Assembly: GCA_963930775.1 (NCBI GenBank)
Contig: OZ005690.1
Location: 13,232,411 to 13,296,410 of the forward strand
Length of the DNA: 64,000 bases
Source: Cliona cf. orientalis
Taxonomy: Eukaryota > Porifera > Demospongiae > Clionaida > Clionaidae
Direction: 5' to 3'
Shown: positions 1-64,000 of the stretch, piece after piece
Layout: the number at the start of each line of letters is the position of its first letter
Position numbering within the stretch: the first letter of the stretch is position 1
Position numbers and translations under genes: made by a program
The notes under the pieces: generated by a model
Seen by the model: the letters and a program-made list of their open reading frames with translations, nothing else
Told to the model about the DNA's origin: nothing
Database searches by the model: none

Positions 1-617
1 CGGATCAGGAAGGCCTGTGAGAAGTTGGTAAAAATGTTGATAGAAAAATGTAGTGATCGTGACATCACCAGCCGATGAATAGTATCATCAGGAGTACATT
101 ACTAGGAGTGTGCAACACACACAGTACTGGTAGTAGTACATGTACATGTGTAGTACAAACATCTCTTTCCAGATTTGACATCGCAACCACCCTTGTACAT
201 GGGCCTGAATATCATAAAAAGGTACTTAAGTTGCAACCACTGAGTTACATTCTGTATAGCTGCAGCTGCAACTAGTTACATTGATAGGACAGTGCAGACA
301 CAACCTTCATGGCTTCATGGTTTTGGTGCTTTCATTCTGTGATGTCAAATCTGCAAAGAGATGATTGTACTACTACTATGTGCATTGCACTCCTTGTAAT
401 GTACTCCTGGTATCATCTAATGTAATGAGAGTCGGGGCTTACTAATGGTTACTAATGACATAATAAACTAGAGCTCTCTAGAGCCCAAAACCCTTGGCGC
501 ATTGTATGGCACTTGTCTCCGAGACAATTAGGCAAGAATACAATATTAGGCGATGCATGCAAACTGCATGGACTTCCTAGGTTAGCACGAGTCGCTGCAC
601 ATGCATTAATCATCCTA
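1..617. other. Non-coding stretch, no gene seen
   Basis: No coding exon, RNA gene or clear repeat boundary is visible here. Short open frames lack domain signal and splice context. Tracts of alternating TGTACA/CATGTA occur, as elsewhere in the window. Confidence 0.5.
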
Positions 618-1601
618 CAGTGTAGTCCACTTAAATTGAATCTCAAAATCCATGAAAAATATTTGAATTAAACGAAAATTTGAATTACAGAGATCCATAT
701 AAACCACTGTATTGAGACCCTGCAATGCTTATTAGTGGAGCATTCAGCCATATTATATGTTCTGAGAGTGATTTAGGTAATACCGTAGTCTCCCGCGTAA
801 GCGACCACTCCCGGGTAAGCGCCCAGGTAACTGTTTTGCCCAGTCGAATGGTAAGCGCCCACTCCCGGGTGAGCGCCCAGGTAGGCCGCGCCTAGATCAA
901 CATGGCAAGCGCCCATCAAGAAATTTTTACAAGATCACTGCCTCTATATAGCAATATCAAATACATAACAATATCAAACTCTAACGCAGTCGATGGATCC
1001 GAAGATCACTTCATTCGAGAAGAAATCCCGAGGGATCTCGATCGAGGACGGCGACGATGAAGCCGATCAGGAGGGCTGGCGAAGATGACGATATCGACAA
1101 TCTCGATCCCTTCTTTGATTCAGATGACTAGCTAACTTTCTCTGGCAGCCTGTGTAGTTTAAAACTTTTCTCTTTTATGTAAGGCAAAAACGCACAAGCG
1201 TGCGCTCTATATAGAGCGCTTACCACAAGTCTAGCTTACTGCCACGCCCACAAAAGTAGCCCGCCTATTTCAATTTTTTGCACATAGTAAGCGCCCAGTA
1301 CACCGGGTAAGCGCCCAGTATGGCGAAATCAGCGAGTTATGGTAGAGCGCCCATGGGCGCTTACCCGGGAGACTACGGTAGATACTTATAGTTTCATATC
1401 TCAAGGAGGATTTCTATGTGATCTATGTTCTATATTTATATAAATATGTGTATTTTTGTATGCTAATGCTGGCTGTAGTTTTTCTAATTAAGAGAAAATA
1501 CCAATTGAAATTTATGTATTAGCTCTATGGAGGGAATCCGTTAGAATTTGAATTAGACGAAAATTCGTCTTGAGTGGATTTGAATTAAGTGGACTACACT
1601 G
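618..1601. mobile_element. Outer MITE, TIR CAGTGTAGTCCACTTAA
   Basis: The left end (CAGTGTAGTCCACTTAA from 618) and right end (its complement up to 1601) form terminal inverted repeats. They are flanked by TA at 616-617 and 1602-1603, the target site of the Tc1/mariner superfamily. The imperfect pairing continues into the sub-terminal AATTTGAATT-rich tracts. A second element (783-1378) sits inside. No transposase frame remains, so this is a non-autonomous element. Confidence 0.7.
783..1378. mobile_element. Nested MITE, TIR CCGTAGTCTCCCGSGTAAGCG
   Basis: The terminal inverted repeats read CCGTAGTCTCCCG at the left and CGGGAGACTACGG at the right, bounded by TA at 781-782 and 1379-1380. Short sub-terminal GTAAGCGCCCA motifs are repeated inside each end. 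At 994-1131 there is a coding-like relic: one frame opens ATGGATCCGAAGATCAC, and a neighbouring frame ends in an acidic tail reading DPFFDSDD before a stop. I take this as the leftover ends of a transposase; acidic C-termini of this sort occur in pogo-type transposases. The relic reading is inference. Confidence 0.75.
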
Positions 1602-1603
1602 TA

Positions 1604-2251
1604 TTTTGATGAATTAATGAGGGGTGTTGCAGCAATCTATGGGCTGACTAATGTACAAACTCCTTATCTAGTCTTGTCTCGAGTTTGGGAATGTGACTTG
1701 ACTATAGCTTGTGCAGAGTATTTTATCCATCTCTGAAAACTGCGAGCTTGATAATGACACACACTTCGCTGGACAAACCATAGATGCTAGGAGTATATAT
1801 TCTAGACTGAGAGTGAGTGTAGCTATCAATATGTCCCCAAATCCCGCCCTCGTAACCCTCGCGCGTGCATGCGTATAATGGGCCTATACCGTATATAGCG
1901 CGAGACACATAATGTTCTATTTATACGTAGTCATAGCAGAGCGCTGGGCAGAAGGAAGTCAAGAAGCTTAGAATCAGCAAATGATACCAAAACTGGCCAA
2001 CAAAGCGTTTTCTACGAAATTCACATAAATCATGCGTTTGGAACACCATAAGGAATGTTATAACACCGCAGTTTGGACTCGCAAATAGCGTGGTAACAGA
2101 CAGACAGACAGACACACAGAACGACTACAGTAACCGAGGGTTACTTATTAATATACATGTACATAGTTTATTGACATATCTTATCATTCACCCAGTGCTG
2201 TTAATTATTAAACATTCTTCCTCGCTCTTTCATGTGTATGTGTGCATGTAT
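1604..2251. other. Non-coding stretch with a short CAGA microsatellite
   Basis: No gene is supported. A (CAGA)n run lies at about 2097-2112. Small frames here show no domains. Confidence 0.45.
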
Positions 2252-2926
2252 ATATGTGACCGGATTTGGGAAAACCCTCCGTATGCGATTTTTTCTGAAA
2301 ATTGAGTTTGATGCATGGTTGATAAGCTCTACCATAAAGCTAACCCGCGTTCAAGTCTTAGGCCGATCGTGCGCTTCGTTGTGGAGATACAGCACTCTGT
2401 TTGTGATCGCGCCACACCCCCAATAATCGAGAAATTACGGTCTAAAGGCGTTGCTATGCACGCGTATGGCGTTTCCACATACTACGCATGACCCAGAAAT
2501 CAATTAAATGGACCTGGGCGGAGCCGTTCGAAATGAACGTAAAGATCGAGCAAGAGTTGAATTTCGTTGTTGGCAATGCCAGCCGATTATTCTTAGATGC
2601 CCAAGAAGCTAAAAAGGTGAGCGAACGTACAGTAGTTTGATGAATCTAGCTGTAGCTAGGTAGAGAATTCTAATTAGCGCCCATAGCAACGGGCTCCGGG
2701 TACGGCAGCTGGGCCGACTAGGTGGGTCAAAATGAAGGCTTATTTCACCTTTGTATAGATCGACTAACCTCCATAGATGACAGCAACAGTTAGAAGAAGG
2801 GTTGTTCGACATGTATATGACAAAATCTGGACTTTGACAAATTTCGACCTGAGCTACTAAAAACGCGCATTGCGCGAATCGCACGCGGATCCCTTACGGA
2901 GTGTTTTCCCAAATCCGGTCACATAT
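2252..2926. mobile_element. Inverted-repeat element, TIR TGTGACCGGATTTGGG
   Basis: ATGTGACCGGATTTGGGAAA from 2254 is matched by its complement ending near 2926. The arms are about 35-40 bp and include the shared CTCCGTA. No transposase is present. A likely host exon (2533-2616) lies between the arms, so either a mobile element contains this exon or two solo ends happen to flank it. A related-looking terminus (TGTGACCGTCC) occurs at 30201. Confidence 0.55.
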
Positions 2927-3195
2927 GCAATATTGATCATAGGAAGCTGTAAAGAGTGCATTGGAAACAATAAAACTGGAACATGGTGAAGATGTGAAGG
3001 TAAGATCTGTTGATCAAACCTTTCATAAACCGTTCTACAAGTATAGGTAATATTATTATGATACATAATAATATAATATGTCTTAATAATTATTATTAAT
3101 ATACATAGTACTTGTACATTATTTCCCAGGAAGTTCTTATCTATCTGAAAAAGAATGTTCCAAAAGTACTGTCATCGTTCGATAAAGAATTGAAA
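2533..3195 (+). CDS. Unrecognised host gene, 5' exons 1-3
   Basis: Three short exons, all in phase 0, can be read: 2533-2616 (28 residues starting MNVKIEQELNF), 2943-2999 (19 residues, EAVKSALETIKLEHGEDVK) and 3130-3195 (22 residues, starting EVLIYLKKNV). Each is followed by a good donor (GTGAGC, GTAAGA, GTGAGT), and exons 2 and 3 follow AG acceptors. The product would be a charged, probably alpha-helical protein; I do not recognise the family. The next intron is invaded by a 4.6-kb transposon six bases after the third donor. Exons of the same style (short, phase 0) reappear at 16352-17849 and could belong to the same gene. The start was chosen because it is the first ATG in the open frame. 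Confidence 0.5.
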
Positions 3196-3586
3196 GTGAG
3201 TTACAGTAGCGGTCAAAAAAAAGTTGCCGTTTCCGTTCCGTTCCGCAACCGTTCTACGGAAATTAAACGCCCTCGTGAACGTGCACTGAATACGCACAAC
3301 AAGGGAATGTACCTAAAACGGAAATTACTCTTGCACGCGTGCGCAGGCACCCCGTTTAGATTTGTGCATGACTGCGCTGCACGCGTGCAAATGGCCTTAC
3401 GGAAGCACTACTCAATCGCTGTCAAACTACTACTCAACTTTGCACCTGTCTGGGTATTTAAATTAGTACATCTCAGTATCAACAACACTACTCTCAAAGG
3501 ATCTAGTAAACCACTTCATCATCCCCACTCAAGTCTCAAAGGATCCAGCAGACCACTTCAACATCACAGCTAGCAGCTTCACAGAG

Positions 3587-5731
3587 ATGACCCTCAGGAC
3601 TCTCTTGGGTACCAGCACAGTGGCGTATCCAGAATTTGAAGGAGGGAGGTGCTAGTTAGATCGCGCGCGAAGCGCGCGCGCAAAATTTTTAGCCACGCCC
3701 CCCAAACGTTGACCACGCCCCTCATTTACGCGTTCTTGCTGACAAAGAAGGCTGTTTTAGGCCTAGTGGCGATGAGAAAACGCCGTTTAAGGAGCGAATT
3801 TTAGAGGTCAGTAAGTTTATTGTTGGTAGGAGCTGCCAGTTATCGAATATCATTGACAGTATTTGTCACTGAGGTACTGAGCTGGCTGTTGTGCCAGAGC
3901 TGAGGGGGGTGCTCCAGCACCCTGAGCTCCATGCTAGATACGCCAATGCAGCAACAGAACCAACAATGGTACACTGTAGTTTCTGGGTGACTGAACATGC
4001 TTACATGTATCTTCCAATGTACATGTACATGTAGGTGTCTACTACTTGATCAAGTGGTTGGATGAAGATAGGGAATCCATTGTTCCCTGGACCAAGATAG
4101 TGAGACCAGCACCAGCAGACAGAGTAGTTGGTACTATGTGCTCTGTGAAGGGATTTGAAAAGCACCTTTCCCAAATTGTGGCAATGGGTTAGTGGTCTAT
4201 TTTATGCTTGAATATCCTACACCTGTACATGTACATGTATGTTAATTTACATGTGTGCATGTTAAATTTTAAGGTACAAAGGCTGAGATAGAGGAACAAT
4301 TGGATGACAGGTGTCCTGATGCTCCCCCAAGAAAGAAAGCCAAAACAACCAAGGAGAATAAGGCACCTAAGACACCCATCCGTCGGCAGAAGAAAACAAC
4401 AAAGAACAAGGAAAAATCTAAAGGTAAAGGATTTCCATACGAAGAGTCATGTACATGTTTAGAGCTGATACATGATATGACATGTACTTGACTGTAATTA
4501 ATTTTTCCCACTCAGCTGCAAAGAAACCAGGAAACATCATTACTATCACTGGAGGACAGTGTGTTGGCCCTCAACCAACTGCACCCACACCTGAGACATC
4601 TGCTTCCCTTCAAACAACTGCACCTACATCTACATCTACTGGCCTTCCACACTCATCTTCATCAATTGTGCCACAGAACACAGACATAGGCAGTACCAAC
4701 CCCATGAATATTCCTCCACCTGACGACAACTGGTATGAGAACGAAGAGGTTCCACCTCTACCACCACCAATGCCACCACTGGGCCCAATCCCCTCACCCG
4801 TGGCCCCACCCAGCAGCAGTGTCCCTCTCCCCCCACCAGTGCCACCCAGCAGCCATTCTGCTCTCCTCCCACCACTGCCCCTCAGTAGTGGTGTTGCTCT
4901 CTCCCCACCTAACAGCAGTGTTGCTCTCACCACACTCAGCAGTAGCATCCCCCTTCTGGTAAGAAGCATGTACATATACATGTAATAATTACTATTATGA
5001 CCCCTTATGTGTGTATTACTATTGTACATTGTATTACAGATCCCTTGTATCTGGAGGTGACATTGCAGGAGTATGGTACACGGCTGGATAAGTTGGAAAG
5101 TACCATGGAGGCTGTCTTGGAGAGATTGACAAACATTGAAGCAAGTCTTCTCAATGTCTCTCAAGCTCCACCACCACTGAGCTTAGCCAACCTACCACCG
5201 GTACCACCCAAGAGGCATACGCTTTCTTCAAGCCCTCTACCACCCAGATACGTGGATACTACATGTATCACATCTCCACCTCCACCTCCACCACGAAGAA
5301 AAACAGCTGTACCTACTCCCAAACGACTACCAAGCCAAGCACTAGCTTCCACACCATCAAGTAGCAAGCAAAGCTTTTCTAAGGCACTACCATCTTCAGC
5401 AATAAACAAGGACATATTGACTCCAGCAAACTTGGTGATTCAACAAAATCAAGGGCTTGCTGGTAAGGAAGGTAAAATGGGCACATTGGCTCAATTGCTT
5501 GCAAAGGAGAGCTTTTTCGGTGAAGACGTGATGGTGCAATGCACTACCTATGGATATGGAGGAAAGCCTGGCCTGCCCAAGAAAGAGCTAGACGAGCTAA
5601 AGGAGACCGTGAGATCTTTATATCCTAAGTATTGGAGCGCACCTCATGATTTTGAGCTGGCATGGAACAAATGTACAGAATCGATGAGTCAAGCCTGCAA
5701 TCGACTAAGGGCAAAGCAGAAACAACTTTAA
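3587..5731 (+). CDS. BEN-domain protein carried by transposon copy 1
   Basis: The gene has five exons: 3587-3617 plus 3954-3968 (one exon split by a nested insertion), 4035-4187, 4274-4423, 4516-4958 and 5069-5731. If the nested insertion is ignored, the phases join without a stop to give about 484 residues. Exon 2 encodes a YYLIKWLDEDRESIVPW-type module also seen in copy 2. Exon 3 is Lys-rich (nuclear-localisation-like). Exon 4 is Pro/Ser-rich and disordered. Exon 5 starts with a short coiled coil (LDKLESTMEAVLERL) and ends in a BEN domain of about 100 residues (TLAQLLAKESFFGEDVM ... LYPKYW ... CRL-type end). BEN domains bind DNA or chromatin proteins. The role within the transposon is unknown; regulation or target choice is a guess. 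Confidence 0.72.
3618..3948. mobile_element. Nested hAT-like MITE inside exon 1 of the BEN gene
   Basis: The ends read CAGTGGCGTATC (3618) and GATACGCCAATG (3948), nearly perfect inverted repeats. The 5-bp sequence CAGCA is duplicated exactly at 3613-3617 and 3949-3953. CAGTGGCGTA-type ends and short 5-8 bp duplications are typical of hAT-superfamily non-autonomous elements. Removing the element and one CAGCA restores an open exon 1 whose phase fits exon 2. Confidence 0.8.
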
Positions 5732-5977
5732 CTGTCCAAGGCAAAAGCATGTATACATGCACATTGACTTTAAACATTATAATATTATTGTACTAGTACT
5801 TATGCATCTCTACACTGTACATACACATGTTACTATGGTAACCTTTTAATTAACCCACATGTATTTAAATTTTACCATTGTAAAGATCATGAATGGTTTG
5901 ATAGCTGAATGAACAATCTAACTCAAACATACATAATAATTAAGGTACAATGTACGTGTGTGATACAAAAATCAAAT

Positions 5978-7097
5978 TCAGTAGCCAGTGGGCTCACCAT
6001 TTAACTCTATCACTTTAGGGATTACTTTTTTAAGATGATTTATGTACCTATTACATTTCTCAACTGTGACAGTTTCCCAAAACTTGCTTATCCCATCAAC
6101 AAGCTCATCTTTGGTTCTTGGTTTGACTTCCCTACGTATAAATTCCTTCAATTCATGCCATAAGTTCTCTATTGGGTTCATGTCTGGTGATTCAGCGGGA
6201 GTCTTCCACCAATTTACACTGTTGTGATTCAGGAAATCTCTTCCATGCAGTGATGTATGCTTTGGATCGTTGTCTTGCATGAAACGGTGGCTGGATGGGT
6301 ACACTTGCTGGATGAATGGGAGTAGAGTCCTCTCTAAGATGCTGGTGTACAAAAATCTCTCCATGATGCCCTCGAAGATACAAATCTGAGTTCTACCTCG
6401 TCTGCTGATGCCAGCCCACATGTGAACTTTCACAGGATGTTTGGCCCTATACATGTACATGAAACCAACAGATATGTATCATGTGTAGTAAACCCCAATA
6501 GTATATTGTAGTTGCATGTACATGTATCTTTCATATGTACACATACACACTTGTATTGACTTACCGAGGCTTTAGTTTGGGCCGTTGTCCAAGCTTGCGA
6601 CAACAGAATCTTCTGTGATTCTGTAGCTGTACCGTGCATTCATCAGTCCAAATTACATCTTCAAAATCATCATCAGCATGTTGGATGGCCCACTCCCGGC
6701 GCTTCACCTTGTTGGCATCACGGATCAATTGACAGTACGCACTTCCCCTGAAAGTCCAACCGAGAGAAGTGCGGCATCTGAGGACAGTTCGCAGCGAGAC
6801 ATCATAGCCACTGTCATTAATCATTCTGTGTAGCTGGTAAGCCGTAGTCTCATCATCACTTTGCATCTGCTGCTCCACTAGCTCCTTTATTTCAGCAGTT
6901 ATCTTGGAGATTCGCCCTGACCCTGGTCTTCGTCTGATGCTTCCTGTTGTGTGGTATACCTTCAGAAACTTAGCAATCCCATATCTTGACACTCTTATCC
7001 CATCACTTTCACACAGTAGCTTTGCAATAGTGTAAGGCTTGTATCCCTGAGAGTGGTATCGAAGGATCCTTAGCTTCGTGTAAGAGCTGTATACCAT
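5978..7097 (-). CDS. Tc1-type DD34E transposase, intact, copy 1
   Basis: There are two exons on the minus strand, 7097-6565 and 6446-5978, separated by a 118-bp intron (donor GTAAGT, acceptor TATAG). Together they make 1002 nt, 333 residues, with no stop. The N-terminus is a helix-turn-helix DNA-binding region (TKLRILRYHSQGYKPYTIAK) followed by a second one (ELVEQQMQSDDETTAYQLHR). The catalytic triad is D in IWTDECTV, D in MQDNDPKHTS and E in NPIENLWHEL, with exactly 34 residues between the last two (DD34E, as in Tc1). The length and motifs are normal for Tc1. The intron is unusual for this family. The gene is convergent with the BEN gene and probably mobilises the whole element. Confidence 0.9.
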
Positions 7098-7816
7098 CTA
7101 CAAATGTAGAAACAAATGTATATAATTCTACTGTGTTTGTAGTCTAAGATGCATGAACGCTAACAAGAAAGAGGCAGCACTGAACAAAACCATCAGTTTC
7201 ATGCATATTATTACAATGTACACTTACCTTGATCATAAAATGCCAGTACTGTACTATAGGACCTGTGAGTATGCATTTCAATAAAATATTTAATGATACA
7301 GAGGGTAGCTACATGTAGGAAAGTTGTGACTGTATATGGATGTACCTGCCAACTTGAAAGAGTACCACTTCAAATTTGATAGCTTGAGTCCTGGTTCAAA
7401 GAGTTTAGCACTTCAATTTCAACACCTTGTTGGCTACAGTTGGGACTTCAGATTGTAGACAAGCACTCCAGCTGATGATCCTTCTAGGCACAACACTGAG
7501 AGCCACGTAACAGTCCAACAGTCGATCTTCCAGTGTTTAGGGAATCCCCAAGTCACACGTACAGCACAGCTGTTCAACTTGAGTGTGAGTGCAACCACAA
7601 AACTGCTTACCCAGTGCACGCGCACGGAAATGGAAAAGGCCATGAAACGGTATGGGCCCGCGCGCACGGGCGCTTAGCAAACGGAAATGGTCTGCAATGC
7701 GGAAATTAATACGCGTGTGCAAGCGCCCATAGAACAGCGTTGAACGGAACGGAAACGTCAACTTTATTTTGACCGCTACTGTACATGTATTGAAGCATAG
7801 CTTGTGTACATAATAG

Positions 7817-8003
7817 TTATCTGCCAGTAATTGGGGTGCATGAGATGCATGGTCGAATGCACCCCAATTACTGGCAGATAATTATTTTGTTGGTAGTTGA
7901 CCTCTGTTCATCATTGGCCTACTTTATGATGACCCAAGCCCTTTCCATAGCCGGCAAATTGCCTATAAAAACTTTAGTTGCTAAGCAACTACCAACAAAT
8001 GTA
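7817..8003. repeat. Hairpin-forming dispersed repeat, copy 1
   Basis: A near-perfect inverted repeat (ATCTGCCAGTAATTGGGGTG and its complement, arms about 25 bp, loop about 15) is followed by a second, wider pair (TTGTTGGTAGTTG ... CAACTACCAACAAA). The same composite recurs at 51379-51564, and a fragment occurs near 57290-57330. No coding capacity. Confidence 0.7.
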
Positions 8004-8283
8004 TGTATTATTCAAGGTGAGCTAGCTTCACTAACTCCTACACATGTAGCTTTGTGTGTTTGTGGTTGGGATATTAATGTTGCAATATGAACTTTCAGTC
8101 ATATGTACATTCATATAAGTCTCTGGAACTAAACATACGTCAATTGTTGTTGAATCTGTATGGATCGAGGTCTGTAATCCCAAAGTTACAATTTCAGATT
8201 ATTAAAATTAATAACCAGGTATACAGCTGTAATACCATATAGGCGGAAATTGTCAATGCCTTTAATCTAAGATGAGTGTTTAT

Positions 8284-8690
8284 TCGAACAAGTATGTTCG
8301 ATGTCACAATCATGGGATAAAGAGGCTGAACACTACAAACAGCATGCTCAGTACAGTGTGCATGTGCAGATGAAAGCAGCACCAAACTCGAACCTACGCT
8401 ATTATGGTATAGACCACACCCCTCACTGCAGGCCAAGAGCAGCTGCAATGCTCAAACTCACTTGTAATAGCGACCTCGCTCTCACTTTGCTCGAGACTCG
8501 GAGGCCTGCTGAGCAGGCCGCCGCTTGCCTGAGCTCAAGAATGCATCTCTATGATATGGTCCCTATAGGCCCTGGCAAGCTCGATTTTGCACACGGCACA
8601 ACAATTCTGACCAATCGAGAGCCTTCTAAACTTGTAGGAGAGTGCATCTTTTATGCCCTCCAGGTTAGGACACGGGTCTGAAAAATATTT
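8284..8690 (+). repeat. Dispersed repeat S, copy 1
   Basis: The unit starts near AAGTATGTTCGATGTCACAA and contains GTGTAGACCACACCCCTC. It ends around a GACACGGGTCTGAAAAAT-type tail followed by TTGTATATAGT. Other copies lie at 8725-9230, 38436-39065 and 58168-58309. A 126-aa open frame across it is not conserved among copies, so I treat it as non-coding. The family type is not known to me. Confidence 0.65.
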
Positions 8691-8724
8691 TTCATTGTAT
8701 ATAGTCATGTATAAAATAAATTGA

Positions 8725-9230
8725 ACAAGTATGTTTGATGTCACAATCATGGGATAATGTGACTGAACACTACTAACAGCATGCTATGTACAATCAAGTG
8801 CCAGTTAGTACAAGTGCGCATGCGCAGATAAAACCAGCAGAACCTATGCTATTATGGTGTAGACCACACCCCTCATTGCAAGCCACTCAAACTCACCATG
8901 AAATGGCAACGTTCTCACTCTGCTCGAACGTCAAATCTACCACCAAACCATGACAAAGAGCAGACATCGCCTCTCGCTTCGCTCGAAGTTCAGTGGCCTG
9001 CTGAGCAGGCCTGTCAAAGCGCGCGGCGCTTGCACTGCTCGCTCGAGCTCGAGAATGCATTTCTATGGCCCCTAGGCTCTGGCAACCTCGTTTGTGCACA
9101 CGGCACAACAATTCTGACCAATTGTGAGTCTTCTGAACTTGTAGAAGAACACATCTTTTATGCCCTCCAGGTTAGGACACGGACTATATAAGAAAATTGT
9201 CACTCTGAGAAATGTTTTTGGTTGTATATA
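8725..9230 (+). repeat. Dispersed repeat S, copy 2
   Basis: It repeats the order of motifs seen in the copy immediately upstream, making a near-tandem pair, with a longer middle part (GCTCGAACGTCAAATCTACC). It ends just before a family C inverted-repeat end. Confidence 0.65.
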
Positions 9231-9383
9231 GTATAGTAAAATTGAAGGATGAAGTAGGGATAGCAGTGCCATAAAGTACACTAACAAGATTTGTATAATG
9301 GAATAGAGGCTCATTACTACGTTAAAACTGTTATACTGGTTGCAAGTTAATTGAGCTTAGTATTGAAACGTAGTTAAAGATCT

Positions 9384-9430
9384 GATTAACAGAACGTTTC
9401 GGACCGAAGTCCTTCATCAGCTGTAATGAT
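9384..9430 (-). ncRNA. Hammerhead ribozyme motif, left arm
   Basis: Read on the minus strand: ATTACAG, CTGATGA, A, GGAC-TTCG-GTCC (stem II with a UUCG tetraloop), GAAAC, GTT, CTGTTAAT. CTGATGA and GAAA are the invariant hammerhead core. The flanking ATTACAG and CTGTTAAT can pair as stem I, and ACGU forms a minimal stem III, as in the type I hammerheads reported for Penelope-like elements. Self-cleavage is inferred, not shown. Confidence 0.78.
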
Positions 9431-9534
9431 ACAGTGAAAATGACCTGCACAACTGAACCTACTTAGCATATTAGTACTCTTATATACTATTGCATAATAT
9501 GTGATGATGTAATCATGATGATGTCACTGATAAG

Positions 9535-9843
9535 TCAGGTGATTTGAAGTGTGCTCCAAATGGGGTTAATTTGAAATCCTTGGTCTAGGTTCATGGGCGA
9601 GTTTTCATCCTTGATATGAAGAGCTTCTTTGAACTTCCTCTTGTACAAGTTGGATTCTCGTTCGAGCACCTCCGCACTGTCCCACTGGATATCATGAAGG
9701 GTCTTGTTCGCGTGGACTGCAATTCCATTGTTCTGGTTGTTTATCTTGACTGCTCTTTTGTGCTCTTTGAGTCTCACATCCAGCGTTCTGCCGGTCTCAC
9801 CAATGTAAGTATCACCACAGCTACATTGAACTCTGTATATCAC
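9535..9843 (-). CDS. GIY-YIG endonuclease domain of a Penelope-like element (left arm fragment)
   Basis: This is the C-terminal 102 residues of a Penelope-like polyprotein. It begins MIYRVQCSCGDTYIGETGRT, which carries the family's Cys motif (CSCG), the Y..YIGETGR signature and RLKEHKRAV with the catalytic Arg and His region. It closes with ERESNLYKRKFKEALHI and NLDQGF. In the full element this domain follows the reverse transcriptase and nicks target DNA. Upstream sequence stops at the palindrome centre, so the copy is a 5'-truncated fragment and cannot be functional alone. Confidence 0.85.
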   Translation of the reverse strand: MIYRVQCSCGDTYIGETGRTLDVRLKEHKRAVKINNQNNGIAVHANKTLHDIQWDSAEVLERESNLYKRKFKEALHIKDENSPMNLDQGFQINPIWSTLQIT

Positions 9844-9859
9844 TCCTTTGATTTTTTCC

Positions 9860-9950
9860 AGGACTGAGGAAGAATAGCATAGGACTGAGGAAGAAAAAAT
9901 AGCATAGGACTGAGGAAGAAAAAATCAGCATAGGACTGAGGAAGAAAAAA
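9860..9950. repeat. Four short tandem copies at the palindrome centre
   Basis: GGACTGAGGAAGAA recurs at 9861, 9882, 9907 and 9933 (spacings 21, 25 and 26 bp), separated by AAAATAGCATA-like spacers. The last copy is the normal coding sequence just upstream of the GIY-YIG domain (reading RTEEEKIKG), so the array is an expansion of element sequence at the junction of the two arms. Confidence 0.8.
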
Positions 9951-9958
9951 TCAAAGGA

Positions 9959-10267
9959 GTGATATACAGAGTTCAATGTAGCTGTGGTGATACTTACATT
10001 GGTGAGACCGGCAGAACGCTGGATGTGAGACTCAAAGAGCACAAAAGAGCAGTCAAGATAAACAACCAGAACAATGGAATTGCAGTCCACGCGAACAAGA
10101 CCCTTCATGATATCCAGTGGGACAGTGCGGAGGTGCTCGAACGAGAATCCAACTTGTACAAGAGGAAGTTCAAAGAAGCTCTTCATATCAAGGATGAAAA
10201 CTCGCCCATGAACCTAGACCAAGGATTTCAAATTAACCCCATTTGGAGCACACTTCAAATCACCTGA
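9959..10267 (+). CDS. GIY-YIG endonuclease domain of a Penelope-like element (right arm fragment)
   Basis: The 102-residue translation is identical to the minus-strand fragment at 9535-9843, in opposite orientation. The frame is open upstream through the short tandem copies and ends at TGA 10265-10267. Identity of the two arms at protein level points to a single recent insertion event or gene conversion between arms. It is a truncated fragment. Confidence 0.85.
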   Translation: MIYRVQCSCGDTYIGETGRTLDVRLKEHKRAVKINNQNNGIAVHANKTLHDIQWDSAEVLERESNLYKRKFKEALHIKDENSPMNLDQGFQINPIWSTLQIT

Positions 10268-10371
10268 CTTATCAGTGACATCATCATGATTACATCATCA
10301 CATATTATGCAATAGTATATAAGAGTACTAATATGCTAAGTAGGTTCAGTTGTGCAGGTCATTTTCACTGT

Positions 10372-10418
10372 ATCATTACAGCTGATGAAGGATTTCGGTC
10401 CGAAACGTTCTGTTAATC
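10372..10418 (+). ncRNA. Hammerhead ribozyme motif, right arm
   Basis: This is the mirror copy of the left motif: ATCATTACAG, CTGATGA (10382-10388), AGGATTTCGGTCC, GAAAC, GTT, CTGTTAATC. Compared with the left arm, stem II has one change (GGAC to GGAT), which turns a C-G pair into a U-G wobble and keeps the hairpin. Confidence 0.75.
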
Positions 10419-10634
10419 AGATCTTTAACTACGTTTCAATACTAAGCTCAATTAACTTGCAACCAGTATAACAAGATTTGTATAGATAACTTATCACATT
10501 CAGTATACATCCCTATGCTTGCTTTTCTCAATAATATCATGCACTAGTTGATCGATATCGATCCAGATGCGGGGAATCCTAGGTATCTCTGATTCAGTAT
10601 GTAATTGTCACTATCATTATATGAACCCTTGACC

Positions 10635-11176
10635 ATCTCCCCAGTAGCTGCATAGTGTAGTGGTGCATGTGGTAAAAGGTCGTCAATAGAATGCGTACAC
10701 ATCGATCGATGCTCGCCCCAGAAATCATGGAGATGGCGTCTAAGATCGACTCTCAGCCTTGACAGTGACAAGTTTCGATGCTTCAATCACAGAGACGAAC
10801 TCGACAGTACAGTATTCCTTCCGAACTTCAGGTTGGTCACGCTACTGCAGTTGCGCGTGGGACAGCCCCTTGTGACAATGCGTGCTATATATAGCGCAAG
10901 GCTAGCTTTATTTATCCACGGCATTACGTAAGCCAAGAAAACACGTGAAGTTCAACCAACAGTACTTCTCAGAGAAAGTAGCGTTCAGCTTGTAATGTAT
11001 TCGCTGGATACACGCGTAAGATACTCTACATATTTACTGATTTTCAAGTCCCAGAAAGGCTCCAGCGAGGCCCTGAATTTTCTCATAATTACCTCATAGA
11101 TTACACCATAGGTTTCATCATAATTACACCATAATTACCTCATAACCACAGAAAAGTAAATTGCTACTGGGGAGAT
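10635..11176. mobile_element. Family A MITE, copy 1
   Basis: The ends are ATCTCCCCAGTAGC and GCTACTGGGGAGAT. The inside is shared with copies at 27579-28116 and 33662-34211, including GCTATATATAGCGCAAGGCTA and a CTCATAATTACC-rich end. No transposase; a non-autonomous DNA element. Confidence 0.8.
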
Positions 11177-11194
11177 AATGAACAACTTAGAGAC

Positions 11195-11624
11195 TACATC
11201 CCGAGTCCCTCATAAGTATTGCACCGCGCTTACTGTACGCCGCTATAATTCGAACTAGGACACATCGACAAACTGCGCATGCTCCGTATACGCGTATATT
11301 GGGGCGCGCGGCTTTAGCCGGTTGACCCGGACGTGACCTCCACCTGCCATGTGCTAGACTGAACAGGGAAATCCCCCCGAGTGCGAGCTCGCCAAAGAAA
11401 GCGAACTGAGAAAATCGCCATATTATCTCATCGATAGTCCACGATGTCTTCTACGCTAGGATCGAATTCTGGGTCCCAACAACCTTTCATGCGCGCTAAA
11501 CATTTTGAAACAGTTTCACAGCAATTACATCATAGGTTTCATCATAGGTTTCATCATAGGTTTCATCATCATTTCATCATAGCGAAGGCCGAATTTTTTT
11601 TTTCTAATTGGGACTCGGGATGTA
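11195..11624. mobile_element. Family B MITE, copy 1
   Basis: The ends are TACATCCCGAGTCCC and GGGACTCGGGATGTA. It lies 18 bp from the family A copy, the same spacing as at 28116/28135. It contains GGGGCGCGCGGCTT and a short tandem array near its right end. Confidence 0.78.
11528..11580. repeat. 12-bp minisatellite (TTTCATCATAGG)
   Basis: About four tandem copies of CATAGGTTTCAT lie inside the family B element. Fewer copies are present in the other family B elements. Confidence 0.8.
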
Positions 11625-12055
11625 ATTAAGATTATAGTTGTCTGTGCGTGCGTGCATCTGTATGAGTGGGTGGTGACCGGAAGCAATTCCACCCGAGCTA
11701 AAACGTTTCTTTCTAGGCATCGCTGGACTTGGGGCGATACAACAGACAGCCCACTGATACGGCTGGGTATGGCCCCAGCAGCAACTAAAATCAGCTGCAG
11801 AATTAGACTGAACTGTACACTTACATTATGGCGGCCACCTGGAGAATGCAAAGGGGTGACACTCTGGAGTCAATATTGCCCTTAGGTGCTTTCCAGAAGG
11901 AGGCAATTCTATTCTAAGCATCTTGTCTTGGGACCCCTTGCGAGCAAAGCTGCAAGACAGCTAACAAAGTTCTTGAGCTAGGTGATTGACAAAGTCATAT
12001 GATCAGACAGGATGTCCATGTGTGCTAGCTTGCTCATGCGCACAAATATTATGTA
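11625..12055. other. Non-coding stretch, no gene seen
   Basis: Open frames on both strands are short and lack domain or splice signals. Confidence 0.4.
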
Positions 12056-12316
12056 CAGTAGCGGTCAATAAAAAGTTAACGTTTCGTACCATTCCCACGA
12101 TCATTCGAGCGTAGCAACGAAATCGTTTTGTCACCGTCTGTTCTTCTCCTTCGTCTGCATAAAAACGATAGTGTGCTTAGCTCGCGTGGCACATATCATG
12201 TTAATACGTACTGACTGACGTAACATAGAACGGTATGCGCATGCGTGTACGCTCGTACGCGTCAGTCCAATAGCCCAACCTACAATGATTAAAAATTCAT
12301 TCGAAGTGTGAAAACG

Positions 12317-13457
12317 ATGGTGTTCAGTACCTAAAAGAAGCAACGTATTCTCCATTTTGCATCGCTAGGGCTCAAGCCTCCTACCATCGCGAAGGAGCTA
12401 GAAAAGGAAAAGTTGAAGTGTTCGAGAGTCGGTATCTACAAGTTTTTGAAGCATTACTGTGCAACGGGTTCGATGGGGAGAAGAGTTGGCTCGGGAAGAC
12501 CGTCTAAAGTAACAGCCGAGATCAAGCAAATAGTAGAAGAACAAATGAGGCTTGACAACGAAACGACAGCTCACCAATTGCACCGGCTATTGATCGAGAA
12601 AGGCTATTCAATCAGCCTGAGAACAATCCTCAGATGCCGGACGGCTTTGGGCTGGACCTTTCGAGGCAGCGCCTATTGTCAACTGATTCGCGAGGTGAAC
12701 AAGGGAAAGTGACTGGCTTGGGCAAGAAACCACCTTCACGATTCTTTTGATGACGTTATTTGGAGCGACGAGTGCACTGTACAAATGGAGAGCCATCGAC
12801 GATTTGCCTGCCGAAAGCGAGGAGAGGCCCCTCGTCCAAAACCCAGGTACCTGACAGGGTACATGTACATGTACACGTACATAGAGCATGTGCACTCCAA
12901 AGCTTAATAGTAGTACAGTACATAATATCATAGGCAAGTAAAATAGTTTCTTGTGTACCCAATAATATACATGATTGTATATCCCTTTTAGACCCAAACA
13001 CCCAACTAAGGTGCACGTGTGGGCCGGTATATCGAAGAAAGGAAGGACTGGAATATGCATTTTTGAAGGGATCATGAAGGAGCTATTTGTGAGCATCCTC
13101 GAGGGCACGCTTGTACCATTCATCACCGATGTTTTTCCTGAAGAGCACAGATTTATGCAAGATAACGACCCGAAGCACACGTCTGGATACGCTGCCGATT
13201 GGATGAAGGACAATTCCATCAATTGGTGGAAGACCCTAGCCGAGTCACCAGATCTCAATCCTATTGAAAACCTCTGGCATGAGCTCAAGGAATTCATTCG
13301 CAGGGAAGCCAAGCCGACAACTAAGGACCAACTAATTGAAGGAATAATACGATTTTGGAGAACTGTAGATATAGCTAAGTGTTTAAAGTACATAGGGCAT
13401 CTGAAAAATGTCTTGCCTAAAGTCATAGAATTAGAGGGAGCTGCAACAGATTATTAA
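12317..13457 (+). pseudogene. Tc1-type DD34E transposase, copy 2, with two nonsense codons
   Basis: The exons are 12317-12846 and 12992-13457, with the same intron position as copy 1 (the R before PKHP/AKHP). Total 996 nt. The frame keeps D in IWSDECTV, D in MQDNDPKHTS and E in NPIENLWHEL, spaced 34 apart. TAA at 12332-12334 (sixth codon, where copy 1 has Tyr) and TGA at 12710-12712 interrupt it. No frameshift is seen. The rest is about two-thirds similar to copy 1 by eye. It was once a functional transposase. Confidence 0.88.
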
Positions 13458-13677
13458 TATTATTTCTGATGTATATTATGTGCTATTTTGTTAATTACAA
13501 CCTTTACCTTGAACTGGAGATGTATGGATTATGTTACACTATTGTGTTTACCTACATTAATTTTACTCATGCCACAATGTACATATACAAACCTAACTAG
13601 ACCAACATGGCTAGGAAAAAAATATCATTACATTATGTACATGTAGACATTATGTGCTTAACTTTGAGTGTACACTA

Positions 13678-15736
13678 TCACTTAGCGTCCCTACGAAGTC
13701 TTTTGCATCCCTGCCCGATAGACTCAGTGCACTTGGTCCACAATGGCTCAAACTCGATAGGAGAATTCCAGTATCCAGGAAATAAAGTCAATATCTGATT
13801 CTTCAGAAGTTGTACTTCATGCTCCGGAAGGCCTGGGAGTTCTCGGTCATCTGCAACAGTACACTTAAGCATGACAGCTTCACCAAAGAACGATTCTCTC
13901 GCTAGTTTGAGTGCTAGTGTTGATACTTTACTCTCACAAAGTAGCTTTGGGTTTCTGTCAATGACCACCTTAGCTGGTACAAGTTTTGTATGGTCAATTG
14001 CAGATGATGGTAGACATTCTTGAGGCTTTGAACGCTTCCCTCTTCGACACGAGGTTGCTCGAGCCTCTGTTCCAAGATCTTGCGAATTAAGTGGCCGAAA
14101 TGGAGGACGATACGGTGTATTCTGTTGAGAGAGATGGGATGAGTTAGACTGTAGACCAACTGCATGGTTCTCATTGCTGATTGGTGATAGTGGCTGTAGA
14201 AGCTGTGACGACTGGGTTGGTGCTGGCTCTTCTGATGAATGTGGTAGCACCAACGGTTGCTGGGCTGATGGTGGATGAACTGCAGTATGGCCTTGCTCTA
14301 ATATAGTTACTCGGTCAATAAGTTCCTGAACCTCCATCTCTAAGGTTAACGTATTCACCGATATGCTGTCATCATTGCAGTTGTCTCCAGCATACAAGTA
14401 TTCCTGGTCAAGATCTTTCTCTAGCTGTACTTCTTTGTGGCCCCTCTCTTTCTCTGGCGATACAGCTCAGCCAGACTCCGTGCTGCTCTGCTCCTGTGCC
14501 TGTTGTTTGTGGCCCCTCTCTTTCTCTGGCTGTACAGCTCGGCCAGACTCTGTGCTGCTCTGCTCCTGTGCCTATTGTTTGTGGCCCATCTCTTTCTCTG
14601 GCTGTACAGCTCGGCCAGACTCTGTGCTGCTCTGCTTCTGTGCCTGTTATTTGTGGCCCCCCTCTTTCTCTGGCTGTACAGCTCGGCCAGACTCTGTGCT
14701 TTGATCACTATCTGACTCGTGGTGTGAGACTATCTGAATGCTTAAATTTTATATGCAAAAAATACAAAATTAATGTACATTCAATAATATTATGGTACAC
14801 AGGTGGTATAGGGGGCAAACATACCTTCGGGCTTTTGTCTTTTCTTTGGAGGCTTCACAGTTCCACCTGCTTCTCCACTACCAGATTTCTCTCTTGGCCT
14901 TTTCCTAACTACATTTATAATAAAACAAAGTGTAGTGTGATTATGATCATGAAGGTGTACACATAAGTTATAAAACAATCACACAATAAATGTACATGTA
15001 CATATACTACATGTACATGTGCTTAAAGTTTTGACAACACAACTTGCCTTGTTTTTTGTCAGCTTTCTATTTGGCACCATCAGTACTCTGCTTTTTGTTA
15101 GTATTCCGCCTGACACCACCACTATCAGCATCATCACCATCACCAGCACCCATCAACACCAGCATCAGCCTCCTCGGAATCTAGACATACAATGTACGTA
15201 ATATTATAATATCATCTACAGTGTAACAGTGCACGCACATGCACTCAAGTCGGTAAAAACAACATATAAACTATATTTGTTCATATGTACATATATGTAA
15301 TTATGTACCTTGTTCCTTGTTTCCTTCCATTTCACTCAATTGCTTCTCAATATCCACTTTGCTGCCAACAGCCACAACTGTTCCAGAAAAACATTTCAAT
15401 CCTTCCTTGATTTGTACGGTTTGGCTAGCCGAGCATTCCTTTGCGTTCACAATCTTACTTTCAGCCACCACACTATATGAGCTCTCCTCGGGCCAGGACA
15501 CCAGGTAAAAGCGTTCTGTAATAACAAGTTGTTGATCATACGTTTGCCAACCTACATGTATATGTATATGTACACGCACATACTGCCCTTGGTAATATGT
15601 ATAGCTAAGATAATACAGCTGCTCATGCAATAATGGCCTGTAAAGGCTGATGGATATTAACAAACACTCTTGCCCACCCCTCCAGATACTTACTCTTCTT
15701 CTCCTGAAGGTCCTTGAGTCTCTTTCGTAATGCCAT
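13678..15736 (-). pseudogene. BEN-domain gene of transposon copy 2, broken
   Basis: The minus-strand exons are 15736-15694 (MALRKRLKDLQEKK), 15515-15309 (FYLVSWPEESSYSVV, the same N-terminal module as copy 1), about 15183-15047 (degenerate, trinucleotide-rich), 14908-14825 (basic, RKRPREKSGSG) and 14729-13678. The last exon ends in a BEN domain (STLALKLARESFFGEAVML ... LFPGYW). The coding frame is interrupted in exon 3 (frameshift plus TAG) and by TAA (14647-14649), TAG (14572-14574) and TGA (14467-14469) in a tandem repeat. From 14397 downward the frame is open. It is homologous to the gene at 3587-5731, with the same convergent placement. Confidence 0.75.
14433..14707 (-). repeat. 72-bp coding tandem repeat, about 4 copies
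   Basis: Units start at about 14461, 14533, 14605 and 14677, each exactly 72 bp (24 codons). In the gene's frame, judged by joining to the exons on both sides, the unit reads ...SGRAVQPEKERGHK... and has acquired three stops. Another frame (SLAELYSQRKRGATNN) stays open, but it does not join the flanking coding sequence. Confidence 0.8.
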
Positions 15737-16351
15737 TGCCAGTCAGTGACAAAACAAGATGTAGACCGAGGTAGCTGTGGCAGAAGAATGACTAGCAGAG
15801 CACAATGATCAAAGAGAATAAAACGCAGCTGTAGCAGAAAGACGATGATTATCAGAGAGCACGATCGTTCCGAAGTACGACTGTCTGGTTCGAGTAGCCG
15901 CTTTTTAACAACTCCAAACGTTCTCACCTCCTGTTAAAACAGTCGTGACCTTTGCTACATACTGCATGTGCATATCGTACCGTATTCCGAATAATCGCAT
16001 GGTCGTTTCCGGTTCATTTTTTTAGAAAGCACGAATCTTTCAACGATCGTAGAACGGAAACGAAACGTTAACTTTTTATTGACCGCTACTGTAGGTAAAG
16101 TGTCATCGATCGCACATGCATAATAATATGCGGCACACAGATATAGGAGTGAGCAAGCAAAGTGAGCTCACTCCTTGTACTTGGATATGCATGTGGGAGA
16201 AATCCATGGATAGTCAGTATATTGATTGTCAGATTATTGGTTAGCTTATTCCTGCATGCGTGAGAAGAGAAGTGAAGAATCTTAAGTTTCTCTGAATTAT
16301 TAATGTTTTTGTACATATAATATATCATGTCTGGGCCATCCCTACTTATAG

Positions 16352-17849
16352 GACAAAGATACTGATATCACCATGGACAGTTTGATCCGTGCAGCAGAGC
16401 AGAATGAACACGCGGTGAGCCTAAATCTCTCTACGGTAGCTATAACTCTGAGATGATGTGTATAACACTTGCCATTCTGTCATAGGAAGTCTTTGATGAA
16501 TTGATAGAAATAATGGACAACACAAAACCTGAAATTGTTGAAGTGAGCTTTCCTATTGTTACAGTTTATACATACTATACAGTAGGAGGCATAAAAGCGG
16601 TGACATTTCCATCCCGTCCTATTCCATTTAAACAGAAACGCATGCCCATTCCGTTCAACAGAAAATTGGAATTGAACGGGAGGCGGAGCAGGCGACAAAT
16701 GGTGTGACTGACTACACGAACCATAGCTATCTCTAACTACATGCCAGAGGAGTCCATGAAAGCCGAAAAGAGCACTACTTCAGTCAATCTGCTAGTTGTA
16801 GAGGTGATTTGAATCGATCAGCGATCCGAGGTGGATCGATCGACGATAGCAAAAAAGTTTCTCGCAGTCGAGCGGCAATCACAAAACACACTCAAGAGCG
16901 GCAGCAGCATAGTGTCCCAGCGAAGTTTACAAGATAGTGGCAGTGTAAAAGCATCGATTCTAGGTCCACGAGCGAATAAGCTAGCTCGGACTCCTTGACA
17001 CGTTGGTAAGACACGCCCAATATGTTAATTGGATCGCTTGCACGTGCAAAATGGGAATTGAACAGCGAACGGCACAGGACATATTCCATTTAGACAGAAT
17101 GATACGGAAATGAAACGTCACCGTTTTTATGCCTCCTACTGTATATGTAACATTATATAATGTAAGCTAGAGTAATGAATTGATTGATTTCAGCATTTAT
17201 GCTTGATTTCATGCAGAGACTTCTACGGACGATGTTTGAAGAACTGCAAGTGAGTAGCTACTGTAGCTATCATCATCCTGTTTGCTGTACACTTGATATG
17301 TACGGATTTATTTAAAGGGTGGGGAGCACAGGCATGTCCCAGCCCTGCATGAGGTTGATTTCCTGTCACCTAGAATTTTTTAAGTAGGTCCAGTGCATTA
17401 ATTGTTGCCAGCACTCTAGCTTTGGTATGCTAATACTTTCAGAATCATTCACTGGTGGTACATGTACGTCATTCTCCCAATCGAAAATGCCATCGTCTTG
17501 AATCTTTTCTGGATCAAGTCCGTATCAATTCACTGTGTATTACGCATCATCTGAAATGTAGCCTGTACAATATCATGCAACTATAATTTTCAAGGGTGGC
17601 AGCTGCAGAGAAATTAAACTTATTATCAATGTCCCCTAGCCTCCAAATTCTGCCACATTGTGCAATATGAGGTCCCTCCTTGCAGACATCCCTGAAATGC
17701 GGCCATATGCAATATCATCATAATGTTGATAACGGTGCACTTTACTTAATATATTGTTATACACACCATGATTATTATCATCTTCTGTAAAATTTATGTC
17801 ATTGCAGATACATTTGCAATCTAAAGCTTCCTCTAGATCTATAGAAATG
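16352..17849 (+). CDS. Unrecognised host gene, further short exons
   Basis: Four phase-0 exons can be read: 16352-16414 (DKDTDITMDSLIRAAEQNEH), 16486-16542 (EVFDELIEIMDNTKPEIVE), 17217-17249 (RLLRTMFEELQ) and 17808-17849 (IHLQSKASSRSIEM). Donors are GTGAGC, GTGAGC, GTGAGT and GTAAGT; acceptors are AG after pyrimidine-rich sequence. The product is acidic and helical. I recognise no domain. They resemble the exons at 2533-3195 in size and phase and may be the same gene, its introns expanded by transposons (one MITE, 16580-17141, lies in the intron after the second exon). No terminal exon was identified. Confidence 0.45.
16580..17141. mobile_element. MITE related to the CAGTAGCGGTCA transposons
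   Basis: The ends CAGTAGGAGGCATAAAA and the complement ending ATGCCTCCTACTG are flanked by TA (16578-16579 and 17142-17143). They share with the large elements the CAGTAG start and a poly-A then CGT-TTC-type sub-terminal block, so this could be a non-autonomous relative. The 562-bp body has no transposase. Confidence 0.72.
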
Positions 17850-18297
17850 GTAAGTTAAACTGGATCTCGAGCCAGTTATCAGAGATCATAAAATACTGGA
17901 AACTCACACGCCAGGAATGTAAAAATTGACCAATGAGAGCACTCTGTTTAGAAATAGCAAGAGTAGATAATAAGGAGGGGAAGAGGGTATCAAATGTGCT
18001 ATATACCCCGTGTAATATGTTTCTGGCGAGCAACGTGACTTGCAGCCGTCCGCACGTGACTAATCCAATTTGATTTTCTTAGAACTGAGAAGAATAGTGG
18101 CGTTTTTTCATGAGTTTTATGCTAGATTCTTTATGAACGCTCGTTTTATATTGTGATCTGTTTGTGCTTGCGTTAGCTTGCACTTAAGGCCACGCTCATA
18201 ATGTACCATTTGAATCGAGCTCTCTCATTGGTCAATTTTGAAAAGAGTATCGAACAGGCTATATATACTCCTTATAAGATATTTTCGGAAAGTCATA
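17850..18297. other. Non-coding stretch, no gene seen
   Basis: Two inverted tracts mirror each other (AATTGACCAATGAGAGC near 17924 and GAGCTCTCTCATTGGTCAAT near 18218), suggesting the ends of a degenerate inverted-repeat element. No coding signal. Confidence 0.4.
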
Positions 18298-18720
18298 ATT
18301 ATATGTAATACATTACAAATACCCAAATATTTCAAAATAGGTAACTTTGTGAAATTTCTAAGTGTCAAAATCAGAATCTCCAGCAAATTGTGCATCTAAT
18401 AAGACCAAGATCATTCATCAAAACAATTGTACATGCCAGAACCAGATGTTCAAAAATAGGCCATTTGTCAATCTTTCTTCTTTCTTTTTCATTACCAGGG
18501 CTAACTCAAGACTGTCTGGACCACTCACTTTAGTTCTCGTATAAATCCACTCTATTTTGTAGCACACAGGTCCATGACTCGTTAGTTTGGCGTTATCTCG
18601 ACGGTTAAACGTGATGGTGGGTGTGTATGGCGTGTTAACTAATGGGTGTGTCTGATACGCCATTTTGTCATGTAATGCGCATGCTCGGAATGTGTTGCCA
18701 TGGTGAAATCATGTGACTAT
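18298..18720 (+). repeat. Dispersed repeat, empty-site copy of 55308-55955
   Basis: The sequence from ATATGTAATACATTACAAAT through CATGCTCGGAATGTG aligns along its length with 55308-55955. That copy differs mainly by carrying a nested 218-bp MITE. Confidence 0.75.
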
Positions 18721-19121
18721 GATCAGGGGCGCGGCCCATGCAATCGCGCGATACGGCTACAATGTAGCCGGCTAGCAGGCTCATATCAGATACTAGATAC
18801 TCGCGCTTAGTTCTAGGCGCCAGGCTCTCCCGCTATAGCTTAGTTAACTAGGCCAGTGTGAGCTGAGCGCTATATAGTGAACTACGTAGCTCCTCAGCAG
18901 TCAGTATAAATGGAAGACGGACACACCGCTACCTGGGCAGCCTCAACCAGCCTCCCGAAGTTTGTCAGCCACCTTGAAGGGCGTGGCTAAGACTTTGCGC
19001 ACACGCGCGAATTTCGGTACCTCCTATCTACTAGATGCTTAATTACACTGGAGAGTTGAAAGAGCAAACCATGAAAGATGGCATTGATAAATACTAAAAA
19101 AAGAAGTATAAAAAAACAATA

Positions 19122-19459
19122 AAATTGAAGGATGAAGTAGGGATGGCAGGATCAAAAAGTACACAAACAAGATTTGTAAGGGATAAGCATCTGCTATACA
19201 TCCCTACGCTTGCTTTTTTGTGGGGTGCAAAAATAATGCAACTGAATCAAAACTGACTATCCTGAATCATTGTGACAACCAGGGCACAATTAAAGTAAAT
19301 GTCTCCCACATGCCGCACTCGACAAACACGTCAACATTAATAGGTGCATATATAATAATCGAGAAAACCAAGCGAAGGGATGTATAGCAGATGCTTATCC
19401 CTTACAAGTATTGTTTGTGTACTTTTTGATCCTGCCATCCCTACTTCATCCTTCAATTT
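19122..19459. mobile_element. Family C MITE, full copy
   Basis: Both ends carry AATTGAAGGATGAAGTAGGG in inverted orientation, and the inner parts (ACAAACAAGATTTGTAAGGG, CATCCCTACGCTTGCTTTTT) are also mirrored. Arms are about 95 bp and the middle about 150 bp. No coding. Confidence 0.85.
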
Positions 19460-19672
19460 GGACTAGTTGCCATGGATCTATTTACAGGTATATGTATAGT
19501 TACCATTAGACTCTAGTTATCACAAATGCTGTAATTTGATTGGTTAAAAACAAGGGTTCTAAGTTACTTAGAACCCCTCTACTTAGAAAGCTAGTCCTTT
19601 AGACAACAACATACAAGAAATTGCTAAGCAACAGCATGCTAGAGTCTAAACAAGTTAGACACATCAGTCAAT

Positions 19673-19776
19673 GGGATCTACAGTCTTTAGAATACTTCAG
19701 ACACTTATAAAACCCTCAGGCTTCGCCTTTGGGATTTTATATCAGTGTCTTTAGTATTCTAAATCCTGTAGATCCC
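19673..19776. repeat. Near-perfect hairpin, about 45-bp arms
   Basis: GGGATCTACAGTCTTTAGAA is matched by the complement ending TGTAGATCCC. The arms run through CAGACACTTATAAAACCC to a loop of roughly 12 bases (CAGGCTTCGCCT). It could fold as RNA or extrude as a cruciform. Confidence 0.7.
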
Positions 19777-20665
19777 TTGGCTTCAGTGTCTAACTCATAT
19801 TTGTAATTGGGCAAGTGTACATGTAGCAGCTGCACAGAAGAAAGCTTCTATGACAGTACTATGTAATCTTGTCATATAGGTGAGGGTTTTGAAGCGCATT
19901 TAGATAGATGAGTTAACTAGCAATGATCGTCTCAGATTGGAGTACCTCCTTCAGAAAATTTGTGTACTGTGCTGTGGTTTTGGTGGTGGCCCGGCGGAAT
20001 AGCGTAGTTAATCAAATACAACGTATGATCCAATTTAACATAAGAAATTAGCATTTTACTAATTCTCACAACGTGTATAATATAATATGGACCTTTACCA
20101 GAAAAGCACGCGTTTTTCAAAATTGAAAAATTTTTCCCCCATACTTAACATGTAGATGAAGTACGGTATAGTCTCATATCGCATCCCACTGTAAAAAATG
20201 GCAAGGAACAGTATACATCACGCTATGCATGCTGTATACATATTATCATACACCATCACTATTATATGCAGAAATGGGTCACCAACCTGCCTGGTCAAAC
20301 TTCACCCGCCCCTAACTCAAAGGATGATATCCCTATAAAACCTACCTCTAGACTTGAACTAGGTGAAGAGGTCGACGTCGACATAGAGTTCCCTACGTAA
20401 TAATGTAAGTTTAAACCAAAGCTAGCTGTCAGAGCTCATAAAGTACCAAATTAAGAGTCTGTAGCATGTACAGATAATATTATGTAAATGTACCTTTAGA
20501 TTGTGGAAAGAGTGTTGCCATATCTTTAATGTAATCATTAACATAGGACAACAATGAGATAAAGGATTCACTAATGAGAAGAGATGGCAAAATTGGCGAG
20601 AATTTATCTTTCCTGCCAAAAATTTCCAGCTGTACTGTACTTGTGAACCCATGGCACCATCTATA
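19777..20665. other. Non-coding stretch, no gene seen
   Basis: No supported exon. Short frames on both strands lack domains. Confidence 0.4.
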
Positions 20666-21018
20666 GTCTCATGCCTAGACCCCACCCCAAAAAAAGGGAG
20701 AGGGATCTGGACCATTTCCTTGGTTTGGCCAGCTCGGTCAGTGCGTGCCGACACTGCAGTAGAGAAACAAACCTTGGATCTGATTGATCATGGGTGCGGC
20801 TGCAAATTTATATAGCAGCAAGAGTAAATAACATTTACTCTTGATAGCAGGCAATGGCACTCACTGTGCATTACTGCAGCAGTTGGTGAGTCATATGACT
20901 ATGCTAAAGCTGCAATCTCATTCAGGGAGCGCTCATATTTCTTTCCCTGGCCCAAGGATTGTGTCCAAATTCACCAGACCCCTTTTCCCTCCTCGAGAGT
21001 GGGGTCTGGGAACGAGAC
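20666..21018. mobile_element. MITE with GTCTC...GAGAC ends
   Basis: GTCTCATGCCTAGACCCCA at the left pairs with TGGGGTCTGGGAACGAGAC at the right, bounded by TA (20664-20665, 21019-20). A solo relic of a similar end is at about 50724-50770. Confidence 0.7.
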
Positions 21019-21232
21019 TAAGCCATCTATAAAATTTTGGGAGTAGTCTAATTGACATATGCCCTTACTGGTATATATCTGGTATCCTTGTCAAGAGACT
21101 AAGGTGCTATCAAGGCTTAAGGTCATGATGCTATGCACGAGGGGAGCACTGCCCATGACAGAAACTAATCATAGTGTTTAACATTCTCTCCTCATGTCCG
21201 TATTGATAGCAGCCAAATTGTGCTAGACCACC

Positions 21233-22048
21233 ATGATCAAGATCAGACAGATTATTCAAAGGACTTTATTAATCAATTTGGGATGCAAACAATTGCGGAC
21301 CAATATTATTACCCCGCGCGCATGCGCAAGGGGTAAAGTAATCGGTTGTGTCATCGTTGTTGTTGTCGTCGTTAGCACAAAAATCGCCATATCTCGAGAT
21401 ATAGGCATCTAAGTAACTCGTAAGCACAATGAATCAATCAAATTCGGCGAAAAGCTGGCTTTAGTGTGCGTCAAATCGAGGGATACGATCCACGAGCGTC
21501 ACAAATAGTGCCTTTTTGTTGGCCACGTCTATCGACAGTGCCTACTCAATGCATATGCATACCAATTGTGCTTTGCACATGCGCACAACTGTTAAGTGTG
21601 TGAGTGGTAAAGGTCATCAATGTAAGTCTAAAATAATGCTCATGATATCTATAGTGACTGACCTATGGAACCAATCATAATGTAAGATAGCTATACTACT
21701 ATTGTTACAACAAATATAGAATCTGATAGAAATTCATATCTTCCTAGTCTGGGCTAGGTCTGGGTGTCGAGAGCGCTTTTTCAAGTGTCACCGGAACCCC
21801 CAGTACAATCATCTATTATCTATGGCAGCATTTCCATTACTTCTCTGAAGTTCACAAACTTACAGCCATGTACTGAAAGTAAATCTATAGTCTAAGATTG
21901 CGCAATGTGCGCGCGGGGTATGTGCTCTACAGAGCTCTAGTTCAATGATTGAATAATATTGGTCCTTGTTAGCTTTGGCATTCTGCAATTGCTTGCATCC
22001 CAAATTGACTAATAAAGTCCTTTGAATAATCTGTCTGATCTTGATCAT
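21233..22048. mobile_element. Foldback element with about 75-bp arms
   Basis: ATGATCAAGATCAGACAGAT at 21234 is repeated inverted, ending at about 22048. The arms continue through TTCAAAGGACTTTATTA and TGGGATGCAA. The interior has ACCCCGCGCGCATGCGCAA, also mirrored. No coding. The Gypsy element is inserted immediately after its right end. Confidence 0.78.
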
Positions 22049-22051
22049 TAG

Positions 22052-22353
22052 TGTAAGGTTTGTTAGTTCCTATAGCGACCGAGCTGCACGCTTAGTTAGG
22101 TGGCGATCTCAGCATAAGAATATTATTATTGAGACTCAAGATATGGCAATGCCAGATAGATACATACATACAGTACATACATATGAGAAACACAAAACAA
22201 AGAGTCCGTATGCGCAAGGGCGCTAAAGACAATGGGGCCGGTTGCGCTAAGGCGCAATGCCCTACAGAAATCAAGGACAGGAAATAATAGTTAATACATG
22301 CATGATACAATAATCATTAATAACCTGATACAAGGAAGTAAATAATTATTACA
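22052..22353 (-). repeat. 3' LTR of the Gypsy element
   Basis: It is 302 bp. It matches the other LTR except for a 2-bp difference (CAGCATAAGAA here, CAGCATATAAGAA there). On the element's strand it begins TGTAATAATT and ends CCTTACA. Confidence 0.93.
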
Positions 22354-22407
22354 ATTCCTCCCTCTTAAATGAACACAAATCATTAAAACAAAACTTAACT
22401 GTTCAGT

Positions 22408-25400
22408 TCAATAAGTACGGTAATCACCATACCTCGTAGGAGGTTGTCTAGATCGACTAGAACGTCGTATCTCAGGAGGTGCAGATTGCTCCTGTTCAGG
22501 TTCAGTGTTGTGAGCACCATTAGCAGTCAAGTCCAGATTCGGTTCTGGCTCAGGATCAGGAGATAGTGTTTCACTTTCAGGCAGAGTATCTCTATCCCCT
22601 GTCTCTGCACTCGGAACAGTCTCAGTAGGCGAAACTACAGTTGGATACTCAACTGGATCACACTCTTCTGGTCCATTACTCGCATTACTCTCAGTACGAG
22701 CAGTTTCAGCTGGCCTTACTCGAGTCATCAACTGATCCGTGTGTTTCCTAACTCTCCGGCCATCTGTCAATAACACAGTGTACAAGGTGGATCCCTGCTT
22801 CTCCACTATTTCTCCAGGTAACCACATTTGACCAGGACTGTAGTTCCTTGCATACACTAGATCTCCAACATTAAATTCTCTCGACTTTGTTCGAACATCG
22901 TGCCCCTTGGCTTGTCGAAGTTGAGCATCACGTGCTTTCTTGCTCATATCGGGATGTAAATGATCGAATTGTGTTCGCAGACGACGACCAAACATGAGTT
23001 CAGCGGGAGAGATGCCTGTACTACTTTGAGGCGTCATTCTGTACTTAAAAAGAAAGCGAGCCAACTTAGTGTCAATTGAGCCATCTTTTAGCTTCTTCAT
23101 TCCCTCCTTGAACGACTGAACCACTCGCTCTGCGAGGCCATTTGAGGCGGGGTGATATGGAGGGGTTCGGACATGTCTCACTCCGTTGCGCTTCAGAAAT
23201 TCTGAAAATTCCTCGGACGTGAAGTTGGCTGCGTTATCTGAAATAATCACCTCAGGCAGGCCTAGTGTCGCAAACGTGGTTCTGAGTAAACCGATAGTAG
23301 CAGTAGATGAGCTAGAGACTGTCTTGTGGACCTCCATCCACTTCGAATGGGCGTCAATGATCACCAGAAACATCTTCCCCATGAATGGCCCAGCGTAATC
23401 TATGTGCACCCTTGACCACGGCTTGTTGGGCCAGGACCACGCATGCATCGGTGCTGCTGGTGGGGATTTCCTATTGACTTGACATGTCTCACAAGACTTA
23501 ATACACTTTTCAAGCTCCTCATCGATACCTGGCCACCAGACATAACCCCTAGCAAGCCCTTTCATGCGGCTGATACCTGGGTGAGCTTCGTGAAGCATTT
23601 TCAAAACTCTGGGTCTCCCTTTTTGAGGCACAATTACCCTACTCCCCCACAATATACACCCATCTTCTATACTTAGCTCATACCTCCTCCTTGAAAATGG
23701 TTTGAGCTCTTCTTCCTCACTCGGGGTGGAGTCTGGCCATCCTGAAAGAATCCATCTCTTAACTTTCGACAACAACGGATCCTGATCGGTCCACGTTCGG
23801 ATCTGTGCACTTGACACCGGCGAAGAGTCAAGGTACTCCATTAAGTGCACGACTTCGGGAGGTCTCGGTGGTTCCTTCTTTGATCCTGGTGCAGGGAGCC
23901 GACTCAATGCATCCGCATTCGAGTTTTCTTTGCCAGGTTTGTACTGAATCGTGTAGCTATAGGCACTCAAGATCAATGCCCAGCGTTGGATCCTGCCCGA
24001 TGCGAGAGTAGGAATAGCTCGAGTCTCCTTAAAGATGTGTGTTAGGGGCTTGTGGTCGGTTTTCAACACAAACTGTCGACCGTAGAGGTACGAATGGTAC
24101 TTTTTGACTCCGAAAACGATCGCGAGAGCCTCCTTGTCCAACTGTGAGTACTTCAGCTCAGTAGCTGTCAGTGTACGAGATGCAAATCCCACAGGTCTTT
24201 CCTCTCCATTTGGCATCTTGTGGGATAACACCGCTCCCAACCCATACGGAGACGCATCACAAGATAGAATGAGAGGTAGACTGGGGTCGAAATGAACCAG
24301 TACGCGAGACGATTGTAGCAACTTTTTTACTGCCTGGAAGGCTTCCTCTTCGTTGGCACCCCATAACCACTTCTTTTTCTTTTGCAGCAATGCATACAAG
24401 GGTGAGAGTGTGTTTGCAAGGTCTGGGAGAAACTTTCCGTAATAATTTACGAGTCCCAGGAAGGATCTCAACTCTGAAACATCTCGAGGAGCAGGAGCCT
24501 TCACAATCCCTGCAACCTTGGAATCTGATGTGCGTAGGCCTTCAGCGTTGATCACGTGGCCTAGATAGTCCACTGCTGAGAGTAGGTAAGCACACTTCTT
24601 TTTCTTTAGTCGCATCCCCGCTTCTGCTAGTCGGCGGAGAACTTCATCGAGATGCTCCAGGTGCTCTTCATCGGTACGACCCGAGATTAGAATGTCGTCT
24701 ATATAGACGCAGACACCTTGGATGCCTTGGAGCAGGTTTTCCATCGTCCTCTGGAAAATTGAGGGGGCTGACGCCACTCCGAACGGTAACCGATTGTAAC
24801 GGAATAATCCTTTATGGGTGCTGATTGTGACGTACTGTCGAGACTCGTCGTCCAACTCGATTTGCTGATAAGCATGGGAAAGGTCAAGCGTAGTAAATCG
24901 CTTGCCTCCTGCCAACGAGGCAAACAGATCGTCGATGAGCGGAAGAGGATACTTGTCAAGCTTGGCCACCCTGTTAACGGTAACTTTATAATCACCGCAG
25001 ATTCTGACACTTCCGTCGCTCTTGATGACGGGGACAATCGGAGCCGCCCACTCCGAAAACTGCACGGGCTCTATGATGCCTTGTGCTTGGAGCCGATCCA
25101 ACTCTGTCTCAATTTTCTCCCTTAGCGCCAGGGGAACTGATCTCGCTTTGTGGTACAAGGGCGTGGCCTTCGGATCAACGTGAATTTTCGCCTTGAGCCC
25201 TTTTACTGTCCCCAAGTCGTCCTTGAAGACATCGGGATACTTGTCGAGTACCGTCTGTAACGTGCGACCAGTCCTGACGGAGAATATTTGCTGCCAGTCC
25301 AATCGTAGCTTGGCTAGCCAGTTTCGGCCAAGTAGACATGGTCCCGTACCCTTCGTCACGATCAAAGGTAGGGTAGCAACCTGCTGATTGTGCTCCACTG

Positions 25401-26574
25401 TCACTTCTGTGGAACCAAGAACTCCAATAGCTTCTCCTGTGTAAGTGAACAATTTTGCTTTGGACGGCTGGAGTGTAACAGAGGTGCTCCCTCGGAACTG
25501 CTGAAACTTCTCCTCGCTCATTATGGAGACTGACGCTCCCGTATCAATTTCCATTTCCATATCGACACTGTTCAATTTCACGGTTACGAGCAGTGGCTTT
25601 GTCGAACCACTACTGACTCGATACAAGTTGTACTCGTCGTCGTTATCATCATCATTGTCGTCCGAGTTATCTGTGATGTGGTGGGCCTGTTCACGTTTAG
25701 GCTCGCTCCTCGCTGCAACTCTCTTTTTCTTTCTGCAAACGGCAGCTAAATGGCCCTTTTTCTTGCAGAAGTGGCACTCGTAATCCTTAAATTTACAGCG
25801 AGCTGCTGGGTGCTTTCCACCACACCTGTGGCATTCGGTTTTGCCACGGCCATCGGTTCGAGGTGCGTTCTTTGTCACTCGATTGACAGGAGTCGGTTTC
25901 TCCTCGGTCTCAGGGGGTCGTGTTTCCCCCGAACGTGTTTCCTCCCTGTGTTCTTGGAGTCGCTTCGCATCCTTGCGGGCTGCTTCTGCCGCTATAGCCA
26001 TGTCGAATGCTTGCTTGTAGGTGAGTTTAGATTCTTGGAGGAAACGGTGCTGAACTTTCTTGTCGAGCACTCCACACACTAGACGATCGCGTAAAAAGTC
26101 GTCCAGAAACGTACCGAACTCACAATGCTCCGTAATCTTTCGAAGAGCCGCTACAAATTCGGCTACGGACTCCCCTTCCTTTTGAACTCTCGTATTGAAT
26201 TCAAAGCGTTTGATAATCACCGACGGTTTGGGGTTGTAGTGAGCAGTGACCTTCTCAACAATCTGTTCAAACGTGAGGTCTTTGGGTACTCCAGGTAGTG
26301 CCAGGGTTTTGATCAAACGATAGGTAGACGCTCCTGCTGCATTGAGCAAAATTGCTCTCTTTTTAGCGACATCAAGTATGTCGTTCGCGATGAAATAATG
26401 TTCCAGTCGCTCTGCATAGTCGATCCACTCCTCTTTACCGTTGAAGGGAGCTACGACCCCGATGACTCCTGCTACCCGAACGGTGGGCGCAGTAGCCGCG
26501 GTAGCTGCAGCAGTAGAGCTAGGGTCCCCAGTGCCACTCCCGGCACCCGTACCGTCGCCACTTTCATCTGCCAT
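22408..26574 (-). CDS. Gag-Pol polyprotein, Ty3/Gypsy
   Basis: This is a single uninterrupted frame of 1388 codons from the ATG at 26574; an upstream TTG within the primer-binding region is less likely to be the start. Residues are numbered from 5 codons upstream. Order: gag with two CCHC-type knuckles (from about 253, CHRCGGKHPAARC, and about 272, CHFCKKKGHLAAVC); aspartic protease DTGAS (349-353); reverse transcriptase (about 490-670) with YIDDIL at 629-634; RNase H with DAS near 777; integrase with an HHCC finger (H1000, H1003, C1033, C1036) and D1064, D1118, E1154; then an acidic, Pro/Glu-rich tail. Gag and pol are fused in one frame without a shift site. There is no envelope gene. It carries out reverse transcription and integration of the element. 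Confidence 0.96.
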   Translation of the reverse strand: MADESGDGTGAGSGTGDPSSTAAATAATAPTVRVAGVIGVVAPFNGKEEWIDYAERLEHYFIANDILDVAKKRAILLNAAGASTYRLIKTLALPGVPKDLTFEQIVEKVTAHYNPKPSVIIKRFEFNTRVQKEGESVAEFVAALRKITEHCEFGTFLDDFLRDRLVCGVLDKKVQHRFLQESKLTYKQAFDMAIAAEAARKDAKRLQEHREETRSGETRPPETEEKPTPVNRVTKNAPRTDGRGKTECHRCGGKHPAARCKFKDYECHFCKKKGHLAAVCRKKKRVAARSEPKREQAHHITDNSDDNDDDNDDEYNLYRVSSGSTKPLLVTVKLNSVDMEMEIDTGASVSIMSEEKFQQFRGSTSVTLQPSKAKLFTYTGEAIGVLGSTEVTVEHNQQVATLPLIVTKGTGPCLLGRNWLAKLRLDWQQIFSVRTGRTLQTVLDKYPDVFKDDLGTVKGLKAKIHVDPKATPLYHKARSVPLALREKIETELDRLQAQGIIEPVQFSEWAAPIVPVIKSDGSVRICGDYKVTVNRVAKLDKYPLPLIDDLFASLAGGKRFTTLDLSHAYQQIELDDESRQYVTISTHKGLFRYNRLPFGVASAPSIFQRTMENLLQGIQGVCVYIDDILISGRTDEEHLEHLDEVLRRLAEAGMRLKKKKCAYLLSAVDYLGHVINAEGLRTSDSKVAGIVKAPAPRDVSELRSFLGLVNYYGKFLPDLANTLSPLYALLQKKKKWLWGANEEEAFQAVKKLLQSSRVLVHFDPSLPLILSCDASPYGLGAVLSHKMPNGEERPVGFASRTLTATELKYSQLDKEALAIVFGVKKYHSYLYGRQFVLKTDHKPLTHIFKETRAIPTLASGRIQRWALILSAYSYTIQYKPGKENSNADALSRLPAPGSKKEPPRPPEVVHLMEYLDSSPVSSAQIRTWTDQDPLLSKVKRWILSGWPDSTPSEEEELKPFSRRRYELSIEDGCILWGSRVIVPQKGRPRVLKMLHEAHPGISRMKGLARGYVWWPGIDEELEKCIKSCETCQVNRKSPPAAPMHAWSWPNKPWSRVHIDYAGPFMGKMFLVIIDAHSKWMEVHKTVSSSSTATIGLLRTTFATLGLPEVIISDNAANFTSEEFSEFLKRNGVRHVRTPPYHPASNGLAERVVQSFKEGMKKLKDGSIDTKLARFLFKYRMTPQSSTGISPAELMFGRRLRTQFDHLHPDMSKKARDAQLRQAKGHDVRTKSREFNVGDLVYARNYSPGQMWLPGEIVEKQGSTLYTVLLTDGRRVRKHTDQLMTRVRPAETARTESNASNGPEECDPVEYPTVVSPTETVPSAETGDRDTLPESETLSPDPEPEPNLDLTANGAHNTEPEQEQSAPPEIRRSSRSRQPPTRYGDYRTY

Positions 26575-26590
26575 GATCCTCGTCGCCAAT

Positions 26591-26894
26591 TGTAAGGTTT
26601 GTTAGTTCCTATAGCGACCGAGCTGCACGCTTAGTTAGGTGGCGATCTCAGCATATAAGAATATTATTATTGAGACTCAAGATATGGCAATGCCAGATAG
26701 ATACATACATACAGTACATACATATGAGAAACACAAAACAAAGAGTCCGTATGCGCAAGGGCGCTAAAGACAATGGGGCCGGTTGCGCTAAGGCGCAATG
26801 CCCTACAGAAATCAAGGACAGGAAATAATAGTTAATACATGCATGATACAATAATCATTAATAACCTGATACAAGGAAGTAAATAATTATTACA
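26591..26894 (-). repeat. 5' LTR of the Gypsy element
   Basis: It is 304 bp and presumably contains the promoter and polyadenylation signals for the element. It is followed on the minus strand directly by the tRNA-primer site (TTGGCGACGAGGATC). I did not assign the primer tRNA. Confidence 0.93.
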
Positions 26895-26899
26895 ATTAG

Positions 26900-27578
26900 G
26901 ATGGTGATACTGAGGGAAGAACAGATTGAGCTACGAACAGGCAATTTAGTTTACAAAATACTTTCATTGAAATTACATTATAATATTGTTTAGGCATAGC
27001 TCCATATAATTTTTATACAGATGCATTGGTGAGTATTTTGACGTGCTATACCCCAGTATTGTAGACCAGTATAGGTGCCACAACTTGTTTGTCAAATTAA
27101 ACTTCGCTTCTTTATGCCAACGATTTGATCTGTTTGTCAGCATGTTGTGTATAGTTACAATTATACTTTATTATTTCTGTGAAACATGGTTTTGTTTGTA
27201 TGAAAATTTTATGAAAAGGAAAGTGTATTGCACTAGAGCACATCTAACAAGTCAATTATAATATAATATAATATTATTATGGCAGGCACAACCTTATATT
27301 GGCCCGGCCTGAAGATCGTGTATACCAACGCAAGAACCTAGTTGAGACTGTAATATTCATGTTAATCTATATTGGAGAATAATTATTGTTACCTAGGTAA
27401 CATTTAAAGAGAATAATACTATATTATATAGTCAATGACTCTTGTCCTAATAATACTATGATAATACATATGTGCCACCCATATTAAGTTTTATCGAATT
27501 CCCTTGTACTGATCATGACCTTGGACTATGGAGGTTGTTAGTGAATGCATGTGTTTCCTAGTATATGAACCCTTGACC
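26900..27578. other. Non-coding stretch, no gene seen
   Basis: AT-rich, with TAATATAATATAATATTATT runs near 27257-27282. No supported exon. Confidence 0.4.
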
Positions 27579-28116
27579 ATCTCCCCAGTAGCTGCATAGT
27601 GTAATGGTGCATGTGGTAAAAAGTCGTCAATAGAATGCGTACTCATCGATCGATGCTCGCCCCAGAAATCATGGAGATGGCCTCTAAGATCGACTCTCAA
27701 TCTTGATAGCGACAAGTTTCGATGCTTCAATCACAGAGACGAACTCGACAGCACAGTATTCCTTCCGAACTTCAGGTTGGTCACGCTGCTGCAGTCGCGC
27801 GCGGGCCAGTCCCTTGTGACAGTGATGCGTGCTATATATAGCGCAAGGCTAGCTTTATTTATCCACGGCATTACATAAGCCAAGAAAACACGTAAAGTTC
27901 AACCAACAGTACTTCTCAGAGAAAGTAGCGCTCAGCTTGTCGCTGGATACATGCGTAAGATACTCTACATATTTACTGATTTTCAAGTCCCAGAAAGGCT
28001 CCAACGAGGCCCTAGATTTTTTTCATAATTACCTCATAGGTTGCATCATAATTTCATCATAGATTACACTACAATTACCTCATAACCACAGAAAAGTAAA
28101 TTGCTACTGGGGAGAT
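27579..28116. mobile_element. Family A MITE, copy 2
   Basis: Same ends and interior order as copy 1 (10635-11176), followed at the same 18-bp distance by a family B element. Confidence 0.8.
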
Positions 28117-28134
28117 AATGAAAAACTTAGACAC

Positions 28135-28549
28135 TACGTCCAGAGTCCCTTACGAATACGCCGCCATAAATTCGAACTAGGACATATTGACAAACTGCGC
28201 ATGCTCCGTATACGCGTACACTATTGGGGCGCGCGGCTTGAGCCGGTTGACCTTCACCTGCCATGTGCTTGACTGAATAGGGAAATCCCCCTGCCCTGAA
28301 AGCGAGCTCGCTAGAGAAAGCAAACTGAGAGAAACGCCATAATGATATCATCGGATAGTCCACGATCTCTTCTACGCTAGGTTCGAATTCCCAACAACCT
28401 ATCATGCGCGCTAAACATTTGAAGCAGTCTTCACCCAATTTCATCATAGGTTTCATCCTCATTTCATCATAGGTTTCATGATTACTCATCATAATTACCT
28501 CATCGCGAGGCCGAATCGATTTGTTGATTGCATTGGGACTCTGGACGTA
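28135..28549. mobile_element. Family B MITE, copy 2
   Basis: The ends are TACGTCCAGAGTCCC and the complement GGGACTCTGGACGTA. The interior is shared with copy 1 and copy 3. Confidence 0.78.
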
Positions 28550-28566
28550 ATGAAAAACTTAGAGAC

Positions 28567-28902
28567 TATGTCCAGAGACCCTCATGAATAGGCCGCAATA
28601 TCGGGGCGTGCGGCTTGAGCCGGTTGACCTTCACCTGCCATGTGCTCGACTGAATAGGGAAATCCCCCTGCCCTGAAAGAGAGCTCGCTAGAGAAAGCGA
28701 ACTGAGAGAAACACCATAATAGTATCATCGGATAGTCCACGATCTCTATACGCTAGGTTCGAATTCTGGGTCCCAACAACCTTTCATGCACGCTAAACAT
28801 TTTGAAACAGTTTCACAGCAATTACCTCATAGGTTTCATCATTTCATCATAATTACCTCATCGCGAGGCCGAATCGATTTGTTGATTGGGACTCTGGACG
28901 TA
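28567..28902. mobile_element. Family B MITE, copy 3, in tandem with copy 2
   Basis: The ends are TATGTCCAGAGACCC and GGGACTCTGGACGTA. It lies 17 bp after copy 2 in the same orientation and is shorter by about 80 bp. Confidence 0.75.
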
Positions 28903-29219
28903 ATATAGTGTGCTACACACCCGGCCTTAAATGAATAATAATAATATTAGTAGTGAATCACCTTCCATGTCTACAACACAAAGTCCCATTCCAATTCATC
29001 AGAATCTTGCAATTGAAATCTCTTAAGTCCTTTTGTGTACATGCACATTAATTGCTACACTATGGATACATACACCACCACATCCAGCTCTGCACCCTGA
29101 GGCTCATGACATCCCTACAATTTATTTCAAATTTCAACAACTTTTAAAGATGTACATGTACAGTGTATAATAATAATAATACATAAGTAGAACAGTTATT
29201 ATAATTGTCAAAATTTCTA
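28903..29219. other. Intergenic, 3' flank of the TRAF-like gene
   Basis: AT-rich sequence with TAATAATAATAAT runs. No gene seen. Confidence 0.4.
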
Positions 29220-30083
29220 TTAATAAAGGTCTATTTTTTTGACGTAAAATTTAATGCAGTTGTTCTTCAGGTATTTTGGCTGTAGTTCAGCATGTGACAG
29301 AAATTGGCCAGTTCCCCATCCATTATTAATACGCTCTTTGGTTGTAACTCTCTCACAACGCCAGCCTGTTTTTCTGGAATGAAATGTTTTGATCACATGA
29401 TCTCTATCTTCCTCCTGATTCACCAGCTCGATAGTGACATTTCCTTGGAATGGCCACTTGAGTTGGTCATCGAATTTTCCTTGCATCAGACACACAAACA
29501 CTGAAAGGTGTGTACCTCGGCCAGAAGCACTACCATTGGCATGGACTTGCAGGCACATATTGTAGCCGTTATGATGGGTGTAGAAATCTGGCGAATACCA
29601 GGTATCATTGTCTCTCTTGTACTCCTCAAAGTTATTCATAGTAAACCGTGCTCCATCACCTCCAACATGACCCTTTACTCCACTAGCCATAGCATGAGCT
29701 CTTCCGGCATGATCGTTTACATCTTTCCGATGTATATATTCAGCACAGCCCAAGGGGCATTTGATGAGCGTGTAAGGGCACCCTTCAAGAGCTAATGGGT
29801 CCGAGTTGAGGTGAGTGTCAAGTTCCCTCAGCTCTCCTGTCCACTCACAGCCTTTGCTCTTGTTCGTACAGTCGACTCGAGAGTTATACAGTACCCGTTG
29901 CAATCGTTTATCGTGAAAGAAGTAGAAATCTCTTTCCCTACACACTGGGCAGGGCTCGTTGGCAGCTTTGACTCGATTAATACACTCCTTACAGAAGTTC
30001 ACCCCACAGCAGGTGACTTGGTAGGGCTCTCTGAGAACTTGCAGACAGATGGGACACGTATGATCTGCAGTAGCCATAATCAC
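29220..30083 (-). CDS. TRAF-like protein: RING, TRAF zinc finger, MATH
   Basis: This is one exon of 287 residues. Residues 10-48 form a RING finger (CPIC at 10-13, CC at 25-26, FCKEC at 30-34, CPVC at 45-48). Residues about 72-130 carry TRAF-type zinc-finger cysteines and histidines (CTNKSKGC, CPLGC, HAGRAH). Residues about 145-285 look like a MATH/TRAF-C domain (TWYSPDFYTHHNGY, GTHLSVFVCLMQGKFDDQLKWPF, ending in CIKFYVKKIDLY). Such proteins act in the cytoplasm as E3 ligases and adaptors downstream of receptors. It is shorter than vertebrate TRAFs and has no coiled coil. Start: the first of two close Met codons (M1 and M3). No neighbouring exon is needed. Confidence 0.88.
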   Translation of the reverse strand: MIMATADHTCPICLQVLREPYQVTCCGVNFCKECINRVKAANEPCPVCRERDFYFFHDKRLQRVLYNSRVDCTNKSKGCEWTGELRELDTHLNSDPLALEGCPYTLIKCPLGCAEYIHRKDVNDHAGRAHAMASGVKGHVGGDGARFTMNNFEEYKRDNDTWYSPDFYTHHNGYNMCLQVHANGSASGRGTHLSVFVCLMQGKFDDQLKWPFQGNVTIELVNQEEDRDHVIKTFHSRKTGWRCERVTTKERINNGWGTGQFLSHAELQPKYLKNNCIKFYVKKIDLY

Positions 30084-30200
30084 ATCTCACATGCACATGA
30101 TCTCAACCCGTGTGTGGCACGTGGGCCATGGGCAACCAATAATAATATTATAATATTATTGCCATACCATAGTAGAATGACAATACTGTACTGGGAAACA

Positions 30201-30869
30201 TGTGACCGTCCACGAGAAAACCATGCATAATGCACTGAAAAAAATTGAGTTAAGGCCACCATTACCAACTACAACCTTTGAACTATTGCTCCAGCAAATT
30301 TGAAGTCTCTAGCCCGTGTAGTCATGGAGATATGAGCAAAAATATACCTGGATCGCCCGTATACTCGAGTTTTGCAAAAAAATGCAATGAACATTGCTAC
30401 GTACGTTGCACGCAGAAGTCCGTATACTCGCCGTTTATGGTAAATACGTGGTCCCGCCCACAAAGTCAATGAACTAGCTGGCTGCCAAAATGCTCGAACA
30501 AGAGCAGCAGCCAACGTTTCGATGGAAAAGAACAAGAAGACAAGCGTGTCTAAAGATCATTAGTACAAAAATTCGAAGAAAGAAGTGACTGGAGAGTTTT
30601 TTCTGTGCAGCTGCCGTGCTTGCCTACCTGCAACTATGGCAACGGCTCCGTATCATGGATGGCCAATGTTAGCTACACGGCCGACTTCTTCGAGCCATAA
30701 CTCAGTAAGTATAGCGTTCTAGAAGCTACGAAGCAGATTTTTGTGCAGAGGAATGATTCCTCTATCGATCTATACAAAAAAGTGAAAATCGATAGTTATC
30801 ACCATAGATGGCCTGTATCTCAGATTGATATCCAGCGCATTATGCATTGTTTTCTCGTGGACGGTCACA
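30201..30869. mobile_element. MITE, TIR TGTGACCGTCCACGAGAAAA
   Basis: The left end TGTGACCGTCCACGAGAAAA and the right end (its complement up to 30869) pair over about 33 bp. The first 8 bases match the end of the element at 2252-2926. It lies about 120 bp upstream of the TRAF-like gene start. No transposase. Confidence 0.72.
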
Positions 30870-30916
30870 TATCACGAGTTCATTGCCACGTATTGTTATG
30901 AGAGTAAAACATGAGC

Positions 30917-31297
30917 CACGGTTTATTCCAGGGGGGGGGGGGGGGGGGGGGGCTTATGCCCCCCCTGGAAACTTGTTTGCCCCCCCCCCCTAGAAATTTA
31001 GAAATTACTAGAGAGAAAGAGAGAGAGAGAGAGAGAGATGTAGCTGAATAATATAACAAAATGGTAGCTAAAACGTTGTCATCATCATCATATTATATGC
31101 TCTCAGAAGCAATCTCAGGGGTTGTAAAATTAAAAATTTTTCTGGGGGAGTATGCCCCCAGACCCCCTTAGATGGGCATGCTTACGCACGCACTGTGCTG
31201 ATTCTTTACACTTGCCCCCGCTAATATTTGGACACTAAGCATTTGCCCCCCCCCCCCCCCCCCCCCCCCCCCGGAGCAAAATCCTGAAATAAACCCT
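30917..31297. mobile_element. MITE of the CAGGGTTKCATWCAGG family with poly-G/poly-C ends
   Basis: CACGGTTTATTCCAGG at 30917 and its complement CCTGAAATAAACCCTG ending at 31297 are inverted repeats. Immediately inside are G x22 (30931-30952) and C x27 (31246-31272). An AGAG microsatellite lies at about 31011-31038. Confidence 0.72.
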
Positions 31298-32567
31298 GTC
31301 ATGAGCAATAAATATAAAGGAGTGGTAATTAATTTTCAAGGTATCGTCGTTCTGCTATGGCAATAAGGTATTCATCATATATTAAAGTCTATTCTGTATT
31401 GGAGCTTTAGTAGCTCAAGCGGCTAAGCTGAGAAGGGACTGGTTAGTTTTGGCGATGGCAGCTATTTCAGGCACCAAAGACTATTAAAGACATATAGCTA
31501 AGTATGGTAAGTGCATGCAGCGGCACCTTGGATCATTTCCCTAACTCGGGCAACTATAAATGAAGCCGAAGTACTGACAGCAGCAACTCACCTTGGCCTC
31601 TGTGCGAATGAACAGTGCTCCACGTTCAACCATGGTTTAACGTTTCAACACTGCACTGCATATATATGGTGATCATGTGAGACATGTACGGGAAATTGGC
31701 GTGTTGCCACCCACGTGTACTGTGTGTTTCCCATAATATGTTTGTATTACGGGTCAAAGTTCAATATACAATTATTATCCGCTTCTCTCAATGGCTTGAA
31801 CTTGTAGGGGAGGGACTTATAAGCTAAGCAGAACGACCTAGAGTGCTACTAAGGGCCTTAAAAAAGCCTTTGAATGAGATCACTATAAGGCATCAGTACC
31901 CTAGAGAGCGCTATAATATCTACTGTATAACAGCGCTATAATCTGGGCACCAGGGCGACCACAGCCACCACTTAGAATATATATGTAGTTGTAACAAATA
32001 CTATGATCTGATTAGTCACTCGGAGGTCTCTATTTCTCATATAGACCTACAAGTATAGCCTAGGGCAAAGAAAGACGCATAGTGCAACAGTAGCCTAGTC
32101 CCAGGATAAATGTCATGGTTACAGTTGCTATATTCTAAATCAGTTAGAGACCTCGTCCAATGGTCTCTATGCCCTCAGGCCCTTAGTAGCACCCTCGCTT
32201 CGTTCGGGATGCTATATACAGCCTTGGCCCTTCAGGTCTTTTAAAATCTGTAGAGACCTTGGACTCGGTCTCTAACTATTGTATAGTAGCTATACATAGA
32301 TGTTGGGTAATAATAAAGGTGGTTGAGTAATGACTTAATTTATGCTACATATTATGTACAATTTTGTTGCTGTTAAACTACAAGCTCACCATATCATGAA
32401 CAGGGGGTAACTCAATCCTCTCCCTCTATCAATGCTGTGAGCAAAGGCTCACTGCATGCATATGACATCATCCTAAAAATTAATAGATCTACAGCCATTA
32501 GCTATCATCATGAGGGCTAGGGGGAGGGATCTGGGCCATGATGCTAACAATGATACAAGTAAATAAA
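31298..32567. other. Repeat-like non-coding stretch, no gene seen
   Basis: Local inverted motifs (GAGACCTCGTCCAATGGTCTC at about 32150, GTAGAGACCTTGGACTCGGTC at about 32250) hint at a degenerate foldback element. No supported exon. Confidence 0.4.
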
Positions 32568-32680
32568 ATTGAATGATGAAGTAGGGATGGTAGGGTCAAA
32601 ATGTATACAAATAAGATTTGTAGGGGCAATCACATTCACTATACATTCCTACACTTGCGCAAACCATAGGTCACCAAATC
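32568..32680. mobile_element. Family C MITE, left half only
   Basis: AAAATTGAATGATGAAGTAG through TACATTCCTACACTTGCGC matches the left arm of family C. Family D-like sequence follows directly. Confidence 0.65.
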
Positions 32681-32854
32681 ACTTCTACACTTCACGAAAC
32701 ATACCCCCTCCAGTTAACAAAATATGCTGCCCCCTCCACTTCAAAAACAGGCAAAACACACCCATGGTTCCATAAAACATGCCTTCTCTATATACACGAT
32801 ATAAGCGGGGAAGTTTATGGTGCAATTGAATTGGCACCATTCATTTATTACATA

Positions 32855-33018
32855 CTGTAGTGTCCCAGGTAAGCGCCCATGTACTGCGTTTCAAGGAGCC
32901 ACTGTAGCAGCTTCTATACAAATGTACGAAATTTCAATCCCAGGTATTAAGCGCTCATACGGTCCAAAATTGTGAGTTATGTTTAAGCGCTCATGGGCAC
33001 TTACCAGGGGCACCATAG
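32855..33018. mobile_element. Short degenerate MITE, related to 783-1378
   Basis: The left end TGTAGTGTCCCAGGTAAGCGCCCA (shortened: TCCCAGGTAAGCGCCCA) and right end TGGGCACTTACCAGGGG mirror each other, flanked by TA. The GTAAGCGCCCA sub-terminal motif is shared with the first MITE. Confidence 0.6.
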
Positions 33019-33661
33019 TAATCGTATAGTTATTTATTTGCCCTATACTTTCCCTTATATATTTGAGTACAGATTATAATCCTTATTGTTGTACTTGAAT
33101 TATTGCCTGGGACACAGTTCATACATGTAATTGTACTCTCATTTTGAGCCGCGGCTATATACTATTAATTTCAACCTTGCTGGAGGGCAGCTTTTATTAA
33201 TTTGGAGTGATACCTATTGGTGACATGGACAGGATAGACTAGGTTTTCATGACTGATTTTCAAAATTAATAGTGACATTTTCTGCCATGTTTTTGCCTTG
33301 AATTAACAATTGTTCATGGCTCACGATCGTTGCCACACCCACCCAATTATGTTTCCACATGCGTGCGGCTACTATTTCTTTCATAGAGCTCCATGTGCGG
33401 CTACTATTTGAGGGCAGCTACTAATCGGGGTGTGGCTTCTATTCAAATATATACAGTAATTCATGATAGAGTTGTTGGCAAGGTTACTCTCTATCCTGTC
33501 AGTTAAGACTCACAAATAGTTACAGCAAAATTAGATTCGGCTTTGCCTCGTCCACTTTTGACTATTGCTATATTTTCCTAATCGGACTCGTTTTACAGCA
33601 TCATTAACAGGATCTATATAATTATGCACACAAATTGTTAGATAACTTAATTAGCTACATT

Positions 33662-34211
33662 ATCTCCCCAGTAGCAATTTACTTTTCTGTGGTTATGAGG
33701 TAATTGTGGTGTAATCTATGATGAAATTATGATGCAACCTATGAGGTAATTATGAAAAAATCCAGGGCCTCGCTGGAGCCTTTCTGGGACTTGAAAATCA
33801 GTAAATATGTATAGTATCTTACGCGTGTATCCAGCGAATAGATTACAAGCTGAGCGCTACTTTATCTGAGAAGTATACTATTGGTTGAACTTCACGTGTT
33901 TTCTTCTTGGCTTACGTAATGCCGTGGATAAATAAAGCTAGCCTTGCGCTATATATAGCACGCATCATTGTCACAAGGGGCTGGCCCGTGCGCGACTGCA
34001 GCAGCGTGACCAACCTGAAGTTCGGAAGGAATACTGTGCTATCGAGTTCGTCTCTGTGATTGAAGCATCGAAACTTGTCGCTATCAAGGTTGAGAGTCGA
34101 TCTTAGACGCCATCTCCATGATTTCTGGGGCGAGCATCGATCGATGTGTACGCATTCTATTGACGACCTTTTACCACATGCACCATTACACTATGCAGCT
34201 ACTGGGGAGAT
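33662..34211. mobile_element. Family A MITE, copy 3, reverse orientation
   Basis: Same ends and interior as copies 1 and 2, inverted. No family B element is attached, which shows that A can stand alone. Confidence 0.78.
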
Positions 34212-35082
34212 GGTCAAGGGTTCATAGTTATATAAAATCATCTGTGCGGGGTGAGCCTTCATGAAAGTCATAAGATATAAGATTTCTTTGAAAGCATATA
34301 CAGGCATGCACATGGGGTTGGTACCCCATGCAATAGCTATGCCTGAGAATCTACCACAATAGACTGCTAATATATAGTCCAACAATGTTGATCACCTATA
34401 CTATATTTAGTAGTCTACTGTACATGCCATGACCATCATGAGTCCAAGTACCTGTAGCCAGGCCCTGAGGGGACAAGCGGTCACTTTCATGCTCAGGGAA
34501 GTGATGTTAATCGTGGACCTAGAGTGGTACAGCACTCACCTTTCCAGTTTTATGCCTTTTTACCTACACTGTACAGGCCTGAGTTGTCTCGTGTGCACAT
34601 AGTGCAGTGTGGGCACATGCGCATGATGACCATTACCTTACGCATTCAAAATTTTATCTCTCTCCTCACTGAAATGATCACCCTGCAAACATACATGTAT
34701 ACAAGTATATATATATATATATACATATACATATAAAATCGCTTCCTGTCTCTCGTGTATTCAGGGCTCGCTCAGGCTCGCCCCGAATAAGGATAATGCT
34801 TCATTATTAGATTCAAAACTTGAAAACTAGGGGAGTTAATTCTACTGCATTCAAATGTGAGTGGTGCATGTGTAGGCATTTAATATTGTATACATCTGCC
34901 AGTGAGTTCAATTTTGATGGGTTTTCTCGTCTACTGTCTGCTCCTCCTGATAGCTGCTCAGGCTTGCCCTACTACACAGGGATGAAAACTGAAAACAACG
35001 GTTGGCCATCTGCCATTTTCCGTCCATTTAAACCAATGGCCGTCTTTTCTCGGCCACTTGGCTGGAGTTGGTTCCCAAGTTA
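34212..35082. other. Non-coding stretch with a (TA)n microsatellite
   Basis: (TA)n lies at about 34707-34725. No exon is supported. Confidence 0.4.
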
Positions 35083-36275
35083 ATAGAGCCTCCACAGAGG
35101 GAAGCTACACAAACGAAAGTAATTTATGCCAAGCATAATGGCAGACCAGGTTGTCAACATGGCTGGCTAGCTGCTTTCTGACAGATGATCTTCAAATTAA
35201 TTTTACACCAACTCCAGTCCTGCCCAGATGTCTGAGTAATAAGCTAAACACTTCCTTATGGTCAAAGAGAAGCCATCTGGCGAAACTTGATGCACCGTAT
35301 TCATTTGTGGTTTGTCTTGGTATGGTCCATTACTCACTATGGGAAATGCCTGTGCATGGGCGAACTGTCACCCATAACCTTAATTGGTCGACAAGTTTGA
35401 TGGAGTGAAAGGGGCACATTTGGTGGAGTGGAGGGGTAGCTAGCTATAGTTTTACAAGTCAGACCCTCACACTCTGCAGTATTTAGTTCTGTCAGGATAA
35501 GCACGTGAGGCAAGGGTCCGGCCAACTACCTATGCCCGTTTGGATCGATGATTGCATAACATCGTAACATTTCGATGCATGACCCGCAACTGCAAGATGT
35601 AGTTCAAAATCTTGCTCGAAAACGGTAGCTATAGCCATGGAAGCACAAGAAACAAATTGAACAAGCGACAGTACTTTTTCAATAGTAGAAAATATGCCCA
35701 AACAGTAAGTCAGCTTCCAATAACCTCGCCGTTCACTAGCGATACGTGGGGTAAAAATTTAACGTGACATAATCATATTTTCCATGAAACTGATTGGCCA
35801 GACAATATCTTGTCTGGCTGGATCCAAACAGGCATAGGCAGTGGGCCAGGCCCTCCCTCCGCGTGTTTTTCCTGAATGAACTAAAATGCTGTAGAGTGTG
35901 AGGGTCTGGCTTGCGAGACTTGGGTAGCTATGCTTAGTGAAATAAAAGGCTATGTTTGGTGGAGTGGCTTATACTGTGATTCTTTCCTTCATTGTATCCG
36001 GAATTTGTACACCCTGCACATTTGTGGGCATGATCTCAAAGCAGTGACTGCGCACACATGTGCAGATCTTCATTAGTCTTCTGCATGAACTTTAATCATA
36101 GATCACCAAATCACTACTGCACTTCACGAAACACACCCCCTCCAATTAACAAATATGTGGCCCCTCCATTTCATAAACAGGTAAAATACACCAGTCCATG
36201 GTTCCATAAAACATGCCCCCTCTACATGTATATAAGAGGAAAGGTTATGGTGCCTAATTTTAATTGGCACTATAT
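35083..36275 (+). repeat. Dispersed repeat D, longer copy
   Basis: GAGCCTCCACAGAGGGAAGC at its start and CACTTCACGAAACACACCCC near its end recur in the same order at 37601-38290. The end alone recurs at about 32681-32835. This copy contains extra sequence (about 35410-35930) not found in the other. No conserved frame; family unknown. Confidence 0.65.
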
Positions 36276-36356
36276 TTATCTCTCATATCGGTATTAGTAA
36301 ACAAAGGGTGGGTACAGATGAACCCACAAGCATCCCCCTTGGCCGTGACTTGGTCA

Positions 36357-36969
36357 TACAGTACCGCTCACAGGTAATTTGACAAACGAGTGCGAGTGAC
36401 ACATGCACCTGCTGGCGAGTCAATTTCCGGCAACCGCATGTACCTGGTACCTGTTTTGAGTGCATGCGCTCGCGCGGGCACATGCAAGTATTCAAGACTC
36501 AACCGCAAAAAAAATCTAGCTAGTTTGTGAGCTAAGTATAGTTTTACTGCCTCTTTTTCTCAGCAAGCTTGCTAAGGCTTTCTCGTGCCTTGGTGGGTGA
36601 CAGTGCTCACGTTCACGAGTATTTGAGACTCGGCATGAAAAATACAGAGAATAGGAAGCTTATCTATACCTAGCGAATCTCTTAATCACCTCTCTTTGCT
36701 CAGTAAACTCACCAGTGTTCATCAAAGAGTACAATAAGCGCATAAACTGCCTGTTGTCTCGATCTTGCCACCATTATCTTGTCAGTGCAATAATCGGACC
36801 ACGCCCTATACGTACTCTTAAGTGCATATGGATATGCATGAGTGTGTGAGCACTCACGCTTGCGCGTCGAGGGCGCCTTTTGTATCTGCACGTAAACATC
36901 CAGGCCATGCGAGTCAACCCTCCTTGCTACTCACACTCATTCGTCAAATTACCTGTGATCGGTACTGTA
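36357..36969. mobile_element. Family E MITE, copy 1
   Basis: TACAGTACCGCTCACAGGTA (36357) and the complement ending GGTACTGTA (36969) are inverted. The next block, TTGACAAACGAGTGCGAGTG, is also mirrored. A second copy is at 53183-53799. Confidence 0.8.
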
Positions 36970-37600
36970 GATCTTGAGGGTGCCAAGGACAAAGTGATGG
37001 ATGAGAAGTTAACAGCAAACATGTTTGCAAGGCCTCTCCTCTCCTGCAACTGTACTACCACAGCAGTAACAAGTATGCCAGTACATACATAAACTTCTAC
37101 ATGCTTGATAGGATAGGAAAGAATCCAAAATATTATGAGAGGTGTGTGGTGGAAGTGACTATCTTTACTTGTTTCATTTTCAGTATCATGCATCCCTGTC
37201 ATGTACAGTTTATGTTTGCAGTTAAAGTGTACATTGTGTATATATAATATTATGCATTGTGCATCTCTCTGTCTTGTCACCCCACTAACAATAAACTGTG
37301 GTACATGTATGTTTAAGGTTATCGGTGGCAGTTTGCATCAAGAAATTTTTGAGAGTAGCAACTACATTTGTATCTCCACAAGGGAAGCAGCTACATGTAT
37401 GAAGCTGAAACGAAAACGAAAATATAGCTAACATGGTGATAAAAGCAGCTGTCATAATATTGAAGTGACCTTCCCATCGTGAAAGTCGGGCTGTGACTGC
37501 CGTTATCTCGATCTCTTGCGTCAAGTTTTAAATAGATAAAGGCTTCTAGTGTACTTTCTACTGCTTATTTATGAAGTACTTAATTTATTCCAGTGCTGGA
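36970..37600. other. Non-coding stretch, no gene seen
   Basis: No supported exon on either strand. Confidence 0.35.
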
Positions 37601-38290
37601 GTTGGTTCCCAAATTTATAGAGCCTCCACAGAGGGAAAGCTACACAAATGAAGGTAATTTACACCAAGCGTAATGGCGGACCAGGTCGTCAACACAGCTG
37701 TCCAGCTGCTTTCTGACAGGTGGCCTTCAAATTTACACCAACTCCACCACTTCCCAAATGTCTGCTTCCTTATGGTCAAAGAGAAGCCATCTAAGCAAAA
37801 CTTGACACACTGTTTTCATTTGTGGTTTGTCTTGGTATGCTCCATTACTCACTATGGGAAGTGCCCGTGGGTGGGCGAACTGTCACCCATAACCTTAATT
37901 GGTGGAGTGGAGGAGAAGGCAAGTTTGATGGAGTGAAAGGGACACATTCAGTGGAATGGAGGGGGTAGTCATGCTTAGCGAAATGGAGGAGTATGTTTGG
38001 TGGAGTGAAGGGAGCACACTTTTACCTTGATTCCTTCCTTCATTGTATCTGGAATTTGTAAATCCTGCATATTATGGGTGTGGTCACAAAGCAGTGAGTG
38101 CGCACGCACGCACATACGCATGCACGTACGCACACATCAGCCTTCTGCGTAAAATTTAATCCTACATGTAGGTCACGAAATCACTTTAGGTACTTCCACA
38201 AACACACCCCCTCCAATTAACAAAATATGTGGCCCCTCCATTTCATAAGCAGGCAAAGTACATCAGTCCATGATTCCACTATGAGGGCTA
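37601..38290 (+). repeat. Dispersed repeat D, shorter copy
   Basis: It parallels 35083-36275 from GAGCCTCCACAGAGGGAAAG to the CACACCCCCTCCAATTAAC block, with an internal deletion. Confidence 0.65.
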
Positions 38291-38435
38291 TAGGGGAGGG
38301 GCTCTGGGCCATGATGCTAATGTTAGCATGAATTAATAATAATGTCCTGTCATGTGATATTTGGACCCCGAAATATTTCGACCCCCATGCAGACCCTGAC
38401 GACTAACCCTGCCATACAGATCCTGGGGGAATGAG

Positions 38436-39065
38436 GCAATCATGAGATATGTGACTGAACACTACTAATAGCATGCATGCTATGTGCAATCGAGTGCCAA
38501 TTAGTACAGTGTGCATGCGCAGATGAAAGTAGCATCGAACATCGAACGTATGCTATTATTGTGTAGACCACACCCCTCATTGCAGGCCAAGTGTAATGGC
38601 GACGTTCTCACTCTGCTCAAACGTCCAATCTACCACCAGATCATCACAAAGAGCAGACATCGCAGCACCAAACTTTGAACCTATGCTATTATTGTGTAGA
38701 CCACACCTCTCACTGCAGGCCAAGTATAATGGCGACGTTCTCACTATGCTCAAACTTCAAATCTACCACCAGACCATGACAAAGAGCAGACATCGCTTCT
38801 CGCTTTGCTCGAGGTTCGCTGGCCTGCCGAGCAGGCTTGCCAAAACGCACAGGACTTGCACCGTTCGCTCAAGCTTGAGAATGCATCTCTATGACCCAGG
38901 GCTAGGCCCTGGCAACCTCGTTTGTGCATACGGTACAACAATTCTGACCAATCGTGAGTCTTCTGAACTTGTAGGAGAGTGCATATTTTATGCCCTCCAG
39001 GTTAAGACACAGGCTATATAAGAAAATTGTCACTCTGAAAAATATTTTTCGTTGTATATAGTATG
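38436..39065 (+). repeat. Dispersed repeat S, copy 3, with an internal duplication
   Basis: It follows the order of the copies at 8284-9230. The segment CTACCACCAGA...GAGCAGACATCGC occurs twice (about 38628-38663 and 38763-38800), so part of the unit is duplicated here. Confidence 0.65.
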
Positions 39066-39899
39066 AAAATGTGCAGCTAGTGGAGGCAATACATGCCAAA
39101 CACGAGCAATAGCGAGGTGTTTGCATTTAAGGGGGGCAGATTAGAGCAAATCAGACATAGGTACAATAGGTCAGACCTGACACAAAGGCTAGTATCACAC
39201 AAACATGCTGAATCAGTGGTCCAGGTGTACCTACTTTCCTATATTGTATTATTGTTGGAGCATGGTTGGATGTAGCTATAGGTCCAGGAAAAGAAGTTGT
39301 AGCTAGTTATATGCATTTAATAACAATGAATAGGCAAACAATAATATCAGGTCATCATGGTATGTATAGTTTCATTGATGAAAGTAATGACAACCATGAG
39401 CCACTCCGAGGGCAATAAAAAAAGGACAGTAACAAACAATTGAATAAAATCAAAGGATGAAGTAGGGATGGCAGTGCCAAACAATACACAAACAAGATTC
39501 GCAGGGATAACGTACCACACCCACTATACATCCCTACGCTTGCTTTTTGAGTGCCTGTGCACACACATAACAGGGTTGCATACAGGGGGGGGGGGGGGGG
39601 GCGCACTGGGTTTCCCCCCTCCAGCCTGAGTTCCCCCCTCCCTCCAAGAATTCCATAATAATATAATATAATATTATGTACAGGGTTTTGTAGAATCTTT
39701 GCACCATCAGGAGTGTTCCCTGGCCTGATGGATGAATGTAAACATGTGGTCATATATAGATGAGTAACCTCCAGACTTTAAGCTCACCACTAATTACCAT
39801 AGCAGCTGTACTACAATTAACATGCTTCAGCACGCACAAATAGTAGCAGGCATATAGCGTGCATGCACACAATTTTGAATTTACAGCGTGTAGTTCAAA

Positions 39900-40784
39900 A
39901 TGTCTTGTGAGCCTAACCGAACCAAAGGTTATTCCAGTTATCTCAGATGGAGGATGGTGTACCAGGTGGAGTTTTTGCATAAGTCACGTCGAAAAGTAGC
40001 ACAAAACTTGTGTGTTGATCCATCCACAGTAAGTAGAACTCCATCACTATTCAATGCTTCTGGAAGTGTGGAAGAGAGGAAGTATCCTCCAAACACTGGA
40101 ACAGCAGTTTTAACAGAGATAGACAAAATCATTATTCTGGAAACTGTTGTTGAGAAGCCTGAGACATATCTACGTGAGATCCAGCAGACTCTCATTCAAG
40201 AGACTGGAACTGATGTAGACACCAGCACCATTTGGAGATTTCTGCAGACCTCCAACATCACAAGGCAGAAGATGGTAATGGTAGCCAAATAAAGGAGTGA
40301 AGTACAGAGAGCAGAGTATCTCCATGACATGCAAGTCTTCCATTGGCCACCCTGAAATGCTGGTATTCGTGGATGAAACAGGTGCAGACAGAAGGAATTG
40401 TCTAAGGAGATTTGGATATAGTTTACGGGGTAGACCTGCTGTCTCAAAGAAGCTCCTTGTGCGTGGACAACGTGTTTCAGCTATAGCATCTATGTCCACT
40501 GATGGAATTCTAGACTGTGTCACCTACACAGGTTCAGTGACAGGTGATATAAGTTCAAGCACTTCATTCGCCATTCTCTCCTTCCTCAGTTGCAGCCATT
40601 TGATGGGGTGAATCCTCGGAGCATTGTAGTACTGGATAATGCAGGTGGAGTGGTTGATCTTATAGAGTCCACAGGCGCACTTGTGCAATTCCTGCCTCCC
40701 TATAGTCCGGACCTCAATCCCATTGAAGAAGCGTTTTCAAAAGTGAAGTCAGCCTTGAAAGCTAATTTAATGAATGCCTACTAG
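39900..40784 (+). pseudogene. IS630/Tc1-superfamily transposase, decayed
   Basis: The first 130 codons (39900-40288) are a paired-type HTH region (HKSRRKVAQNLCVDPSTVSR, YLREIQQTLIQETG). TAA at about 40289-40291 stands where related proteins read through. The frame shifts near 40350 just before MLVFVDETGADRRNCLRRFG, which carries the first catalytic Asp, and again near 40545. The third part has VVLDNAGG (second Asp) and PPYSPDLNPIEEAFSKVKSA (final Glu). Only about 29-30 residues separate those two, fewer than the usual 34 or so, so a small deletion is likely. It is not functional. Confidence 0.82.
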
Positions 40785-40947
40785 ACATTATTGATACAGA
40801 ATCTTTTGTACTGCATGCATTCACATCAATAACTGCCAACAATTGTAAAGAATGGGTACAACATCCTGGTTATGATTAACTATTTGCACATCAACAATTC
40901 AAATCAAAGTTGCTAGCTATGCATGTTATGTTGTACAATGTAATTCC

Positions 40948-42009
40948 TCACTGAAGCGACTTGAGGGTGCTCAAAATGCGCTCCTTTTCATCTGCAAATT
41001 CACTCTCAGAGATGACATTTTCTTTGTACAAGCTCTTGAGCGTCTTCAGGTCTTCCAAGCTGCTACGGCGCAACTGGGCATATTTCATTGGTGACAGCTT
41101 CGATGAAATCCCAGTGGAAGTGGTGGCTCTCTTTGGTGATTCACTGGTCACATGGGACAATCGACACGACTGTGCAAAAGCCACTGCTGCGTCAACCAGT
41201 GCATCTGACAGATTGCTCTTTTTGTTCTTTTTACTACTTGAGGAGCCATCTTGCAAGAGAGGAATAGGAGGTATGTTATCATAGTCATCATATCGTCCCC
41301 TGCTGATGAGCTTGGCCCAAAATCTCAGCTTTGGATTAGCCATATCAGGATGCTTTGCCTTTAGTTTCTTATAGACTTCATCATCATCTGCTGTGACAGA
41401 CAGCGATGGCACATCCTGGACATCTGTTTTCCTCTTCTTGGAAGCCGACTCACCCTCTGATCTGCCGGCATCAGCAATTTCGCTACGACCGTCACACCAC
41501 AAAGTGATTTTTGATCCGTCATCAAATGAATTGTACATAGCCCTCAAATCCCTCTCCTCTACAATCCAGCGTTTGGTATTTCCTTTGAGGTAACCTATCT
41601 GAAACTCAGTAGTAGAGGGAATATCATGAGGAAAGGCTTCGCGAAGCTTTTCTCTCAACATAGTGGGGGTTTTGAATGCTTCTGACACACCATGCCACAT
41701 TCTCACGATGTAATCACTCTTCTTTTTCGGGTTAATAATTTTAACTAGGTAATTGTAGCTTCCAGAATCATCATCGCTGTCCGATCCGCTTCCACGTTCG
41801 TACAGCAAGGTCTGTTGGGTACGATTACTGTTGCCCCCAACACCCGTAGTGTGTTGAGGTGGTGGAAAACGCAGGCAAATGTTTGTACCTTCAAAATGCT
41901 GTAAATTATGAAGATGATAGTGCGTAGGAGCTGCAGCAGACTGTTGGTAGAGTAGTGGAGATGGCCAGGGCATCCCAGGATTCCAAGCATTTTGCTCCAT
42001 CTTTAGCAC
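40948..42009 (-). CDS. Accessory protein of the transposon, SHOCT-like C-terminus
   Basis: One exon encodes 353 residues with no interruption, although the partner transposase is broken. Residues 1-75 are low-complexity (Pro/His/Gln-rich). About 85-170 form a compact globular region (YNYLVKIINPKKKSDYIVRM ... FQIGYLKGNTKRWIVEERDL ... KITLWCDG), ubiquitin-like in feel but not assigned. About 175-195 are basic (KKRKT, possible nuclear signal). The last 35 residues (LEDLKTLKSLYKENVISESEF...) resemble a SHOCT-type short C-terminal helix pair. The function is unknown. It sits inside the transposon's inverted repeats, tail to tail with the transposase. It may be a transposon gene or a captured host gene. 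Confidence 0.68.
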   Translation of the reverse strand: MLKMEQNAWNPGMPWPSPLLYQQSAAAPTHYHLHNLQHFEGTNICLRFPPPQHTTGVGGNSNRTQQTLLYERGSGSDSDDDSGSYNYLVKIINPKKKSDYIVRMWHGVSEAFKTPTMLREKLREAFPHDIPSTTEFQIGYLKGNTKRWIVEERDLRAMYNSFDDGSKITLWCDGRSEIADAGRSEGESASKKRKTDVQDVPSLSVTADDDEVYKKLKAKHPDMANPKLRFWAKLISRGRYDDYDNIPPIPLLQDGSSSSKKNKKSNLSDALVDAAVAFAQSCRLSHVTSESPKRATTSTGISSKLSPMKYAQLRRSSLEDLKTLKSLYKENVISESEFADEKERILSTLKSLQ

Positions 42010-42841
42010 AAAACGAGAGCCACGAGGTAGCGCACACTGATCAGCTGACTGTACTGTACGCGCGCTTCTAATATGTGCATATTAGCATGTATGTACTATA
42101 TGCGTGTGCATAGCACGTGCACATTCCAATAAGGCTGACAAGCGTGTACTTTGGTGTAGCTGTATAAACAAATGGGTACTTCCCAGTTGCTACCTTATTT
42201 GGAAGAAACAAACCAGCTAGCCTGACTGTTGCAAAGATTCTGCAAAACCCTGTATATAGCACAAATAATATGATTACATACACAAACAAGAAGACATCAT
42301 TTGTTATCACAGCATTATTGTGTGACTTATTTACTAGTATATGCATGGCAGCGGTGCATACACACACATAAAAGTAAGTCATCCGTGAGATCCCCCCCCC
42401 CCCCCCCCCCCCAGAAAAAAATCCTGTATGCAACCCTGCGTAATACTATTATAATATTAGGGGCACATGCAGGAATGGAAAATCAATACCGTAAACCATG
42501 GATCAATAAATATAGCGATAGTTTATATACTGAATCAGAAGTGTGTGTTACTAATCATTGAGAAAAGCAAGCAAAGGGATGTATAGTGGGTGTGATACGT
42601 TATCCCTACAAATCTTGTTTGTATACTCTTTGGCACTGCCATCCCTACTTCATCCTTTGATTTTATTTAATTGTTTTTATACTTGTATACATATAGATGG
42701 CCATAGGGTAGCCTGGCCAGATGACTTCGATAAATAAATTACATTAGTCTAACAAGTATGTTTAATATCACAATCATAGAATAATGTGGTTAGTATGCAT
42801 GCATGATCATCTACTGACAGTTCATGCTCACAAACCATATA

Positions 42842-43232
42842 CCGTAGAATCCCGCAATTACGCCCCCCCCCCTTGCGCACAAGCCCCCCTACATTTTTAG
42901 CTCAAGTTCCTGCATAGGTAGTTTTGTCTCATGTATAAGCCCCCACCACCCCCCGCCTCCCTGACAATAAATTTCAGATATTACAAACCATAAGCCAAGT
43001 AAAAAAACTAACAAAGTAGCTATTTGTGTCATAATTATTATGCCTTACTTTATCGTTTTTCTCGAGTTTTGCCCATAAAACAGCCAGAGAAAGTACAGAG
43101 ATTGTGCGCCCACGTGGCATTCGACGGTCAGTAATGGTTGTCACACGGCAATGTTTACATCCCGCGTATAAGCCCCCGCTTTCGCCCAATGCTAGCATGC
43201 ACAAAGGGGGGCATAATTGCGGGATTCTACGG
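42842..43232. mobile_element. MITE, TIR CCGTAGAATCCCGCAATTAC
   Basis: CCGTAGAATCCCGCAATTAC and the complement ending ATTCTACGG are flanked by TA (42840-42841 and 43233-43234). Sub-terminal blocks GCCCCCC and AAGCCCCC repeat inside. Confidence 0.8.
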
Positions 43233-43241
43233 TATACTTTT

Positions 43242-43511
43242 AGACTTGTGTCGTACCCAGGGCCTTCAAGAGGAGGAGAAAAGGCCTGGTACAGGTGCAC
43301 ATTGCACGCACGTGCGCCGGGGAGCCCCAGAAAAATTTGGGGTAATCAGATACTATCGTATACTCTCCGTTTATCGTCCATAAAACTGTATGTCATGCAG
43401 AACCCGCGAATGGTAACGTGACCGGTTGCTATGGAAACCCAGTGCATGCGCGCGCAGTGTGTACCAGGCCCTTTTTCCTCCTCCTCTTGAAGAGCCTGGG
43501 TACGAGGCTAA
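43242..43511. mobile_element. MITE with about 50-bp arms (GTACCCAGGGCCTTCAAGAG)
   Basis: GTACCCAGGGCCTTCAAGAG at about 43254 pairs with CTCTTGAAGAGCCTGGGTAC at about 43484. The arms continue through the AGGAGGA and GGCCTGGTAC blocks. It abuts the previous MITE. Confidence 0.78.
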
Positions 43512-43807
43512 TATAGACTATGTTTAGTCTATTGCACCTCCCTGTGCAAGAGTGCCCATTAGTACAGTGCGTATATGCAGATGGAAGACTACACCATTCT
43601 CCAGCTCATTGTAAGATACTGTACTCAAGGATGTCAAAAATTATGCCAAGGCCAAACTGAGAGCCTGGCTCTTTCAATTTGGAATACATGTACTCAGTGG
43701 CGTCGCCAGGGGGATACATGTGGATTTATTTACCTATAGCCTGTCACAGTACTTGTGGTTTGGGTGAGCAAGGCCTATGCTGTGAAATAGCGGCATCATC
43801 CTACCTA

Positions 43808-44027
43808 CCGTATTTCTTCTAAAAATTCGGCCCTTCTAATTATTCGGTACCCTTTACCGAATGATTGAATATAGTCTCTAATTTTTCGGCAAAGGTCGTC
43901 TTGCGTATATGCTATAAATAGGAATGGAATGCGTACGCAGACAGAACATTGAATATTAACCTCTAAAAATTTGGCGAAGGTAAAGCAATATTATTATTTT
44001 CATGCCGAATTTTTAGAAGAAATACTG
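43808..44027. mobile_element. MITE, TIR CCGTATTTCTTCTAAAAATT
   Basis: Inverted ends with TA flanks at 43806-43807 and 44028-44029; 220 bp. A partial copy is at 59147-59298. Confidence 0.8.
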
Positions 44028-44214
44028 TACTTCTACTTCTACTTGTGTCAGCCTAGCCTTAAAGGAACTGTGTCCCTATATAAGGGCCATGTATTGCTAT
44101 TTTAAACCATTTGAAATTAACCGCAAAACGTGTGCAGTTATGTACTCTTCCTAATACACTCCAGTACATGATTGTACATATAGGTACGAGTGTGTACATG
44201 AAGTGGGAACATAC

Positions 44215-46742
44215 CAACTTCAGACGTTAACTTTTCCTTCTCATTAGTGGAAGAGGTTGGCTGACGCTGTATTTCTTCAGCTAGATGACTCAGTCCAACT
44301 GAAGGAGACCTAACGGCCTCGGCTAATGCATTCCAAGTTGGTTGTTGGTGTTCTCTCAGCCACTTGGTGAGCATGGCTCTGAAACAGCGATCAGGTTTCC
44401 CTGAATTAGCTAGTTCAATGGAGTCCAGAGTGTCTGGGCTGATGTCAAGTGCCAGTCCCAGGTTGTACCACCGCATACGAGCATCCCATAGAATGCGCTC
44501 GACTCTCCTTAAATCATTTGGGCCAAGACAACCTAAGGTACAAGAATGAACATTGTATATAAATTAAACTTCCACAAAGCTGAGACTTATGAATACAACT
44601 CATTACACATACCAGTTGCTGCTGTTTGTTCTTTCAACCAGAACAACTGATTTGATGATAACTTTTCCCCAACTCCTTTGTCCAAACTGCAAATCCAGAG
44701 CTTATCTCCAAAAGTAGCTGGATGAGAATCTCCTGCACCACAAGGACAAAGGAGAACTAAAGATGGTGTGGAATCGGTGTAGCCAAGGACAAGGGTAGCT
44801 TTTCTTAAGCCAGCAATGAGTGCTTGCTTAATGACTGGACAAAAGTTAGATGGGTCTTCTTCCGATTTCACATTGAAATGAACCTCAAAGTGAAGCAAGG
44901 TGTCGATCAATGTGATAGAACAGGCTGTTTTGAATCCAGGAACTACGAATTGGATGCAATTTCGATGTAGGCAGGTTGGAGTGACCGACCTGGCACTCTT
45001 CTTCAGCTTCCAAGGACCAGGGTAGTGATTCTCTGGTGAGGTAAAGAAAGAAATAAGAGCACAGAAGATGCCACGACGTGGAGGGCCATCAGGGAAGTGA
45101 AGAACTAGGGGAGCTACTAAGGAATCAAAAGGAAGACGATGTTTGGCAATCTCATTGCTACCAAGCATTCGTAGAAGGCATGGAACAAAAAATATATGTT
45201 CATCAGAGAAATTAGCAAAGATAAGAAGCTTTCGGTATAAGATGGCTAGATGCTTGGGCTCAAACATACCTGGAACATAATGCTTTTTGAATGTCGGTTC
45301 TCGAAGAAACTCAACTGTGACTAGAGCGTGACAGAAAAATTTCTGCCAATCTTCTCCTGAACCGATCTTAAGATTGTCATGATGAACTTTCACAAGCTCT
45401 GAAATTTTGTCAAGAAGCACCTGAGGGTTGGTGAAGACTATCTCGGGAAGAATGTCGGGATAGTAGAAGACCAGTGACAGCTCATCAAGGTAGAACAGAG
45501 CTGCATCAACTGCACTCTCGTCAAGGTGAAGTCTATAGGCAACTTCAAGACACTCACTCCTGCTCAGAATTCCACGCTTAAGTCGTTGAGTGATTTCTTC
45601 AAGCATTATTTCGAAACCTAGCCACTGCAGTGGAAGCTGTTTCGCATCTGATCTGTTCTCTGTGGAGAACCTGGAGACAATGGCTTGAGCCATATCCTCC
45701 TCTTCAACACCAGGACACTTGGCATTCATGGGAAAGAGCACTTTATTTTCTCCTGGCTTATAGTAGATGATCTCCTTTTCGAACGTTGGCAGCAGCATTT
45801 CTCTCAGCTTCTGGTCTTTCGTTTCTCTCGATTCATCGCATTTACTTTCTTCATCCTTGTGGGTCCCGACCATAACTATTTGTGGAGCTTCACCATCTTT
45901 ACCTGCACCTTTGCTCGACCGGTGAGTGTGAAGTGACTGGAGGCCTTCCTTGATGAGCTGCTCTGTTGTGTGGTGAGACTCATAGGGAGTGCCCAATGCT
46001 TTGCCGTCTTCGTAATACTCGATCATCGGACGACTGGAGAAGCTTTCGGAAAGCTTGAAAACAAATACTATCAACGACATCCTTCTCAAAAATATGGGCA
46101 ATATTTCATGGAATTGAGGCTGGCCACCACAGTCGGACACCAGGAGCTTGTGAATAAAGGTGAGAGGTTCTTCTGTCTCGGGACACTCGTCAATCAGCTG
46201 GAACATCTCATCAAGCACATCGTGAATAACTTGGAGCACGTGAGAGTCAACTGAATTTCGCGATAAAGCTGTTAATCGTTGCGCTTTTTGAGTGGGATTT
46301 TCATGTTTTCGGGTAGCATCCATTGCCGATTGTTGATGAGTTGCTGTTGTTGATGTCTTCTGCTCGCTTCCACCATCTACCTCCACTTCTTGGCCAGGAG
46401 TCTGTTGGGCAGCTACTTCTTCTTCGGATTGTGACTTCCTAAGAGCTTCAATTATCTCTCGTCCTAGTGTTGTTTTCGAGATCCTGGCACAGAGGTTCAT
46501 TTTGTCCTTGGACACGTATTTGCGCCATTTGCTAGCAAGCTTTTGTAGCTGGTACATTGTCACTGGGCGTGTGGCTACGGGAGTGCTGTCTCGAACATCA
46601 GGAGGCTTTTCACCAGCAACGATTTTCAGTGTACACGTTTTCCCCACTCCAGCGCTGCCATAGAGTAGCATCTTGTCGGTAAACATATCGACGTATCCCA
46701 TTTTCATTGACTGTTGAAAAAGCCTTCGAGATTCACTCGATC
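44215..46742 (-). CDS. Roc-like GTPase with C-terminal death domain
   Basis: There are two visible minus-strand exons, 46742-44613 and 44532-44215 (80-bp intron). Numbering from the Met at 46707: P-loop GSAGVGKTC (17-25), switch-like DCGGQPQFHE (192-201) and VGTHKD (280-285) in the place of the NKxD base motif, so a Ras-like Roc domain. A long COR-like region follows (WLGFEIMLEEITQRL onward, to about 700). The second exon encodes a death domain (YNLGLALDISPDTLDSIE ... CFRAMLTKWLREHQQPTWNA). The ROCO-plus-death layout suggests a cytoplasmic signalling switch. The open frame continues upstream of the Met to an AG at 46743-46744, so a 5' exon probably exists. The second exon ends at a GT donor, so a 3' exon is also likely. 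Confidence 0.82.
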
Positions 46743-47748
46743 CTAGAGATGGTGATGCATGTGTTGGTAGGAGGGCATGGCAACGTAAATCCAGTTGGCT
46801 GTAAAGATGCTGCCTTGGATGCTACCACTAAGTTTTCTATATCTCTATGCTCTGGTAGCTCCCTCCCGCTATACGGTATACATACAGTAACTAATTTCTT
46901 GTTGCTACGTACAGGCAGAAGTTTAAGTGATTATTAGCATCAAAAATGAAGTTATTTATGTCAGCTCAACAGTGCATATATCAATCAAAGAAGTAGAGCT
47001 ACTAAAATATCAAGAAAATAGATCATACATCAAATTTTATCAGAATCGAAATTTACAATGCATGGCCACATGGAATTTTTTTCAGTTGTTGGAGTTGCTG
47101 TAAGATAAATTAGGTAACTAACAGGTAGAAAGCTTGTACCAAGAAGCACCATGACGATACCTGTTTGCGATACATAATGGTTACTGCTCTCATAGTAAAG
47201 AAGAAACTTACAGAAATGTAATAACCACAGCATTTAGGAGGAATAAAGGACACTACTAGGCTAGGTAGGCACTCAGGCTTTCAAGTATAACGTGCATTAT
47301 ACACATCAGCAGGAAAATTCGTAGCAGACCATCCATGTAGGTGAACAAGTCCTTTTATGAATGGCACGTGCACATTCACAGTACATGTAAACATACATAC
47401 CAGTAGTGTAGTACATGTGATCTGTAAACAATAGATGGTTACATACATATAGTACTTTGGTTATCACTACATGCACACACAGGGTGGGTATTTCCCTGGT
47501 GGATGCACCACTAGCTAATGGTTATCAAGGAAGATAGCACACATAATGCATAGTATTGGTGAATAATTTAATTTCAGAGCTATAAATAACAGCCGGCCTT
47601 CGGTCATTTTCCGAGCAATGGCCTTGCTTGACCGCCCATAATGCTACTTGTTCTGCCATAATGGCCTAGCATTCTGTTAGCGATTGACTGGGGGTGCAAA
47701 AGCCACATTTTAGGGCAAAACAGTACAGTAAACAACAAGAAAATCTTT
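46743..47748. other. Intergenic or 5' intron, no exon identified
   Basis: A first exon of the Roc-death gene may lie here, but none could be supported. Confidence 0.35.
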
Positions 47749-48034
47749 ATAGCCTAGCGCGAGAGTTAAAGCTCATCAAAATATCTCTGTTCTCTTGTTT
47801 TACAAAACAGCCAGCAAAATAACAATAGCACTATTACTGTCAACTTGGCAAATTGCACTGTCATGTGATTTTGCACGTGCAACCCATGTGATAATTCAAT
47901 TACATGGGTTGCATGACTCAGCAATTTATCACGTGGACAGTACACAGTGCATGCAGAGAGTGCTATTTTGCTGGCTGTTTTGTAAACAGGAGAACAGAGA
48001 TATTTTGGTGAGCTTTAACTCGCGCTTGGCTATA
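47749..48034. repeat. 286-bp foldback element just upstream of the hAT gene
   Basis: Arms of about 70 bp (TATAGCC, GCGCGAG, AGTTAAAGCTCA, ATATCTCTGTTCTC, ACAAAACAGCCAGCAAAATA) are mirrored at the right, ending GGCTATA. A smaller hairpin (ACCCATGTGATAATT ... TTACATGGGT) sits in the centre. It ends 42 bp before the transposase ATG. Confidence 0.82.
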
Positions 48035-48075
48035 AAATATTTTTGTTACTTACTGTACACTGTTTTGCCCAGACT

Positions 48076-50387
48076 ATGAAGCGATTCAGCTCAGACAGCG
48101 ACTCTTTTGAGGCCAAGCGGCGCAAAGTTAGCTTGTCTACTTACAACAAGTGGAGGACGGAAATGGACAAAGATTGTAACACACTTTCTTGGCTGGAATG
48201 CGAGACAAGTGGCACTGCTGGCAAGAAAACCGTTGAAAAGCTAACGTGTAAGGTATGCACCCAGTTCCAATCTAAAATTGCCGGTAGAAGGAACTATAGT
48301 GACAAGTGGATATCAGGAGCATTATCTGTTAGAACCAGCAATATCAAGGACCATTCAAAATCAGATCAGCATGCTCATGCAATGTTGTTACTCAAACAGA
48401 GTCAGGCTAGGTCTAAAGGCCTTGATGCCAGCACTTATGCCCCAATAGCGAAAGCTTTACAACAAATCTCTGAGAGTGACAAGAACACACTCAGAATAAA
48501 ATTTGATATTGCTCATTTTATCGCTACCCAACGATTACCCTTTCCCAATTATCCTGCTCTTTGCCAGCTGGAAGCCAAGCATGGCGTAGACGTGGGAACA
48601 GCCTACCGAAATCAAAATGCTGGCAAAACGTTCTGTCATTTCATAGCTGAGTCAAAAAGAGAGCAGCTGGTTGAGAAACTGGCTAAAGCCCAATTTTTTT
48701 CAATTCTCATGGATGGTTCGACTGACACTGGAAATATTGATGACGAAATGTTTCTCGTGTTATGGTGTGATGTGGATCACGAGGATGAAATGGTCCACAC
48801 CGATATGAGCTACTTTGCGGTTGATCGTCCAAAGAAGGTTGATGCACAGGGTCTGTTTGATTGCCTTGAAAGTAGCCTGGGCAGACTTGGAATTCAAGCT
48901 ATTGATGCTGAGCAGTGCAAGATGTTAATTGGGATCGGGACTGATGGTGCGTCTGCCAATGTTGCTGCGGGTGGGCTGAAAGGGTTGGTGGAAAAGCAGG
49001 TTCCGTGGCTTTATTGGAGTTGGTGTTTGGCCCATCGCTTAGAGCTCTCTGTGAAGGATGCCCTGAAAGGCACTTCATTTGACCTTATAGATGACATGCT
49101 CCTCCGCCTTTATTACATCTACGAGAAATCTCCAAAGAAATGTAGGGAGTTGGAGGAAGTCATCAAAGATCTCCAGCAATTTATTCAATTTGAGGATTCC
49201 GGAACTAAGCCAGTCAGAGCAAGTGGGTCCCGATGGGTGTCACACAAGCTATCCGCTATGAAGCGCATTCTGTCCAAATATTATGGTGCATATTCGAGTC
49301 ATTTGATAGCCTTATCTGAAGACTCGTCAGTCAAGTCTGTTGACAGAACAAAGCTTTGTGGATATAGTTTAAAGTGGAGCAATGCAAAGTACATTCTAGG
49401 ATGTGCTTTTTTTGTGATCTTCTCTCACCATGTGCTATATTTAGCAAAATTCTTCAGCAAGACAGTTTGGATATCCTGGGAGCATTTACAAGTCTTCTTC
49501 GCACTGTTCAAGAATTGGCCAAACTTAGTTCCAAGTCCCTACAGCAATGGCCAAATTATTCAGCCACTCTGAAGAACATCACTCAAAAAGATGGCAGCAA
49601 CTTTTACCAGCAACACATTCTGAGAAACCTCCATGAAGCTGAGCGTTACTATCAAGCCCATTTTGACGAGTACTGCACTTCAGTTACTACCTATCTCAAA
49701 TCTCGTTTGGAATGGACAGATCTAGAGTTTGTGCGGGATGTGATTCTATTTCTTGCTACCCAAGGCTGGCAGAAGCTGGCTGATGAAGAGAATGAGGCTG
49801 GCACAGAGTCTACTCCTAGTTATATCGAAGCAATTGCTCGACTTACTTCAAAATTCAAGGTTCCACTTGAGTCAGCAGGTGCTGTAGTTGCTAATGTTGG
49901 TGATGAATTCTGTGATCTACTGCAGTATGCAATTCAGTTTATCTCTCTCTCTAGTACCAGTTACCAGGTAGTCTGGTGGAAACTCTTCCATTCACCTAAT
50001 GCTTCTGATTGGACAAACGTACTGATTCTCGCTCGTCTACTATTTACGCTTCCTGTATCTAATGGGAAACTAGAACGAGTTTTTTCAACAATGAAGAATA
50101 TCAAAGTTGATAAAAGGTCATCAATGAGCAATGAACTCTTGGATGACTTGCTGGTGATCAATGTCGACAAAGTGAGTATCGAGGAATTCAAGGCTGATCA
50201 CAGTATAGACTTATGGTGGAAATCCAAGACGAGACGCCCCAATCAACCAGCAAGGAAGGTTTATGAAAAAAGGAAAGAAGTCCAAGGCACAAGTAGCACC
50301 AGCATCGACTCTGATTCAAGTGATAGTCCGAGTGACAGTGATATCTTAGGTGAATGGGATCACTGGATGGATGATTTTTGTGATTAA
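48076..50387 (+). pseudogene. hAT-superfamily transposase with one frameshift
   Basis: Two overlapping frames, 48076-about 49410 and about 49410-50387, make one protein of about 770 residues, broken by a single-base length change in a run of seven T at 49407-49413. The N-terminus has a basic region and a BED/TTF-type zinc finger (CKVCTQF ... H). The catalytic core shows ILMDGSTDTG (first Asp) and GIGTDGASANV (second Asp). The C-terminus carries the hAT dimerisation region (FTLPVSNGKLERVFSTMKNI, LDDLLVINVD) followed by an acidic Ser/Asp-rich tail. It resembles ZNF862-type hAT proteins. The ATG at 48076 (MKRFSSD) is preferred over one 33 bp upstream. A sequencing error in the T run would make it intact. 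Confidence 0.87.
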
Positions 50388-51378
50388 GTTACATGCAGTA
50401 TAGTTTGTGTGAATTATAATATTATTGTCTGTACATACATACGGTTTCAGAATAGAATTGAAAAATTTATGGACCTTACTATGTGAAGTGTGCATGCTTT
50501 GTGATCACAATAATTGTGGCCGACCACTATTGACACACGTCCGACCAAATTTCCCTATTGCTAGGACATTATGTCAGAACAAACACAAACTCTTATTTAT
50601 AGCTCTGCATGTACATTGTACATGTAATAATCAAATAGGCTCTCACTAGTATAGTGTGGTAAACGATAGAGTTCAGAAATGCCACATCATCAAGCCTTTT
50701 TTAATACAGGTAGCTCAATGTATACCAGACCCTTTCCCTCCTTGAGTACGGGGTCGGGAAACGAGACCATACATAAATGTAATAAAACATTCCCTGAACT
50801 TTAGGGAGAACACGAGTCCTGCCACCAAAGTTCTTTCTGCAAGCGACCTAATTACATGCCAAGTAGACAGCTCTTGACTGCTCCATTGGCAATTGAGGCT
50901 CTTGAGAAAGCTCTTCGAGAAGTCAACATATACCGATATGCTGAGTCCTACTGCCGAGTAAGCAAAATCTACTGGTTTATACTTGCTATCATATCCTGAT
51001 TGCATAATAGTGCCGTGATACATTCTGGATTGAATCATTCAATCATCAACTACTGACGAATCTCCCCAAGCGTATACATTTTGGAACGCTCACCTTCACT
51101 ATGCGCATGAATTTAGCTGTACTTGATTGGGTAAGATTATCTCACATCCAATATCTATAGATATCAATTCTTTGTATTACTATCCAGAATGAAAACTGCC
51201 AGAGAGCATCCACAAGTGAACGATTTGTCCAAGATATGCGCAGACCTGACAGATGTACCCCGAGACGAGTGTTGGTAGATAAGACTTTTGCATTCGTTGG
51301 GACTATCTGGAGTAAATACCAGTCAATGAATGAAAAACATACGACGTATCACTGCACCATAATTACAAGTGTATACAA
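50388..51378. other. Intergenic, no gene seen
   Basis: It contains a solo inverted-repeat end (AGACCCTTTCCCTCCTTGAG at 50728) related to the MITE at 20666-21018. No supported exon. Confidence 0.4.
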
Positions 51379-51564
51379 TAGTTATCTGACAGTAATTGGG
51401 GTGCATGAGATGCATGGTTGAATGCACCCCAGTTACTGGCAGATAACTATTTGTTGGTAGTTGACCTCTATTCATCATTGGCCTACTTTATGATGACCCA
51501 CCCCCTTCTCATAGCCGGCAAATTGCCTATAAAAACTTTGGTTGCTAGGCAACTACCAACAAAT
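51379..51564. repeat. Hairpin-forming dispersed repeat, copy 2
   Basis: Same composite as 7817-8003: the ATCTGACAGTAATTGGGGTG hairpin followed by the TTGTTGGTAGTTG ... CAACTACCAACAAA pair. Confidence 0.7.
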
Positions 51565-51946
51565 ATATAATTGTTATGTATGTACATGTACTTGTATGTC
51601 CAAAAAAAAATTATTGTGTTGTATTGTCTGTCCATAATTGTATATGCATCCACATGTACATATACATGTACATGCCTAATTTTGTATGTATCGTATATAT
51701 AGCCAATGCATTTTTCGTCCACTGCTCTCATTCTCAAAAAATTCTATAATGCAAGGGTAGGCGGGTTGAAACTTTTATCCAGCGAAAGTTTTCGGCTGTA
51801 CGGTACAGTACATTGTATGTACATGTACATACATGTATATAAATGTACAATGTCGTACATGTATGTATCTATCTTATGACAAGAGGCATATCCCACCCAC
51901 ATTCTTATACAGTAACAACATCATTTGCAATGGTAAATCATTACAG

Positions 51947-52046
51947 ATCAGTTGTAGATGAGCAAATTGCAGCAGATGAAGATGATGAACATGAGGGGGT
52001 GTTGCTGAGTGGTAGTGACTCTGAAAATGACTTGGACACAGAGTAA
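51947..52046 (+). CDS. Possible terminal exon, acidic tail
   Basis: After an AG acceptor, a frame reads VVDEQIAADEDDEHEGVLLS and then SGSDSENDLDTE before TAA (52044-52046). The acidic composition looks coding, but no upstream exon was found and the product is unknown. It lies 38 bp from the convergent end of the ballast-domain gene. Confidence 0.25.
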
Positions 52047-52083
52047 ATGCATATAGATCCAGTACTACATTACAGTCAATATT

Positions 52084-53963
52084 TCATGTCACATCAAATG
52101 TAGACTCGTAATCCTTGTATGGGACGCCCACTGGATTTGGATACCTTCGTCTTATTTCCTTCATGTAATAGGGTAAAAATTATAATAATCACAGCAATAT
52201 TATTACATTGTACATTTACATTTGTTACACAGCTGGGAATTAGCTCCCGTACATCAGCACGGTGTGTCCTGGCGGATTTTCGGACAAGATACGGCTCATA
52301 GTTCCACAACCCAATATCCTTCAATAGCCCCCAAAAATTTCTGTAGAGAGGAAACCGTTTGGTGGCATTCCTAATATCAGCTGCTGAGCTTCCAACTAAA
52401 AAGCTGGGTGGATTGCTAACTACACAAGGTGAACAAAAGCAGTGAGGGCATGGACCAGGACCACCTAGGACAGGGTGATCAGATGTAGTGTATCCACGAG
52501 GAGTACTACTAGTACCAACACCGCTACGCCCACCCCTAGAGCCTCGAGTGGAGCCACTACCAGTGCCTCGAGTAGATCCACCACCAGAGCCTCGAGTGGA
52601 GCCACTACCAGAGCCTCGAGTAGATCCACCACCAGAGCCTCGAGTGGATCCACCCCTAGAGCCTCGAGTGGATCCACCACCAGAGCTTCGAGTGGAGCCA
52701 CCACCAGAGCCTCGAATGGATCCACCACCAGAGCCTCGAGTGGAGCCACCCCTAGAGCCTCGAGTGGATCCACCACCAGAGCCTCGAGTAGATCCACCAC
52801 CAGAGCCTCGAGTAGATCCACCACCAGAGCCTCGAATAGAGCCTCGAGTGGATCCACCCCTAGAGCCTCGAGTGGATCCACCACCAGAGCCTCGAGTGGA
52901 GCCACCACCAGAGCCTCGAATGGAGCCACCCCTAGAGCCTCGAGTGGATCCACCACCAACCACCAGAGCCTCGAATGGAGCCACCCCTAGAGCCTCGAGT
53001 GGATCCACCACCAGAGCCTCGAATGGAGCCACCCCTAGAGCCTCAAGTGGAGCCACCACCAGAGTCTCGAGTGGAGCCACCCCCTGTTCCTCGAGAGCCA
53101 CTACTAGAATCACCACCGAAGCCTAGGAGAAAAAAGGTAATAATAAATCAGCCACTCCTTCAAAATCAGTCATTTCAAGTGTTACAGTACAGCTCACAGG
53201 CAACTTGACAAACGAGTGCGAGTGACACGCGTGTATGAAGCGCCTGCTCGCGAGTCAATTTCCGGCAACCGCGTGTACCCGGTACCCGCGTTTCGAGTGC
53301 ATGCGCTCGCGAGGGCACACGCAAGTATTCGAGACTCGACAGCAAAAAAACCTAGCTAGTTTATGAGCTAAGTATAGTTTTACTGCCTCTCTTCTCTCAA
53401 TAAGCTTGCTAAAGCTTTCTAAACGTCTCGTGCCTCGGCTGCTCACGATCACATTCGAGACTTGTCATGAAAAAATACGAAGAATAGGAAGCTTATCTAT
53501 ACCTAGTGAATCTTTTACTACCGCTCTTCGCTAAGTAAACTCACCAGTGTTCATCAAAAAGTACGATAAGCGCGTGAACTGCCGGTTGTCTCGATCTTGC
53601 CACCATTGTCTTGTTGGTGCAATAACTGGACCACGCCCTATACGTACTCGCGAGTGCGTGCAGACATGCGCGAGCGTGCAAGTACTCGCGCTTGCGCGTC
53701 AAGGGCGCCTTTTGCACGCGCGCGTGAACGTCCAGGCCACGCGAGTCACCTCCTCGCTACTCGCACTCGTTTGTCAAGTTAGCTGTGATCTGTACTGTAC
53801 CTGTTGTACAGGGCCTCTTTGAATGTGGTATGTCAATAGCATCATGAGAATGGTCCCTCTCAACTTGAATATGCAAGGTCATATTGGACTCTTCATTGAC
53901 CAGGTGCTGAAGCTTATCCAAGAATCTGCTGGATGGCTTATAAGGCCTAAACTTGACCAGCAT
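52084..53963 (-). CDS. Protein with P2X7-type cytoplasmic zinc-binding (ballast) domain
   Basis: The minus-strand model is: exon 53963-53801 (starts MLVKFRPYKPSSRFLDKLQH), exon 53122-52220 and exon 52158-52084. The second exon has a Gly/Ser/Arg-rich 24-bp repeat (GGSTRGSG) and then CPHCFCSPCVV ... YRNFWGLLKDIGLW ... ADVRELIPSCVTN. The last exon is EIRRRYPNPVGVPYKDYEST and ends in TGA. The Cys cluster, aromatic core, PSC and IRxxYP motifs match the P2X7 C-terminal ballast (P2RX7_C) family. No P2X channel domain is present, as in many invertebrate relatives. Within the repeat, one copy has TGA (53043-53045) in the Gly-rich frame and an extra 7 bp (about 52957-52963) shifts frame. The gene may therefore be damaged or start differently. 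Confidence 0.68.
52515..53100 (-). repeat. 24-bp coding minisatellite, about 24 copies
   Basis: The unit CCTCGAGTGGATCCACCACC plus AGAG has variants (GGAGCCACC, ATAGATCC, CCCCTAGAG). The period of 24 bp (8 codons) is kept, except one copy with 7 extra bases. All six frames are open over most of the array, which produces several spurious long frames on both strands. Confidence 0.9.
53183..53799. mobile_element. Family E MITE, copy 2, in an intron of the ballast gene model
   Basis: TACAGTACAGCTCACAGGCA and the complement ending CTGTACTGTA are inverted and match the copy at 36357-36969. Its right edge coincides with the proposed donor of the first exon. Confidence 0.8.
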
Positions 53964-54432
53964 CTATTTATTATTGTTTTTCATGTACATGTATTATGAA
54001 TGTAAACTATTGCATTATGTTTAATTTGATTACCTGTACTACAGCTGGTGTTTCACTGTCTGTACTTGTGGAGTCAGAAGCCATGCAGTTGGCATACCAG
54101 AAAACCAAGCACGCTCTAACTAGAACAAACAGCTGCACGTGCTTACCAAAACAGTATAGTACTATGTATACAGTATACAGTACAGTACATGTATTGTGAG
54201 TATGGACAGCAACTTCATTGAAATTTGAATCTCGGTGGTGGGGTCAAAGGTCGTGACCGGGGAAAACCCTTTTTATACTCGCGATTGATGCGCTGACAGA
54301 AAAGATTGCACACATTCGTAAGTGTATTATAAACTCAACATTGTCGTTTAAGGCCAATATTTAATAGCCAGACAGTGTCTGGAGGTTGAAAGATTGATTA
54401 TAGCTAAAAGGCTACCAATTCTCCCCTCACTC

Positions 54433-57400
54433 CTACAGCTGTGTGCGTGCACACGGCTCACCTTTGAGATACAATTTCTGAACTACTTCCAGTGCTCCGA
54501 GTTCTCCCGGTATCTGCCACAAGGCAACAGCAACGGTGCTCCAAGAGGGAGATGGGTTGTCAGTAAGGAAGACGGTAGAGTACGCTCTGGGAAGTTGTCT
54601 CCTGTAATACTGATAGTTGAGTTCATTCCGCTTGGAGTCTGGAATCTGAAGCCAACTACCAACATCATCCAGAAACTGTACACCATCAAGAACACTGGAT
54701 AGAGTATCCAGTGTCAATGATGGCTCTGTATATGCATGTGTATGTATGTGTGAGTGTGTGGAGGAGATGGGCATGTGCACAGATGTGGTTAGCATCAGTG
54801 TATTCAACAAAATTAATGCACTACTATATACGCAGTAATAATTATTATACATCACTGCAGGCATGGATTTTCTGTGACAATGTAAAGTACACACACAATC
54901 ACAAGCATCCTCTACATTCCAATACACACTCATGCCACACCCACATGTACCTGGAGCCCTCTGAATATAGGCTTTGGCTGCAGTTAGAGCAGCCTCTTGT
55001 CCCTCATAGTGCAGCTTCCCTCCGAGGTACCCCCAGCCCCATAAGGCAAAGGGGGAAGATTTCAGATAATAATGGATACATTCATGTCGCTGCTGCTCTT
55101 CATCCTTGCTGTGTTGTATGATCTTCTCCTGCACACTGGGTGGTATAGCAAGGCAGTCCACCAGGGTGTCCATGTCTACTAGTACATGGTTTAGTACAGT
55201 GGACAGGTTGCTGTGAGTGAGTGTAGTGTCTGTGAGGGAAATATGACGGTCATATCATAGAGTCAGTAGACTCTATAAGTAGGGATGGCCCGGATATGCC
55301 ATATATTATGTAATACATTATAAATACTCAAATATCTCAAAATAGGTAATTTTGTGAAATTTCTAAGTGTGAAAATCAGAATCTCCAGCAAATTATGCAT
55401 CTATCAAGACCAAGATCATTCATCAAAACAATTGTACACGTCAGAACCAGATGTTCAAAAAATAGGCCATTTGTCAGTCATTCTTTCTTTCTTTCTTCCT
55501 TTCTTTCTAGTTTCATGGGCTAGCTCAAGACTGCCTCCACCGCTCATATTACTTTGAGTATCAATCCACTCTATTTTGTAGCGCCCAGTGCAGTGGCACG
55601 CTAGTTTGCCGTTATCTCAACAGTTGCGTAATAGTGGGTGTGTACGGTGCATGCATTATTGAATGGGTGTGTCTGATATGCCATTTCGTGACATACCGTA
55701 TAGCCGGAAATATTGGCGGGCATTAAATTTGGCGGTTGAGCCCAAAATCACTATTGAAAGAATATTGGCAGATTTAAATTTGGCGGTTCGGTACGGGATC
55801 GCCATACGTATATATGTGAGTAGGAAATTTTGGCGGATTTTAATTTGGCGGTTGTAATAATAGACCGCCAAACCGCCAAATTTAATTCCCCGCCAAATTT
55901 TCCGGCTATACGGTAATGAGCATGCTCGGAATATGTTACCATGGTGAAGTCATGTGAGAGCGCCTGGGCGAGCTAGCTATTACTAGCTCGTACATCGCTA
56001 GTGCGTGCAACGGCGCGCTGGACCGATCATGGATATGAAGATTCAAGGCTCGAGGAGCAGTAAGGCGCTAGGCATAGGCTTGCAGCGCTAGTGCTATGCT
56101 GGATTGATCACAGATATCATACCATCATACGAAGGCGCAAGGCTCGAGCAGCGGTGATAAACGTACAGATCATAAAATTATGCCGGGTAGCTAGCTGCTG
56201 CCAACAATAAAACTTGGTTTTCTCCCTAAGCGGAAAAGTCTCATCACAACTTGGGCCGCCTAAAGCAGCCTTCTTTGTCATCCTGTTCATCACCATAATC
56301 ATTAATAATATTGTGAATGCAAGTTAATGAGGGGCATGGCACAGAATTTTGCGCACCTCCCCATCTTTCACTTAATCAGAAATTGTGAGCAAACCATGTA
56401 AGTTGGCATTGATAATTACACTAAGTGCAAATAAAAAAGAACAAAAGCAAGTATAAAAACAATTGAATAAAATTGAAGAATGAAGTAGGGATGGCAGGAT
56501 CAAAAAGTATACAAACAAGAGATAATCGCATCTACTATACATCCCTATGCTTGCTTTTTGAGGAGTGCAAAAATAACCAGTAATAATGCGATTGAATCAA
56601 AACTGATAAACCCGAACCATCGTGACAACTAGGGAACAACCTGCACGAATGTCTCCCACACACTGCACTCAACAAATACGTCAACCATGATTAATAGGTG
56701 CACAATAGTCGAGAAAAGCAAGTGTAGAGATGTATAGTAGATGTGATTATCTCTTGTTTGTGTTCTTTTTGATCCTGCTATCCCTACTTCATTCTTCAAT
56801 TTTATTCAATTATTTTTGTACTTGTTAAAGAATGTTTTATAGAGCATGTGCCCCTATAATTAGGACCTGGTGTTGACATTCAGTGATATTGTTTCCTATT
56901 AGTTAATGTGTGCATGACAATAACCAAACTTGATGGCCAAGCACTAATCAACCATATAAATAGGCATTGAAGGTGATCTGGTAATTGTGCACACGGTGAC
57001 TTATTGGGTTCAATGGTGGCTATATATACTCTCTTATTGCCAACTGCTATTGTTGTGATAATATAATTATCTCTACCATCACAGTATATGACAAGTGCAG
57101 GATGGTAATAATTGTTGACTGCTGCCAAGCAACCAAAGTTCTTACAAGAAATTGCTGGCTATCAGGGCTATCAGAGGTGATCATAGGGCAGGAAAGTTGC
57201 TGGCGACCAGAGGGGTATATGGATGATCATAGGATACATGTAGGCTGATGATGAGAGGGGGTCATTGGCCAATAAGACAGTTACCATTAATCGGGGTGAA
57301 TTCAACCAAGCATCTCATGCACCCCAACTAAGGTTTTGTAACTACATTATTAACTTATACCAGTACAGGGAGCCATGGCTACAGTTGTAATTCACCCACG

Positions 57401-59921
57401 TCATGTACACACATTGATCTTAAAGATAATAATATTAATTATGTGTTGATTCTCATTCCCCATGCAGTAACTCTTCATTAGAACAGGAGTTCTCAGGGAT
57501 GGAGAAAGAGAGGAATGGAGAATGTGAAAAACAACCATCAAAATTGATATTGTACCAGTGCTTGTCTATTGTATGGACCTTTATACTAATAGAGTACAGT
57601 ATAGCCGGAAATTTTTACTAACCTCACCATCTGCTCTCAGTGGCAAAATTTTAAATACGTTTTTCCTTGTGAACAAGTAGGTATAGCTATCATCATCCAC
57701 TGAGTACAATCTGTTATTGCTAAAATTTCAAGAAATGCGGAGGTTGTGTACTAAGCATGTTTCATTCCCAGTATGTTGGGAGCTTTGGCCCCTATGTGGC
57801 TAAAATCGTCTGAGCAACTATGTATAGCTACGTACATGTAGCTTGGACTTTGTAGCATTACAGAAATTCAGACTATAGCCTTGTTGCCGTAGAAACTACT
57901 GATGTCTTGCCTTTATTTGTTTTTAAACTACTGATGTCTTACCTTTATTTGTTTTCTCATGTTTTCTGTCCGTCTACTTGAGCTGAATGCAAGCTACATA
58001 TACATGCATGTTTTGGTGAGCTCCTCCCCTCAGTGGATGCGAGGCGAGTGCAGCTATATTAATGTTGACAATCTTTACCATGTTTGTGTGCATATGCAAC
58101 GAGCTAGCAAACATGTGGACAACGTATTGCTACATACATGTACACGTACATACATACATACATATACACAAGTATGTTTGATGTCACAATCATGACTGAA
58201 CACTACTAACAGCATGCTATGTACAATCGAGTAGTTAGTACAGTGCGCATGCGCAGATGAAAGCAGCACCGAACTTTGCTATTATGGTGTAGACCACACC
58301 CCTCACTGANNNNNNNNNNNNNNNNNNNNNNNNNNNNNNNNNNNNNNNNNNNNNNNNNNNNNNNNNNNNNNNNNNNNNNNNNNNNNNNNNNNNNNNNNNN
58401 NNNNNNNNNNNNNNNNNNNNNNNNNNNNNNNNNNNNNNNNNNNNNNNNNNNNNNNNNNNNNNNNNNNNNNNNNNNNNNNNNNNNNNNNNNNNNNNNNNNN
58501 NNNNNNNNNGGATGAAACCCTGCTGATAGTTTTGTAATGCAGTGGTAGCAGGGCTTGGCTATATTGATATTTTTCAGTGTTAAAATTAAGTTAGGAGTGA
58601 TTATATAGCACCAGCTTACATTAAGATATCATAGTTAGTCCCTATCTAGCTATACATGGATAATGTTGCGTCGAGTATTAATTTTCATAAAAAGAACATA
58701 CCAGTCAGCTCCTCAGCATAGTGACGTATCCTGTCTGCAATATCACCGCAATGACCATAGCCATGGAGGCCAGCCCTCCCATCCAGTTGGTATATTAGCC
58801 TCCTCCAACTGGCAAGTGGGTCTCGTAGCAGCCAATACCGGACTACTGCTGCTTCTTGTTCATCAGTAGAGTGGTGAGCAGACTGGAGTTCAGCAAGCTG
58901 GGCAGGAGGGATACCAAGGATGGTTTTGCCACCTACAATTTCTAACAAGTCCACTCCTCTCAGCTCCTGTACTATATTGTTGACAGTGAGAGCTGTAGCA
59001 TTGGAGGAAGAAAAGCAACATACAATATCATGCAAGTCATTAATCAGATGTAAAATGATTGCCTACAGCATCATTAATTTAAGTTAAGGTATGCAAGTTT
59101 TCTTCACTATAATAATTTTTAAAATTTAGCCTCATGCTACTATAACTAATTTTCGGCAAAGGTCGTCACGCGTATATGCTATAAACGGGAATGGAAATGC
59201 GCACGCAGACAGAATGTTGAATATTAACCTCTAAAAATTCAGCGAAGCTAAAGCAATACTATTATTTTCGTGCCGAATTTTTAGAAGAAATACGGTATTC
59301 AAAATAATGAGATTAATTAAGACACACTCACTTTCAGTGGATTACAATAAACACGATCATGACTATGGGCAACAATAACCCAGGAAATGCACCACAAACA
59401 AATACTAGCTATGTGTAATTTAAGCTGACAAGACTCTGAGATTCCATGGTCTGGCCTTCTATTGTACAAAACATGTTATGTGTTGATCTATTGTCATATG
59501 ACTGACCTAGTGTACGTCCTTTAATTATTTCTCCCTCAATTCTCCTCTTTTCTTGTCTCGATAAACTGTTAAGGTAGCTCAAATCAGAATAGGAAATGCG
59601 GTTTGCATTCTTCCTTCTCCTTCCACTCTCCTTGGCCCCCCGGGGGCTGGTCTGAGGGGCAGAGGTTGCCCCCTCACTCTCAGAGTCAGATTGTTCCACT
59701 TCCATTCCTGATTCATTACTGTAAGTGTCTTCTTCACTGGATGTGTAGGCAGCCTCGGGAGAGCTGTGAGTGAGTGTGCCAGCCTCGGTGTATTCCATGT
59801 CTTCTGGTTCATCTACTCGATGGCTACTGTTCATGTCCTTGTCTTTCTCGTCACCGGGTCCTCCGCTAGCGCCGCCGCTGCTGCCCGGCTCGGCCCCGCA
59901 GCTCACATCCCCCCTCTCCAT
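54433..59921 (-). CDS. Protein with three tandem death domains
   Basis: The minus-strand exons are 59921-59507, 58992-58702, 55229-54951 and 54725-54433 (or ending at a GTGAGC donor at 54462). Total 1278 nt if read to the TAG, 425 residues. The first exon encodes an acidic, Ser/Glu-rich disordered region with MERGDVSC at the start. Exons 2-4 each encode one death-type domain (starting ALTVNNIVQELRGVDLLEIV, DTTLTHSNLSTVLNHVLV and EPSLTLDTLSSVLDGVQFLD), each with the helix-6-type GxLxALxVV/TAAKAY end or its like. All junctions are phase 1 and exons 2 and 3 are multiples of three, so each death domain is a shufflable unit. Death domains mediate adaptor assembly in apoptosis and immunity. Introns hold several MITEs and the assembly gap. 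More domains could lie in the gap. Confidence 0.8.
55308..55955 (+). repeat. Dispersed repeat, filled-site copy
   Basis: It aligns with 18298-18720 but carries a nested MITE at 55696-55913. It includes a CTTT microsatellite (about 55479-55510). Confidence 0.75.
55696..55913. mobile_element. 218-bp MITE, TIR CCGTATAGCCGGAAAT
   Basis: The ends CCGTATAGCCGGAAA and TTTCCGGCTATACGG are flanked by TA at 55694-55695 and 55914-55915. The internal TTGGCGG motif is repeated five or more times. Related fragments lie near 57600 (GTATAGCCGGAAATTT) and 62856-62930. Confidence 0.88.
55956..56445. other. Intronic sequence of the death-domain gene, no exon seen
   Basis: No domain-bearing frame. Possible exons on either strand are not supported. 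Confidence 0.4.
56446..56826. mobile_element. Family C MITE, full copy with long arms
   Basis: The arms extend from AGTATAAAAACAATTGAATA through AATGAAGTAGGGATGGCAGG and are mirrored at the right end, ATTTTTGTACTTGT. This shows that the family's true ends lie about 25 bp outside the conserved GAAGGATGAAG block. Confidence 0.82.
56827..58167. other. Intronic or non-coding stretch, no exon seen
   Basis: Fragments of the 7817-type repeat (about 57290-57330) and of the 55696-type MITE end (about 57597-57615) are visible. No coding exon is supported. Confidence 0.4.
58168..58309 (+). repeat. Dispersed repeat S, copy 4, cut by the gap
   Basis: AAGTATGTTTGATGTCACAA through GTGTAGACCACACCCCTCAC, then N. 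Confidence 0.7.
58310..58509. other. Assembly gap (200 N)
   Basis: Exactly 200 N, so the true length is unknown. The first bases after it, GGATGAAACCCTG, match the end of the CAGGGTTKCATWCAGG family, whose members here carry long G or C runs at that point. A homopolymer probably caused the gap. Confidence 0.95.
59147..59298. mobile_element. Partial MITE, related to 43808-44027
   Basis: TTTTCGGCAAAGGTCGTCAC to GCCGAATTTTTAGAAGAAAT matches the right two-thirds of the other copy. The left end is missing. It lies in the first intron of the death-domain gene. Confidence 0.72.
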
Positions 59922-60601
59922 CTCTATGAATAGATATTTAAGCTAACAATTCTCCGACATGTAGCTATAGCTATAAATTATTTTTCTTCTTGTTTCTTTC
60001 AAAGTCGCTGGACGATAACTGCTGAACTGGCTATGGCTTCGAGGATCAAGGATCTAGGATGGCTGGGTGCGGTCACGAAGTAAGGAGCTGGAGAGCACCT
60101 CATGCTCACTGATCAGACTGGACTCATGGACTGGAACTGTGGACTGAGATTTGGACTCGATTTTGGACTGATGGTTGCGATTTTTGATTTTTTTTTTGGC
60201 GCAGTTAGCAGGTCAAAGGTCACTTTTAACCTTTTGTGTATTTAATACCTAGGTAGTGAGCTTTTATTGGAATATTAAAGTATAAAAGGGTTAAATTCGA
60301 TTGACCTTTGACCTGCTAACTGCGCCCGAAATCTACCTACGATTTCCATTCGCTTCGAATTTCCGTATCTCCGTGTCCGTGCTTCGTGTGTACATCCGTG
60401 GGCGTGGTTGCTGTATCGAGAGCTAGAGCAAGCTGCATGCCGGCGTCGCAGTATGATTGGACCCCCCCGCTACGGGACCCCGGGTCCAATAGTACTAGGA
60501 TGATTGGACCCCCTCGGTCCAATGATCCTAGGTTCCGTGGACCCCTCCCTGGAAGAATGGACCCCCATTCGAATCGAAGTTCGCATACTACCCCTGGCCT
60601 C
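59922..60601. promoter_or_regulatory. Divergent intergenic region between death-domain and receptor genes
   Basis: The two genes start 680 bp apart on opposite strands, so a shared bidirectional promoter is plausible. A short foldback element (60199-60326) and a cluster of ATTGGACCCCC/GGTCCAAT blocks (60458-60550) lie in it. No definite TATA or start site was assigned; an untranslated exon of the receptor could be included. Confidence 0.4.
60199..60326. repeat. 128-bp foldback, arms GCGCAGTTAGCAGGTCAAAG
   Basis: GCGCAGTTAGCAGGTCAAAGGTCA (25 bp, first 20 shown in the name) is exactly complementary to the right end, with a loop of about 78 bp containing TATAAAAGGG. It resembles a tiny MITE. 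The loop's TATAAAAGG at about 60279 could act as a TATA box for the rightward gene. Confidence 0.75.
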
Positions 60602-62652
60602 ATGGGCCTCGATCTCCTTCCCAACCTATTAATTTTGTTTATAGCTACATCTATAACACTATCACCTTCGGGAATGGTGTCAGTCTGTCCTGGAGGGCAA
60701 GTTCTGTTGACTTGTGAGAGAATGTCTGGCCCTATCTTATTCTGGGATGTTTCTGTTCCTCATATGGCCGGTGCAGCAACTCAAAGAATTATTGTCCATA
60801 GCCAAGGAGTAATACTGTCACCAGAATTTAAGTTAGGTTTCACAGAGTTTAATATCTCCCGTACATCTGACAGCCCATTGATTAGTCAGCTGCTGATTAA
60901 CAATGTGACTACTGAGATAAATGGATCAACCATCTACTGTTCTGAAGATGGTGATGAAAACAATGCGCCAATGACTGTAATTAACATCAAGTACAAGGGT
61001 ATGATAATGAAAAATGACGATAAATAATTATTTGATAATAATTATATTGCTATACTTAGATGATGTTCTGGATCGCTCCCTCAATATTACCATGGTGAAC
61101 CAACTCTTGAGGAATGATGATGTCACAGTCACACTTCAATGGCCTCGAGAGCCTGGAGCAGTTTACCATGTCAGTGTTTCACCAGAAACACCTCATACTG
61201 CACTTACTAATGCAATGACTGTTACGATAAATCTGACTGTTTCTTACAACATTCAGTACAATGTTAGCATTGTATCAAGTCTCTGTGGTGTCACTACAAC
61301 CAAGGCATTGAAATATGGTAAGTTAAGTTATAGTATATTATAATTAATAAAGCTACTGCATACCCTTGTGCCTACACTTGCATTCTGCTGCTGACCGCTA
61401 ACTATAATACCATCATAATATCAGTCAGTATTATATCCATTTATTAGTATTACCCTTGTGCCTACACTTGCGTTGAGGCCTAGGGCAATAAAGGATGTCA
61501 TTTTTACGCATGCACACATTATAGTTACCTGTGATTATCCACCAACACAACTGTTACATGATCCTGTTGTTGTGGTCAGTGGATCTCAGGATAGCCCTCC
61601 AATAGAGGGACAGTTCATCACATACACATGCCCTCCTGGATTTATACTGACTGGCCCAAATGCATCAGTATGTATGGGGAATAGAGAATGGGAACCGGAC
61701 CCTGGAGAAGTGGACTGCATAGGTAATCATCTTTTTAAGAATCATATGTATTAATCATAATAATCAATGGTCATCATACAGCTAACTGTGGATCACTACC
61801 TGCGGACAGAAACCTCAAGCTAAACTAGATTTCTACTCTGGAGGGTTCTGTTTTAATACTGACCTGTGAAAATGAGATGTCTCTTAATTCCACTACTGAA
61901 ATGACCCTCAGTGTGACATGTGATAGCAATGGAAGTTGGATTCCCAATCCAGCTGATTTCATTCAGTCTTGCTCACCATTCAGTACAACTGTATCACCAA
62001 CAACAGGTATTAATTACTTTTTAATACTAATAAAAGATGTACTGTATACATTAACAATACCTTTAATAATTTTTATAGTGTGTCTATTAATAGACATCTA
62101 TTATGAATGCATCTGCTGATAAGCATGTGCATGCACGTTTGTAGCTTTCCCCCACCCTCCCCAATGTTTTCTGATTGTTGCTATGCTGACTGTACTTGGT
62201 ACTGGACCATAGGCAACATTCTCCTTGAGTGCCATTTTTTATGTTCTTAGATATTAGTTATTGAAATTGATTAGGAAAATTATTATAAATGATGCACCTC
62301 TCAAATTGGGTGAATAATAATAATATCATTAATATGCATAATATTATACTCCTTGTATACTAGAAACAGCCTTTTCAGTTTCTGAGAAGACAGTAATCAT
62401 TGGAACTAGTGTTGCTGCTGGGTTGTTGCTAGTGGGAATATGTCTAATTTTGTTTATCACTGGAAGTGTTAAAATTATTGGCAGACGTTCAAAGAAGTTT
62501 ACTCAAGTTACCAGAGCAAGTCATCAAAAGTAAAATTAATTAATATTACAAATTATTATTATCTGATACTTACTTCTGCTGGCTACAGTAACAGAGGTGT
62601 ATCCGATGATCAATATGATGATCGTGAGCCCAGATATACAATTCAGAAGTAA
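60602..62652 (+). CDS. Single-pass receptor: Ig, FN3, two Sushi domains, TM
   Basis: There are six exons: 60602-60998, 61060-61317, 61525-61722, 61782-62006, 62364-62529 and 62589-62652 (436 codons). The Met at 60602 opens a signal peptide (MGLDLLPNLLILFIATSI). Exon 1 adds an Ig-like domain (GGQVLLTCERMSG ... STIYCSEDG). Exon 2 is FN3-like (VTVTLQWPREPGAVYHVSV). Exons 3 and 4 are Sushi/CCP modules (YTCPPGFILTGPNAS; NCGSLPA, SVTCDSNGSWIPNP). Exon 5 holds the membrane helix (VIIGTSVAAGLLLVGICLIL) and a basic stop-transfer. Exon 6 is a short tail with SDDQYDDREPRYTIQK. Extracellular exons are symmetric phase 1. TAG at 61826-61828 interrupts the second Sushi domain, so this allele is truncated or misassembled. 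Probably adhesion or recognition. Confidence 0.8.
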
Positions 62653-64000
62653 TGGTTAATTAATTCTTGAGAGACTCCAGAAGCAGCTGAAAGAAACTTG
62701 GTGGTTAGAAGCTCGCTAAGATCAATATAGTGTGTTCACGGTTCATGAATGCCCGCTCTCATATTCACTAAAATTAATTGCATTGCAATTTGTTTCTGTC
62801 ATTATTGGATCCTGCATGTTAAATTTGTATGAGTATACTGTATACAATACAGAATAGCGGGAAGCTTTGGCGACGTTTTTAAATTGGTGATAATTTTGGT
62901 ATAGATCGCCAAATTAAAAACTCGCCTGTTTAACATGTGTGGCTATAGGCAGTAAGGCTTCAGATTTCCAATAAACTTTGTCAATACCAATGGAGAGCCA
63001 TTTCATCAATTATTTAATGATCCGCCATACAGTAGATTGAAAAGACAGCTTTACATTAAGCAATGGCGACACCACTGTTTTCAACAGTTACTGATACAGT
63101 TTAGAGGTGGATCCGGATTTTTATCACCTGCTCAGGTATTACCCCCGCTGATTTTAGCAGATGGTAATAATTATTATTAATTATAGCATTGAAGGTTGTT
63201 GGTCACTTTGGTATAGCAGATTCTTGCCCACATGTATTAGATATTATATGTTAAGAATAATATTATATGTTGTCATTCATTTTGTTGGGAAATCACACAT
63301 GCATGCATGCATTGACAATTAAACGCCAGTGCACATGCATATACAACTATAATGCAACAAAATCACTGTGTACAATTAACCATGCAAGAGATCTTAGTGA
63401 CACTGTTATCGTTATCTACAGGAAGTATACATTTGGGTTTCAACCTATCTCCCAATGTATTGAAAAGAAACCTTATCACCATAATAATAATATTTATGAT
63501 TATGATACACTTTCAGACTGCCGTATACTGAGTCAACAACACAACCAGGTAGGAGGCCCATGCAGATAAATAATATACCTTTTCTAGTCATAATTTATGC
63601 TCGCAGACATGCCTATTAGGTAATGCAGGATTGTAGCCACAAGGTAAAATGAAGGGCGGCCACCCTCCTCCTTCCTCTCCTATCTCAGTTTTGTTTGATG
63701 TGGTTTTTAAACCACAATAAAGCTTTGATCTTTTAGCTACCACCCCCTTTAAAATACGAGCTGGCTACAACACTGGTAATGCTTTCAATATATCTGCTCT
63801 GAGATGCATTCCAAGGCATTTTTTAAGCTGTACTCTGATCTTTGCTTTACGAAAAGGTTGGGAAGGGGGAGGTCTGTTTGTAGTAGCAGGTGTTTATCGG
63901 TCACTAAAACAACAAAATTTAATGACTGAGAGAATGGTATGCTACTGTGGATGTGTTACTTCGGAGAACTCCATGAGGATTTGATTTTGTTAGATATTAT
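62653..64000. other. 3' flank of the receptor gene, no further gene seen
   Basis: AATAAA at 62970-62975 could be its polyadenylation signal, although a relic of the CCGTATAGCCGG-type MITE (about 62856-62930) lies between. A 100-residue frame at 63267-63569 has no domain or splice support. Confidence 0.4.

Follow-up and report, generated by a model that had tools for sequence, protein, structure and literature searches.

Can a Tc1/mariner element carry a second gene as a lasting part of itself? Such elements are textbook one-gene transposons, and their simplicity is thought to explain their host-hopping and their use as tools. The question is raised by a Tc1/mariner element at positions 3204-7781 (4,578 bp) of a window from Cliona cf. 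orientalis, i.e. the whole analysed stretch of 64,000 nucleotides, in which an initial annotation placed a transposase and a convergent BEN-domain gene. We find that this element is a member of a large and old two-gene Tc1/mariner group, whose genes travel and evolve together. The BEN gene is a stable component of the transposon and not a host passenger.

The element starts with CAGTAGCGGTC at 3204, and the inverted copy stops at 7781. Its terminal inverted repeats (TIRs) are 40 bp long and 95% identical (3204-3243, forward strand, and 7742-7781, reverse strand), with TA target-site copies at 3202-3203 and 7782-7783. The transposase is encoded on the reverse strand by exon 1 at 6565-7097, with a putative paired-like HTH region and the first catalytic Asp, and exon 2 at 5978-6446, with DDE_3 and DD34E. 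The transposase had been described as intact, of DD34E type and with an intron, and the two exons indeed join into one open frame of 1,002 nt (333 aa, zero inner stops). Similarity to DDE_3 is clear (E 5.6e-13), while matches to HTH_32, PAX and Tc3_2 each fall under their own cut-offs; HTH_32 is above its cut-off in the transposase of another locus, L045. Spacing of 34 between D and E is found in the window transposase and in all 17 loci, out of 26, where the motif was read. The transposase of a distant relative, L046, matches the Sleeping Beauty structure 5cr4 (E 3.1e-23).

The BEN gene lies on the forward strand, tail to tail with the transposase between the same TIRs and TA sites, and this arrangement is confirmed in its ends, exons and domains. 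Exon 1 (3587-3608) was placed via splice signals and frame. Exon 2 (4035-4187) encodes a conserved N-terminal domain, for which the pattern alone suggests SH3/Tudor likeness, and is followed by Lys-rich exon 3 (4274-4423), Pro-rich exon 4 (4516-4958) and exon 5 (5040-5731), which carries the BEN domain PF10523 at about 5510-5704 (27.2 bits vs the curated cut-off of 23.2). A profile search of solved chains with the BEN domain gave 0 matches. The five exons have inner borders of the AG/GT type, but the gene is not clearly intact in this copy: joined as read, the exons give 1,460 nt in which the frame is broken at the exon 4/5 junction and stops follow. At this break, three sister copies, longer near the 3' end of exon 4, carry 261, 151 and 160 letters where the window copy has a gap. 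Intron 1 hosts a nested, non-autonomous insert of 331 bp (3618-3948) with hAT-like ends and a 5-bp duplication CAGCA, which is missing from all three sister copies. A second element of the same kind is located in the window at 12056-16091, with TIRs of 50 bp at 86% and TA flanks. Its transposase is found at 12317-12847 (2 stops) and 12999-13454 on the forward strand, and its BEN gene at 13681-14340 on the reverse strand.

Pairing of the two genes was surveyed across the 216.8 Mb genome, which holds 108 transposase and 118 BEN places. When near-full-length transposase places (spanning at least 150 of 178 residues; 32-100% identity) were matched one-to-one, 50 of 55 had a BEN place within 6.5 kb, while chance would yield only about 0.8 pairs over all 108 x 118 places. 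Two of the five unpaired transposases have a BEN place further away. C4:5611805 has one tail to tail, 8.0 kb off, and C14:4983269 is apparently one part of a pair that was split, with residues 149-178 found beside a BEN place at C14:4969436. The third, C7:5417835, is a remnant (L048) that is 88-89% similar to part of locus L024, cut in the second exon and devoid of any BEN trace; the remaining two (C15:2808249 and C17:3238085) show 33-34% identity. Copies with the same ends but lacking the BEN gene, which would speak against the pairing, are represented by this remnant and by miniature elements without either gene (MITEs, see below), whereas no transposase-only copy with clean ends was found among the loci read. 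Outside the host genome, relatives comprise 13 BEN proteins (34-72% identity) and, at E<=1e-20, 1,631 transposase proteins, the latter being protein matches without genomic context. Viral and prokaryote collections yielded no loci.

Both ends of the window element also occur in three further copies: C1:15856622-15861077, C1:1724874-1729676 and C2:6672355-6676303, in the last of which the left end matches from base 13 onward only. Their aligned parts show 95-97% identity to the window copy, and their matches to both genes are interrupted by stops or frameshifts. Among the 26 tail-to-tail loci, 13 have matching TA-flanked ends around both genes (TIRs of 35-74 bp at 84-100%), and 4 more have a degenerate inverted repeat in this position. 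Many copies keep both genes between the same ends, which the initial annotation had named as the mark of a real pairing. TIR-bounded two-gene elements span 3.9-4.8 kb. More distant relatives (32-41% transposase identity) keep the pair in differing gene orders; in L046, both genes are on the same strand and enclosed by the element's own TIRs. The possibility that a host BEN gene is simply flanked by two insertions was checked and is excluded both by two whole, near-identical units whose flanks are unrelated and by empty sites. The elements L026 and L027, 4,115 bp each (TAs included), differ at 2 positions and have unrelated flanks, and their near-identity implies recent transposition activity. 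Empty sites spanning the TA were found for L026 and L030 (best two copies for each, at 93% and 95%), and all four aligned copies show a single TA.

Both genes look constrained at the level of protein sequence. Codon-model omega is similarly low for BEN (0.045) and transposase (0.054) in 12 of the 26 loci, values to be read with saturated synonymous change, masked stops and inclusion of broken copies in mind. In the close family pN/pS is 0.30 for BEN and 0.32 for transposase. Constraint is weaker in the family of the window element, where pairs without L011 range from 0.12 to 0.54 (BEN) and from 0.28 to 0.80 (transposase). Divergence of the two genes is correlated (Mantel r 0.59, 0 of 9,999 permutations; 17 of the 26 loci). 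Pairing, joint movement, constraint, divergence in step and maintenance of the pair in distant relatives thus identify the BEN gene as a stable part of the transposon.

We have also addressed the composition of element ends. The left subterminal stretch of the window element (3259-3603) has a CpG observed/expected ratio of 0.79 vs 0.29 in the interior. In ten elements, all 20 subterminal stretches are richer in CpG than their own interior and 15 exceed the 90th percentile of the window background, although three are not above the flanks of their own element (both in L019, the left one in L036). The window element itself has ends that do not stand out from the rest of the window: 38 and 40 of 158 background tiles are equally CpG-high. 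Because both promoters of tail-to-tail elements are positioned at the ends, CpG richness may merely mark promoters; the only observations counter to this are the ratio of 1.40 at the BEN 3' end of L046 and those of 1.36 and 1.52 in gene-free MITEs. These non-coding MITEs of the L036 family, 565-569 bp long, were detected at two of three single-end loci examined (L013 and L014), while no partner end was found at the third (L015). They have only the terminal 46-74 bp in common with L036, and end recognition may therefore need nothing beyond the ends themselves. With the TIR excluded, no more than 5% of shuffles reached the count of the top subterminal 7-mer in six of ten elements. Only L024 is strikingly repeat-rich (9 copies of a 7-mer, 0 of 500 shuffles), and element interiors contain repeats too. 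Family-specific subterminal repeats as BEN sites, a strong candidate at first, weakened once the TIR was excluded and are not claimed.

The BEN protein is probably an accessory protein that binds the CpG-rich ends of the element. According to the model we favour, the DD34E transposase would cut and paste the element at TA, while the second gene would supply a protein with a small N-terminal domain and a C-terminal BEN domain. This protein is predicted to bind the unusually CpG-rich DNA at both ends and to bring them together, and/or to shield them from methylation and silencing. We assign a probability of about one half to this reading as a whole, i.e. a two-gene lineage with BEN as a permanent accessory gene that pairs and/or protects the ends. 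Comparable helper roles are played by TnpA for En/Spm and by RAG2 for RAG1. Human BANP and BEND3 favour unmethylated CpG motifs (PMC11472053), and Tn3 TnpA binds transposon ends with a BEN-like fold (PMC9579193). The earlier suggestion that the element is served by its BEN protein gains backing from constraint and joint divergence; both this role and its mechanism are what we infer.

Other functions can be envisaged for the protein. It could be a self-limiting repressor acting on the element's own end promoters, keeping transposase low and sparing the host, to the element's own benefit. In tail-to-tail elements both genes begin near the ends, and BEN domains are known from factors that silence chromatin and repress genes (PMC9579193). 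Repressors are, however, easily lost by escaping copies, and yet just 5 of 55 near-full-length transposases are without BEN within 6.5 kb, two of them having it further away, which makes such a role rather unlikely. Similarly doubtful is a protein that selects targets by anchoring the integration complex to particular chromatin, with the N-terminal domain as a reader, modelled on the PHD finger of RAG2, which reads chromatin. This second conserved domain does align with the distant L046 protein, weakly (hhalign score 23.2 at a probability of only 46%; maximum of 16.1 in 200 target shuffles), but a Pfam search with it gave no match and a solved-structure search no match of weight.

Transposons capture host genes, and a BEN gene caught by chance as a mere passenger would be consistent with 37 of 118 BEN places having no transposase match nearby. 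At the level of Pfam, though, 22 of 25 PF10523 matches above the cut-off adjoin such a transposase, and one of the three unpaired matches is a copy, at 99%, of a BEN frame from a transposon. Added to an association that runs deep and spans the genome, and to the constraint on both genes and their joint divergence, this renders a passenger highly improbable. Neighbouring separate transposons or segmental duplication could also imitate a two-gene element. L020 and L025 are a duplicated pair, as indicated by flanks shared at 98-99.5%. In group B (four places, L045, L047 and L049 among them), the two places that were compared have over 5 kb in common, interrupted by gaps. L045 showed no TIR, and a 44-bp inverted repeat (84%) is outside the stretch common to the two copies. 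The unrelated flanks of L026 and L027, the empty sites and the same end type in many families leave this explanation a negligible chance.

In this long-lived branch a DNA-binding partner of chromatin type is nearly always present, which suggests that some Tc1/mariner elements need, or profit from, a second protein. Two-gene elements offer a testable case of how a transposon manages its own ends, in their methylation or their assembly, and a candidate mobile source for BEN-domain regulators. A bolder and, in our estimate, improbable view is that BEN proteins arose or spread in animals as Tc1/mariner accessories reading unmethylated CpG at transposon ends, with several animal BEN regulators, including CpG-island binders of the BANP/BEND3 type, as domesticated partners. 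If so, nearly all Pfam-level BEN genes in the present lineage would be still mobile.

The elements resemble Tc1 and Sleeping Beauty (IS630-Tc1-mariner) in DD34E spacing, TIRs starting with CAGT, TA duplication, and a putative HTH-like N-terminus followed by DDE_3. They differ in the conserved multi-exon BEN gene inside the TIRs, the transposase intron and the length of 3.9-4.8 kb. The En/Spm (CACTA) protein TnpA and Ac illustrate an element protein acting in a methylation-sensitive manner on CpG-rich subterminal DNA, and the likeness is in working only, as proteins and superfamilies are unrelated. Transposases of RAG-like (RAGL) elements belong to another superfamily and their partner protein is unrelated to BEN. 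The convergent organization of transposase and partner gene within TIRs is shared with RAGL elements (PMC7204232). Tc1/mariner elements usually encode transposase alone, and Oxytricha TBE elements of Tc1/mariner type have accessory proteins under purifying selection (PMC12242761). Among the matches listed from titles and abstract beginnings of the open-access literature, these ciliate TBEs are the only accessory-bearing Tc1/mariner elements in print. TBEs have three ORFs; of the transposase's partners, one is a zinc-finger/kinase protein and the other, of 22 kDa, lacks predicted domains, with no BEN domain named for them (PMC12242761); the window element has two genes, with a BEN partner in place of a kinase/zinc-finger one. 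Finally, BANP, BEND3 and NACC1 share the PF10523 domain, above the curated cut-off here, but they are host regulators, whereas the BEN protein described here is carried by a transposon and has an N-terminal domain of its own.

The element at window positions 3204-7781 (4,578 bp) is flanked by TA on both sides and terminated by 40-bp inverted repeats at 95%, bearing out the initial annotation, in which both genes lay within one inverted-repeat pair and its TA sites. The transposase, encoded on the minus strand in exons 7097-6565 and 6446-5978, forms a single frame of 333 aa with a DDE_3 domain and DD34E spacing. The BEN-domain gene faces it tail to tail from the plus strand, and its last exon encodes the BEN domain, scoring above the Pfam cut-off. 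A genome search with both element ends, as proposed in the initial annotation, revealed three further copies with both ends, the left terminus being changed in one, at 95-97% identity to the window copy over the aligned parts. An intact transposase with an intron and a five-exon BEN gene had also been claimed: the transposase frame holds and five BEN exons can be drawn with proper splice borders, but the BEN frame is broken at the exon 4/5 junction, where the window copy has a gap against 151-261 letters in the three sister copies. Only the window copy carries, in intron 1, a 331-bp hAT-like non-autonomous insert (3618-3948; ends CAGTGGCGTATC/GATACGCCAATG, 5-bp duplication CAGCA), missing from the sister copies. 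Judged by eye, a repeat flanking L026, another two-gene locus, resembles this insert.

The window contains another such two-gene element, at 12056-16091, bounded by TIRs of its own and flanked by TA; exon 1 of its transposase contains two stops. Upstream of it, near window 17143, there is a lone TIR-like sequence of another subfamily (CAGTAGGAGGCATAAAAACGG).

Protein queries derived from the BEN exon and transposase exon 1 gave 84 BEN and at least 135 transposase matches in the genome (the latter among the best 150 of 168 candidates), merged into 76 BEN and 108 transposase places; 54 of these 76 BEN places lie tail to tail with a transposase place within 6 kb. Adding matches to PF10523 and to the BEN protein of the distant locus L046 brought the BEN places to 118. 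Pairs were counted by one-to-one matching within 6.5 kb. Among 55 near-full-length transposase places (at least 150 of 178 residues spanned, identity 32-100%), 50 have a BEN partner: 31/34 at 50-100% identity, 7/7 at 38-49% and 12/14 below 38%. With fragments included, 81 of 108 transposase places are paired (56/68, 11/19 and 14/21 in the same classes), against 0.76 pairs expected by chance under uniform placement. Counted by BEN place, 81 of 118 have a transposase partner and 37 lack one. Ten of the latter, 36-42% identical to the L046 BEN protein, are located at C6:0.16-0.94 Mb with no transposase match nearby, and may form a host gene array or belong to a different mobile family.

Five near-full-length transposases are unpaired. 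That on C4 has a BEN place 8.0 kb off, that on C7 is a truncated remnant (L048), and two further ones are on C15 and C17. The C14 transposase appears to be one part of a split pair, as the transposase of the pair at C14:4968026-4983718 is seemingly split by about 14 kb, probably by a nested insertion.

Every one of the 31 paired near-full-length places in the 50-100% identity class has its genes tail to tail. In the 38-49% class, BEN is upstream on the same strand in four (41% identity) and tail to tail in three; below 38%, it is downstream on the same strand in nine and tail to tail in three. L046, of the same-strand kind, is enclosed by its own TA-flanked ends (21/22 bases matching) and has uninterrupted transposase (349 codons) and BEN-domain (427 codons) frames, with a likely N-terminal domain in a separate frame further upstream. 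Since the pair is kept in other gene orders, it has survived rearrangements of the element; it may represent one ancient pairing or repeated captures. The four places with BEN upstream include L045 and L047 (C4:4.0 Mb, C14:6.09 Mb), for which element ends were looked for and not found. The L045 BEN frame contains long Gln/Ser-rich repeats.

Matching ends with TA enclose both genes at 13 of the 26 tail-to-tail loci read, counting L019 by its second-best candidate ends and L025, whose right end differs at the first base. A degenerate inverted repeat surrounds both genes at four more (L010, L017, L021, L035), and enclosing ends were not found at nine. L026 and L027, 4,115 bp each, differ at 2 positions and lie on different chromosomes in unrelated flanks. 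L026 is inserted within a repeat whose two best copies run continuously across the TA at 93% (best 40 of 330 candidates, two of the 40 being L026's own flanks). L030 lies within another repeat, the two best copies of which span the TA at 95% (best 40 of 162 candidates, its own flanks included); this match ends 11 bases beyond the TA, where the repeat layout changes. L020/L025 were set aside as evidence of movement, being a segmental duplication.

Elements with the same ends and no BEN gene, named in the initial annotation as evidence against the pairing, were looked for. Two CpG-rich MITEs of 565-569 bp (L013 5143-5711; L014, C10:4332193-4332757), with 28/28 end bases matching and TA flanks, are gene-free, lacking the transposase too, so the pairing is not weakened. 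They have in common with the element at L036 the terminal 46-74 bp and nothing further at E<=1e-5, which suggests that movement needs little shared sequence beyond the TIR. At least 38 near-complete matches to them were found (best 40 of 193 candidates).

For 12 of the 26 loci, some not fully intact and with stops masked, the GY codon model gave omega of 0.045 for BEN (115 codons) and 0.054 for transposase (331 codons), values that are rough because synonymous change is saturated. Pooled pN/pS in the close family L032, L033, L034 and L036 is 0.30 for BEN and 0.32 for transposase. The window's own family gives 0.57 and 0.70 pooled, and single pairs without the frameshifted L011 range over 0.12-0.54 and 0.28-0.80, so constraint there is not clear. 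Across 17 of the 26 loci, with each close family represented once and L021 omitted for too few BEN codons, the protein distance matrices of BEN and transposase correlate (r 0.59, 0/9,999 permutations). Main groups of the two codon trees agree and some branches differ; BEN evolves faster.

Exon 2 of the BEN gene encodes a short extra domain that recurs in other elements. No Pfam match to it was found; its match to the N-terminus of the distant L046 protein is weak (46% probability), beating all 200 shuffles, and its sequence pattern suggests an SH3/Tudor-like barrel.

The 14 elements with ends were reduced to one from each close family (L009, L011, L025 and L027 omitted), and CpG content was compared in the resulting 10, using 345-bp subterminal stretches without the TIR. 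Observed/expected CpG in both stretches exceeds that of the interior in 10/10 elements (0.57-1.67 vs 0.29-0.55) and that of the element's own flanks at 17/20 ends. Compared with 158 window tiles (median 0.59, 90th percentile 1.09), 19/20 ends are above the median and 15/20 above the 90th percentile; the ends of the window's first element fall short of the latter. CpG-rich ends could merely reflect promoters at both ends; however, the L046 end that has no promoter (1.40) is CpG-rich as well, and so are the two gene-free MITEs (1.52, 1.36). Because BANP and BEND3 favour CpG motifs that are unmethylated, according to an excerpt of PMC11472053, binding of the element ends by the BEN protein is the most economical putative mechanism.

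Among the literature matches listed, none reports BEN as an element gene of Tc1/mariner, and the two-gene element is filed here as a new variant of this group. A BEN-like fold binds transposon ends in Tn3 TnpA, as stated in part of PMC9579193, and the nearest known two-gene layout is that of RAG-like transposons, as excerpted from PMC7204232.
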